Origin: Spisula solida
Lineage: Eukaryota; Mollusca; Bivalvia; Venerida; Mactridae
Direction of reading: 5' to 3'
Assembly: GCA_947247005.1 (NCBI GenBank)
Contig: OX365955.1
Span: 19,635,322-19,699,321, forward strand
Length of the DNA stretch: 64,000 bases
Each line of letters starts with the position of its first letter. The stretch's first letter is position 1. Of the stretch, positions 1 through 64,000 are shown one piece after another. The notes beneath the pieces were generated by a model. The model was not told the DNA's origin. It made no database searches and saw only the letters and a list, made by a program, of their open reading frames with translations. The position numbers were made by a program, and so were the translations under genes.

Positions 1-175
1 CGGTGCAACATCTCCACATGTGGAAGACAAGGAACCAGCAACACCTCCACATGTGGAAGACAAGGAACCGGTGCAACATCTCCACATGTGGAAGACAAGG
101 AACCAGCAACACCTCCACATGTGGAAGACAAGAAACCAGCAACATCTCCACATGTGGAAGAAATATTGTGATGAT
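1..175. repeat. Minisatellite, 33-35 bp unit, about 5 copies, runs off left edge
   Basis: Units alternate between 35 and 33 bp. Each carries the 10-bp palindrome CCACATGTGG with an E-box core and ends in GAAGACAAGGAA. It lies in the intron after coding exon 12. The open reading of the units is a by-product of repetition. Confidence 0.9.
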
Positions 176-1079
176 GATGGAGTAAAGGGTTAACATAAGA
201 AAGAAAATACCTGCAAGATAGACACTGTGAGAGGTTGATAGGGAACGGACATGAACTTGGTTTATACGGTATATGACACAATGAACAGTTAAATCTTGGA
301 CTCCCGTCTTCTGAACTGTAAATACAACACATGGTAATGTTAATGTAACATACAATACCACAGTATTGTGTAAATCATTAATACCACACACAATGTACAT
401 GTAGGTGTTTTAAAATATCTGTAATACACATGAAAACTACATTTCAAAGTTTGAATTCAGGCCCTAACTATTAACCATATCTATTTACATCTGGAAATAT
501 TTAGGATTGTGGAAAACAGTTTGACGTATTATAATTAAGAGTTGCCTTTATGTTCAAAAGCATTAAATACAAAGTACAACAAACAACTTGCAACTGATCA
601 ATCTCATTAAAATCAGGCCCTTATTTTGTTATTATGCTTCAGTTCTTTTTGCTGACATAAGATCTGACGACACCCTGTATGGGGTCTTGTCGATGTGAAC
701 TTTACGTTATCCAATCAAATCGCTTCTTTCACAAATCTGAAAGTGCATTGAAACTCTGCTGAGGCGGCTAGATATAATTTCATCGGACGAACTATATGAT
801 GTCATTGTGCCCCAGAGAGGTCATTGGAACATGACCTCTTACAGAGTGTTGTCAGATCTCTAACAGCGTAAAGAAATGTAGAAAATGTAAGGATCTAGGC
901 AACTGATGTTTTTATCATATTTATGATTTTCCAACATTTGAACCAAATAATAATGAATATGGTATTCCTGAAATAATTCAGTTATACTATGCTCATATCA
1001 AAACCTGTTTATACACTAATTGATAGTAACTAAGAGGCCCCATTCAACTCCTTATCTAACCCCATTTACAACTCCTTAC
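176..1079. other. C2CD5 intron, no gene seen
   Basis: AT-rich intronic sequence. The only structure noted is a two-copy degenerate duplication of about 24 bp at 1037-1085, each copy containing CAACTCCTTA. This spans the donor of coding exon 12. Confidence 0.6.
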
Positions 1080-1286
1080 CTGGCCCCACTTCTTTGTGAC
1101 ATCTGATTGGCTAGATTAACATCTACATACAACTTCCGACTTTGGTCTTTTTCTTTCTCCAAAGCGACATTTCGGTCCCCCGCACAGACTAATTGTTGGG
1201 GGTTGGTTTTGGTTGTAGCATATTGGTCCAGGTTTAGGTTGACTTTAGCAGCAGTTCCCGTAGCAGATAGAAGAATAACTTCATCA
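1080..1286 (-). CDS. C2CD5: C2CD5 coding exon 12 (residues 529-598), last exon in window
   Basis: Encodes CDEVILLSATGTAAKVNLNL, then a variable stretch (DQYATTKTNPQQLVCAGD...) ending NQMSQRSGAR. The opening matches CEEVCILSASGTAAVLN of C2CD5; the rest is less conserved. Acceptor CCTTTAAG; donor GCCAG|GTAAGG. The donor junction is preceded, toward lower coordinates, by a degenerate second copy about 24 bp away (around 1037-1085). The next exon must lie beyond position 1; nothing in 1-1079 reads as the following CGFCHIPYDELN-type block. Confidence 0.93.
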
Positions 1287-1344
1287 CTTAAAGGTAAGAA
1301 ATTCATTCTGAACACTATGAGATTTATAGATGTATCTAAATCAT

Positions 1345-2000
1345 GTCCATAGAAGTTTTAAGATACAGGCCAGGCTCATTCCCAAGTATGCGGAAGTTTA
1401 AGATACAGGCTCGGTTAATCCCCCAGTCTGTGGAAGTTTTAAGATACAGGCTCGGTTCATTCCCAAGTCTGTGGAAGTTTTAGATACAGGCCCGGTTTAT
1501 CCCCCAGTCTGTGGAAGTTATAAGATACAGGCCAAGTTCATTCCCGAGTCTGCAGAAGTTTAAGATATAGGCCCAGTTTATCCCCCAGTCTGTGGAAGTT
1601 TTAAGATACAGGCCCGGTTTATCCTTGAGTCTGTGGAAGTTTTAAAATACAGGCCCGGTTTATCCCCCAGTCTGTGGAAGTTTTAAGATACAGGCCCAGT
1701 TTATCCCCCAGTCTGTGGAAGTTTTAAGATACAGGCCCTGTTTATCCCCCAGTCTGTGGATGTTTTAAGATACAGGTCCAGTTTATCCCCCAGTCTGTGG
1801 AAGTTTTAAGATACAGGTCCAGTTTATCCCCCAGTCTGTGGAAGTTTTAAGATACAGACCGGGTTTATCCCCCAGTCTGTGGAAGTTTTAAGATACAGAC
1901 CGGGTTTATCCCCCAGTCTGTGGAAGTTTTAAGATACAGACCGGTTTTATCCCCCAGTCTGTGGAAGTTTTAAGATACAGGTCCGGTTTATACCCAAGTA
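1345..2000. repeat. Minisatellite, about 41 bp unit, about 16 copies
   Basis: The unit runs TCTGTGGAAGTTTTAAGATA, CAGGCCCGGTT, TATCCCCCAG. The left copies are more diverged than the middle ones. It lies inside the intron between coding exons 11 and 12. The unit does not match either exon boundary. Confidence 0.93.
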
Positions 2001-2692
2001 AAACGCAAATTTCTGAAGAGCATCATGGTATTGAACATGATACAGGGATGGGCAAATAGGCAAACGTTAGTCAAAATGTACGAGGTGGTTTCATTTTAAC
2101 ATACAGCCATTAGGTCTAGCTTTAATCTTTAACTTTGACAATATAATATATTGTGGTAGATATATTTAATCATATGCAATTTTAATGTCTATGTTTATTT
2201 CTATATAAATGACATAATTTTATACCGGACTAACCGTTTGAGAAACAGCAAAATGTCAATAACGTCGCTGACTTCAATATATAAATAGCGCTGTGTGGTG
2301 GTGGCGGTAAGGTGGTATTTTTATTTTTAAAATAGCCAAATTTTCTTATAAAATCTAGCAATATTTTCTGCACTTAGGTCAGAAAGTGTGATTTAGTTTG
2401 TGTTTCTCAGTGTCATTGGGTATTAAAATGATGAACTCAGTCTACAAATTTATTGAATGACCCTCATAAACATCTATCACTATCAGAATATGGGTGTGAA
2501 TTTCATGTGTAAAACTGTAAAATCTTAATTATTCGATGCATTTTTTTGTTGATTTCGTTGCTAAACTTAACCAGGAAATACAATATCCATGATTAATCGA
2601 CCTCCTGAATACAGGACACGAAATTCCACGAAATTTAATACTCATGAAAATATGAGATTTTACATCAACTTGTAAGATATAGAGGTTTATAC
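2001..2692. other. C2CD5 intron, nothing recognised
   Basis: AT-rich, non-repetitive at this scale. No exon-like open frame with splice sites and no mobile-element ends were seen. Confidence 0.5.
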
Positions 2693-2807
2693 CAGATAGA
2701 GGTTTGTTCCGAATAACCAATGACGGCATGACATCCCATAGCTCGAGTATGAGATCGTATCTCTGTCCTAATCTCATTCCACCACGTGTCCCGAGTCTCT
2801 GGCTCCT
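2693..2807 (-). CDS. C2CD5: C2CD5 coding exon 11 (residues 491-529)
   Basis: Encodes EEPETRDTWWNEIRTEIRSH, then TRAMGCHAVIGYSEQTSI, matching DEPETRDAWWAEIRQEIKSH--ALGCHAVVGYSE-TSI of the family. Acceptor ATATAACAG; donor TCTG|GTATAA. The final TG begins Cys529, completed by exon 12. The GCHAVIGY motif is the second GxAV[VI]GY in the protein. Confidence 0.97.
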
Positions 2808-3660
2808 CTGTTATATAAACATGATAAATACCCGCGAAAGTGCTAAAACATTAGTATGGACATTGCGGAAAACTTAAAAACTTTGTAGTCGCAAATATGC
2901 TGACAATCAACAAACGCTAAAGTTGGTATTCGGGAAAGTAAATTGGTTTACAGTAAACAAGAAACACTGAAATATCGGACCTCCATCTCCCTAAGCATCT
3001 CAATCTGAGCGCAATACTCAGCTTAAGTATTGCCACATATCTTTGGGTTCAATTCCATGCAAGCCAGGAATCAACATTAGTATAACAAGAAAGAAACAAT
3101 GTTAATAAGTTTATTACACTAAAATTTCTATGTCTAGAACTTCAGGTTTGCCTCAAATTCAGACTCTGGTTTTAGCATAATCTCAATTTAAGCTGAGATT
3201 TCTACTTGAGATGATACAAGAGATCGGGACCAGAACATGTAGACAAACCCTTTTTTCTGTTTAAGCAGATATGAGTTTGGAAATATACATATGGACCAAC
3301 ACGTACATTAATGTATTTAATATGTGGCTAGTGTATGTAATGAAGATAGTTGTCTAATGTGTCTAATTCATAGTCATGTAAAATAAAATTACTGCCACAA
3401 AAACGCTTTCGGAATGAATTAATCTACTTTCATTTTAAATTAATGGAATAGTTTGCCATCAAGGTATAAATTTTGTTGTTAAGTAGTTTCTGTAAAATCA
3501 AGACACAGCATATTAAAACACCCTAGAAACATGAACACTTCGTACAGTGACAACATTCCATTGTACAGTCACCTGAATGCTAGCAGAGTTTTACAAACAA
3601 TCCTACAAGGATAATATTGGTATCAGTTGGCAGCATACTACGAGACGTGACAATAGTTAC
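2808..3660. other. C2CD5 intron, nothing recognised
   Basis: AT-rich sequence between coding exons 10 and 11. A short local inverted motif (ATCTCAATTTAAGCTGAGAT near 3179) is present. No coding or mobile-element signal. Confidence 0.5.
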
Positions 3661-3769
3661 CTGGGTTATGTATTTTATCCAGCAGTTTGACAGATCTTGC
3701 TGCCACTACTCCACCAATATGTATTATAAATCCCATTGGAAAAGACGTCATAGTAAATAAAGGATATTC
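3661..3769 (-). CDS. C2CD5: C2CD5 coding exon 10 (residues 455-491)
   Basis: Encodes EYPLFTMTSFPMGFIIHIGG followed by VVAARSVKLLDKIHNP. This is nearly identical to the vertebrate EFPFFT-T-FP-GF--H-GGVV-ARSVKLLD-IHNP block. Acceptor ACATTGCAG; donor CCAG|GTAACT. Enters in phase 0 and leaves in phase 1. Confidence 0.97.
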
Positions 3770-4195
3770 CTGCAATGTGTAAAAAGAAATATATCAAATC
3801 TTTTTACTTTTTTCCTCTTTGACATTTTATTTTGACAATTTTATAAACTAGCAGTGTCAGTCCCTTACAGGAAACAAACATCACCTTGTTTAAACACCAC
3901 TTGCTTGTTTTTCATCATTAAACACTGCAACATGAAGAACTTAATTTTTTTATTGAAGTATTTTTATATCAAACATGAGTTAAATAGTAAACCACTGTTA
4001 AACTAGAAGTAAGCTGACAGTAGCAGCATGGACCATACATTGTATAATAATGTTCACTGATGTTATCTGCACATTCAAATTTCACCACTACCACGTAATT
4101 ATGTACTTTAAACATGATATAAATAAAACTGGCTTCGTCCAAACACAATTCATATGAAATATTGGTCAACATCAGATCTGATCATATCATGAGAA

Positions 4196-4746
4196 CCAGA
4201 GGGCCATGATGGCCCTATATCGCTCACCTAAGAAACATTACTCTTGCTACACTTCCAAATGGGTGGTACAATACTGTTCTACAAGCATTTTCTAAGATTT
4301 GACCTAGTGACCTAGTTTAAACTTAACATGACCTAGTTTTAAACTTGCCCTAGATTTTATAGAGACAAACGTTCTCACAATGTTACATGAAGAGTGGGCT
4401 ATAAGTATAATTGTAGCCTCTAATGTGTTCACAAGTTTTTTCTCAGGTTTGACCTAGTGCCCTCGTTTTTAACCTAACATGACCTAGTTTTAAACTGCCA
4501 TAGATTTTGTAGAGACAAACATTCTGACAAAGTTTCATGAAGATTGAAGTGACCTAGTTTTTTACCCCATATGACCCAGTTTCGAATCTGACCTAGATTT
4601 CGTGAAGATTTGGCCATAAGTGTGGCCTCTAGTATATTAACAAGAAATTGTGAAGGTACGACGGACGGATGATGGATGAAAAGCTCACCCTGTCACAAAT
4701 CACCCTGTCACAAATCACCCTGTCACTTTGAAACAGGTGAGCTAAA
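4196..4746. mobile_element. Non-autonomous AGGTGAGC-family element
   Basis: Starts AGAGGGCCATGATGGCCCTA then ATCGCTCACCT, and ends CAGGTGAGCTAAAAA. The short terminal inversion and the interior of repeated 'TGACCTAGTTTTAAAC'-type phrases are shared with elements at 9653-10130 and 37449-38840. There is no coding capacity. It inserted in the intron between coding exons 9 and 10. Confidence 0.7.
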
Positions 4747-4749
4747 AAT

Positions 4750-5757
4750 AATGAAGCAGAGGAGTAATGGTAACACTAGGAGCAGAGGAGTAATGGTAAC
4801 ACTAGGAGCAGAGGAGTAATAGTAATGGTAACACTAGGAGCAGAGGAGTAATGGTAACACTAGGAGCAGAGGAGTAATGGTAACACTAGGAGCAGAGGAG
4901 TAATGGTAACACTAGGAGCAGAGGAGTAATAGTAACACTAGGAGCAGAGGAGTAATGGTAACACTAGGAGCAGAGGAGTAATAGTAACACTAGGAGCAGA
5001 GGAGTAATAGTAACACTAGGAGCAGAGGAGTAATAGTAATGGTAACACTAGGAGCAGAGGAGTAATGGTAACACTAGGAGCAGAGGAGTAATGGTAACCC
5101 TAGGAGCAGATGAGTAATGGTAACACTAGGAGCAGAGGAGTAATAGTAACACTAGGAGCAGAGGAGTAATAGTAATGGTAACACTAGGAGCAGAGGAGTA
5201 ATGGTAACACTAGGAGCAGAGGAGTAATAGTAACACTAGGAGCAGAGGAGTAATAGTAATGGTAACACTAGGAGCAGAGGAGTAATGGTAACACTAGGAG
5301 CAGAGGAGTTATAGTAACACTAGGAGCAGAGGAGTAATAGTAACACTAGGAGCAGAGGAGTAATAGTAATGGTAACACTAGGAGCAGAGGAGTAATGGTA
5401 ACACTAGGAGCAGATGAGTAATTGTAACACTAGGAGCAGAAGAGTAATAGTAACACTAGGAGCAGAGGAGTAATAGTAATGGTAACACTAGGAGCAGAGG
5501 AGTAATGGTAACACTAGGAGCAGGGGAGTAATGGTAACACTAGGAGCAGAGGAGTAATGGTAACACTAGGAGCAGAGGAGTAATGGTAACACTAGGAGCA
5601 GAGGAGTAATGGTAACACTAGGAGCAGAGGAGTAATGGTAACACTAGGAGCAGAGGAGTAATGGTAACACTAGGAGCAGAGGAGTAATGGTAACACTAGG
5701 AGCAGAGGAGTAATGGTAACACTAGGAGCAGAGGAGTAATCATGGTAACACTAGGCC
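4750..5757. repeat. Minisatellite, 26-bp unit with 32-bp variants, about 38 copies
   Basis: Basic unit AGGAGCAGAGGAGTAATGGT plus AACACT. Variants replace TAATGG by TAATAG or insert AGTAAT, giving a mixed 26/32-bp ladder in blocks. The last third (from about 5480) is nearly homogeneous 26-mers. Intronic. Confidence 0.95.
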
Positions 5758-5879
5758 AGTTGTAACAATAATTCAAAATAATGTTCTTTATAAGAAGACC
5801 TTTGATACAGACAGATCAAGTGTTCCAAATAAATGTGTTTTTAATTGTTCGACCTTAGAGCAGTGTGTTTTAAAATTTC

Positions 5880-6613
5880 ATACAAAACATAAGTTGTAGA
5901 CATATCATAAGTTGTACACATACCATAAGTTGTACACACATAAGTTGTACATATACCATAAGTTGTACACATACCACAAGTTGTACACATACCATAAGTT
6001 GTACATATACCATAAGTTGTACACATACCATAAGTTGTACATATACCATAAGTTGTACATATACCATAAGTTGTACACACATAAGTTGTACACATACCAT
6101 AAGTTGTACACATACCATAAGTTGTACACATACCATAAGTTGTACATATACCATAAGTTGTACATATACCATAAGTTGTACACACATAAGTTGTACATAT
6201 ACCATTAGTTGTACACTTACCATAAGTTGTACACATACCATTAGTTGCACACATACCATAAGTTGTACACATACCATAAGTTGTACATATACCATAAGTT
6301 GTACATATACCATAAGTTGTACACACATAAGTTGTACATATACCATTAGTTGTACACATACCATAAGTTGTACATATACCATAAGTTGTACACATACCAT
6401 AAGTTGTACATATACCATAATTTGTACATATACCATAAGTTGTACACATACTATAAGTTGAACACATACCATAAGTTGTACTTATACCATTAGTTGTACA
6501 CATACCATAAGTTGTACACATACCATAAGTTGTACACATACCATAAGTTGTACACATAACATAAGTTGTACACATACCATAAGTTATACACATACCATAA
6601 GTTGTACACATAC
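5880..6613. repeat. 18-bp minisatellite made from the donor junction of C2CD5 exon 9, about 40 copies
   Basis: On the minus strand the unit is GTATGTGTACAACTTATG. The array begins exactly at the exon 9 donor. The exon ends GAACTTATG and the intron continues GTATGTG, so each unit recreates CTTATG|GTATGTG. Variants have GTATATG or lack three bases. The 18-bp period keeps frame, but the second intronic unit has GTATAA, a stop in the exon frame. Long open frames across the array (six-residue periods) are repeat artefacts. Confidence 0.95.
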
Positions 6614-6708
6614 CATAAGTTCTATATTAATCTGTTGAGAACATGGTTTAGGGAAGTTTTTAGTTCCACTGCCACTTCCACTTCCACTGCTTCCTCCCAG
6701 ACTGTTAC
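6614..6708 (-). CDS. C2CD5: C2CD5 coding exon 9 (residues 423-454), flanked by arrays of its own splice sites
   Basis: Encodes GNSLGGSSGSGSGSGTKNFP and then KPCSQQINIELM. It joins exon 10 to read QQINIELMEYPLFT, matching QQTQSALEQREFPFFT of the family. Acceptor GTTGCTAG; donor CTTATG|GTATGTG. Phase 1 in and 0 out agree with both neighbours. The start (about 23 nt) and the acceptor are repeated about nine times upstream with a 56-bp period. The donor junction is repeated about forty times downstream with an 18-bp period. The exact exon ends in use are therefore less certain than elsewhere. Confidence 0.85.
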
Positions 6709-7170
6709 CTAGCAACACAAATAAAACAACATCAATCATGCACTGCTTCCTGCCAGACTGTTACCTAGCAACACAAATAAAACAACATCAATCATACACT
6801 GCTTCCTGCCAGACTGTTACCTAGCAACACAAATAAAACAACATCAATCATACACTGCTTCCTGCCAGACTGTTACCTAGCAACACAAATAAAACATCAA
6901 TCATACACTGCTTCCTGCCAGACTGTTACCTAGCAACACAAATAAAACAACATCAATCATGCACTGCTTCCTGCCAGACTGTTACCTAGCAACACAAATA
7001 AAACAACATCAATCATACACTGCTTTATCCCAGACTGTTACCTAGCAGCACAAATAAAACAACATCAATCATACACTGCTTCCTGCCAGACTGTTACCTA
7101 GCAACACAAATAAAACAACATCAATCATACACTGCTTCCTGCCAGACTGTTACCTAGCAACACAAATAAA
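6686..7170. repeat. 56-bp minisatellite made from the acceptor junction of C2CD5 exon 9, about 9 copies
   Basis: On the minus strand each unit contains a pyrimidine-rich tract TTTTATTTGTGTTGCTAG, followed by GTAACAGTCTGG and GGAAGCAGTG. These are the exon 9 acceptor and its first bases. The copy nearest the exon has CTGGGAGG where the others have CTGGCAGG. Because 56 is not a multiple of three, use of an outer acceptor would change the frame. Confidence 0.95.
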
Positions 7171-7184
7171 ACTAGCAATGTGTC

Positions 7185-7700
7185 CATGAGACACGGGCGC
7201 CCCCATTATAGCACATATCATTTCAAATGGGGAAGGAAAGGGGAATAGTGGTTTGAGGTAACATCATTATTCAATTTCTTTAGCCTTGTGGACTATAATT
7301 CTATTAAAAATATCAAAGGTTCATCATATAGGAAAAGTAACAAAGGGCCATAATTCTGGTAAAATTTGGCACAAAAAAATTCCATCCTTTAAGGTCATCT
7401 ATACATTGAGATTGTTAATCTGTGAAAATGTCAAGAAATTCAATAGTTTGTGAGGAGTTCAACACACAAGTTTTTTTACTATAGGGTATAGAATAAAGGA
7501 AACAAGGGGCTATAACTCTGGTCAAAATTGATGCAGCAAAAATTCCATCCTATAAGGTCATCTACACATTTAGGTTGTTCATCTGTGAAAGTTTGAAGAA
7601 ATTCCACCAAGTGGTTTATGAGGAGTTCAACACACAAAATTTGCGTTCCAGACGAATTATCGTACGGACAATCGGACGGACATCACCAATGCTATATGCC
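7185..7700. mobile_element. Bivalve-type dispersed repeat, no coding capacity
   Basis: Contains two related halves of about 170 bp with the phrases TGTGAGGAGTTCAACACAC(A) and CCATCCT.TAAGGTCATCTA. It ends in a GGACAATCGGACGGACATCA tract before ATGCTATATGCCCCCA. GACGGACA-type tails are typical of dispersed bivalve repeats. The boundaries are approximate. Confidence 0.5.
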
Positions 7701-7935
7701 CCCACATATTTATAAGCAACAACAACTGTACATCAATCATATATCACATATACACATACACATCAACATGATTTTTTAGACAAAGCAAGAATCACTATTC
7801 AAAATAATAAAGCTCATATAGTTAATATCTAAAAACTGAATTTTAGACTCTTAAGGTTCATTTACATGGAAACAAAGTAAATACAGTTACGGTAATAAGA
7901 TTTTTATTTAAAATGTCTAACTTAGCAATGAATAC

Positions 7936-8408
7936 CTTTTGGTGGTGTACTATGGTCAGAGTCTGACATTCTACGATCGTTAGTCGGTCCGGTTACTTTC
8001 ATCGGAGATGTTGAACTACGTGCATTTGTTACCGGTGGTGAGGCAGGTGCTAAAGTTTCCTCCGGGACAGGAGAGCTGTAAGTGAAATCAAAAGCAAAAT
8101 GCGAATGCGCTATATGGGGATGGGAGGGTGAATTATACCCACTGGGCGGAGCTGTCAATGGGAGGGAGTGGCTTAGTGCTAATGGCTTATGTATTGGAGA
8201 ATTTGGTGTGGAGCTATGATGGTTATGATGTAAATGAGAAAGAGGTGTAAGATGTCTGAGTGTAGCAACAGTAATAGGGGGAGAAGCCTGTGTGTGAGAG
8301 TGAGCTACGTGTAGGGAACGTCGGTGAGTATGATGAGTATGATGAGATGTGCTCGTCATCACCAGAGGCATGTTGATATGTAGTGCAGGCACCATAGGGC
8401 GTTGGTTC
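7936..8408 (-). CDS. C2CD5: C2CD5 coding exon 8 (residues 265-423, His/Ser/Pro-rich linker)
   Basis: The longest exon found (473 nt). Acceptor TTATTTCAG; donor CCAAAAG|GTATTC. It encodes a low-complexity linker: histidine clusters (HHTHHTHRR, HLHHNHH), many Ser/Pro, then a tail with RRMSDSDHSTPPKG. Vertebrate C2CD5 also has a Ser/Pro-rich linker here ending SSDTDLSLTPK, so the position and end match. The long histidine-rich first half is not something I recall from vertebrates. The frame is fixed by phase from exon 7 and confirmed by exon 9. It is probably disordered; the SP and TP sites suggest phosphorylation (inference). Confidence 0.88.
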
Positions 8409-8524
8409 CTGAAATAAACCAGAAATAGAAACAGTGTTAGTGCTGTTGTTAGTATAAAACACCAAATCAACTAAATGTTAACAATCTATAAGAAATCCTA
8501 GGAATGTAACTATAGCTATTTAGA

Positions 8525-8571
8525 TACGAGGGTCGTTCATTTAATACCCAGACTATATAGTTATTTAGATA
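8525..8571. repeat. Tandem duplication of mariner terminal repeat (46 bp)
   Basis: ACGAGGGTCGTTCATTTAAT followed by ACCCAGACTAT occurs at 8526 and again at 8571. The outer copy is an extra terminus beyond the left end of the element at 8572-9579. Confidence 0.85.
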
Positions 8572-9579
8572 CGAGGGTCGTTCATTTAATACCCAGACTA
8601 TCTCCATAGCGCTTGATTGAAACATGCAATGGAAATGAATTTTCGTTTAATAAGACTTACACACCAAACTTGATTTTTTGACAAAACTTGGTATAATTTC
8701 ATCCAACCGAACACAAACTGTCGTTACTATAGTAACCCAACAAAGGGCTACCCGGCCCAACCCAAGTTCTTTGTGAACTGTAGAGTGTTGATGTGGCACG
8801 GTTCGTGGTATAGTTGCCTATTTTCAACTGAAAATATTTGATAACGTTATGTCTACATCTACGTAACGTTTTTATAACGTTTGTTGTAATTTCTGTACTG
8901 TTACTGTGTTTGAAACTTTGTTTAGTGACAACGTGTGTGTTTCCGTTAATAATGCAATGGAGTCGAATTTCTTAGGAAAAAAACGGATTATGATACAATT
9001 TCGTAAAAGTATTGGTCATACACCTATAAAACTAAAGAATCTATCTTAGAGAAGCCTTATGGGAATATTTATATCGGTGGATTTCTGCTTTTAAACGGTT
9101 CCATGATGACAAAAATTATCCCGCGATGATCCGAGGCCCAGCCTATCTTACGTCAGAAACAGGAAAGTGTCGTCGGTTAAACACCTGTTGGATGGTAAAC
9201 ACTATTTGAAGAAAAACTCATATTGTAAATACGAGATCATGCGAAATTATCGTGGATATAGCATTTAACATCACTACCGAAGATCTTGTGTTAAATTGGT
9301 GTGCTCGCATGACTTTATTGCTCCAAACCGATGATGAAATGGAGAAACAGTGTCGCGTTTAAGGAGTGAAAATGGCGTAACGTCACAATATTTTGATGTC
9401 GACTTGGGCCGACTCGCATTACACATACTTATTAAAACACTTATTGTATGTAAACCCTTCGTTGCAACATGTTGCGAATAGAGGAATGGTGTGAATGTAT
9501 TCCTGTAAGTTTTCATCAATATCAGTCCATTAGTTTTCCAGCAATAACAATCGTCCGGGTATAAAATGAACGACCCTCA
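8572..9579 (+). mobile_element. Degraded mariner-type element
   Basis: The ends are inverted repeats: left CGAGGGTCGTTCATTTAATA, right (complement) TGAGGGTCGTTCATTTTATA. Both are flanked by TA. The interior carries relics of a mariner transposase on the plus strand. At about 1.0 kb it is shorter than intact mariners (about 1.3 kb), which implies internal loss. Confidence 0.8.
8957..9400 (+). pseudogene. Decayed mariner transposase, N-terminal half
   Basis: Starts at ATG 8957 with MESNFLGKKRIMIQFRKSIG and HTPIKLKNLS, then a stop. In shifting frames it continues with DDPRPSLSYV, VKHLLDGKHYL and KLVCSHDFIAPN. These resemble the HTH region, the DDPRSGRPS linker and the VCARxxPRLLT segment of mariner transposases. 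The catalytic DD(34)D half was not recognised. Multiple frameshifts and stops make it inactive. Confidence 0.65.
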
Positions 9580-9652
9580 TATATCAGAATCTTTTACAAA
9601 ATAGTGTTAGTCTATTGACTCTAAGAGTAAGATATGTATTAATATATTAAAC

Positions 9653-10130
9653 AACAGGGCCATTGGCCCTTAAGCGCTCACCTTAAAACCTCCTGTTGTG
9701 CATACCAAGTCATTTTTAATGCTATGGCCTCATATTTGACCCCAGATGACCCAGTTGCAAATACAACCTAGATTTATTGCAGAAACATACCATGTGACCA
9801 AATTTCATAAAGATTAGGCAAAAACTATGACATCTAAAGTGTTGATAAGGTTTTCTTTAGTATGACCTGACAATCTAATTTTTACCCCAGACAAACCAGT
9901 TGTGAACTTGACCTAGATTTAATAGAGGCAAACATTGTGACCTAGTAACATACAGATTAAGTGAAAATTAGAACCTCTAGAAGGCTTACAAGGTTTTTCT
10001 TTGATACAACCCTGAGTAAATGCAAACTGAAATAAAGTGCTTACAAATTGGTGACAACATATGCCGGACATAGGGCAATCACAATAGCTCACCTTTAACA
10101 CTTCGTGCTCAGCTGAGCTAAAAATATTTA
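9653..10130. mobile_element. AGGTGAGC-family element, degraded
   Basis: Begins ACAGGGCCATTGGCCCTTAA followed by GCGCTCACCTT and ends CAGCTGAGCTAAAAAT. The interior has the same 'GACCTAGATTTA..GAGGCAAACATTGTGACC' phrasing as the element at 4196-4746. Non-coding. Confidence 0.6.
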
Positions 10131-11295
10131 ATAATAAAGATTTTATTACATATGCACACATACATCTATGGAATCACTGATATTTTGTAGGGTTATTACA
10201 ATTTTCTTTAGAGTTCTAAGAAAAGTCATTTTACATAAAAGATTTATTGTTAGTTTGTGACAAAGAAAATAAACGTGTGTGGTAGGATATAATGAAACAT
10301 CTTTAATAACTGTTATTAAGGCCAGAATTTTTTTATTTTTTGTTACTCGGACATTTTTGAGAAAAAAGTCCACAGGAGGAAGGAAAAAAATAAAAATTCC
10401 CAAAATGTAGTTGATGGTGGATTGTAGTCAATGACGGTCCATTATTGAAAGCAACAATGTTAGTACTAACAGCAAATTTATCTTATAACAAATACAGTGC
10501 ACATGTATCTGTATCATTGATAAAGAATTTTAAAAAAACTACAGAAATTTAATTACATGTACATTTTATTTAAAAATAAATTTCAGTTACATATTTTTTC
10601 AATGATACCTATGACACAGTGGTAAATGAGAGCACTATACCTACTTATCATTAGTAAAATATTGGAATACATAATAAAACAAGTTGTATTGTAACATTAC
10701 CATCAAAATATTTGATATAAAAAATGTGTACAATTTTAGATTTCCAATTTTTTTTTTTTGAAAATGCCAAAAAGTAGAGCAGGAGGGTCCGAGTAACGAA
10801 AAATCAAAGAACTCTGGCCTAATGTAAACAGAAGTAGAAAATGTTGTCACATGTATGTGGTTGTTAGAAATGTTAACCATAACCTCCCAGGTCCATAATT
10901 ATAGTTGAAGGTACTGCAATCTACTTAATTTCCTTTTACACCCTTTTTCTGCAGCTATTATCATACCAATTATGATTAGTAAAATGCATACGCTTGGAAT
11001 TAACAACTGTCATAATGATAGCTTAATGTAATAAATGGACTTGTTTGTTAGATGGCATGGCCAGCACTGACAGGGAGATTTCTGTAACTTACTTATAACA
11101 ACAATACAAAACTGAACTGTCAATTATGGTAGTAGAACAAGTTGACAAAAGAGCATACTTTGTAATTATAAATTAAAAGAATTAGTTAAAACTTCAGTAA
11201 AAACATAACATTAAGAAATTGATAATAAAAAAATACAGGTCATGAAAAAAAATAAAACACTGTTTAATCACAGCAAAACAACACTGATATTTAGC
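10131..11295. other. C2CD5 intron 7, nothing recognised
   Basis: AT-rich. An imperfect inverted pair is visible (TTACTCGGACATTTTTGAGA near 10341 against TCCGAGTAACGA near 10790), suggesting an old hairpin element. No coding signal. Confidence 0.4.
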
Positions 11296-11297
11296 AA

Positions 11298-11770
11298 TGA
11301 GCTGTTAAAATGATTGACAGCAACCAACAGCACTGCAAGTGATTCAACTATGAGCTGTTAAAATAGTTGACAGCAACCAACAACACTGCAAGTGATTCAG
11401 CTATGAGCTGTTAAAATAATTGACAGCAACAAAAACAACACTGCATGGGAGATTCAGCTATGAGCTGTTAAAATAGTTGACAGCAACCAAAACAACACTG
11501 CATGGGATTCAACTATGAGCTGTTAAAATAGTTGACAGCAACCAAAACAACACTGCAAGTGATTCAACTATGAGCTGTTAAAATAGTTGACAGCAACCAA
11601 AACAACACTGCATGGGATTCAGCTATGAGCTGTTAAAATAGTTGACAGCAACCAAAACAACACTGCAAGGGATTCAACTATGAGCTGTTAAAATAGTTGA
11701 CAGCAACCAAAACAACACTGCATGGGATTCAACTATGAGCTGTTAAAATAGTTGACAGCAACCAAAACTG
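11298..11770. repeat. Minisatellite, about 55 bp unit, about 8.5 copies
   Basis: Unit: AGCTGTTAAAATAGTTGACA, GCAACCAAAACAACACTGCA, then TGGGATTCAACTATG. Copies alternate CTGCAAGTGATTC and CTGCATGGGATTC. It lies within the long intron between coding exons 7 and 8, away from any exon boundary. Confidence 0.93.
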
Positions 11771-11944
11771 ACAGATAGGCAATTTAGTGACAAAACTGAC
11801 AAGCTGCGAACAATAGAAGAACTTTTTTTGGTGGTAGTGTTACAAAGAGTATTTCAATATGAACAGTATCCCTTTACTATAATTAACGCCTATCCCAAAT
11901 CTATGCCATTATCCCTGCGTAATTGGCCAATGATCTCCACCTTC

Positions 11945-12200
11945 GAGGGAAGAGACATAAAATTGCTTGATACAAGGAATCCCGGTGCACTGCCCTAGCT
12001 CTTTCGAAATAGACTCCTTGGTTCTTTAACATGCCTAGTGTATAACACCGATAAATGCGAGACAACCTCTGGGTTTCCAACCAATTGGGCGAAAAACACT
12101 GAAAAAAATTCTGAAATTTCCAGTGCCCTGGCTGAGATTCGAACCAGGGACCTCCATATTGGTAGTCGAGAGAGTTAACCACTCGGCAAACGTTCCACCC
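11945..12200 (-). mobile_element. tRNA-derived SINE, copy 1
   Basis: On the minus strand the head reads GGGTGGAACGTTTGCCGAGT then GGTTAACTC. It has a B-box GGTTCGAATCT (12145-12135). The body includes AAAGAACCAAGGAGTCTATT and GGATTCCTTGTAT, shared with the copy at 12630-12891. An open frame across it is incidental. Confidence 0.8.
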
Positions 12201-12629
12201 ATGCTAATTAATTAACTTTCAATAAATGATGGAGCATAAGCATGTAAGAACTATGTCCACATGACCTGTGCATGACTATCTACTAGTATTCTGTAATTCA
12301 CCATTAATAGCATCAATCAATTTGCAGTCACCCAGCATGGATAAACACACATGCCCACTAGGCGACATCAGCTTAATGTGTAACTTTAGATAAATGCATA
12401 CAGTAATATTGGGCAGAACTAACTTTGTTTACAGTTAAATTTTTGTAAAATGCATCAGGGCGATAATTTGGGGTGGCACAATATGTTTATAATACAGACA
12501 TGAACTAGCTGGAACACCTTCATTCCAATGTTGCAGTTAATCATTATAAATGATTCTCATAGCAAAATGAACTCAAAACAAAAACAAGCGCACTCTTAAT
12601 TTTACAATATTTGAATAATAAGTACTTTA

Positions 12630-12891
12630 GAGGGAAGAGTCAGAAAGTTTGTGCAATACAAGGAATCATGGTGGGCTACCCTTAGGCTAGCTCTTTCCAA
12701 ATAGACTCCTTGGTTCTTTAACGAGCTCGGTGTATAGCACGGATACAAGCAAGACAACCCCTGGGTAACCAACTAGTTCATCTCTAGTTGGGTGGTGCTT
12801 TTTAAATTTCCAGTGCCACGTCTCAGATTTGAACCAAGGACCTCCGAACTGGTAGTCTGAGAGGGCTTACCACTAGACCACAACGCCACCC
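12630..12891 (-). mobile_element. tRNA-derived SINE, copy 2
   Basis: Head GGGTGGCGTTGTGGTCTAGT plus GGTAAGC, B-box GGTTCAAATCT (12835-12825), and the same body phrases as copy 1, ending near CTCTTCCCTC. It is oriented like copy 1 and about 0.7 kb from it. Confidence 0.8.
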
Positions 12892-14029
12892 ATATATTAA
12901 GTAAGATAAAACTTGATACAATGGAGCGGACAGAAATCCAAATTTGATACATCTTATACATGTGTACTACATGTACTTATGATATACATAAATAAGTTGG
13001 AAAGAATATATATTATACACAGCATGGAACAGCACACCAAGTACACCATGTCTACAGGAATATACAGTTCGGTACTAAAACACCATTCTTTGTAAAGTGT
13101 ATACAGACAACATGCAACTACTAGTATATCATACAGTTTCCTATAATATATAATATAAACAAGCACTCGTCTTCCTACATCAAACAGGCAAACTTCAAAC
13201 CTTGTACAACTGCTAATATGATGGCATGGGATTATATAAGAAGAAATAAAGAGAACAATATTTATTAACGATTTCTTGTTTCAAGCACAAGGCAAGCCAG
13301 AGTGTGACAAGTTCACCATACTACTACATTTAAGTCACAAAACAAACTCAAGTTATTCAAAACTTTGTGAAATATACTGATAGTTGTATCGCTTAAATTC
13401 TTAACAGGTAACTTTTTTAAAGCAATTGAGAAAAAGCTCAAAGAAAAGCTCTCAAGTAACAATTTTGTATATATCTGACCATGTTATAAAATTAGATCTG
13501 GGAACAATATTCTGATACTACTGTAGTTGGGAAAAAAATTTCAGGGGAAAAAAATTTCCCAGAGTGAGTGAACAGCTTTTAGTTTTCGATCCGGACACAT
13601 GAAATGTAAACCATTCCTCATTCCTTTAATAACATTGAGAATGCAACCAAATAATGGCAGTAAGTGATAGAACAGTCAGAGATATAACAATATTGTGAAT
13701 AACTTGGTGTTTGAGGATATCTATTGGTGATATAAACAATGAACTAGTGATGCTAGCTTACCATATAATATAACATATTTACCCCGGTAATGTGTGTGTA
13801 TCATGTCAGTGGGAATGGTATATTAAAATATATATCACCATAGTTACAAAATGGTAGGTGTGTAATAATCAACCAATCAATAATAAGAGACCATTAGCTA
13901 GCTCCGCCTCTTCACTACTGACAAGTCAACAACCATTTCTAATTGGATACTAAGTATTCCTATCAACCAATCAAAACTGAGAGTGTACATATTACTGGTA
14001 GAACATGTTGAAGTGGACATGATGACGAC
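12892..14029. other. C2CD5 intron 7, nothing recognised
   Basis: AT-rich, with short local near-repeats such as TATATATTATACACAGC. No exon signal or element ends found. Confidence 0.4.
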
Positions 14030-14372
14030 CACATAACCTGGAGGTAAGGTGTACACCCAGGGTATAATACATCACATAACCTGGAGGTAAAGGTGCACAA
14101 CCAGGGTATATTACACCACATAACCTGCAGTTAAAGGTGGACACCTGGGATATATTACATCACATAACCTGGAGGTAAAGGTGCACACCCGGGATATATT
14201 ACATCACATAACCTGGAGGTAAAGGTGCACACCTGGGATATATTACACTACATAACCTTGAGATAAAGGTGCACACCCGGGATATATTACACTACATAAC
14301 CTGGAGGTAAAGGTGCACACCTGGGATATATTACACCACATAACCTGGAGGTAAAGGTGCCCAGGATATAAG
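14030..14372. repeat. Minisatellite, about 44 bp unit, about 8 copies
   Basis: Unit: CACATAACCTGGAGGTAAAG, GTGCACACC, GGGATATATTACA. Each unit contains GGAG|GTAAAG on the plus strand, but no known exon lies here. Intronic. Confidence 0.92.
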
Positions 14373-15599
14373 TTTAATGAACATGTTGGTGTCTCATAAG
14401 TTCTTATTTCTCGTTTTTCATTTCAAGAAATTGGTAATATATATTATATACTTAGTCTAGCATGTTCTTGAAACAATGATTGATTCTCTGCATTGGTAAT
14501 AATTATAAGATTAGGAATAAAGCGTCCAATTAGAAATAGTTGTCAGCAATGATAAAGTGATACATATAAAGTTTTATATAAAAACTTATGTTATAAAATA
14601 AATTTATACCGAATTTGCAACTAAACATTTCTGAATTCTGAATAAGATTGAAAGTTGCTTGAGTCACTGATGAGTGAATTAAAGGCTTACAGGTATGTAT
14701 GATTTAAAGATGAAGTTGATTGTATGCCACTGGGAGAGTAGTCAACAATATAGACTTTGAAATTTCTTAATTTAAAATTAAGAGTGAAATCTAAGAGTAA
14801 GGTAAAATAATACACATGGTTCAGGTAAGATGATGCCTTAACTTTGTCACACTCACTCTTGTTTTCATTTAAGAAAAAAAAATTGTTGCTAAAGATAATT
14901 ATTCTGTTTAAAATGATTTTTTGGTAACTTTAAAAACAGATATAATTTTTTTGGTCCATTTCTGCATGTACTAGATGAATAATGTGTCAAGGTTTATCTT
15001 TGCCATAACTGAAATTTCCAAATAAAAAATTTACATAAAATATTTTCTGACGCACTGACCCTCTATTCGTCAACATTTTACATGAACCATGCATTTTATT
15101 TGGCCTAAAGTTTAAATGATATTTTTGAACTGTAAGTCAATGATCTGACCTTGAAGAAACAATGTGAACAATATAAACCATGGCATGCTTCAGGTATACA
15201 GTGTCAAATTAAAACTCTTTACAATATCATAATTTAACTTGGTTACAAATACCTACAAACTTGTGTATAAAGACTTCCATTGAATGCGAAGACTATAACG
15301 ACTCCTACTTTAATGCTGACTTCAGTGCCTAAGAATATTTGGTAACAACTCGGCCACAGAATTTCATACATGAGACTATGACCATCTGACCAAGTTTTTG
15401 ATCTATTAACATAACTAAGATTTTCAAACGGTAGATATTCTGACCACAGTCAGTTAAGATTGAGCTAAAGTGTTTCCATCCTTCATTTTCATTAAATTAT
15501 ATGCTGCTTTTGTTAACATTTTTCAGTCATATACACAGTAGGCTCAGTGACTTGTGGTAAGCAGTTTTCTAACTAACTGTATGTAAGTAACTTACAACT

Positions 15600-15790
15600 A
15601 AGCCTTGTACACATGAGGAGGTAGTGAGGAGGACATGTCACAGAAACTGACATCAAACCTGGATCTACTGTATGACAGTCAACGGTACAGTTATACAAAT
15701 ACCTGACGACTTGTACACAGGTAGTGAGGGGGACATGTCACAGAAACTGACATCCAACCTGGATCTATTGTATGAAGGTTAAGTGCTGAC
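15600..15790. repeat. Two-copy direct duplication, about 104 bp offset
   Basis: Both copies carry GGACATGTCACAGAAACTGA and CATC(A/C)AACCTGGATCTA.TGTATGA. They begin near 15607 and 15711. Confidence 0.8.
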
Positions 15791-16168
15791 ATAACTATAC
15801 ATTGCAGGCCTCAACAAATATTTTTAAAATCACTTGCCTGCAATATAGACAAAGAAGAAAACCCCAAAATCCTACCTGTCCTGCTATGTAAAGAAAGAAG
15901 GAAAATGTTGTGCAGGACAAGTGGACGAGTGGATTTATTGAGGCCTGCGTTGAGTACATAAAGCAAGCTTGAGATTTGATTGGTGTTATACCACAAGGTT
16001 TACCGGTAATATCAATCTGCCTTGTAACACAAGTTTGCAAGTATATAACCACTATAGAATAATAATGTCTAAACATTGAAGCTCTTTCCAACCCAAATAG
16101 TGTATCATTAGCAATGACTGTGTGATAATATATCGGACATTGTCAATTCATTGTATGAGGAAACTTAC

Positions 16169-16300
16169 TCTTTTATCGGAGAAGCCCCTAATGGAAGTGG
16201 GGAGACCTGGGTATTCTGGGTCTTGTTTAGGGTCACAGCAGTCCCGATACCCCGGATCACAATGCCAGACTCTCCTTCAAGGTCAAAACACTGTTTATAT
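16169..16300 (-). CDS. C2CD5: C2CD5 coding exon 7 (residues 221-265)
   Basis: Encodes GYKQCFDLEGESGIVIRGIG, then TAVTLNKTQNTQVSPLPLG and ASPIK. QCFDLEGESG-V-R-IGTA-TL-K is strongly C2CD5-like; the tail is less conserved and begins the linker. Acceptor TATTGCAG; donor AAAAGA|GTAAGT. The following intron is almost 8 kb and contains SINEs, a mariner relic and several minisatellites. Confidence 0.95.
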
Positions 16301-16840
16301 CTGCAATATACAAATAATAATATACATACACCGTACAAAACATCACTCTATGTTGTAACTCAACTACTACCATCATCATTATACTAGCTAATCTACACTC
16401 AACCACTTTTCTAATTGATCACTTTTCAAACTCTGAATACGTTTAACTGCGATCATAATTTTTGAAGATATGTTGCACACAAACGTGTTATGCAATAATC
16501 ATAACACTCAAATGATTAAAAATCGAAATCACAAGCCAAAGTATGCATGGTCATTCATGCGATAAATTTTGCATTTTCGCCATCAAATAATATGATCACA
16601 GTTAAAGGTATTTCGGGTTTGAAAAGTGACCAATTTGAAAAGTGGATGAGTGTATATTTGTTTAATTGACAATAATGCCCTATCTGATTGATGTAGCATG
16701 TACAACAAACTGATCAGTAAATGACGACAGATATAATTTCCCAGATCACACCACATCGTACAGTAAAGTACCCAGTTAAAATCTATAATCAGTCATTCGT
16801 CCGTTCAACTGACTACATTTACTCACTGATCATTGACTCG
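16301..16840. other. C2CD5 intron 6, possible hairpin element
   Basis: ACACTCAACCACTTTTCTAA (16395 on) and the complement of GTCACTTTTCAAACCCGAAA-like sequence near 16610-16650 (GACCAATTTGAAAAGTGG) face each other across about 230 bp. This suggests an inverted-repeat element. No coding signal. Confidence 0.4.
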
Positions 16841-16947
16841 CAAGCAGTTACACTCGGCGTCCCTGACAGCCACACGCAAGCAGTTACACTCTGCGTCGCT
16901 GGCAGCCACACGCAAGCAGTTACACTCGGCGTCGCTGGCAGCCACAG
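16841..16947. repeat. 36-bp tandem repeat, 3 copies
   Basis: Unit CAAGCAGTTACACTCGGCGT followed by CGCTGGCAGCCACACG. It is unusually GC-rich for this intron and period-in-frame, giving a short artefactual open frame. Confidence 0.9.
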
Positions 16948-17041
16948 CACATTCAATTTGGCTTATGAGCCTCTCAGGTCCCAAATTATAAATACAAATG
17001 GGTAAATTGAAGCATGTGGGTTATTCTTGTTCGGAGAAATT

Positions 17042-17123
17042 AAGCAGTGGTTTAGACTGGGATTGAACCTAGGACCTCTCAATCCTGAAGTGCACGCCCT
17101 ACCTCTGGGCCACAGGTTCCCAC
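17042..17123 (-). mobile_element. tRNA-like SINE head
   Basis: The minus strand reads GGGAACCTGTGGCCCAGAGG then TAGGGCGTGCACTTC. It has a B-box-like GGTTCAATCCC (17069-17059). There is no proper acceptor stem, so it is a SINE fragment rather than a tRNA gene. Confidence 0.65.
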
Positions 17124-17169
17124 ATCATTAATCTAGAACAATTATATTTTAGAAAACTATGAAAAACTG

Positions 17170-17297
17170 TAGTATACTGGCCGTTATATAATGGTTTGGA
17201 GCTCTGACGCGTAGGAATTAACCATGAAGGCCTCAGTGGTTATTACAAAGCGTCAGAACGACAAACCATTGTATAACAAAGGTATACTACGGCTTTT
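17170..17297. mobile_element. Short foldback (hairpin) MITE
   Basis: Left arm GTAGTATACTGGCCGTTATA, TAATGGTTTGGAG, TCTGACGC. The right arm complement reads CGTAGTATACC, TTATACAATGGTTTGTCG, TCTGACGC. The arms, about 55 bp each, nearly meet in the middle. Confidence 0.7.
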
Positions 17298-17721
17298 GAA
17301 TATTTTATTTCGATAAACATAATTTAAACTCGGAATTATATATGAAGTCTGTGTTACTTTGCGAGAGTATGTAGTTGTCTTTTCGTGTTTACCATATGAC
17401 GTCATAAAAACGACGTGACGTCACTTTCATTGTATATCACACATTATACAATGCTATGTTTGTTCTTTGTCTATATAGGCGAAATTGTCGGTCATGTTAG
17501 AATTCTTTGTAAAACACATTTCAAGGGATGACAGTATATTAAACCTGAAAGTGACAGGAAAATGTTTAATTCAGTTTTAACTTGGATCATACCTGGTTAT
17601 ACTCGTCTAACTTCTTATAAATCAAGAACAAGATATACATATTTCAATTCTGTATTCACTGTCATTGAGCTTTCATAATGTGCCGCATCAACAAAAGGGA
17701 CCTTAAATTATAAACAATTAC

Positions 17722-17782
17722 CCAATCACGGCACCTCCTCCCATCTCTAATACTTTTAGTCCAATTTTCCTCGCTAACTGAC
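17722..17782 (-). CDS. C2CD5: C2CD5 coding exon 6 (residues 201-221)
   Basis: A 61-nt exon encoding GQLARKIGLKVLEMGGGAVI. The family has ELQRKIGLKVLEMRGNAVVG here. Acceptor TTTTGCAG; donor GG|GTAATT. Entry is in phase 1 and exit in phase 2, fitting its neighbours. The GxAVIG(Y) segment recurs later in the protein (GCHAVIGY in exon 11). Confidence 0.95.
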
Positions 17783-18117
17783 CTGCAAAAGGTAATCAAT
17801 AAACAATGAATAACTACAAACAATGAATGAATATTAAGCACTTGAAAGCAATTAATAGCAACTAAACCTATTATGTGATATACATGTATATGGTTGGAAA
17901 TAGGTATCATTCTGACATTAGCAACAATCACAGGAATGTTTATAGTGGAGAATTCACCAATCCATGAAGTTACTTGGATATTATCAAAATAAGTGATACA
18001 ACTATTAATCCCTTCTGTGATAGCATTCTTTTTGCCTTAAATCACATCAAAATCATTTATCTGAATTTCAAATCAAATCCACAAATATTTTTTATTTTCC
18101 AAATAATTTATGTGGTA

Positions 18118-18880
18118 CAGTCTAACTTGTACTAGCGACCACGCGTATTAAGCGACCTTTGTCTTAAACGACCGGTTTAAACTGCTCCCGATCGTTTTTG
18201 TTCTATTTTCATATTGTATTAAGCGACTTTTGTCTAACGCGACTAACGACCACTATTTAAGCACTATAATTGACTGGTCTATTTTCATTAAGCGACCAAA
18301 AAAAGTAAATCACTTGTTGACTGCAGTGACAGGTTGTTAATTACACTATACCTCGTCATAAAGCTTTGTTTGTTCACACTTCAGAGTTTGTCTTTTGTTA
18401 ACCGGGGCCCAATTAACAGCATTGATAATCACCATTGTGTCCGTAGGGCATGTCATACAGATGATTTTTAATTCGATTACACACATTATTACGGATTAAT
18501 TGTTGTATCTTTTGCTGCAATCAGCTTGTTGTCACTTTCCATTTGGAAAGGGGTAAAAACCCGGTCTATTCCGTTTTGTTTGTCGACTGTGCAAGCAAAA
18601 CTGACTTACAGTAATTGCATTGTGTAATTTATGAGTAAATTTATATAAATGATCAATTGAAATAAATATTATGACAATGCATACAAGTATAGATTCATCA
18701 CAAAACTTATTTCCACACTAATGTTTATCAATCGAAGTTGAATGGTGTATTCGAACAGCTTAAAATCGGTAATTCGTTAATTACACTCAATGTTTCTAAC
18801 ATTTGTGTTAAATGACCACTTCGTTAAGCGACCGTTTTCAGACCTTCCCAATGGTGGTCGCTTAATACAAGTTAGACTTT
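18118..18880. mobile_element. pogo/Tigger-like MITE
   Basis: Left end TA|CAGTCTAACTTGTACTAGCG. The right end complement is AGTCTAACTTGTATTAAGCG. The AAGCGAC motif recurs internally near both ends. CAGT termini next to TA are typical of the pogo/Tigger branch of Tc1/mariner. No transposase frame is seen. Confidence 0.7.
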
Positions 18881-19151
18881 ATTTCTCTTAAAAATATACA
18901 GTCTATATGCAATATTCTTTATCGCGAAAATTCGAAACAACGGCTTAAAATGGTCCAAAAAATATTTACTCTTTGTTTCATAAAGGATGCAAACATTCAC
19001 AAAGTGAAAATACAAAAAGTTTGAATGTATATCTAAGTCCCTTAATTAACTAATCAACATTAACTACTCGCAAAAATTCAAGCTCAGAAAGTTGTATTTT
19101 TCACGCCTTCATCAATTTTCATGCCTCTCAATAATACAGTTAACAACAGAC

Positions 19152-19307
19152 CTGACATTTTGGAGAACAATCTCTGTCTGGCTTCATTCGATGATCTTGG
19201 TGTTCGAATTTTATCAATCCACTGGTACTCGGGATCATCATTGACAACCAACTCCTCAACAAATCCATGTACATACTGAAGCCGGTAACCAGCTGGTACT
19301 TCAGCAG
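19152..19307 (-). CDS. C2CD5: C2CD5 coding exon 5 (residues 149-201)
   Basis: Encodes TAEVPAGYRLQYVHGFVEEL, then VVNDDPEYQWIDKIRTPR and SSNEARQRLFSKMSG. HGFVEELVV-N-DPEYQWID and TPR-SNEARQRL are diagnostic of C2CD5. The acceptor is TTGTTTAG and the donor is TCAG|GTCTGT. The first 47 nt plus the acceptor and a 28-nt intronic piece form a 75-bp unit repeated about eight times upstream (19261-19858). The frame is open across all copies, so an upstream acceptor would add multiples of 25 residues. Confidence 0.96.
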
Positions 19308-19858
19308 CTAAACAATACAAGAAACACATCCTTACAAATCCATGTACAGACTGAAGCCGGTACCCAGCTGGTACTTCAGCAGCTAAACAATACAAGAAAC
19401 ACATCCTTACAAATCTATGTACAGACTGAAGCCGGTACCCAGCTGGTACTTCAGCAGCTAAACAATACAAGAAACACATCCTTACAAATCCATGTACAGA
19501 CTGAAGCCGGTACCCAGCTGGTACTTCAGCAGCTAAACAATACAAGAAACACACCCTTACAAATCCATGTACAGACTGAAGCCGGTAACCAGCTGGTACT
19601 TCAGCAGCTAAACAATACAAGAAACACACCCTTACAAATCCATGTACAGACTGAAGCCGGTAACCAGCTGGTACTTCAGCAGCTAAACAATACAAGAAAC
19701 ACACCCTTACAAATCCATGTACAGACTGAAGCCGGTACCCAGCTGGTACTTCAGCAGCTAAACAATACAAGAAACACACCCTTACAAATCCATGTACATA
19801 CTCAAGCCGGTAACCAGCTGGTACTTCAGCAGCTAAACAATACAAGAAACACATTCTT
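19261..19858. repeat. 75-bp repeat made from the acceptor and start of C2CD5 exon 5, 8 copies
   Basis: On the minus strand each unit contains a pyrimidine tract and acceptor (TTCTTGTATTGTTTAG), then 47 nt of exon sequence starting CTGCTGAAGTACCAGC and ending CATGGATTT, then GTAAGG, a good donor. The copy at lowest coordinates continues into the real exon (GGATTTGTTGAGGAG). The 25-codon period is open throughout, reading AEVPAGYRLQSVHGFVR then (M/V)CFLYCLA. Copies differ by only a few substitutions, so the array is young or homogenised. Confidence 0.96.
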
Positions 19859-20004
19859 ACATATTCAGATCAAAGAAAACTGATTTTTGATGTCAAATAT
19901 TGGTATACAAACTCACATTGTATTTTTCAAAAACAAATTATCCAAAAAGACTTTTAGATATTATAATTATAGCTATCTGTCCAAGATCTATGAAATATAC
20001 TTAC

Positions 20005-20100
20005 TACAGAAGAACTGTATTCCACATGATGATTGTCTGAATTTATTGAAGTCACTGAATAGATCTATCTTCACCAGTACATTCAGGTCTCCACGGATAC
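20005..20100 (-). CDS. C2CD5: C2CD5 coding exon 4 (residues 117-149)
   Basis: Encodes GIRGDLNVLVKIDLFSDFNK followed by FRQSSCGIQFFC, matching the C2CD5 block that follows the C2 domain. The acceptor is CTCTGTAG and the donor is TGTA|GTAAGT. Entry needs the G of exon 3, and the last base (A) starts codon 149. The acceptor and the first 20 nt of the exon occur a second time immediately upstream as a 50-bp tandem duplication (see repeat at 20081-20180). Using the outer acceptor would shift the frame. Confidence 0.96.
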
Positions 20101-20180
20101 CTACAGAGCAACAAGAGATATTCTATATACATTCAGGTCTCCACGGATACCTACATAGCAACAAGAGATATTCTATATAC
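20081..20180. repeat. Tandem duplication (50 bp, 2 copies) spanning the exon 4 acceptor
   Basis: The units at 20081-20130 and 20131-20180 differ at one position. Each carries, on the minus strand, AGATATTTCTTGTTG-like pyrimidine-rich sequence, TGTAG, and the exon start GTATCCGTGGAGACCTGAAT. Only the lower-coordinate copy continues into exon 4. Confidence 0.95.
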
Positions 20181-20267
20181 ATTGTGTTAAATATCTCAAC
20201 AAATCGGACATTGTGCTGCATGTTTCTTGCTTATGAGTATGTTAAACAGGACAAGAAGTCGACTTAA

Positions 20268-21242
20268 GGTGATTCCCAACTCTTAAATTTTTCTGTACAA
20301 GAGGTATTAAACACCTGATTTTTATGAAGAACACACTCATGATGTTGATTGTGCAAACCCATAACAGTTTTGCTCGGCTAGTTTTCAAGATATTTTTAGA
20401 TTTTAGGGAACCCCCTAAAAACTGATATTTGCATTTCACCGAAAAAGTTAGATATTTAATTACATGAAACTTGGCATGCACGAAATTTCGTATATACGGA
20501 ATCACACGATAACGTTTGTTTTAGACTATGCATGTTATATGTATTTCTAAATGATATTTTAAAATATGTGTTTTTTCATTTTTAAGTTAAACGAAAAAAT
20601 TAGTTGAACAGCATACTGTTTTCGTACATGCAACCAGTAGAGTAACTATTATAGAAGTTTTGTCCCAAATTTCATGGCAGTTGCTTGGCTAGACTTTTTT
20701 AATTGACACTTTAATGATTTCGGAAATGTCGAAAACCAGGAGAGGTTACAAAATACATGAACGTTTTAATACGTTGTTTCAAGTTTTCGCGATAATTGGT
20801 TTTGAAAAATGTGTATATTTAAAGATAAGCCCGTGCTCTTTTGCATTAGCTAGTCTATATTCTTACGAAATAAATGCAAAAGAACCTCCCTCTAAAGTAG
20901 TCGGGATGCTTGCTAAACAAATGTTAAAACTTGGATAAAATTTTGTGTGGGCGCATTATATTATGTTTCACATTCGTTGTAGCTAGTATTCGCGAGTGTT
21001 GGTGTTTCAATGTTTGGAATAAATGGCACATAAAATTTCAGCTATAGCTTTATTCTGCAAGTTTATTATAGTATAATATTGTAATAACTATAAAGTAAAT
21101 TTGCGATTTTAAGACATGCAAACATGCTGACACATCAATTTAAGTTTTTCGTACTATTTCATCATGGTAGTCAGACGCTTTTAATACGTCATATTTACAC
21201 TGATTTCTAAACTCCCGCTCAACTGAAGAGTTTGCAATCACC
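20268..21242. mobile_element. TTAA-flanked non-autonomous element (Kolobok- or piggyBac-like)
   Basis: Bounded by TTAA at 20264-20267 and 21243-21246. Terminal inverted repeats: left GGTGATTCCCAACTCTTAA; complement of the right GGTGATTGCAAACTCTTCA (15 of 19 identical). It lies wholly within the intron between coding exons 3 and 4. The short open frames inside do not resemble a transposase. Confidence 0.75.
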
Positions 21243-21419
21243 TTAATCTGGGAACTTAATCATACCTGTACTTTCTCTAATAGACTATAACTATGTTATA
21301 GCAGTCTGGATGTTTGGCAAACTATAGCTATAAATAACTGACATCATAGGCATCCAGCAAACTGCCGATATTTTATTATTTACTGATATTTGAAATTATA
21401 AGAAGAGAGAAATACGCAC

Positions 21420-21550
21420 CATGCATTGTGTCATAGATTGGAAACCATCCTGTGATGATGGATGGACTCTCCTTGATCAACAAAGGATTGAGATCTATAT
21501 ACACCTTGCCTATAGCATCGTGAGCACTGTACGTATCATGATCTAACACT
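21420..21550 (-). CDS. C2CD5: C2CD5 coding exon 3 (residues 73-117, end of C2 domain)
   Basis: Acceptor GCTTTCAG and donor GTGCGT. It encodes RVLDHDTYSAHDAIGKVYID and then NPLL..SIITGWFPIYDTMHG. Aspartates 76, 78 and 84 complete the five-Asp Ca2+ site with D19 and D26, so a Ca2+-binding C2 domain is expected. The exon ends with a single G of codon 117. The intron downstream (toward lower coordinates) contains a complete TTAA-flanked DNA element at 20268-21242. Confidence 0.97.
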
Positions 21551-21889
21551 CTGAAAGCATACAATAGTTTACCTTCATTCAAATATGAACAGTACAAGAA
21601 GCATCTTACTAGTTCTTAGTTTCAATTGAGTTATAAAGTAAACATTTATTCCTTTTATTTATTTTACATAGTATATTTATTTATAATTAGAATTTAGAGC
21701 AGGCAAAAATTTGATCATCTAACTCTTCCCCAAGAGTCATCAATCATTCATGGGCATTATGTTCATGACCAAATGCTATAAATTAACTACATTATGATAT
21801 CAAACACTAGTGTTTCAATAAGGTACTGAGTAAATAACCTACTATGAATGAATTTCCTGATTAAGATAATAAATAGTTACTCTGCCTAC

Positions 21890-22017
21890 CTTAGCTCCAA
21901 AGGTTCATCCTGTAAAACTTCATCTTCCACTTCAAATTTAAACCAATCAGAATTCCACTGTGGACTCAAAGATCTTTTATACACATCAGTCTTCTGTACG
22001 TCACTTCCAAACTTGAT
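21890..22017 (-). CDS. C2CD5: C2CD5 coding exon 2 (residues 31-73, C2 domain)
   Basis: Acceptor AATAACAG precedes ATC and donor GTAGGC follows. The exon encodes IKFGSDVQKTDVYKRSLSPQ, then WNSDWFKFEVEDEVLQDEP and LEL. The core PQWNS-WFKFEVEDE-LQDEPL is the hallmark of the C2CD5 C2 domain. Entry is in phase 0 and the last two bases (AG) begin codon 73, completed by the next exon. There is no sign of damage. Confidence 0.97.
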
Positions 22018-22961
22018 CTGTTATTGATGTAAAAGGTGGTTAAACGTATGTATAAATTTTTCTAAATCAGTATCATCAAAATTAAATTAAATCCAAGCTT
22101 CAGTGTAATCAAGGTTGTTTTGATGCTAGATCTATTCACTTCAATATTCATTAGTGTAGAATTCTGTTGTCATATAATTCTATAAAACTAACAACAGCCT
22201 TCATTACTTTACCAATTAAGAACCTGTAAAAACAGAATCTTTTTTACCGTTTGCCCAAATGAAGAATACCGTCTGTTTTGTATTGCGGCCGAGTTCACCC
22301 TTCACTGTTACCCTACTGGCTGGCTTCATATTTTTAATAATTGGGAAATACGTAAACCTAGTTATTGAAATTTCACCAGAACAAAGCTGGGTTCTTCTCT
22401 GAACTAAAGAGCTAATTTGTTCACTACTAAAAATAGGCCAAGTTTGTTTTTTAAGGGCCGATGAAGGTGTCACCGCATCACCTAATTTTTAAATCTAACA
22501 GGGCCTTTAATTCGGACGTTTTTTATTAGGAAAATACCGTTACAGATTGAATTAAACTGTTATCAGCTAAGGGAAAATTGTATTTCTCCGGTTTAACTGT
22601 TTACAAAACATCTTGTCAGCTTACCTCATTATGTATTCAGCATAAGGGTCGTGCATTACAATTCGGGGTTGTACAGAAACATTGCACATGCACAGTTAAG
22701 CAATTTTTTCGACTTCCCCTTATGTAAACAAACTGTGCGAGTGCAGACAAAAATAATTACAGCATTTCTTATAAAAATATCTTAAGTTTAATCGTTGTTA
22801 CTTCGCCCAGTTGTCAAAAATCAAGCGTCTAATTGATTGACAACTGATGATCGAAATTAATGGCCGAGATGATGTTTTTGAGACTGTCTGGATTTGGTGG
22901 TCACCTGCCAGTAGGCTATGGACTAATATAAAATTAAAACAGTTAACACACAAGAATTTAC
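22018..22961. other. C2CD5 intron 1, nothing recognised
   Basis: AT-rich, with scattered short open frames. No exon or repeat signal that I can name. Confidence 0.4.
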
Positions 22962-23051
22962 CTCAACAAATGCGTCAGTACTGTCAGTGGACCTGTCCAT
23001 GACAGGCAGACCACGAGCTGCAACCACTTTTACCTTCACTTTGCCAGGCAT
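22962..23051 (-). CDS. C2CD5: C2CD5 coding exon 1 (residues 1-30, start of C2 domain)
   Basis: It begins with ATG and encodes MPGKVKVKVVAARGLPVMDR followed by a STDSTDAFVE stretch. This matches the opening of vertebrate C2CD5 almost residue for residue. The Ca2+-ligand aspartates at positions 19 and 26 are present. The exon ends GAG|GTAAAT in phase 0. The acceptor TTTTCTAG lies 10 nt upstream of the ATG, so the exon carries a short UTR (23052-23061). A second ATG lies seven bases upstream of the start in another frame (complement of 23056-23058). I chose the downstream ATG because it matches the family N-terminus. Confidence 0.96.
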
Positions 23052-23309
23052 CTTTCATTGTCTAGAAAACGATATTATTAATATATATATAATACTGTTC
23101 GACTTCGAATATCCGAAATGATTCTACATCCGAACGTTAGACAACAAATGACTTTCAAAATTTGCTTCTATGTGATATTAATCTAGTAAGCTAGTGATCG
23201 CACAAGCTACAATATACAAAGAATTATTTTACTATGATGATACTTTATTGGATCAATGAATATGTGAACATACATGCAGTAAAAATCGGAAGAAACTAAA
23301 TTTATTTAC

Positions 23310-23410
23310 CTCGGACTGAACGTCGTGGTAGAAAAGAGCTCGAGCACCGGTTGATGTTTCGGATACCCACCAATACATTCGTCGCAGTGGTTACTTCCCT
23401 TTACATTATC
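23310..23410 (-). other. C2CD5: Non-coding first exon / promoter-proximal region of C2CD5
   Basis: On the minus strand this sequence ends in CAGTCCGAG followed by the donor GTAAAT (23309-23304). It is richer in CpG than its surroundings. An acceptor TTTTCTAG lies just before the start-codon exon (exon upper end 23061), so a 5'UTR exon spliced to it is the simplest reading. The upstream end, near 23400, is a guess; no TATA box was identified. Transcript data would be needed to fix the start. Confidence 0.6.
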
Positions 23411-24591
23411 TCATGTAGGCGGCCCAATGTAGGCCTATAGCTGAGACTTTACTCCATTGAAAGTTATCAAATCTAATAGAAATCGGTTACTTGTGCCAGA
23501 ATTAGTAGGACGATTCACAAAATAGGGACCTACATTTGATTGATTTTGTAATAAAACATGTCCTGTTTAATATTAAATAAGGTACTCCAAGATTGTCCTA
23601 CTCAGAACGCCAAGATCAAACCAGCTGCAGAATACACTGTTTTAAAAAAAATCACGGGGAGTAAGCACCCGAACCGCTCTAGGTATATACACGCACGTTA
23701 ATTAAAAATAATTGATAAACCTTCGTGGTATATAGTAACATTCTTCTAATTCCTACTATTTAGATGACTCAGCCAGAAGCTATACCTCAGATAGATCTCG
23801 ATTCATATCGTACGCTAGTGACTTTGCATGTGGATGTGGTTTCCACATCTCCAAAAAAATGTATTTGCCCTCCCCAGGGCTTTTTTTTCGCTGAATTGTG
23901 AAGAGGCCAAAGCCCTTTTGTTTTGTGAAAATTTAGCGCGAAAATTATCAAAATTGTAAAAAGTAGGCACGGAAACTTTTCAAATTGTGAAAATTGTTTT
24001 TTTCATAAATAAGGAGTCGTTTTCAGACCGTTTTTTCTTGTTTTCTCAAAATATTGATTTTGTATTTACAACCTTCCTAAGCCAGAGATATGAGTCCACT
24101 ACATTAACTGTCAAAATTAGAACACATTTTCAATTACGTAATCAAAAACTAATCAATACTGTCATTATGGTACAAAACTTCAAGTACATGTAAATGCAAA
24201 AGATTAACTAAAAAAAGAAATAGGCTCTTGTGTTCCTATTTTTGAATATCTTAGTCATAACTTTGAGTATGAGTTATTTTGTATTGTCTGAAATGTGCTT
24301 TAGATTACGCATGATAATAGTTGTATGTAAGTATATGTATAGAACGTAACCGTGTATAATTGTCTGGAATGCATGATACTGTGAAAGAGAATGAGAGTGT
24401 GAGAAAGAAAAACTTTAAAACACTTTGTGTGCATTTTTGTCATTATTGTTATTAACCAATGCAATAATGTATTTCAATTTAGTACTTGAAATGCAGCCTC
24501 TGCGTCGGTATGTAGTGGGGTGAAGATATGCAAGGGAGGTAATTTGCTGATTGTACGAGTTGTCTTTCTTTGACCAGCATTTGTTGTCTGT
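23411..24591. other. Intergenic, upstream of C2CD5
   Basis: AT-rich. Poly-T/poly-A runs near 23881 and 24000. No gene recognised. This stretch may hold the distal C2CD5 promoter. Confidence 0.4.
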
Positions 24592-25265
24592 CTATGAAAC
24601 TATGTACACACTGTTGCTGTCTACTAGTCTATTCCAGTCATGTATAGTTCTTGGAAAGAAGGAATTATTACACATGTATATGGAGGCGTTGGCAGATGAT
24701 AGATATAGCCTGTGGGCCCCTCTGTCACTAGACCGCATGGTGCCGGAAGCCGTTGGGACAACCACCAGGGAGTGTCTGCTCTTGAAAAGCATGGTCAGTC
24801 GTAGGACTCGGCGGCGATCGACAAGAGGCTCCCAGCCGAGTGAACTAACAATGCCTGTGTCACTACTCGGGTTCTGTCAGTATAGTTGTTGCGCACATAC
24901 CAGGCAGCCCGGCACTGTACTTTGTCCAGGCGGTTGATGTCATCTGATCTATGGAGATCCCAAGATGTTAATGCATACTCCTAGTTGGCCGGACCAGTGT
25001 CTTGTAGGTCGTATCTCTCACTGTCCTGGTGCAGTCCCTGGTGTTGCGTCTGAGGAAACCAAGTTGTTTGGAGGTCTTAGTATATCTATATATAGCTTTG
25101 TGTGTTTCTCCCAATGGAGGTCGTTGCTGAAGGTCATGCCAAGGTACTTCGCACTATCCACTACCTGTAATTGTTGTCCATGGAGGTAGTAGTTGGTCTC
25201 ATGGACTGGTGTCTTGCTTGTTGTGATTCTCAGGTATAGATACTGGCATGGGATCTATTGGTGGA
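24592..25265 (-). pseudogene. Non-LTR retrotransposon reverse-transcriptase fragment (3' end of ORF2)
   Basis: Reading the minus strand in shifting frames gives HGQQLQVVDSAKYLGMTFSN then DLHWEKH, then LGFLRRNTRDCTRTVRDTTY plus KTLVRPT. Next comes SSLGWEPLVDRRRVLRLTML plus FKSRHSLV, and finally SIYMCNNSFFPRTIHDWNRL. AKYLGVT-..W..H, LGFLRRN, L.W..L..RR...L.M.YK and YSFFPRTI..WN.L are classic C-terminal motifs of CR1/Jockey-type LINE ORF2. Several frameshifts and stops make it a fossil. The upstream RT catalytic core (YADD) is missing. Confidence 0.85.
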
Positions 25266-26329
25266 CTATTGCTTGGTCCAAGGCCTGGGATGTTGGTAGT
25301 GTTTTCCTTTCGTGCAATCTGATTGGAATTGTTTATTTAAGATCTCCTCGACTATGTAGGCAGCCGTCCTGTTTGAGTAGGGGAGAGATACCGGCTTTGT
25401 TTCTGCTTTTACTCTTGATATAGGAACTGAGATTTGTAAATGAGACACTGTGCTGATTAAACAATGGCATTAGTAGATCATTAATAGAGCATTAACCCCA
25501 TAGCAATACTCGATAACAAAATACTAATAGATCTACATTATTAACACAGTTAAAAATGTCGTCTTTGCAAAATTATACAACAGGTTTTTGGCGCAAATTC
25601 TTGTAGCGTTTTTCTTAGTAAAAAGAACCAATGTGGTCTGAATTATTGGGGAGGGGGGAATGATATGTTGGCCACTCTCCTGATATTGTTGGGGGCGACT
25701 ACTACGCCCATGTCTTTATGTTCGAAAGTTATGTGTTCATGTGTGTTCATGTCACACTTTATATACTAATAGACCTCAGGCCCTTAATATGCTTGTCTGA
25801 GGCTACTACGCCCCTGTAATGTGTGTTGTGTAAAACTGTTGAGCACATATCATGATTGTGTACATTAAGAATGGCTTGTGTCAATACCTTATTTGGTATT
25901 TATGATCTTAGGCCATCCAAAATGCAAATTTTGTTTCGCGTCCGTGGGCGGATAGGTTTTGAGCTCATTAAAGGAAAAAACAACACATTTTTTCGCTATA
26001 TTTTTGGCTCGAAGTGAAATTGCATGCGCAAATCCCGAGCTCATTCCGTTGAATAGGATCAGTTTCGTGAAAGTCCAGTGTTATATTTGACTTTTTATTG
26101 TTCAAGTGTGTTCCTTGTTCAAATGTGTTCTAGTCAAAAATGGACAATTTTAAATAATTAAACCTTGAAAACAGATCTGTTTTAATACATTTAAAACCAT
26201 TTCTAGTTAAACTTGATAATAAGTTTTTCTTCTTCTGGGTCTGCGTGTTTTTTTCTGGAGGGTAGATAGGTTTTGCGCTGAGCAGTTGACGCTAAACAAA
26301 AGTACACTTTGGAATGGCCTTACTAGGTT
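25266..26329. other. Intergenic, possibly more LINE debris at left
   Basis: The first 180 bases read as a short minus-strand open frame that may belong to the same LINE, without a recognisable motif. The rest is AT-rich, with two 'ctactacgcccctg'-type phrases near 25697 and 25805. Confidence 0.35.
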
Positions 26330-26507
26330 TGTGTCAAAAAATCACGTGCTGTTGCCATGCCACTCGAGTATTCGAATAAGATTTGACGCATTTTGATTGG
26401 TGCATCTGTTGAAATCGTTCATGCGCATCGCCCGCGCACCGACATTGAATTTGGAGATTTCGAAGCTAAGGAGAGATCTTCCGGCGCGTTTACGAAGAAT
26501 TAACGAT
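26330..26507 (+). promoter_or_regulatory. Candidate plus-strand promoter and first (non-coding) exon
   Basis: A locally GC/CpG-rich patch contains CACGTG (E-box), TGATTGGTG (inverted CCAAT) and the NRF1-like ATGCGCATCGCCCGCGCA. It is followed by an exon-like stretch ending TTAACGAT and the strong donor GTAAGTAG at 26508. It lies head-to-head with C2CD5, about 3 kb away. The exon would be untranslated. What gene it starts is unknown. Confidence 0.5.
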
Positions 26508-26919
26508 GTAAGTAGAAATTAATACTTTATTTTATTGCTGCATTTTATGCAAATCATCTACAGGAACTAAAAAACAAAACTAAACTATCGGCATTGAATT
26601 ATATGTACACTAGTTTACTGTTATGATAGTTATCGCGGCCTATCTGTATTTCCGTGCAATGGACTGTATTCATCAATTTCATGTACAGTAGTGCCATTTT
26701 GTCTCGTAGCACTTGACTGACAGTTTCACAACATCGTATCTGTTTTGATCGCTTACTATTGTAATGGAAACTTCGACAGTTGCAAAAATTTAATGTGGCA
26801 TCCCAAGCAGCTAGTCTATTTGAAATAAGCAATGTGTCTTATTTATTTGTACGTTGGTTACCCATTTCAACAGTAATAGGATACCTCAAACACACATGGC
26901 TTGTTCCACTGGTGGTCAT

Positions 26920-27344
26920 CAGGTTGGGGACAAGACTAAATTTAGTAACGCCTTTGTGTAACTAACTTTAGTTACATATGGTGACAAAACTGCATGAATT
27001 GTATTGGTTTGATAATTTAGCTTGATAATTGCAAGAAATTGACTTGGCAGTTTTCTTCAGTAACATCTATAATGTAGAAAACTTACAAAAAAATCAAATT
27101 TCACCGTTGCGTTTTTTGCATCAACTTATTTTAATTAAAAGGGAGATAACTCATATTATTTTCCAAATTTTATTTATGCAATAACTTCGTTGTTTTACGT
27201 CCGATTTCAATCAGATTACCTGCAAAACATTTTAATTTATTAATTGTAACAACATACAAAGCAACTAACTAAAAATATGTTGATAGTGAATGGTAATATC
27301 AATTTTTTACAAACGTTACTAAATTTAGCGTTGTACCCAACCTG
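26920..27344. mobile_element. MITE with 5-bp TSD, copy 1 (425 bp)
   Basis: Terminal inverted repeats of about 32 bp: left CAGGTTGGGGACAAGACTAA + ATTTAGTAACG; complement of right CAGGTTGGGTACAACGCTAA + ATTTAGTAACG. Flanked by the direct repeat GTCAT (26915-26919, 27345-27349). The inner part of each terminus includes the palindrome CTAAATTTAG. No coding capacity. Confidence 0.85.
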
Positions 27345-27635
27345 GTCATGTTTAATTAATTTATGTCATTTTGAGTGAATTTTAGAATTTGCCATAAATT
27401 TATATATTTTGGGTAATAAAGTCCTTATTACGTAGGTCTGGCTGGGTTTTGTAGAAACAATTATATGTATCTGTAAACAATAGTTCACCATTGATACCTG
27501 GTGTTAATTTTATTTATGTGGGTTGGATATTTGTGGAGAATTTTCATATCATTTTACTGTATTTTGGGTCATTTGGCCACTTTACTTGAACCTTAAAAAC
27601 TAATAAAATGTTGCAAATAAATTAAGAGTAAATAT

Positions 27636-28044
27636 CAGGTTGGGGACAAGACTAAATTTAGTAACGCCTTTAGTTACAAATGGTGACAAAACTGCATGAA
27701 TTGTATTGGTTTGATAATTTAGCTTGATAATTGCAAGAAATTGACTGGGCAGTTTCCTTCAGTAACATCTATAATGTAGAAAACTTACAAAAAAATCAAA
27801 TTTCACCGTTGCGTTTTTTGCATCAACTTATTTAATTAAAAGGGAGATAACTCATATTATTTTCCAAATTTTATTTATGCAATTACTTTGTTGTTTTAAG
27901 ACCGATTTCAATCAGATTACCTGTAAAACATATAAATTTAATCATTGCAACAAATACAAAGCAATTAACTAAAAATATTTTGATTGAGAATGGTAATATC
28001 ACTTTTTTACAAACGTTACTAAATCTAGCGTTGTACCCAACCTG
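27636..28044. mobile_element. MITE with 5-bp TSD, copy 2 (409 bp)
   Basis: Same family and orientation as 26920-27344, with shared internal GGTGACAAAACTGCATGAAT and AAGGGAGATAACTCATATTA. Flanked by AATAT (27631-27635, 28045-28049). It lacks the GTGTAACTAAC insertion seen near the left end of copy 1. Independent TSDs show two separate insertions. Confidence 0.85.
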
Positions 28045-28580
28045 AATATATAAAAGAGCCTGATAGGTTACAATATACTATACTCCTCACAAAAGATACC
28101 GTCAAAAACCCATTTCTGTTTAAACATTGACCATATCAACATTACAAGTTAAACCCCGTTTTCCGGGATTACGGAATTAATTCAGCGACAATGTGCGAGA
28201 TATTCCAAATATGTGTCAGGGGGGCCGATGCATATAGTGTAAAGAGCAACCAGGTACAATAATCGCAATTATTTTAGCCAAGTGATAAAAATTCTCTAAA
28301 AAAAGCCTTTCTAGAACACAATGACTATGGTACACTATTTTACAACCATGCTGGCAATATTTTTGCCTAAATATGTTTAACTAGAAAAATGTGTACATTT
28401 TCTCGCCATCGTCAACGAGCTACCTAAGCGGTGTGGAATAAAATGCAATATGTCTATGAATGTAATTACTTCATTAAGATATCGAAAGCCAATTCTTGCT
28501 TTTGATACCATGACAATCTGACCAATTTAGTACAAAAAACCTTTCTAAGATAACATAAATTTTATAAAAGAAAATGTTTT

Positions 28581-29779
28581 TTAGCTCATCTGATTTTTGA
28601 AAAAAAGATGAGTTATTGTCATCACTTGATCGTCATCGGCGTTGCATGGTTAAGTTTTGTGTTTAGGTAAACTTTTTTCATAAACTATCAAAGTTATTGC
28701 ATTGGAACTTGCAACACTTGTTCACCATCAATACCTGATCCTGTAAAGCAAGACCCATAACTCTGATCTGCATTTTGTAAGAATTATAGCCCTTTTTGGA
28801 CTTGGAAAATAAAATGCCTTGGTTAAGTTTTGCGTTTAGGTCCATTTTTCTCCTAAACTATCAGAGTTATTGTTTGAAACTTTCAACACTTGTTCACCAT
28901 CAATACCTGACCCTGTCAAGCAAGACTCATAACTCTGATCTGCATTTTGCATGAGTTATTGCCCCTTATTGGACTTAGACAATTCCTTGGTTAAGTTTTG
29001 TGTTTAGGTCCACTTTTCTCATACACTTTGTGGGCTATTGCTTTGAAACTTACAATACTTGTTCACCATCAATACCTGACCAGGTCAAGCAAGACTCATA
29101 ACTCTGATCTGCATTTTGCATGGGTTATTGCCCCTTGTTGGACTTAGAACATTTCTTGGTTAAGTTTTGTGTTTAGATCCACTTTTCTCATACACTATGT
29201 GGGCTATTGCTTTGAAACTTTCAATACTTGTTCACAATCAATACCTGACCATGTCAAGTAAGAACCAGAACTCTGATCTGCATTATGTGTGAGTTATTGC
29301 CCCTTTTTGGACTCAGAAAATTCCTTGGTTAAGTTTTGTGTTGAGGTTCACTTTTCTCATACACTATGTGGGCTATTGCTTTGAAACTTTCAACACTTGT
29401 TCACCATCAACACCTGACCATGTCAAGCCAGAACCATAACTTTGATCTTTATTGTGCAAGAGTTATTGCCCCTTTTTCGACTTAGTAAATTCCTTGGTTA
29501 AGTTTTGTATTTAGGTCCACTTTTCTCCTAAACTATCTGAGTTGTTGCTTTGAAACTTTCAACACTTATTCACCATCAATACCTGACCATGTCAAGCATG
29601 ACCCATAACTCTGATCAGCATTTTGCAAGAGTTATTGTCCCTTATTTTCACCATCAATTCCTCACTTTTTTAAGCAAGACTCATAACACTGCCCTACTTT
29701 ATATGCAAGGGTAATGGGCCTTTTTTACAGTGACAATGATCAGATGAGCGTCTGCACCCGCAAGGTGGTGCTCTTGTTT
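28581..29779. mobile_element. Element with AGATGAGC ends and internal 170-bp tandem repeats
   Basis: Begins TTTTAGCTCATCTGATTTTT and ends GATCAGATGAGCGTCTGCAC followed by CCGCAAGGTGGTGCTCTTGT. The interior is six tandem units of about 170 bp, each starting near 'TTGGTTAAGTTTTGTGTTTAGGT' (28650, 28821, 28990, 29159, 29325, 29495). They contain TGTTCACCATCAATACCTGA. The layout matches the element at 37449-38840. Confidence 0.75.
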
Positions 29780-29936
29780 ACTCTATCAATGATACAGTTA
29801 ATACCTGTGTGTTTAACTTGAAAAATATGTATGATTATTTGTAACTAAGTTAATACAGGGTATAGATAATAATTGAATAGCTCCTGGTTAACACATGACT
29901 GTTTTTGTTTCAATGAATGATTGTCTTGCCTTACAG

Positions 29937-30043
29937 ATGAGAATGCTTGTATCTCGAATGATGGGATGAACCATTAGACCAGTTATCACAGAGGAATATC
30001 TACTTGCCTACATGGACAGAATTCAACAACATTAAAAAGATAA
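29937..30043 (+). other. Possible non-coding exon
   Basis: Preceded by a pyrimidine-rich tract and acceptor (TTGTCTTGCCTTACAG) and followed by GTAACT at 30044. All three frames have stops, so it could only be a UTR exon of a plus-strand gene starting near 26.4 kb. Weak evidence. Confidence 0.25.
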
Positions 30044-30079
30044 GTAACTTACAATCTACATAAAAATTAACCTTTGTTA

Positions 30080-30640
30080 CTGTTGTTGAAACCCCTGTGC
30101 ACTCAACAACAAAATATTTGACCAAATTGTGTGCAATTGTCTGCTAAAGCGTAGTCTACATGGACATTGTCCTTACATTGGATGTGCTAAGCTGCATAAA
30201 TTGTCATTGTGTAAATCGTGTTAACTGTACACATGCAAACACCATCACTGGGTTGGTCAACAATGGAAAAACATTCTCTAATCGAGGTTTTCCATTCATC
30301 TAGTGACGACAGGGTTCAGGTAAACCTGGAAAGGTGTTGTGCATTGTTGTCGAACATCTCTTGTTGTGATCGATTAGAATTTGAATACCTAGTGCTATCA
30401 TGATTTTTGTGAGGCACATCATCCTGCTGTTTTCAGAAAGCTCCAATATCACTCCATTTCAACGCAATAATGTCGCAAGGAATTTCCTCATTACAGTCAG
30501 GGGGTGAAAACAGATATCGGTCATTCATGCATAGAGCAATGGGGTATAATATTCACAATCATTTTTGTCAAGCCCACTTGTCCTGGGCTCTACTTAGTCT
30601 TCATTTTTGGCGTATGCACATGCATCAAATCTTTGGATCA
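30080..30640 (-). repeat. Inverted copy of the sequence at 50940-51490
   Basis: The complement matches 50940-51490 along about 550 bp, for example ATGTCCTTACATTGGATGTG-like, CAGGGGGTGAAAACAGATAT-like and TGAAGACTAAGTAGAGC phrases, with scattered substitutions. It is probably an old dispersed element. No ends, TSD or recognisable protein motif were found. Confidence 0.65.
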
Positions 30641-33020
30641 TAGTTTGAGTAGTGATGCCAAGTAAATGAGGAGTAACTTCCCTTGGCAAATCTCATGAAT
30701 ATTCATTTTTCCTCAATCCTGACCCAAGAATAGTAGCTTTTCATTACGGTCTTTTAAAGCTATAAAACAATCGAAACACGGAACCAAAATGCTTTTGACA
30801 GTTAGATAGATGATGGTACATGTAGGAAACGTGCTAAATACTGAGAAATACGCTCGCGATCGGCCCGAAAAATATTTACGAAAATTTCAGAAAATCATAT
30901 TTTGTACAATCCGGCCGATTACGCTTGATTATTTTGAAGTTTCTAATGCAGCAAAGTGTCAATTAAACAATCAAACGCGATTTTTGAAAGAAAACAGCGG
31001 AAATATGCCTAAATTTTAACATATTCTAACCTCATGTCATAAAATCCAAGATGGCGGCATAGTGAAAGTAGAGTATAAATACGTACAAGTAACGTCGTAA
31101 ATATTCAGTTTAAAAGTAGATGGTTCCTTCAAATTCTGATAGCTAATGATGAAAGATCATATTTTAATGTTAATAACACACAAAATATATCCAAACTTAC
31201 AGAATTTATTCTGAAATCACTGTGTAAATATTGAGTAAGTTCGTCCCAAATATTTTCGTACTCATTAAGGTTCGTACTCAATATTTTCGTACTCATTGCA
31301 AAATAATGTTGATTTTTGTTAAGACAGGTCTTTTAGCCACTAAGGGCTCTAAAAATATAATGTTTATAATAAATTTAAATTTCTTTTTAAAGTTTTTGAA
31401 TGGCCAGGCAAAGTTGAACATTGGTTCATAAAGGCAGTTTAACACAATCAACAAGACCTGTCCTCGAACAGTGTGATCCACTATTCGCAGTGCCATGCTA
31501 GGAAAGAACAATTATTATATCTTCAAAAACAAAATGCTTCATAGCAGCAATATTACACTCTGCTGTGTAGAGATTGGGGCTTCTAATTAGGAAAAGGGAG
31601 ATAATTGGGGGAAATGCTTGATAGAGTTACCTACCCTGTGTAGGGATTGGGTCATAACCGTGGACACGTATGCAAAATATCAAAGCAATATATGTCAATG
31701 CACTTTGAAGATATTAGAGGTTAAAAATATGTGCCTAAACTTTAACATTTGCATTTCTAAGTCCATAAGGGGACATAATTTCAACAAAAGCTGGATAGAG
31801 TTACCAACCCCTGTGTAGGGGTTGGGGTTATGATGGTTAACAAGTATGCAAAGTATCAAAGCAATATATCAATACACTTTGAAGATATTAAGTTGGGTCA
31901 GGATTTTGTCATGTTTTATATGAAGTGAATTTCGAATGCTGAATAGTGGACTTAGGAAAAACATCATAGCTTTAGTTTGAACAAAGTTTTTTCATTATTT
32001 ATCTCACTTTTATTATCAGAAATGATAGTTCTATTTAACAATGTATAGTTTTATCATATTTGATGTTTAGAAAAAAATCATGTTGCATTGCTAGTTTGAG
32101 GTCAAGGCTCATATTGAAGTTTGTCCAGACTATAACTTTTACCATGCATTGTATTTGGCATGAATGTTAACCTCAATAGTCAGGAGTGTCATGCATAACC
32201 CCATTTTCTTATCTCAAAGGTCAAGGTCACAGCTGAAGGTCAATGGACATTATTTAGCTTGTCAGGACTGTAACTCTTGTCATTTTATAAATTGGAATTC
32301 TAAAATAACCTAGCGCACTTGTTCACCATTGTGAGGTTGAGCTTATGGTATCAATATCCTCAGTGTATCAGAACAATACCAAAAATAGCAAGATTTGTTT
32401 ATCAAATACATTTTCAAGACACATGTCAACTTTTTCCAAGGTGACACAAAACAGAAGATTCATTTTTTTTCATACTTCGGATACAAAATTGAACGTAATT
32501 TTCAGCCAATTATGTTTTTACATCTTCGAGAGGTTCCGTACAACCATTCCAGTTATGAACTAGCCAAATATGTGAGTAATTGAATGTCAAAGGGTACGTA
32601 CTACACCGTCACATTATGCTGTTTATCCAAGATCAATAGGAAAAATCAGGTGCTTGTATGAACAAGTGAGTTGAAAACGCCACTTTTGTACCAACAATGT
32701 AGGTTTGATCTTACACCGTGATATCTTAAAGTTCAAGGTCACACTTCAAACAAGTTTCAGATATTCTCTACTGACAAGGTTATTGACCAGGAACATCAAT
32801 GCATTGGTACAAAGTCAGCTTAATAGTTCAAACAAAACAATACAGATCCCTGAAAAAGTGGTCTGTTTTTAAAGTATGTAAGTGTATATACATTGTATAT
32901 TAAATAAATCTTTGTGCGGTCACCAGAGCGAATAATTATTTTATTGAAGAATAAGTAGAGCTATTTGACAGTGGCATTGTCAAAGCACAGGAGATTGAAT
33001 ATGACCCCCATGGTATCTTA
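30641..33020. other. Intergenic or intronic; scattered repeat fragments
   Basis: A two-copy repeat at about 31615-31725 and 31790-31895 (GCTTGATAGAGTTACC.ACC, TATCAAAGCAATATAT, CACTTTGAAGATATTA). A 'TCAAGGTCACAGCTGAAGGT'-type repeat near 32080-32340 resembles 50590-50930. No gene recognised. Confidence 0.5.
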
Positions 33021-33026
33021 CATGTA

Positions 33027-33976
33027 CAGTAAAACCTCGTTACCTCGAGGACCCATCGGGACAAGCCAAATGCTCATGTTAAGCCAGGTGCTCGAAATAT
33101 CAGAAGTCGATGATGAATTGTTGTAACGACTATGCGTAACTGTGTTTATAATGAAAACACGTTTGATACATGTATTTGGTTGTAACTACGAATATTTTCA
33201 TTGTTTATTTATCAAGTCTATACGCAATTTAAATTGTGTGGACATTTGCCGATTTCAACAAATTGCATATGAAAGTCGTAATGAATCCTTTTACATTAAA
33301 TATCAAACTCCATTTAACAGTTGTAATAAAAGTTCAGCGCATAGTGTTGATTTAATTGACATTTAGTTTTCTAGTTTACAAAGTCGGGGGTGGGGTTAGG
33401 TTAAGCGTTAGTTTACAAAGTCGACAAAGTTTTTATTCTGCAAGGTCGTTTGATAAGAATTGGATTTAATCGCGGACTTGATTTACTTCACTTATTCAGT
33501 ATCGGACACATGAAATTGTACTGTACGTAAGCCTACATTCGCAGGTTTCATGAAATACGGAATAGGAAAACAATTTGAAATTAATTTTATAACGTTTATA
33601 ACAAACAGCGCATAAATATTTAAGATTATACCTGTACGTCGGTTTATCTTACAATAAATAAAAGTCTGTGGAGTCAGTACGTTCGAAGCAACGATGTTGC
33701 ATTTAATAATTCTAGTTCTCGTATGCGTTAAAAGTTGCCAATTGTTGCCTATTGAACTTGTTCTGAAACGTATGTGTTGTTTTAATCACGCATTAATTTA
33801 ATGCCTTCTACTTCGTGTTTAATGTATAGAGTCGAAAATACGGAAATCAATTTAAGTGTTAGGGATTACGGTATTGTCATAAAATGTGATTATCACGATG
33901 TGTGAAAAATACGGAATTTGCTCCAATTAGGCCAGTCGCTCGAATAATCGCTGCTCGTATTACGGAGGTTTTACTG
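33027..33976. mobile_element. pogo/Tigger-like MITE, 950 bp
   Basis: Left end TA|CAGTAAAACCTCGTTACCTC; the right end complement is CAGTAAAACCTCCGTAATAC. The first 12 bases match perfectly. The subterminal GCTCGAA motif is repeated on both sides. No transposase frame. Confidence 0.8.
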
Positions 33977-34819
33977 TTTGTAAGGGTTCCTCTGACATGG
34001 TTTAAGATCAAGGTCACTTAAGTTTTTCGGCAAGTTTTTTTACACCATATATTTATATTTTAACATCAAAGCTATAAAATACACTTTTCAAAAGTAAGGT
34101 AAACGAAAGGATATTTTTGCTACAGCTTACATACTAAAGTGTTAGATGATATTCTGCAATCATGTTTATACACATTTCTTTGTTTTAAAAAAGATAATAT
34201 AAAGTTGGATAGGGATGGCTGTGACACTCAACTTATTCAGCCATGCACCGAAAACTTAAAAAACCTATACGACAAGTACAACACATAACCGAATGAAAAT
34301 GAACTGCCCAAGTCCTAGCTGCCAAAAAACTGAATGAACAGAACTAGTTTCAGCAATCAAAAAAAGCTGAATGCACTAGCTGATTGACCTAGTCTGAACA
34401 GTTAAACAGCTAATACCTAGTTTTAGCTTTCTTAGAGAAGTCCTAAAAAAGCATCACTGAAATGGAATCATACAACAGGAAATACTTTTGACTGTGGGTT
34501 TCCGCTCTGTGAAGGTACTTATTCCTTGGAGCATAATTAATGAAGGGGGTGGGGATATAAAAGTTCTGCTTCTTGGATGCGACTGCTACCTATGATGCAG
34601 AGCTGTTGTTTCAAGAGGTTATACTGTGCTTAATTAAACTTAACACTGATACTAAATTTAACTGACTAAAAGTTGCTAATTATATATATATATTAACAAC
34701 CTCAATTGCATTTTTTGTGACAAATAAAAAGGTGTGAATCATGTATACTCAACTTATGAATACAATGTATGAGCAATAATGTCAAAAGTCTTCATCCAGG
34801 TTTTAAAATTATATATCAT

Positions 34820-36125
34820 TGACTATTTAAATATTTTTAAAGGTATCTTTCTTAAATTATAATACTGTGCACATGAAATACATGTCATTGACATTAATTT
34901 TCTTAATCTTTCTTCTCAATGTTTCTGTCATTGTTTATCATAAACAAATGACAAATTAAGTTGACACTTGGTATTGTTTAGTACTATACCACTTCTTTAA
35001 TGCCTTGAAGTACTTTATCTTCGACCTTTACACAGAGGGGACACATTCGTCCTATATAGTGACTGCTCTGGTTTCAAATAAATTTACTGTAAACCTAAAA
35101 ACTATTTCGCGCGATTTAAGTTCGCGAGTTGTAGAAATTTAGCCTCTCATTATGATCATTGCCTATTTCTAATACAGCATTAACCGCCTTTAGGCTGCTA
35201 TGTGTATCCCCATTCAAATAGTTCCAGAAACTGCCAGCATTTTCCTGTAATGGATAGGTTCCCTGTGAAAGTGTTCTCTTGTCTTATCAAACCTACTGTC
35301 AAAGCAAATATGATGATATATATTTCTCACCTACAAGCTACAAGTAAATGTTGGTGCTATGTCGTCCTAAGAGTAATAATGATAGTTCATAAATGGACAG
35401 TGTTTCCTGTGAACAAGTCATGTCAATATATGTCATTAATCCCACTTAAAATGGTGGTGTGAACTTATCCTTATAATATTTTGTCAAACATATTATGATG
35501 CAATGTATACATCGCATGTGAACTAGTATATGTATTTTTGTCAAGCAGTATGATGCAGCATTTTCTGGAACTACTTTCTACATATTTATAACTTTCATGT
35601 TATTTGGTGATGGGTGCAAACCACAACTTAACATATTATGGTTGAATTTAAAAATAACTGTACATGTATACATGTTGTCCATAATGCAATTTTATGGATG
35701 ATCCTGGTTTGCCATTCTAAGGTCTGTGACAAAGCCGTATGTGGGTATCATTTAAGTCACTCCGTGGCAGTTCTAGTCTTTCTTATTATTCATATGTGTA
35801 TGAAATGTTATGTAATTGGACCATTTAAGTAAACATAAATACAGAAAATCCAATTCTTTTTTAGCATGTTATAATCTGCAAGTATTGTTCATGGTTTCGA
35901 ACTGCTTTTTACATTTTAATTGTACTTACACGTTATATTTATTTTAAATTTTTGAAAATAGGATGAAGTTAAGTTCACTACTATGCTTGAGTTCAGTGTC
36001 ATTTAAGGGTATTCTGGACATGAATCATATGGCAACGTTTTGACCTGACCCTGTTTCAAATTTCATATTAAGCTGATTTAAGGAAATATGCATTGGGCAT
36101 GTGGTTGAGGTTTAAGGACTCTTGC
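34820..36125. repeat. Block paralogous to 44985-45240, 46440-46860, 54110-54210 and 61850-61950
   Basis: 34825-35095 matches 44980-45240 (AATTAAGTTG, ATACCACTTCTTT, TTAAAGTACTTTATC-like, AAATAAATTTACT). 35440-35600 matches 46457-46870 (CC.ACTTAAAATGGTG.TGTGAAC, ATGATGCAG). 35960-36120 matches the start of each 2.2-kb unit (GGATGAAGTTA.GTTCACTACT, TTAAGGACT). 35795-35910 matches 61850-61960. No coding signal. It looks like one module copied several times. Confidence 0.7.
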
Positions 36126-37060
36126 TTCAAATTGCTATTTTCAAATAAATGCCTCCCTACTTAGGATATCAATAATATAAGGTAGGTTTATGGAACTTTC
36201 AGTTCCTATTTTTACTGAAAGTTTCATGATAGGGTTTATGTTACAATTCAATTATTGGTGGTATGTTTAGTGGAATATTCTGGACACATAATGTTGAAAT
36301 TTCATATTGATGTTTAGGGTGAGGATCTTTTTAAACATATTTTGTCTTAAAATTGCTTTAAAAACACTATCAACATATCACCTTCTTGCATAAGGGGCGT
36401 TATGGTCTGAAGCTTGGCTGTCAACCTTTCTGTCTTAAGTTTTAACGCTGTATTTTGGCTTTTGAGCCTTGGTTATTAAAATAAATTTAGTCTTTGGACT
36501 TTTGGTCAATTTTGATGAGATACGGTGGTAAATAGTTGTATTTGCATAGCTTGTAATTTAAGGTGATTAGTAAATGTAATTTTACATCCATGAAATGGTT
36601 AAACATGGTAGGATTATGATCAAGCTATGCACAGCAGGTCTTGGTCTTTAATTAGTCTAAAACAGTATCATTGTTTATATGTGATACATCATTTTTTATT
36701 TTCGTATCATGTGTCAATCATGACAATAGTGTGAATAAGGTTTAGATTAAAACCTTTGAATTGTGGTTATAACCAAATTGTAGGCATCTGTTACCGAGGA
36801 GTTGATGGATCATATAATGGGTCCAGTATCAAACAGGTGTGACACCATAAGAGCTTGTAAGGATCATAATTTAACCTTCCAACTAATTCATATAAATGTC
36901 ATGTTCAATGCTTTTATCTGCCTACTATACTATACTGTGTAAAACAGGTTTAGCAACACCCAGTTTGTTGGTTATTTCCTGAGTTTCTTTAATGAGAACA
37001 TTAAACAACATTGTTTAGTGTCTTAACATTCATCCTACACTCACACTAGCATACACGTAC

Positions 37061-37350
37061 ATTAGTGACTTTTTGAACACAAAGAAACGGGTACATGTAC
37101 AATTTTTGGACTCAATTTAAAATTCTAAAACTTAATCATAGTCCTGTACTTTGTACTAAAATTAATTAAATATGATTTTGACAGACATAACGATGTCATC
37201 AAAACAAATAAAAATTAGTGACTTTTTGAACAAAAAGAAACGGGTACATGGACAATTTTTGGGCTCAATATAGAATTCCAAAACTATCATAGTACTGTAC
37301 TTTGTACTGAAATGAATTCAATATGATTATGACAGACACCCACAAATTCC
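37061..37350. repeat. Two-copy direct repeat, 152-bp offset
   Basis: ATTAGTGACTTTTTGAACA, AAGAAACGGGTACATG.ACAA and TACTGTACTTTGTACT-like phrases begin at 37061 and again at 37213. Confidence 0.85.
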
Positions 37351-37448
37351 TGTTCTGATACATGGATATAACAGACACATGGATTGTTGTAAAACTTATT
37401 TACCATGTATAGCACCTTAAAGATATGTATTTAGGCAGATAATCTATT

Positions 37449-38840
37449 TTTAGCTCACCTGTCACAAAGTGACAGAGTGAGCTTTTGTGATCACTCTTCG
37501 TCCGTCGTCCGTCGTCCGTCCGTCGTCCGTCCGTCCGTCCGTCAACAATTGGCTTGTGTAGACACTAGAGGTCACAATTTTAGCCTAATCCTTATGAAAC
37601 TTGGTCACAATGATCATCTCAACAAAATCTAGGCCAAGTTCAATATTGGGTCATCTGGGGTCAAAAACTAGGTCACTAGGTCAAATTATAGAAAAACCTT
37701 GTGTAGTCACTAGAGGTCACAATTTTGACTTAATATTTATGAAACTTGGTCACAATGATCATCCTAACAAAATCTAGGTCAAGTTCGATATTGGGTCATC
37801 CGGGGTCAAAAACTAGGTCACAAGGTCAAATCATAGAAAAACTTTGTGTAGTCACTAGAGGTCAAAATTTTGAATTAATCTTTATGAAACTTGGTCACAA
37901 TGATCATCTCAACAAAATCTAGGTCAAGTTCGATATTGGGTCATCCAGGGTCAAAAACTAGGTCACAAGGTCAAATCATAGAAAAACTTTGTGTAGTCAC
38001 TTGAGGTCAAAATTTTGAATTAATCTTTATGAAACTTGGTCACAATGATCATCTCATCAAAATCTAGGTCAAGTTCGATATTGGGTCATCCGGGGTCAAA
38101 AACTAGGTCACAAGGTCAAATCATAGAAAAACTTTGTGTAGTCACTTGAGGTCAAAATTTTGAATTAATCTTTATGAAACTTGGTCACAATGATCATCTC
38201 AACAAAATCTAGGTCAAGTTCGATATTGGGTCATCCGGGGTCAAAAACTAGGTCACAAGGTCAAATCATAGAAAAACCTTGTGTAGACACTAGAGGTCAC
38301 AATTTTGGCCTAATCTTTATGAAACTTGGTCACAATGATCATCTCAACAAAATCTAGGTCAAGTTTGATATTGGGTCATCCGGGGTCAAAAACTAGGTCA
38401 CAAGGTCAAATCATAGAAAAACCTTGTGTAGTCACTAGAGGTCACAGTTTTAGCATAATCTTTATGAAACTTGGTCACAATGATCAACACAACAAAATGT
38501 AGGTCAAGTTTGATATTGGGTGATCCGGGGTAAAAAACTAGGTCACAAGGTCAAATAATAGAAAAACCTTGTGTAGTCACTAGAGGTCACAGTTTTGGCT
38601 TGACCTTTAAGAAACTTGGTCACAATGATCATCTCAACAAAATCTAGGTCAAATTCGATATTGGGCCATCTGGGGTAAAAAAGTAGGTCATTAGGTCAAT
38701 CATATAAAAACCTTGTGTAGTCACTAGAGGTCACAATATTGGCCTAATCTGTATAAAACTTGGTCACAATGACCATCTCAACAAAATCTAGGTCAAGTTC
38801 GACAGGTGAGCGACCTAGGGCCCTTTGGGCCCTCTTGTTT
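37449..38840. mobile_element. AGGTGAGC-family element with nine internal 145-bp repeats
   Basis: Begins TTTTAGCTCACCTGTCACAA and ends GACAGGTGAGCGACCTAGGG plus CCCTTTGGGCCCTCTTGTTT. A TCCGTCGTCCGTC simple tract lies near the left end. The middle is about nine units of 145 bp (starts near 37556, 37700, 37845, 37991, ...), each with GTGTAGTCACTAGAGGTCAC-like and AACTTGGTCACAATGATCAT. This is a family widespread in bivalves; non-coding. Confidence 0.85.
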
Positions 38841-39279
38841 CAATACCACACCTCAATACTAACAGTATATTGTTTTGCATCAAGTGTTTCAAGTTCTCTT
38901 CAACGTTCTGTTTACTTGTTTTAAATTATTTTAGGTTCAGGGTCATAGGGTTTAACTAATGTAGGTGATTACTATTGAGGTGGCTTGAGGGTTATATGAT
39001 CATAGATCCATTATACAAGGTTAGGCAGAGAAGTTGTAGGTCCTCTTGCCTCTTATAGGATGTTTGTTTTCAATTTTGTTCTTCTCAGGAATCATGAACA
39101 TACTTCTAACTTAATTTATTTATGCATGTTTATCCAATTTTGTTCAAATTGTCTCACTTACAAAACAACTTAATTAGTATTTACTTGTATGGTTCCAATT
39201 GATTCATAACTCATTCATTCACTTAATCAACATAGCGCTGACACCATCTCATGCCATTGGACGTGGTTATCCCTGCTGG

Positions 39280-42200
39280 AACATATCAGTCACCTTCAAT
39301 GATGCGGTGAACATGTTCTTACGTTAAAGTAATTAAAAACATGAATAATGTCTTCCTCACATTTAGGTACATAGTAAAATAATTAAAAATTTAAATAACG
39401 TCTTTACTTTCACCTAATTAGGTACATCGTCTTTTAAAACCATATATTGGTTTCCTTCTTCCTGTCACCTTAAAAGATGTGGCAAAAAAGTTCTTATGTA
39501 AAAGTAATTAAAAATATAAATAACGTCTTTACTTCCACCTAATTAGGGACATCGTCTTTTAAAACCGTATATTGGGTTACTCTTTCTGTCACCTTAAAAG
39601 ATGTGGCAAAAAAGTTCCTATGTAAAAGTAATTAAAAATATAAATAACGTCTTTACTTTCACCTAATTAGGTACATCGTCTTTTATACCTGTTCTTGTGT
39701 CCCTTTTCCTGTCACCTTAAAACATGTGGTGAACACATTTTTATGTGAAAGTAATAATAGAAATATAAATAATATCTTTCTCTCACCTAATTAGGTACAT
39801 CGTCTTTTAAAACCGTATATTTGGTTCCTCATCCGTCACCTTAAAAGATGTGGCAAAAAAGTTCTTATATAAAAGTAATTAAAAATATAAATAGCGTCTT
39901 TACTTTCACCTAATTAGGTACATCGTCTTTTTAAACCGTATGTTGGGTTCCTCTTTCTGTCACTTTAAAAGATGTGGCAAAAAAGTTCTTATGTAAAAGT
40001 AATTAAAAATATAAATAACGTCTTTACTTTCACCTAATTAGGTACATCGTCTTTTATAACCATATATTGGTTTCCTACTTCCTGTCACCTTAAAAGATGT
40101 GGCAAAAAAGTTCTTGTATAAAAGTAATTAAAAATACAAATAACGTCTTTACTTTCACCTAATTAGGTACATCGTCTTTTAAAACCGTATATTGGGTTCC
40201 TCTTTCTGTCACCTTAAAAGATGTGGCAAAAAAGTTCTTATGTAAAAGTAATTAAAAATATAAATAACGTCTTTACTTTCACCTAATTAGGTACATCATC
40301 TTTTATACCTGTTCTTGTGTCCTTTTTCCTGTCACCTTAAAACATGAGGTGAACACGTTTTTATGTAAAAGTAATAATAAAAATATAAATAATATCTTTC
40401 TCTCACCTAATTAGGTACATCGTCTTTTAAAACCGTATATTGGGTTCCTCTTTGTGTCACCTTAAAAGATGTGACAAAAAAGTTCTTATGTAAAAGTAAT
40501 TAAAAATATAACTAACGTCTTTACTTTCACCTAATTAGGGACATCGTCTTTTAAAACCGTATATTGGGTTACTCTTTCTGTCACCTTAAAAGATGTGGCA
40601 AAAAAGTTCTTATGTAAAAGTAATTAAAAATATAAATAACGTCTTAACTTTCACCTAATTAGGTACATCGTCTTTTATACCTGTTCTTGTGTCCCTTTTC
40701 CTGTCACCTTAAAACATGTGGTGAACACATTTTTATGTGAAAGTAATAATAGAAATATAAATAATATCTTTCTCTCACCTAATTAGGTACATCGTCTTTT
40801 AAAACCGTATATTGGGTTACTCTTTCTGTCACCTTAAAAGATGTGGCAAAAAAGTTCTTATGTAAAAGTAATTAAAAATATAAATAACGTCTTTACTTTC
40901 ACCTAATTAGGTACATCGTCTTTTATACCTGTTCTTGTGTCCCTTTTCCTGTCACCTTAAAACATGTGGTGAACACAGTTTTATGTGAAAGTAATAATAG
41001 AAATATAAATAATATCTTTCTCTCACCTAATTAGGTACATCGTCTTTTAAAACCGTATATTGGGTTACTCTTTCTGTCACCTTAAAAGATGTGGCAAAAA
41101 AGTTCTTATGTAAAAGTAATTAAAAATATAAATAACGTCTTTACTTTCACCTAATTAGGTACATCGTCTTTTATAACCATATATTGGTTTCCTTCTTCCT
41201 GTCACCTTAAAAGATGTGGCAAAAAAGTTCTTGTATAAAAGTAATTAAAAATACAAATAACGTCTTTACTTTCACCTAATTAGGTACATCGTCTTTTAAA
41301 ACCGTATATTGGGTTCCTCTTTCTGTCACCTTAAAAGATGTGGCAAAAAAGTTCTTATGTAAAAGTAATTAAAAATATAAATAACGTCTTTACTTTCACC
41401 TAATTAGGTACATCATCTTTTATACCTATTCTTGTGTCCTTTTTCCTGTCACCTTAAAACATGAGGCGAACACGTTTTTATGTAAAAGTAATAATAAAAA
41501 TATAAATAATATCTTTCTCTCACCTAATTAGGTACATCGTCTTTTAAAACCGTATATTGGGTTCCTCTTTGTGTCACCTTAAAAGATGTGACAAAAAAGT
41601 TCTTATGTAAAAGTAATTAAAAATATAAATAACGTCTTTACTTGCACCTTATTAGGGACATCGTCTTTTAAAACCGTATATTGGGTTACTCTTTCTGTCA
41701 CCTTAAAAGATGTGGCAAAAAAGTTCTTATGTAAAAGTAATTAAAAATATAAATAACGTCAACTTTCACCTAATTAGGTACATCGTCTTTTAAAACCATA
41801 TATTGGTTTCCTTCTTCCTGTCACCTTAAAAGATGTGGCAAAAAAGTTCTTATATAAAAGTAATTAAAAATATAAATAACGTCTTTACTTTCACCTAATT
41901 AGGGACATCGTCTTTTAAAACCGTATATTGGGTTACTCTTTCTGTCACCTTAAAAGATGTGGCAAAAAAGTTCTAATGTAAAAGTAATTAAAAATATAAA
42001 TAACGTCTTAACTTTCACCTAATTAGGTACATCGTCTTTTATACCTGTTCTTGTGTCCCTTTTCCTGTCACCTTAAAACATGTGGTGAACACATTTTTAT
42101 GTGAAAGTAATAATAGAAATATAAATAATATCTTTCTCTCACCTTATTAGGTACATCGTCATTTAAAACCGTATATTGGGTTCCTCTTTCTGTCACCTTA

Positions 42201-44985
42201 AAAGATGTGGCAAAAAAGTTCTTATATCAAAGTAATTAAAAATATAAATAGCGTCTTTACTTTCACCTAATTAGGTACATCGTCTTTTTAAACCGTATGT
42301 TGGGTTCCTCTTTCTGTCACTTTAAAAGATGTGGCAAAAAAGTTCTTATGTAAAAGTAATTAAAAATATAAATAACGTCTTTACTTTCACCTAATTAGGT
42401 ACATCGTCTTTTATAACCATATATTGGTTTCCTTCTTCCTGTCACCTTAAAAGATGTGGCAAAAAAATTCTTGTATAAAAGTAATTAAAAATACAAATAA
42501 CGTCTTTACTTTCACCTAATTAGGTACATCGTCTTTTAAAACCGTATATTGGGTTCCTCTTTCTGCCACCTTAAAAGATGTGGCAAAAAAGTTCTTATGT
42601 AAAAGTAATTAAAAATACAAATAACGTCTTTACTTTCACCTAATTAGGTACATCGTCTTTTAAAACCGTATATTGGGTTCCTCTTTCTGTCACCTTAAAA
42701 GATGTGGCAAAAAAGTTCTTATGTAAAAGTAATTAAAAATATAAATAACGTCTTTACTTTCACCTAATTAGGTACATCATCTTTTATACCTATTCTTGTG
42801 TCCTTTTTCCTGTCACCTTAAAACATGAGGCGAACACGTTTTTATGTAAAAGTAATAATAAAAATATAAATAATATCTTTCTCTCACCTAATTAGGTACA
42901 TCGTCTTTTAAAACCGTATATTGGGTTCCTCTTTGTGTCACCTTAAAAGATGTGACAAAAAAGTTCTTATGTAAAAGTAATTAAAAATATAAATAACGTC
43001 TTTACTTTCACCTTATTAGGGACATCGTCTTTTAAAACCGTATATTGGGTTACTCTTTCTGTCACCTTAAAAGATGTGGCAAAAAATTTCTTATGTAAAA
43101 GTAATTAAAAATATAAATAACGTCAACTTTCACCTAATTAGGTACATCGTCTTTTAAAACCATATATTGGTTTCCTTCTTCCTGTCACCTTAAAAGATGT
43201 GGCAAAAAAGTTCTAATGTAAAAGTAATTAAAAATATAAATAACGTCTTTACTTTCACCTAATTAGGGACATCGTCTTTTAAAACCATATATTGGGTTAC
43301 TCTTTCTGTCACCTTAAAAGATGTGGCAAAAAAGTTCTAATGTAAAAGTAATTAAAAATATAAATAACGTCTTAACTTTCACCTAATTAGGTACATCGTC
43401 TTTTATACCTGTTCTTGTGTCCCTTTTCCTGTCACCTTAAAACATGTGGTGAACACATTTTTATGTGAAAGTAATAATAGAAATATAAATAATATCTTTC
43501 TCTCACCTTATTAGGTACATCGTCTTTTAAAACCGTATATTGGGTTCCTCTTTCTGTCACCTTAAAAGATGTGGCAAAAAAGTTCTTATATCAAAGTAAT
43601 TAAAAATATAAATAGCGTCTTTACTTTCACCTAATTAGGTACATCGTCTTTTTAAACCGTATGTTGGGTTCCTCTTTCTGTCACTTTAAAAGATGTGGCA
43701 AAAAAGTTCTTATGTAAAAGTAATAAAAAATATAAATAACGTCTTTACTTTCACCTAATTAGGTACATCGTCTTTTATAACCATATATTGGTTTCCTTCT
43801 TCCTGTCACCTTAAAAGATGTGGCAAAAAAATTCTTGTATAAAAGTAATTAAAAATACAAATAACGTCTTTACTTTCACCTAATTAGGTACATCGTCTTT
43901 TAAAACCGTATATTGGGTTCCTCTTTCTGCCACCTTAAAAGATGTGGCAAAAAAGTTCTTATGTAAAAGTAATTAAAAATATAAATAACGTCTTTACTTT
44001 CACCTAATTAGGTACATCATCTTTTATACCTGTTCTTGTGTCCTTTTTCCTGTCACCTTAAAACATGTGGCGAACACGTTTTTATGTAAAAGTAATAATA
44101 AAAATATAAATAATATCTTTCTCTCACCTAATTAGGTACATCGTCTTTTAAAACCGTATATTGGGTTCCTCTTTGTGTCACCTTAAAAGATGTGACAAAA
44201 AAGTTCTTATGTAAAAGTAATTAAAAATATAAATAACGTCTTAACTTTCACCTAATTAGGGACATCGTCTTTTAAAACCATATATTGGTTTCCTTCTTCC
44301 TGTCACCTTAAAAGATGTGGCAAAAAAGTTCTTATGTAAAAGTAATTAAAAATATAAATAACGTCTTTACTTTCACCTAATTAGGTACAACGTCTTTTAT
44401 AACCTGTTATTGGTTTCCTTCTTCCTGTCACCTTAAAAGATGTGGCAAACAAGTTCTTATGTAAAAGTAATTAAAAATATAAATAACGTCTTTACTTTCA
44501 CCTAATTAGGTGCATCGTCTTTTATAACTGTAGACAGGTGTCCTTTTTCCTGTCACCTTAACAGATGTGGCAAACAAGTTCTTACGTAAAAGTAATTAAA
44601 GATATAAATAACGTCTTTACTTTCACCTAATTAGGTACATCATCTTTTATAACCCTGTACTTGTGTACTTTTTCCTGTCACCTTAAAAGATGTGGCAAAC
44701 AAGTTCTTATGTAAAAGTAATTAAAAATATAAATAACGTCTTTACTTTCACCTAATTAGGTACATCGTCTTTTATAACCGTAGACAGGTGTCCTTTTTCC
44801 TGTCACCTTAACAGATGTGGCAAACAAGTTCTTACGTAAAAGTAATTCAAGATATAAATAACGTACTTTCACCTAATTAGGTACATCATCTTTTATTACC
44901 CTGTACTTGTGTACTTTTTCCTGTCACCTTAAAACATGTGGCAAATACGTTCTTATGTAAAAGTAATTACAAATATAAATATTTT
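39280..44985. repeat. 124-bp satellite, about 46 monomers, with higher-order variants
   Basis: The consensus includes CTGTCACCTTAAAAGATGTG, GCAAAAAAGTTCTTATGTAA, AAGTAATTAAAAATATAAAT, AACGTCTTTACTTTCACC and TAATTAGGTACATCGTCTTT. Every monomer has the 12-bp palindrome ACCTAATTAGGT or a one-base variant. Three main types are visible: CCGTATATTGGGTTCCTC, CCATATATTGGTTTCC, and the diverged TACCTGTTCTTGTGTCC with GGTGAACAC and AATAATATCTTTCTCTC. The diverged type recurs every 2-6 monomers (for example near 39681, 40298, 40673, 40922, 41418, 42034, 42779, 43402, 44028). Edge monomers are the most diverged. Confidence 0.97.
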
Positions 44986-45184
44986 CCTTAAATATAATAA
45001 TGTGTACATGACATACATGTCTATGTCATTTCTTAATTTTTATTCTCCATGTTTCTGTTATTGTCACAAACAAATGAAAATTAAGTTGTAATTTTGTATT
45101 TTTTGTACAGTTCTAATTATACCACTTCTTTTATACCTTAAAGTACTTTATCAACATCTTCTAACCTTTAGAGAGAGTACTTAG

Positions 45185-45990
45185 GGACACATAATATGCC
45201 ATTTAAAGTGACTGCTCTGGCTACAAATAAATTTACTCTCTTTTGTTTCCATAAGTTACACTTTTATAACTTCATGATCATTTGTGAAGGGTGCAAAAGA
45301 TGTTCTAGACAGAAGTGCACACATAGTCCATTCCTTTAACCACAACCACTTCCATGGAGAGGATTTATTATTGCAATACACTAAGTAATTAGTTCCTTAT
45401 GAAATACCATTGGGAAATTACTTAAGAACATTTAATTAAGTATACATACCTACCAAAACATAACCAAGCTTTCCTACATAAATCCTTTTTGGTAAATAGT
45501 AATTGTTCATGGTTTTTGATGTCTTGAGTCTAATTAGCAGTGTAAAATAATGTTGTCTCTATAGTGTAGTGGTACCATACTGGATCAGCCAATCCAGTGA
45601 CCTGGGTTCGATTCCCAGTGGAGGTGGCATATTTTTCACCACTTTTTGAACTCAAGTCATCAAAAACCATGAACAATCAAAAAGGATTTGTAGGAAAGCC
45701 TGGTTATGATTTGGTAGGTATGTATACTTAATTAAATGTTCTAAAGTGATTACCAAATGGTATTTCATAAGGGGCTAATTACTTAGTGTATTGGAAAAAT
45801 AAATCCTCTCCATTGAAGTGGTTGGGGTTGAAGGAATGGTCTCTGTGTGTACTTCTGTCTTGAACATCTTTTGCACCCTTCACCAATGATCATGAAGTTA
45901 TAAAAGTGTAACATTAAGGAAACAACAGAGAGTAAATTTATTTGAAGCCATGGCAGTCATTTTATACAAGATGTAGGACATATTTGTGTC
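45185..45990. mobile_element. Foldback element, about 350-bp arms, tRNA-like loop
   Basis: The left arm (about 45185-45545) and right arm (about 45640-45990) are inverted copies. For example TTTAATTAAGTATACATACC, TTGTTCATGGTTTTTGATG and ACTTTTATAACTTCATGATC occur on opposite strands in the two arms, with a few percent differences and small indels. The spacer of about 95 bp contains a tRNA-like sequence. The outer part of the left arm is continuous with sequence also found at 34.8-35.1 kb. Confidence 0.9.
45553..45629 (+). other. tRNA-like sequence with intact A and B boxes
   Basis: A-box-like TAGTGTAGTGG and B-box GGTTCGATTCC (45606-45616) are intact. A stem CTGGAT/ATCCAG occupies the anticodon-arm position. 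The loop has six bases rather than seven, and the acceptor stem pairs only with several G-T wobbles. It is better called a tRNA-derived sequence than a functional tRNA; no amino-acid identity is assigned. Confidence 0.5.
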
Positions 45991-46019
45991 TTTAATTGAA
46001 GCAAAACATGGCTTAACTG

Positions 46020-46440
46020 GACAGGGCTTATTTTCTCTGTAAAGCTATTTCGAAAACATTTTCAAATTCCTAATTCCTCATTTTCTTGTTGATCATTTCT
46101 ACACTCACAAGTGGTGTGGGATTATAGGAATGATGTCTGTCCACCCTTCTGTCGGGGCATGTATCCTTGAGTCTGTTGGTGCATCTCAAAATCCGATTAG
46201 CTCCATATCTTTTGAATCCCTTGACCGATTTTCATGAAGCTTATACTAAATATGTGACCTGTGAAGACAGTGTGCTGAACTCTTGTTCCAATTGTCTGTG
46301 TGGACCCTTGGGTAACATCACATTTCAAAGTCTTGATTTGAATCTTTGACCTAGTTCTATAAAAAAATCACCACATGTGTACCTCATGTAGACATTTGTG
46401 TAGAACAAATGTTTCAACTGTGCTTGGTCCTTTGAAAACA
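46020..46440. repeat. Dispersed bivalve-type repeat fragment
   Basis: Contains TATAGGAATGATGTCTGTCC, GTATCCTTGAGTCTGTTGG, CCGATTTTCATGAAGCTTAT and TTTGACCTAGTT phrases typical of 'fatty-acid-like' non-coding dispersed repeats of bivalves with CATGAAACTT-type wording. Boundaries are uncertain and the small open frame is incidental. Confidence 0.4.
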
Positions 46441-46870
46441 TGTTAATATGCATTTTAGTCCCACCTAAAATGGTGCTGTGAACTTGCTCTTATGTCTTCT
46501 GGTCAGGCATATAATTATTTTTCCTAAAATATTGTACTAATGTAATAACATTATATACAGTAATTAAAATGGGCCAGCTTCCCTTTGAAGAAGATGTTTT
46601 TTGAAAATGTAAATAGTTTCTTTTCTCTCACCTAATATGAAATTGTCAATATTTCTTTCATTCCCACCTTAAATGGTGCTGTGAACATGTCATATGTCTT
46701 TTAGTCCCACCACGTCCCACAAGTACTATTAATGTATTATTGTCCAATATGTTAATCTTTGTCCGACCTAAAATGGTGCTATGAAGTGAAAGAAATTATA
46801 GTAATATAAGGTATGTCTTTTTCATTCACGCAATATGATGCAGTACGTATTTTCTTGAACTACCTTCTAC
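46440..46870. repeat. Diverged relatives of the 124-bp satellite monomer
   Basis: Three copies of CC(A/G)CCTAAAATGGTGCTGTGAAC-like sequence (near 46461, 46664, 46763) and CTTTTCTCTCACCTAATATG echo the satellite's CACCTTAAAACATGTGGTGAAC and TTTCTCTCACCTAATTAGG. They are separated from the array by the foldback element. Confidence 0.6.
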
Positions 46871-49800
46871 AAGCTGTTTTGGTGAACTTTAATTTAATGC
46901 AAAAGTTTGTCTTTGTATTTAATTAGTTGTTGTTACCAGTCCTTGATTGTACACCCGAAACATGTAATAATATACAAATTTAGTGTTTCATAAAATTTGG
47001 AGTTTTAGATGTCATCTTTTTTTATTTGGGTTAATTAGTATTTTAAACTTAACGGAATATATTTTTCCTGGAATCTCCTCATAGTATATGGCATTCAGAT
47101 CTAAATTTAAGGTGGCAAATTTTAGAAAAGGTTTTAAGGAACATATCTAAACAGTTGTTCAAGCCATGTGCAAGGTATTTTGGTATTTAAGCATGAGCGT
47201 GAGTATTGCTGAGCCTTAAACCAAATTGACATTTTTTCTCTGTACCAAAGCAGAATTTAACCCTATTGTCAACCTGACTTATAATTATTTGTCTTGCCTT
47301 TCGTTTTAAACTTTTGTATTTTAAAAAATGAAATAAATATTTTTCACTGTTTGATAACACATAGATTGGTTCTATTGTATCTCTGTTTGGGGAGCTTTAG
47401 AGTGTTTTGCAGTTTCTGCTGAATGATTTTGTCCCTGTCTTTTCTAACTTGGTGATGATGATTTGCTTCTAAAATATTTACTATGTTATGGAATCAGTCA
47501 CCTATAAAACTTCGTGATAATCTCAGGTAATCTACTGTCTAATATGTTACTGTCATATAAGATTCACAATGACTATACATTATATAGCTGGAATCTTGAG
47601 ATAAATATGTGAGTATTGCATCAGTTCTCGAGATAAGGACCTGTAAGTTACACATGCCTCTCATCAGTGTGCTTCAATAATTCGGTGGTTAGGGCGCTTG
47701 GCGTCTAATCTGGCGACCATACATAAAATGGTAATGCACTGGGTCTTGAGACAAAGAACTGAGTATTAAATCAGTTCATTTCTCGACATAAGGACCTGTC
47801 AGTTACACTTGCCTCCCATCAGTGTGTCTCTGTAGTTCCGTGGTTCAGTCTGTCTTATCTGGCGACCGCACAGAAAAATGATAATAGGCCACAGATGTCT
47901 TGAACATGATGCAATATTGCACTGGGTTTTGAGACAAAGACCTGTGGGTTTGATCAGTTCTTGAAAAAAGGGGAATGTGTTTACCATATAAAACTGGTAA
48001 TATTTCGCAGTAGGTCTTGAGAACATGATGCAATATTGCACTAGGTCTCTAGAAATGTGTACCCATGTGTGCATGCGTTTGTGCGTACTCAGTAACATGT
48101 ACATATAACATACATAGATAGTAACAGGTTGATTTACATATGAAAATATAGGAACTGGTTCCATAACTTATTTTGACTTCTCATGTTGAAGATGGTTCTA
48201 ATAATTTGTAGAAAGTGACAATAGCATGCAGCAGACAACAGCAATGCACACAAAGGCATACGCAATTGTGACTTACAATAGACCAAGCAGAACCTAACAG
48301 TGAAAAATATGTCCTGTATTTTCTTTTCTTGTATTGGAAAATTAAAAACATTTAAGAAGGTATTACCTCATCAGCTTGGAAGTTATATGCATCTGCCTTT
48401 AGAGCAGTAGGTTGAAGGATTGAACCCTGGCAGGGCCCGGCTAGGGTTTGTTCTGATATGGCCAATGGGAAGCCACCAGCTTGATACATTTATGAGGTTT
48501 GTGTATATCTTACTTCCTGCATCTGGGTACTGGTATTAAAGGATAGGAATCAGGTAGAAGTGTTCAGAAAATTTATAGATTAGGTGTTTCATTAGCTACA
48601 TTGGCTGGACGTTTAAATGGAGGTGACACTTTAAATAAACACTTCTACATTAAAGTAAGGTTGACCATAGAGCTTGTAGAAGGTAGCTTGTTAATAATTT
48701 TAGTGGTTTACTGGCTTTGGTTTGATCAACATCACTTCAAATTTGAATAAATATTGACATCGGCCTATATATTTCTTCTTTCATTTCATAGTTTTGCTTC
48801 AATAATGCCTCTCTAGATAAAATTTGTCAACAGCCTGTACATTTGTATTTTTCTTTCATAAACATCTTGGTATGTTCTGTCATCTCACAATATTTGACAA
48901 TGGCCAAGTTCCTCATTCTCAATTTCTGTTGATGTTCTGATGTTGTATGTCCTTCTCTCTCATATGGATAACATTTTACCACAGGTAATGCATTTCTCCT
49001 TGTATTGTATAGAATGACTGAGTCTGTCCTCTCTAAACATTAGACAGCTGTGTTACAGCAAATGAATTTACATTTCAAATTCATTCAATTTTCTTGTGAG
49101 ATTTGACAAAACCAATACTTCCTCCTTCCATTTAATAAACTGATGGAATTTTGCCCTCTATAGATGCCATGCAAAATTCCATCCTATCTTTTTTAATTAA
49201 ATAACAATGATCCAGAGTCATTTTCCTCAGCTTAGTGGTTATGAGGTATCTACTTTTAGAGCAGTAGGTCGAAGGTACCTTCCTCTTTTTTATTTAATTT
49301 CTTTGCTCTAAAACTATCACCAGATAACATTTGGCTACAGCCACAATTACATTCCTCTTTATTTTAAATAAAATAAACTGAATCAAATTCTTTAAACTAT
49401 TTACATCAAGTTGTTTAACACTTAATTTAAAATTCTATAGGGCACTGACACTATTAAAACTAGCATATTGTTTGAACTATAATTATTACTGATACATATT
49501 GCTCATAAAAAATGGATTCATGTTATATTAGTCAGGAATTAATGTTACATGGTTGTTATAAGTTGTTTAAAATTGTGTTCCAAATACCAGGGCTGTCAGT
49601 AATTGATAACTATGAAATGCTCCATATTTAATGTAACATTTTAATAAACATCCAAAGTAGGCACATACAGACTAATTAATATGTATAATGCAGAAAATAT
49701 TCAAATTGCTTTGTACTCTTAAGACATGTAAAAGTACGAGGTGTAATATACAACCATTGGTAGTTTTCACAGCAGTTTTTTTGAAAATCAGAAGGACATA

Positions 49801-50939
49801 AGAACTGCAGTGTTTGCTTAAGGACGTAAGAACTGCGGTGTTTGCTTGGATTTTAACCCTTTACAGAATAAATAGCAAACTTTCTGTGACTGTGACCTCA
49901 CATTAAACAAGAAATAAAAAAGATAAACAGCTTTAAGATAGCAGATAAGTGTACTTGTTTTCAATGAAGTTGCGGACGTTAATTCATCTGTTTGAAATTG
50001 AAAACACAAATCTAACTAGAATCTATATATTTATACATGTATATTGTTTGTTAGTATATCAAAAAAGAATAGTAATATAGGTATGTGTAGTAATCTAGAT
50101 TCTATGACAATTTTAGCGATAGTGATTCCAAAGTTAACTCCGGATTTTAATACTTAGCATGCATGTTGTCTGAAAAAAAAACTGTAGACAGGAAAATGGG
50201 AAAAAAGTAAAAAAACTAGGCTCAGATAAGATTTGAACTCGCAGCCCTCTGCTCGTAAAACGATTCATAAGAAATGAATGCTTAACCGACATAGCTAATT
50301 TTGCTACGATTATACACCGACTGTATATACTGCTACACTTTCCCTCCGTACATGCCGGGGTCACTTTAAGATCGAACAGTTAACAATGCTATACTATTAC
50401 TCAAGTTAGTATCGACAGTAACCAGAATAACATATCTGTGTGTGTGTCTACTGTACATTTTGTTCTAACCTATGAGGTTGAATTTTCTATTACATTTTTT
50501 GTAACTGCCGATTTATTTCCAAACATTAATTGGTTTTTAAAGTAGGTCAAATATCAAGCTAGACAGCTAACGCTGAACAAATTCCTGCAATAGACCACAA
50601 AGTTATGATCTGGACAGGTTAAATTATGGCCATTTGAACCTTGCTCTTTGAGATATAATGATACCATTTGTCGCATAAGCACAACCTCGTAGTGGTCAAT
50701 AATTGTGATAGGTTAGTTTTTGAATTCCAATATACAATAACCATTTATGGTCCGGACAAGTTAAATTATTACCATTGACCTTCAACTGTGACCGTGACTT
50801 TTAAGATAAGAAAATGGGGGTTGTGCATGACACTCCCTACTTATTGAGGTTATCATTTATGCCAAATGTAATGCAAGGCAAAGTTATGGTCTGGACAAAC
50901 TTCAATTTGACCATTGACCTCCAACTATGACCCAAAGAT
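46871..50939. other. Intergenic or intronic; tRNA-like and SINE fragments only
   Basis: Degenerate tRNA-like fragments around 47690-47730 and 47830-47870 (GGTTAGGGCGCTTGGCGTCT, ATCTGGCGACC) lie in two related ~150-bp blocks. SINE-like wording (TTTAGAGCAGTAGGT.GAAGG) is at about 48400 and 49257. A 'GGTCTGGACAA' dispersed repeat is at 50590-50930. No gene recognised. Confidence 0.45.
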
Positions 50940-51490
50940 TTGATGAATGCTCATACACCAGAAATGAAGACTTAAGTAGAGCTCACTGCATGTGGGATTG
51001 ACAAAAATGATTTTGAATATTGTAGTCGATTGCTTTATGCGTGAATGACCGATATCTGTTTTTACCCCCTGACTGTATTCAGGAAATTCCTTGCGACATT
51101 ATCGCGTTGAAATGGAGTGGTATTGGAACTTACTGGAAACAGCCGGATGATGTGCCTCACAAAAATCAGGTAGCGTTAGGCATTCAAATTCTAATCGAGC
51201 ACAACAAGAGATGTTCGATAGCAATGTGCATCACCTGTCCAGGTTAATCTGAATCCTGCCATCACATCGATGAATGGAAAACCTTGACTAGAGAATGATA
51301 TTCCATTGTTGACCTATCCAGTGATGGTATTTGCATGTGTGCAGTTTGCACAATTCATGCGAAGACAATTTATGCATCAAAGCACATCCAATGTAAGGAC
51401 AATGTCCACGCAGGCTGCCATTATGCATTTGATTGTATGCAGCTTGACCAAATGTTTGGTATGTTGTGTGTACAGGAGTATTGGCTGTCG
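50940..51490 (+). repeat. Copy of a dispersed sequence, inverted relative to 30080-30640
   Basis: See 30080-30640. In this orientation a 68-codon open frame begins at 51041, but the corresponding frame is not kept in the other copy. Coding is unlikely now. Confidence 0.6.
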
Positions 51491-52339
51491 TGGCCGAACT
51501 GTTTGGATTCAATTGCATTAGTGTTAAAAGTTCCTAAAACAGCTTTTATGTCCATGCTTCATTTTAAACATTCCATGCATGGTATTTAAGTATTTTAGTC
51601 TTGTTGCTTGAAACCTTTACTGTTCATAGCATATGTACAAGTAAAATTGCTTGATTCTTATTAATTAGTTTCGTTTCTGTATTTCAGGTTGGAATAGACC
51701 AGGCGAGCATATGTTCAGTTCCAAGAATCCAGCCATATGTAGCTAGTTTCTATCTTCTTCTTCTTCTGCATTCCATCTTTTATGGCCATTTATATCTTCA
51801 GTTTTGATGTAATGATGAACTGCACTGTCTGCTGTAGGTTGCTGTCATCTCCCCTTAGTCTTAAGGGACATATCTGTTGGCCAAACTTTCTGTTGTGCTT
51901 TTGTCCAAATTGGGGCAGATTTGCAGTATATGGAATAGTGTATGTCTGCTCCTACCATGCACTGTCAACATCCAGCTGTCTCCACTCTTTTCCTATGTTT
52001 CTGTTGACTACAGTGTCAAGTACAGACGATAATAGTTTGACTGGTCTTTGCCTCTGCATATGTGATGGAGGTTAGGGTTCTGTTTCATGGTTGTTCAAGT
52101 TTGTCAGCAGCTTCATCTCCCCAAGTGATTCCCGTGTAGTAGAGTTTGACCTCTGATTTTTTTGCATACTGGTAAGAGGCTACTTAATGGGAGCGTATCC
52201 ATGACTGTATGGAACAACTTAGAGTCCCAATTATTGAGTAAATAGCCCCTGTGCTTCCAGGACATGGAATGCCGGCATAATTATGTGGGATTCACTTTTG
52301 TTAAAGTTCTGCCATGTAGACACACAGTGTGATAACACC

Positions 52340-53745
52340 CTTTGTGTATGACTGTATGGTCATATGGTGTTTTCATTGCCAAATTTGATATGGCAATGAC
52401 CTTTGACCATAGGAAGACACAATTGTATAATACAAGGCATACGGGTGTGATTTATCATGTCTAGGCTCGACATGCGAAACTGTAGATACACTCCACAACA
52501 GCGAGTGTCTTCTAACAACAGCCAGGATGTCTTCCTCAGTGCACATGGTTCATGTTACATGGTCTATTTGTCATGCTCAGTATTTTGGCATATAGATTAA
52601 GTTGGGTGCTGTACATGTACTTTATGTACTGTTTCATGCACTATAACAATAGATTAGAGATTTCACTTACAAAAGGATGTTGCAAACACTTTGAATGTTT
52701 ATGCTTTAATATACTTTTGTGTATGTCCATGATTATATGGCATGATATAGTTTTGGCTAAGGTAGTGACTCTTAACAGGGATGGTAACTATCTTGGTATG
52801 AAATATTTGATGTAAGGGTCATGGAAGTCGTAAGTTTTTAAGGCACAAACATCATGCAACATGTTTGTTACACCCTTGTAAGTGACATCGCTAATAAACT
52901 TCTTTTCCATCCATATTTGCAAATAACCTTGCTTACTATGACATGGGCTGGTATTTCACATCAATATCTTCGCTCTGCGTGCCGAATGAAGATACACTCC
53001 AAATGCAGGGATCAGGCATAGATTCATGGAATGCCGGCCTAATATTTTTTGCAGGCTCGTGTGAGAGACCCACTATGTTGACCAACTGTGTGATAACACC
53101 CCTTGTAGACACACCTTAAGTGCTGCATTAATGCTGATATCAGTACATGGTCATTTGTTTTGTTCAATGCCAAATTGAACATGGCAATGACTTTTGACTG
53201 TAAGTAAGGGACAGTTGTATGATACAAGGAATCCAATGAATTTGGTTGAGATTCATCATGTCTTTGCTCCACATTGGGAATGTTAATACACTCCACATGC
53301 ATGGAGCAGGCATGTAGAGATGTAATAAAGGCCTAACCCCAATTGTAAGTCCCAATGCATTTTGGTAAGACTTAATAACTACTTCTTCCTTCATTTATAT
53401 CTGTCTGTCTATTGTCATATGTGTCTTCTGACAACAGCCAGGATGTCTTTCTCAGTGCACCTGGTTCATATTACATGGTCTATTTGTCATGCTCAGTATT
53501 TTGACATATAGATTAAGTTGGGTGCTGTACATGTACTTTCTGTACTGTTTCATGCACTATAACAATAGATTAGAGATTTCACTTACAAAAGGATGTTGTA
53601 AACACTTTAAATGTTTATGCTTTAATATACTTTTGCGTATGTCCATGATTACATGGCATGATATAGTTTTGGCTAAGGTAGTGACTCTAACAGGAGTGGG
53701 TACTGTCTTGGATTGAAATATTTCATGTACATGGGTCATGGAAGC
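52340..53745. repeat. Tandem duplication, two copies of about 0.5-0.6 kb
   Basis: Copy A 52340-52830 and copy B 53130-53745 share GGTCATTTG-like, TGGCAATGAC, TTACATGGTCTATTTGTCAT, GATTAAGTTGGGTGCTGTAC and AGAGATTTCACTTACAAAAG. The offset is about 790 bp on the left and 915 bp on the right, so copy B carries about 127 bp more. Hairpin-MITE remnants related to 62502-62600 lie between and beside them. Confidence 0.8.
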
Positions 53746-55211
53746 CTAAAGTTGTTATGGCACAAATGGCATGCAACCTGTTACATTCCCTGTATGTGTC
53801 ATCTCTTATTGCCCCTTTTAACTTGGACATTTTGGTTTTTATAAAACAGTATTTTGTATACTATTACTGTTATTGCCGTCTTTGAAGTGCTTTATGTACT
53901 CAGTGTAGAAATAATTCCTGTGAATGCATCTCATTTGCTTCCCCATCTGTAAGGGACATGCCCTGCATGGACTGGATCTGTGCAGCACCTCTGTAAGAGA
54001 CCCCCTCCCCCTTGTAGTCATCTCCTGAGAGCTGCACCACTTGTGAGAGGCCCACCCTGTAGACACACCCTTGTGGTACTATCTTATGTTTATTTAATTC
54101 TTAAATAATTAGGATGAAGTTAGGTTCACTACTGTGCTAGTGTGTTTCATTTAAGGGTATATACAGGAACATGCATTAGGCATGTGGTTGCGGTTTAAGG
54201 ACTTGCTTTAACACACAGTGTGCATACAGCATGGGTCCCTAACAAGGGATGTTGCATACATGTGTCTTCAGGATGAGCATCTTACACGGGTTGTACCAAA
54301 TATGTTAATGGTGTTTGATCTGTTATTCTTATTGAAGCTTCTAGGACACTAATAGTTCTATGCAGGGCTGTGCACACCCTGTACTGGAACTATTAAGTCC
54401 CGAAAGTAGCAACAAATATAACTCTCTTACACTTAGCAACATGTTGGTTACATCCCCTGTGAGATATTCATTATCCAGACAAATCCTGTAAGTAACATCC
54501 CTTGTTAGGGACACATGTTGTATGCACACCCAGTTATTCTTTCATAAAATTTCTTCCTTTCTATACCACATAACTGTCTATTAAGATTGGCCAAGATGAA
54601 GTCTTTATGTGAGTTTGGTTCCTAAAGCCTGTATTTTCTCACACATGAGATGTTGTTTGTAAAAGACCGGAATGCCAACTATTCGAATAGAGAACAGGAT
54701 TCCTTAGTAGATGCTCTCCAAGCAGCAGATCTCAAGGCCACCACAAACGTTAGATGCAAGGAAAGATGTAGTTACACACGTCTAGTGAGAAGGTCCTGAC
54801 CCTCAATGGCCGCGTTCATCGTTAGATCGGATATGAAAGTCAGCGCTTCGTATCATGGTGTACAGTCTTACCCCTCGTTTCAGACGTCAACAAGTCTCCA
54901 GTGGATTAGGGCATCTGCATATGGAAACTGCCTATTTATTTGGTCGTGTATCAACGTTCATCAGGAGTAAATACATCATAACAAACAACATGTCACTGTG
55001 TGCTATGTGCCCTGTCATTGTCACCCCATAGACTCGTCCTGCTTGCTTCGTTTCTGTTGTATTACTGAATTATTGACAACAGTCAAGTTCAGATAGATAG
55101 TTTGCCTTTCATTTCTTATAAAAATAGGTTATGAGCACATTTGGTTAAAGAAAGTGCTTTGTGTTTCTTTATGTACTCGGTGTTGAAATATTTGCTGCTG
55201 TCTATTTGTAG

Positions 55212-55316
55212 GCATTAGATGATACGTTACCAATGTTGCCAGTGATCATCCTCATGCACCCAGATTTCAAGTTCATTCTTCTGCCAGAATATATCACTAC
55301 AGAGGACGGATACTCG
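55212..55316 (+). CDS. Exon-like segment, copy 1 of 3 (unrecognised protein)
   Basis: A 105-nt open segment between a good acceptor (CTGTCTATTTGTAG) and donor (TACTCG|GTAATT). Only one frame is open: ALDDTLPMLPVIILMHPDFK then FILLPEYITTEDGYS. It is phase 0 at both ends, so symmetric. The composition and alternation look protein-like, and I cannot name the family. It would be an internal exon of a plus-strand gene, perhaps the one starting near 26.4 kb. It may also be an exon carried passively within the tandem repeat. Confidence 0.5.
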
Positions 55317-57422
55317 GTAATTTAAATAATTACATGCATGTGGCACAAAGGGTGTGTCTACTAGAAGAGCACCTTACGTGTTGTGTACCTCTAAGGAGTT
55401 GAACTGCAAGGGTTGTCTCTCACAGGAATGCAGTACAGATGGTGTCTCTGTAGGGTGTCCTCTTACATGTTGGGTTGCAGACGAGGTGAATCCACATGGC
55501 TGTCTCATAGAGGGGATGTAACGCATGTGTTGTGTCTACAGGGTGGGTCTCTGACACAGGTGTATCACACTGGGCGTTTCTTCAGAGTGTATCTCTTTCA
55601 GCGGGTATATCACACAGTGTGTGTACAGGACATGTCTCTTACTGAGGTGTAGCATACAGGGTGTACCTACAGTGTGTGTCCCTAACAAGGGATGTAGCAT
55701 ACAGGATGTGTCTATAGGGTGGATCTCTCACAGGGGGTGTACAAAACATGTTAAATGGTGTTTGATCTGTCATTCTTAATGGCGCTTCTTGGACACTAAT
55801 GCTTCCATGCAGGTATGGAACTTAAGTCCTGAAAGTAGCCACAAGTATAACTGTCTTACACTTAGCAACATGTTTGGTACAACCCTGTACCCCCTGTGAA
55901 AGATTCATTGGGTAGACATAATCTGTATGTTATGTCCCTTGTTAGGGACACAGGCTGTAGGCTCATCTTGTGTGCTACACCGGAGTAAGGAATATGCTTT
56001 GTGTACACCCTGTGTGCTATATCCCCTGTAAGAGACTAACCCTAAAGACACACCCTGTGTGCTACATCTGTGTCAAAAACACACTCAGTAGACACAGCAT
56101 GTGCGTCACATCCCTGTATGAGACAATCCTGTGAATGCATCTCATGTGCTTCCCCATCTGTAAGAGACATGCCCTGCATGGACAGGATCTGTGTAGCATC
56201 TCTGTAAGAGACCCACTTGTAGTCATTTCCTGAGAGCTGCACCACTTGTGAGAGGCTCACCTTGTAGACACCCCTAGTGGTACTATCTAATGTTTATTTA
56301 ATTCTTAAATAATTGGGATGAAGTTAGGTTCACTACTGTGCTAGTGTGTTTCATTTAAGGGTATATACAGGAAAATGCATTAGGCATGTGATTGCGGTTT
56401 AAGTACTTGCTTTAACACACGGTGCGCATACAGCATGGGTCCCTAACAAGGGATGTTGCATACATGATGTGTCTTCAGGGTGTCAGAGCATCTTACACGG
56501 GTTGTACCAAATATGTTAATGGTGTTTGATCTGTTATTCTTATTGAAGCTTCTAGGACACTAATAGTTCTATGCAGGGCTGTGCACACCCTGTACTGGAA
56601 CTATTAAGTCCCGAAAGTAGCAACAAATATAACTCTCTTACACTTAGCAACATGTTGGTTACATCCCCTGTGAGATATTCATTATCCAGACAAATCCTGT
56701 AAGTAACATCCCTTGTTAGGGACACATGTTGTATGCACACCCAGTTATTCTTTCATAAAATTTCTTCCTTTCTATACCACATAACTGTCTATTAAGATTG
56801 GCCAAGATGAAGTCTTTATGTGAGTTTGGTTCCTAAAGCCTGTAATTTCTCACACATGAGATGTTGTTTGTAAAAGACCGGAATGCCAACTATTCGAATA
56901 GAGAACAGGATTCCTTAGTAGATGCTCTCCAAGCAGCAGATCTCAAGGCCACCACAAACGTTAGATGCAAGGAAAGATGTAGTTACACACGTCTAGTGAG
57001 AAGGTCCTGACCCTCAATGGCCGCGTTCATCGTTGGATCGGATATGAAAGTCAGCGCTTCGTATCATGGTGTACAGTCTTACCCCTCGTTTCAGACGTCA
57101 ACAAGTCTCCAGTGGATTAGGGCATCTGCATATGGAAACTGCCTATTTATTTGGTCGTGTATCAACGTTCATCAGGAGTAAATACATCATAACAAACAAC
57201 ATGTCACTGTGTGCTATGTGCCCTGTCATTGTCACCCCATAGACTCATCCTGCTTGCTTCGTTTCTGTTGTATTACTGAATTATTGACAACAGTCAAGTT
57301 CAGATAGATAGTTTGCCTTTCATTTCTTATAAAAATAGGTTATGAGCACATTTGGTTAAAGAAAGTGCTTTGTGTTTCTTTATGTACTCAGTGTTGAAAT
57401 ATTTGCTGCTGTCTATTTGTAG

Positions 57423-57527
57423 GCATTAGATGATACGTTACCAATGTTGCCAGTGATCATCCTCATGCACCCAGATTTCAAGTTCATTCTTCTGCCAGAA
57501 TATATCACTACAGAGGACGGATACTCG
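57423..57527 (+). CDS. Exon-like segment, copy 2 of 3
   Basis: Identical in coding sequence to the segment at 55212. The donor context differs slightly (GTAATATTATC instead of GTAATTTAAAT). Splicing it after copy 1 would add 35 residues in frame. Confidence 0.5.
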
Positions 57528-59647
57528 GTAATATTATCTAATACATTTAAATAATTACATGCATGTGGCACAAAGGGTGTGTCTACTAGAAGAGCACCTT
57601 ACGTGTTGTGTACCTCTAAGGAGTTGAACTGCAAGGGTTGTCTCTCACAGGAATGCAGTACAGATGGTGTCTCTGTAGGGTGTCCTCTTACATGTTGGGT
57701 TGCAGACGAGGTGAATCCACATGGCTGTCTCATAGAGGGGATGTAACGCATGTGTTGTGTCTACAGGGTGGGTCTCTGACACAGGTGTATCACACTGGGC
57801 GTTTCTTCAGAGTGTATCTCTTTCAGCGGGTATATCACACAGTGTGTGTACAGGACATGTCTCTTACTGAGGTGTAGCATACAGGGTGTACCTACAGTGT
57901 GTGTCCCTAACAAGGGATGTAGCATACAGGATGTGTCTATAGGGTGGATCTCTCACAGGGGTGTACAAAACATGTTAAATGGTGTTTGATCTGTCATTCT
58001 TAATGGCGCTTCTTGGACACTAATGCTTCCATGCAGGTATGGAACTTAAGTCCTGAAAGTAGCCACAAGTATAACTGTCTTACACTTAGCAACATGTTTG
58101 GTACAACCCTGTACCCCCTGTGAAAGATTCATTGGGTAGACATAATCTGTATGTTATGTCCCTTGTTAGGGACACAGGCTGTAGGCTCATCTTGTGTGCT
58201 ACACCGGAGTAAGGAATATGCTTTGTGTACACCCTGTGTGCTATATCCCCTGTAAGAGACTAACCCTAAAGACACACCCTGTGTGCTACATCTGTGTCAA
58301 AAACACACTCAGTAGACACAGCATGTGCGTCACATCCCTGTATGAGACAATCCTGTGAATGCATCTCATGTGCTTCCCCATCTGTAAGAGACATGCCCTG
58401 CATGGACAGGATCTGTGTAGCATCTCTGTAAGAGACCCACTTGTAGTCATTTCCTGAGAGCTGCACCACTTGTGAGAGGCTCACCTTGTAGACACACCCT
58501 AGTGGTACTATCTAATGTTTATTTAATTCTTAAATAATTGGGATGAAGTTAGGTTCACTACTGTGCTAGTGTGTTTCATTTAAGGGTATATACAGGAAAA
58601 TGCATTAGGCATGTGATTGCGGTTTAAGGACTTGCTTTAACACACGGTGCGCATACAGCATGGGTCCCTAACAAGGGATGTTGCATACATGATGTGTCTT
58701 CAGGGTGTCAGAGCATCTTACACGGGTTGTACCAAATATGTTAATGGTGTTTGATCTGTTATTCTTATTGAAGCTTCTAGGACACTAATAGTTCTATGCA
58801 GGGCTGTGCACACCCTGTACTGGAACTATTAAGTCCCGAAAGTAGCAACAAATATAACTCTCTTACACTTAGCAACATGTTGGTTACATCCCCTGTGAGA
58901 TATTCATTATCCAGACAAATCCTGTAAGTAACATCCCTTGTTAGGGACACATGTTGTATGCACACCCAGTTATTCTTTCATAAAATTTCTTCCTTTCTAT
59001 ACCACATAACTGTCTATTAAGATTGGCCAAGATGAAGTCTTTATGTGAGTTTGGTTCCTAAAGCCTGTAATTTCTCACACATGAGATGTTGTTTGTAAAA
59101 GACCGGAATGCCAACTATTCGAATAGAGAACAGGATTCCTTAGTAGATGCTCTCCAAGCAGCAGATCTCAAGGCCACCACAAACGTTAGATGCAAGGAAA
59201 GATGTAGTTACACACGTCTAGTGAGAAGGTCCTGACCCTCAATGGCCGCGTTCATCGTTAGATCGGATATGAAAGTCAGCGCTTCGTATCATGGTGTACA
59301 GTCTTACCCCTCGTTTCAGACGTCAACAAGTCTCCAGTGGATTAGGGCATCTGCATATGGAAACTGCCTATTTATTTGGTCGTGTATCAACGTTCATCAG
59401 GAGTAAATACATCATAACAAACAACATGTCACTGTGTGCTATGTGCCCTGTCATTGTCACCCCATAGACTCGTCCTGCTTGCTTCGTTTCTGTTGTATTA
59501 CTGAATTATTGACAACAGTCAAGTTCAGATAGATAGTTTGCCTTTCATTTCTTATAAAAATAGGTTATGAGCACATTTGGTTAAAGAAAGTGCTTTGTGT
59601 TTCTTTATGTACTCAGTGTTGAAATATTTGCTGCTGTCTATTTGTAG

Positions 59648-59752
59648 GCATTAGATGATACGTTACCAATGTTGCCAGTGATCGTCCTCATGCACCCAGA
59701 TTTCAAGTTCATTCTTCTGCCAGAATATATCACTACAGAGGACGGATACTCG
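59648..59752 (+). CDS. Exon-like segment, copy 3 of 3
   Basis: One base differs from copies 1 and 2 (ATC to GTC, Ile13 to Val of the segment). The splice sites match copy 2. As the flanking intron copies are just as similar, the identity reflects recent duplication and does not itself prove selection. Confidence 0.5.
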
Positions 59753-61795
59753 GTAATATTATCTAATACATTTAAATAATTACATGCATGTGGCACAAAG
59801 GGTGTGTCTACTAGAAGAGCACCTTACGTGTTGTGTACCTCTAAGGAGTTGAACTGCAAGGGTTGTCTCTCACAGGAATGCAGTACAGATGGTGTCTCTG
59901 TAGGGTGTCTTCTTACATGTTGGGTTGCAGACGAGGTGAATCCACATGGCTGTCTCATAGAGGGGATGTAACGCATGTGTTGTGTCTACAGGGTGGGTCT
60001 CTGACACAGGTGTATCACACTGGGCGTTTCTTCAGAGTGTATCTCTTTCAGCGGGTATATCACACAGTGTGTGTACAGGACATGTCTCTTACTGAGGTGT
60101 AGCATACAGGGTGTACCTACAGTGTGTGTCCCTAACAAGGGATGTAGCATACAGGATGTGTCTATAGGGTGGATCTCTCACAGGGGGTGTACAAAACATG
60201 TTAAATGGTGTTTGATCTGTCATTCTTAATGGCGCTTCTTGGACACTAATGCTTCCATGCAGGTATGGAACTTAAGTCCTGAAAGTAGCCACAAGTATAA
60301 CTGTCTTACACTTAGCAACATGTTTGGTACAACCCTGTACCCCCTGTGAAAGATTCATTGGGTAGACATAATCTGTATGTTATGTCCCTTGTTAGGGACA
60401 CAGGCTGTAGGCTCATCTTGTGTGCTACACCGGAGTAAGGAATATGCTTTGTGTACACCCTGTGTGCTATATCCCCTGTAAGAGACTAACCCTAAAGACA
60501 CACCCTGTGTGCTACATCTGTGTCAAAAACACACTCAGTAGACACAGCATGTGCGTCACATCCCTGTATGAGACAATCCTGTGAATGCATCTCATGTGCT
60601 TCCCCATCTGTAAGAGACATGCCCTGCATGGACAGGATCTGTGTAGCATCTCTGTAAGAGACCCACTTGTAGTCATTTCCTGAGAGCTGCACCACTTGTG
60701 AGAGGCTCACCTTGTAGACACACCCTAGTGGTACTATCTAATGTTTATTTAATTCTTAAATAATTGGGATGAAGTTAGGTTCACTACTGTGCTAGTGTGT
60801 TTCATTTAACGGTATATACAGGAAAATGCATTAGGCATGTGATTGCGGTTTAAGGACTTGCTTTAACACACGGTGCGCATACAGCATGGGTCCCTAACAA
60901 GGGATGTTGCATACATGATGTGTCTTCAGGGTGTCAGAGCATCTTACACGGGTTGTACCAAATATGTTAATGGTGTTTGATCTGTTATTCTTATTGAAGC
61001 TTCTAGGACACTAATAGTTCTATGCAGGGCTGTGCACACCCTGTACTGGAACTATTAAGTCCTGAAAGTAGTAACATGTATAACTGTCTTACACTTAGCA
61101 ACATGTTAGGTACATCCCCTGTGAGATATTCATCATGTAGACATATCCTGTAAGTTACATCCCTTGTTAGGGATACATGTTGTATGCACACCCTGTTATT
61201 CTTTCATACACTTTCTTCCTTTCTATACCACATAACTGTCTATTAAGATTGGCCAAGATGAAGTCTTTATGTGAGTTTGGTTCCTATAGCCTGTAATGAG
61301 ACGTTGTTTGCAAAAGACCGGAATGCCAACTATTAAAATAGAGAACAGGATTCATTTGTCGATGCTCTCCAAGCAGCAGATCTCATGGCCACCACAAACG
61401 TTAGATGCAAGGAAAGATGTAGTTACACACGTCTAGTGAGAAGGTCCTGACCCTCAATGGCCGCGTTCATCGTTAGATTGGATATGAAAGTCGGCGCTTC
61501 ATATCGATGGTGTACAGTCTTACCCCTCATTTCAGACGTCAACAAGTCTCCAGTGGATTAGGGCATCTGCATATGGAAACTGCCTATTTATTTGGTAGTG
61601 TATCAACGTTCATCAGGAGTAAATACATCATAACAAACAACATGTCACTGCGTGCTATGTGCCCTGTCATTGTCGCCCCATAGACTCGTCCTGCTTTCTT
61701 CGTTTCTGTTGAAATTATTACTGAATTATTGACAACAGTCAAGTTAGATAGTTTGCCTTTCATTTCTTATTAAAATAGGTTATGAGCACATTTGG

Positions 61796-62279
61796 TTATG
61801 GAACTTGTTTCATCATAAATGTTGATGTATTGATTGCTCATCTTTCTTGTTGTTCATGTGTTAGTGAAATGTTGTGTAATGGGGCCATTAAGTAAATACA
61901 GCAATTCTAGTTCTATTTAAGCATGTTTGCATGTTATGAAGAATGTTTTTGGTTTCAAACTTTTTTTCAAATTTCATGTTAAGTTGACGCTGATGCCTTC
62001 GGACCTGTTTATCCCTCACGTCATTGAATCTGGTTTGGTTGAACCTGCTTGCCTTTGGCCCAACTCATGTGTAGCTCACAAATCAGCTCTGTGGTCAGTG
62101 TCCCACCATCTGTTATGTCTGTTGTATCCCCCTGAACTTATCTAAAACTGTTCTCATCACCCAATCTATCACTACCTAACTCTGAATGAAATGTCTTATC
62201 AGTGTTGAAAAGATATCCAATCGTCTATTGCTGATATATCCCCTCTACTAAGTCATTTCTTATCACGTGCCTCTTTGAT
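61796..62279. other. Sequence beyond the 2.2-kb array, no gene recognised
   Basis: The first part (61850-61960) is related to 35795-35910. A 72-codon open frame at 61927-62145 has no recognised motif or clear splice sites. Confidence 0.4.
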
Positions 62280-62460
62280 AGCCCAGTGGTAGAGCATCGG
62301 CTTAGAGTGTGGGAGGTTCCTGGTTAGATCCCAGGCAACGTCATACCAAAGATGAAAAAAAAATGGTACCAGAAATTCCCTTGCTAGACGCTCAGCATAA
62401 AAAGGGAAACTGGCTTCTCTTCTCTCTCTCATACACTCGTGGCGATGAATAACATCAGAA
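62280..62460 (+). mobile_element. tRNA-derived SINE
   Basis: The head has A-box-like TAGCCCAGTGGTAGAGCATC and B-box-like GGTTAGATCCC (62322-62332). The body contains TACCAGAAATTCCCTTGCTA and GCTCAGCATAAAAAGGGAAA. The head-plus-body layout is that of a bivalve tRNA SINE. Confidence 0.7.
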
Positions 62461-62501
62461 ATTATGCGTCCATAGCAATTAATAGAAGTTACTATGACTT
62501 C

Positions 62502-62600
62502 TTAGGCCGGTATTTCATGCCAACATGTCTGTGCTTCAAATGCAGAGTGATACACTCCACAGTCAGAGAGCAGACGTGTTGACATGAAATACCGGCCTAA
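62502..62600. mobile_element. 99-bp hairpin MITE
   Basis: The 30-bp arms are inverted copies with three differences: left TTAGGCCGGTATTTCATGCC; complement of right TTAGGCCGGTATTTCATGTC. The 39-bp loop holds GATACACTCCACA. Related decayed copies lie at about 52260-52290 and 52945-53045. Confidence 0.9.
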
Positions 62601-63177
62601 TTTTTTCTTATTTGTTTGTTTCAGAACTTTCCAGCTGAAGATTTACATATAATTATATGTGGAACTCACTGATGGTGTCTGGCTTGCGTGATGGTCACAC
62701 TTGGGCAATGCAGGACTGAAGCATTGTCAGATATCTACACTCTACATTCAGATACATTTGTAAGTGCCATAAGTGTCTTTATTTTAAATTATTGTTTTTG
62801 AACCAAATCATTTGTTCTGAGTGAATACAGTCATTGGGTAAATAGCCCCTGTGCTCCCAGGGTATCTCTTACTTGTGGAATTTCTATGTTATTCAATAAA
62901 CCCCCACAAAATAAAGTTTGGAGAGATATAAAAGAGAGCTTGTCTGTCAGTCCTGTTTGTCAAGCTTATGTTAATACGCACAAGTATTTTCTATTTAAGT
63001 AACATTGACCCCACCATCCTAATTTCGGGTAGCTTGTGCAAATATGCCGATCAATTTTGAAAGTGGGCCTGGTGGGGGTAAAGGTTACTGTTACTAGAAA
63101 CATTCATTACTAAAGTTATTGTCTGGAAACTGATTTTCTGAGATATGGCGATGTAAGTTGCTGTTAAGGTTACGTGT

Positions 63178-63245
63178 GCCTCCGTAGCTCAATATTTAGC
63201 TCCCTTGACGTCTAATCTGGTGACCTGGGTTCAAATACGGGTCAG
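63178..63245 (+). mobile_element. tRNA-like SINE head
   Basis: CCTCCGTAGCTCAATATTTA, GACGTCTAATCTGGTGACC and B-box-like GGTTCAAATAC (63228-63238). It resembles the fragments at 47690 and 47830. The acceptor stem is not preserved, so it is not a functional tRNA. Confidence 0.55.
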
Positions 63246-63519
63246 TTTTTCAAGGGGGTTTAATTTCGCAATCTAGTTCAGCTGCGAAATTAATCCACCA
63301 CAAATATTAATTGGACAGTGTCCATGCAGTTGTTCCTGATTGTTCAACTGGCATGAAAATGTAGTTTCTGTGACCAGGATTTGCTGTGGGGGTTTATTTG
63401 TGTTGCAATTCTCGTTATTCAAACTTTGACATTGCAGCATGATCTACCTAACAACTCAGTTGACATTACATTCCTTGGCTTGCCAATATGAAATTTATAT
63501 ACAAGATGTGTCACCAACT

Positions 63520-63680
63520 GGTAAGGGTGTAACGGTATACTGTTGGAGGGTATATTGAATTTGTTAAGTCTCGGTACGGTTCACGGTACGACGCTGGTCT
63601 GGAACGGTATGGCTACGGTGTGGGGAACTGATTATGTTATGGGAAAAAATTTTTCCTTGGAGAAGAGGTCTTATAAAGCC
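63520..63680. mobile_element. hAT-type terminus fragment
   Basis: TAAGGGTGTAACGGTATAC followed by CGGTACGGTTCACGGTACG is the wording of many hAT-family ends (CAGGGGTGTAACGGTAC...). The other end was not found within the window. Confidence 0.4.
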
Positions 63681-64000
63681 TCTGCTTGATTATGAGGAAA
63701 ATGGCCAGTGATGTAATAAAGTATAAACTGTTAAGATACTCATTATACTGTCTTCATGCAAAACTATATGTAATGTTGTATCGTGATATAGCACAGAGAA
63801 TTTGACATGATCCTGACTTTATGCATGAATATATTACAAGGTTCTTGCATTGAATATATAAATTTCCGCGAGCAAATCGTGCAATATCGGTCCTTTAGAT
63901 TTGTGTTGGTATTTAAACCTCGAGCGTCTTCGTGATAGTCCCCGCTTATGAAAACATACGACCGGGGTTATAAATATAGACAATATATCGGCTGTTAAAT

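Follow-up and report, generated by a model that had tools for sequence, protein, structure and literature searches.

In Spisula solida, the acceptor of exon 5 of the C2CD5 gene lies inside a tandem array of eight 75-bp units, and each unit carries its own copy of the splice site. Exon 4 is probably joined to the acceptor proximal to exon 5 (first exonic base 19307), and intron 4, when removed, would normally take the seven upstream copies with it. The array is part of a general background of tandem duplication and not a device specific to exon 5, since similar arrays are present at other splice sites of C2CD5 and at predicted myosin splice sites, with no enrichment of arrays at such sites.

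Gene model and structure of the exon 5 array

C2CD5 is encoded on the minus strand, from 23051 to the left end of the window (i.e., the whole stretch of 64,000 nucleotides analysed here), and continues into the neighbouring DNA (L002-L004). The gene model is homology-based. A splice-aware fit employing the C2CD5 protein of Mactra antiquata as a guide, which has 75% identity over 95% of the query, yielded 27 coding exons and 26 introns that encode a stop-free protein of 1136 aa. Within the first 265 residues, which were searched against Pfam, a C2 domain (PF00168; 3e-22) occupies residues 3-110 and a YbjQ_2 domain (PF23025; 3.8e-30) residues 138-246. Both domains, together with the full-length homology and the 27-exon model, identify the gene as C2CD5.

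The junction between exons 4 and 5 is in phase 1 at T150 and reads FFC-T-AEVPAGYRLQYVHGFVEEL, with 0 extra residues relative to the M. antiquata protein. Mactra, Mercenaria, Ruditapes and Dreissena share this reading but for single substitutions, and in Mya it is TPEVP. The comparison was extended to homologues from other species, mostly predicted proteins. In all 120 of those listed (of 6441 found) the segment SSCG...EELVVN comprises 32 residues, as it does in the clam model, and GFVEEL is present once in each. The initial annotation had placed any additional residues right after the C2 domain. The position has to be corrected, as residue 150 is 40 residues past that domain and within YbjQ_2. 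The form with 25 additional residues matches the YbjQ_2 profile from position 14 and scores slightly higher (107.6 versus 104.7 bits), but it loses the first 13 positions.

TRF analysis of the array returned 8.0 copies of a 75-bp unit with 97% matches and 0% indels, arranged head to tail, and each copy includes the last 28 nt of intron 4 and the first 47 nt of exon 5, in agreement with the composition originally described. The array contains the acceptor at 19307/19308 and is therefore a tandem repeat at an exon-intron boundary in the sense used for human cases (PMC2812944). All eight acceptors (Table 1) read GTGTTTCTTGTATTGTTTAG/CTG, where the slash marks the splice junction, and are identical over 23 nt, from -20 to +3; nothing within the 23 nt around the AG separates them. 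One whole-genome search, in which counts are lower bounds, gave a single match to the array copies, namely their own locus.

The alignment of the units contains six variable columns, two of the 29 intronic positions (TGT to TAG) and four of the 46 exonic ones. These columns are too few for a test and give no sign of coding constraint among the copies. The duplicated segment is bordered on either side by the trinucleotide TGT, in TGTAAGAATG of the left flank and in TGTTGAGGAG of the right. We propose that a segment of 75 bp, consisting of 28 nt of the intron end and 47 nt of the exon start, would have been duplicated between two TGT sites and then expanded. The expansion may well have been internal, since units u2-u7 share TCT at a place where both end copies, u1 and u8, have TAT; this suggests that the array grew from within.

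Assemblies are in general least reliable in the copy number of tandem arrays, and an array collapsed or expanded by the assembler would leave a wrong number of units. However, the copies differ at the six columns mentioned, and HiFi reads are long in comparison with an array of 603 bp. The likely source assembly is a PacBio HiFi assembly of 31-fold coverage and QV 62.8 (PMC11101916), and an artefact of this kind is extremely improbable.

An ORF of 261 aa (19084-19869, minus strand) spans all the copies. Weak Pfam matches in the repeat ORF to Rhomboid, DUF4187, AWS, zf-Tim10 and DUF6220 were rejected as repeat artefacts, no stretch passing on its own. The plus strand is also open across the array (19245-19883; 212 aa), which is no surprise, given that the unit is free of stops and its length divisible by three.

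Table 1. Positions of the exons, repeat units and splice-site arrays discussed in the text
Feature	Position	Strand	Basis
C2CD5 exon 4, 96 nt, donor GTA/GTAAGT	20005..20100	-	splice-aware fit
C2CD5 exon 5, 156 nt, exon-proximal acceptor; array copy 8 forms its first 46-47 nt	19152..19307	-	splice-aware fit
Array, 75 bp x 8.0, intron 4/exon 5 acceptor	19259..19861	-	TRF, unit alignment
Unit u1, distal copy, acceptor before first exonic base 19832	19787..19861	-	unit alignment
Unit u2, acceptor before 19757	19712..19786	-	unit alignment
Unit u3, acceptor before 19682	19637..19711	-	unit alignment
Unit u4, acceptor before 19607	19562..19636	-	unit alignment
Unit u5, acceptor before 19532	19487..19561	-	unit alignment
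Unit u6, acceptor before 19457	19412..19486	-	unit alignment
Unit u7, acceptor before 19382	19337..19411	-	unit alignment
Unit u8, continuous with exon 5, acceptor before 19307	19262..19336	-	unit alignment
Exon 4 acceptor array, 50 bp x 2.1	20078..20183	-	TRF
Exon 9 acceptor array, 56 bp x 8.8	6685..7172	-	TRF
Exon 9 donor-side array, 18 bp x 41.4, ATG/GTATGTGTACAACTT	5888..6621	-	TRF
Exon 14 donor, 112-bp duplication of exon end and donor	L002 about 7560-7790		
Exon 19 donor array, 43 bp x 2.9	L003 2819-2941		
Exon 20 donor array, 20 bp x 28	L003 912-1465		
Myosin array over predicted acceptor, 46 bp x 8.7	L076 1599-1998		TRF
Myosin array over predicted donor, 82 bp x 3.9	L018 1222-1537		TRF

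Arrays at other splice sites of C2CD5 and in myosin genes

A position was considered duplicated when its surrounding 30 bases recur within 1 kb with no more than 6 mismatches. By this measure, seven of the 52 splice sites of C2CD5 (13%) are duplicated, namely three acceptors (exons 4, 5 and 9) and four donors (exons 9, 14, 19 and 20), and the number varied from 5 to 7 across the five settings tried. The corresponding values are 26.4% for 43,450 deep-intron positions and 3.6% for 2,602 exon-interior positions. An enrichment of arrays at splice sites was thus rejected, as 13% of the sites compares with 26% of the intron positions. Arrays across splice junctions represent an intermediate, tolerated state, being rarer than in introns and commoner than in exons. 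Selection for in-frame units was also rejected, because the periods or offsets of the seven arrays (50, 75, 56, 18, 112, 43 and 20) include two multiples of three, which is the chance level. Exon 9 sits between two arrays (5888-7172 of the window), with 8.8 copies at its acceptor and about 41 at its donor.

Alternative copies of each duplicated site were collected within 1.3 kb using a 20-base core and up to 4 mismatches, and the gene was spliced with each of them in silico. The seven arrays contain 74 such copies, and the ORF is kept by eight, seven of them at exon 5 and one at the donor of exon 9. At the six arrays besides that of exon 5, 66 of the 67 alternative sites would truncate the protein: the single copy at the exon 4 acceptor leads to a stop at 132 aa, none of the eight at the exon 9 acceptor and one of the 34 at the exon 9 donor are open, and all of those at the donors of exons 14, 19 and 20 (1, 1 and 22, respectively) end in a stop. 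Apart from the one open copy at the exon 9 donor, proximal choice is therefore required for a full protein at these six arrays. With seven arrays and 74 spare sites, this one gene offers a natural experiment on spliceosomal selection among sites that are nearly identical, and exon 5 is its readable case, because all seven wrong choices remain in frame there while nearly all of those elsewhere would truncate.

The same measurement was applied to the myosin-head exons of this genome, using 70 of 83 match rows. After removal of sites without a predicted splice-site score of at least 2 and of exact duplicates from overlapping loci, the set comprised 62 acceptors and 63 donors. Five of the 125 predicted sites are in arrays, four acceptors and one donor. 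In these regions 5.9% of the flanks and 0.6% of the exon interiors are duplicated, values for which the exon ends are predicted and the flanks may hold other exons. C2CD5 is repeat-rich relative to the myosin exons, with 7/52 versus 5/125 duplicated sites (Fisher P = 0.043, a rough value, as sites within a gene are non-independent). Minisatellites at splice junctions recur in this genome, since the myosin exons carry two arrays over predicted sites that were also detected by TRF (Table 1). C2CD5 illustrates how a genome rich in repeats can bear minisatellites across splice junctions with no evident loss of the gene.

Choice among the eight acceptors of exon 5

With eight identical acceptors, the one joined to exon 4 must be selected by its position. 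The use of 19307 is supported by the stop-free model obtained with the proximal acceptor and by the constant length of the junction in the 120 listed homologues. The choice would be made by exon definition, the proximal site giving an exon of 156 nt as opposed to one of up to 681 nt. Duplications would be tolerated at such a junction provided that one working copy beside the exon suffices, and slips to upstream copies, if any, would each add 25 residues inside the YbjQ_2 region without truncation.

Certain features of the array are more in keeping with the distal copy, in which case the ancestral intron of 172 nt and its branch point would have been kept, the whole array would be exonic and the protein would have a fixed length of 1311 aa. 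Only the distal copy is preceded by unduplicated sequence and by a strict yUnAy branch-point candidate (TTGAT, at -38 of u1), the other seven acceptors reaching 3 of 4 points, and the frame is open through all copies. Splicing from TTGAT to the first AG would give the distal acceptor, which is weak evidence against proximal use. However, the strict motif precedes 19 of the 26 acceptors of the gene and is found at 54% of random intronic positions, so that it is only somewhat commoner at real acceptors and too weak to decide the choice. An intron 4 of 172 nt would also be the shortest of the 26 (the others range from 339 to 10384 nt, and intron 4 falls within this range, at 697 nt, with the proximal site), and the resulting exon would reach 681 nt. 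Moreover, exon 4 has the same geometry, with a strict branch point only before its distal copy, yet the distal acceptor there stops the protein at 132 aa and the full protein needs the proximal one. This pattern therefore favours proximal choice at exon 5 also, against a distal rule, and we regard fixed distal use as quite unlikely.

Instead of one acceptor, several or all eight might be used to an appreciable extent, generating a protein ladder whose members carry 0 to 7 additional blocks of 25 residues. The capacity for such a ladder, which had been suggested from the outset, is real: the seven upstream acceptors all share the frame of exon 5 and keep it open in silico, with products of 1161, 1186, 1211, 1236, 1261, 1286 and 1311 aa. 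The identity of the eight sites would favour their joint use. The exon 5 acceptor is also the weakest of the 26 in a small matrix built from the gene's own sites, which serves as a rough rank only, and such a weak site could favour a leaky choice, to the detriment of strictly proximal splicing. In addition, a repeat array of the UBC gene yields a ladder of this kind in human cells (PMC10809524). The actual use of the ladder in the clam is, however, rather unlikely. None of the 120 listed homologues has extra residues at the junction (although these are from other species and mostly predicted), the gene's remaining arrays depend on accurate selection of the proximal site, and an open frame would itself arise in roughly one of five cases.

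The latter estimate is based on simulated 75-bp duplications across the 26 acceptors of the gene, which were open in 473 of 796 (59%), and on a prior of one third for a length divisible by three. The in-frame openness at exon 5 is thus approximately a one-in-five chance outcome (59% x 1/3), and that the open array should be the one at exon 5 is unremarkable. While the repeat itself is far beyond chance, its in-frame state is within it. One could go further and regard exon 5 as a splice-driven length counter, in which competing acceptors would insert 0-7 blocks into YbjQ_2 and the top rung would be set by the copy number, differing between individuals. We consider such a counter unlikely; if it were true, this would be the sole array of the gene's seven where every slip reaches the protein.

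The units also contain donor-like sites. The initial annotation had noted a donor-like GTAAGG in the unit. All seven upstream units close with TTT/GTAAGG, and the following exon start lies 28 nt further on. This donor is weak, as only one of the 26 real donors scores lower in a crude matrix of the gene's own 26 donors, and the better site in four of the seven units is AGG/GTGTGT, located 6 nt beyond it, which is middling on the same crude matrix (it outscores 10 of the 26 real donors). A gap of 28 nt between donor and acceptor is below the intron lengths that animal spliceosomes are known to use, and neighbouring units should therefore not splice together; only joins that skip a unit (at least 103 nt) would be long enough.

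If the acceptor of a unit were nevertheless paired with one of these donor-like ends, the unit could act as a poison exon, i.e., a cassette of 47 nt (ending at GTAAGG, in 7/7 upstream units) or 53 nt (ending at GTGTGT, in 4/7) whose inclusion would shift the frame and lower expression. In silico, a single inclusion brings the ORF to a stop at residue 218 or 220, and a potato duplication of nearly the same build is described as having activated a cryptic GTAAG (PMC4974935). Against this, the TTT/GTAAGG donor is weak, and with the next acceptor at a distance of just 28 or 22 nt the intron would have to skip one unit or more (about 100 nt or more). Cassettes of this type are very improbable at this locus.

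Relation to known systems and surroundings of the gene

Zhuo et al. (2007, PNAS), in a study of human introns derived from tandem arrays, reportedly found that units with splice sites become alternative introns; those arrays and the clam array have in common that splice sites are carried in the units. Tandem repeats that cross exon-intron boundaries have been described in human segmental duplications, where they are kept in the exon or spliced out, giving alternative transcripts (PMC2812944). These repeats are arrays of the TRF type across an exon-intron boundary, as in the clam. The human cases were, however, checked against transcripts and include novel introns. The clam array also differs from them in affecting one gene with relatives conserved across animals and in having a 28-nt gap that is too short for a new intron between neighbouring units.

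In potato, a new intron was created when an intron end and exon start were duplicated and a cryptic GTAAG came into use (PMC4974935), and the unit is nearly the same as in the clam, i.e., the 3' end of an intron and the 5' start of the next exon. Sites of the potato type, TTT/GTAAGG and TTTAG/CTG, are present in each upstream clam unit, although the donor is weak. The potato case involves one duplication and a spliced new intron, whereas the clam has eight copies separated by a donor-to-acceptor gap of 28 nt. Because that gap is too short, the exon 5 array does not constitute intron gain as it stands.

The repeat units of human UBC meet at AGGT sites that act as both donor and acceptor, and an RT-PCR ladder was obtained (PMC10809524). 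Both UBC and the clam array have in-frame units with a splice site in each, and UBC splicing can change the number of units. Like those of UBC, the clam units have a length that is a multiple of three (75 nt) and an open frame (7/7 alternatives). AGGT unit borders of dual specificity, in contrast, were not found at the eight clam acceptors, which all read TTTAG/CTG with a donor-like site 28 nt before, and the clam array is thus not of the UBC type. By analogy, it could nevertheless work like the UBC ladder, which in the clam is only possible. Novel introns in Drosophila also arose by tandem duplication, after which one copy turns removable and a length that is a multiple of three permits retention as an alternative (PMC2891723). 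The duplicated sites in the Drosophila cases presented there are exonic AG/GY, whereas the clam unit already contains a working acceptor.

The clam array is therefore of a known kind and differs from the known cases in its eight identical acceptors, in a gap too short for new introns between neighbouring units and in the presence of six sister arrays that are not frame-safe. Among the open-access matches listed, no report of splice-site arrays in bivalves was found.

Other repeats are present in the window. Upstream of C2CD5, TRF identified a satellite of 5.6 kb (39374-44981) comprising 45 copies of a 124-bp unit. Between 24592 and 25469 on the minus strand, pieces of ORF resemble, by eye, a decayed non-LTR reverse transcriptase. 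Finally, two plus-strand ORFs about 0.9 kb apart (52516-52815 and 53432-53716) have near-identical translations (QQPGCL...), which suggests a recent duplication.
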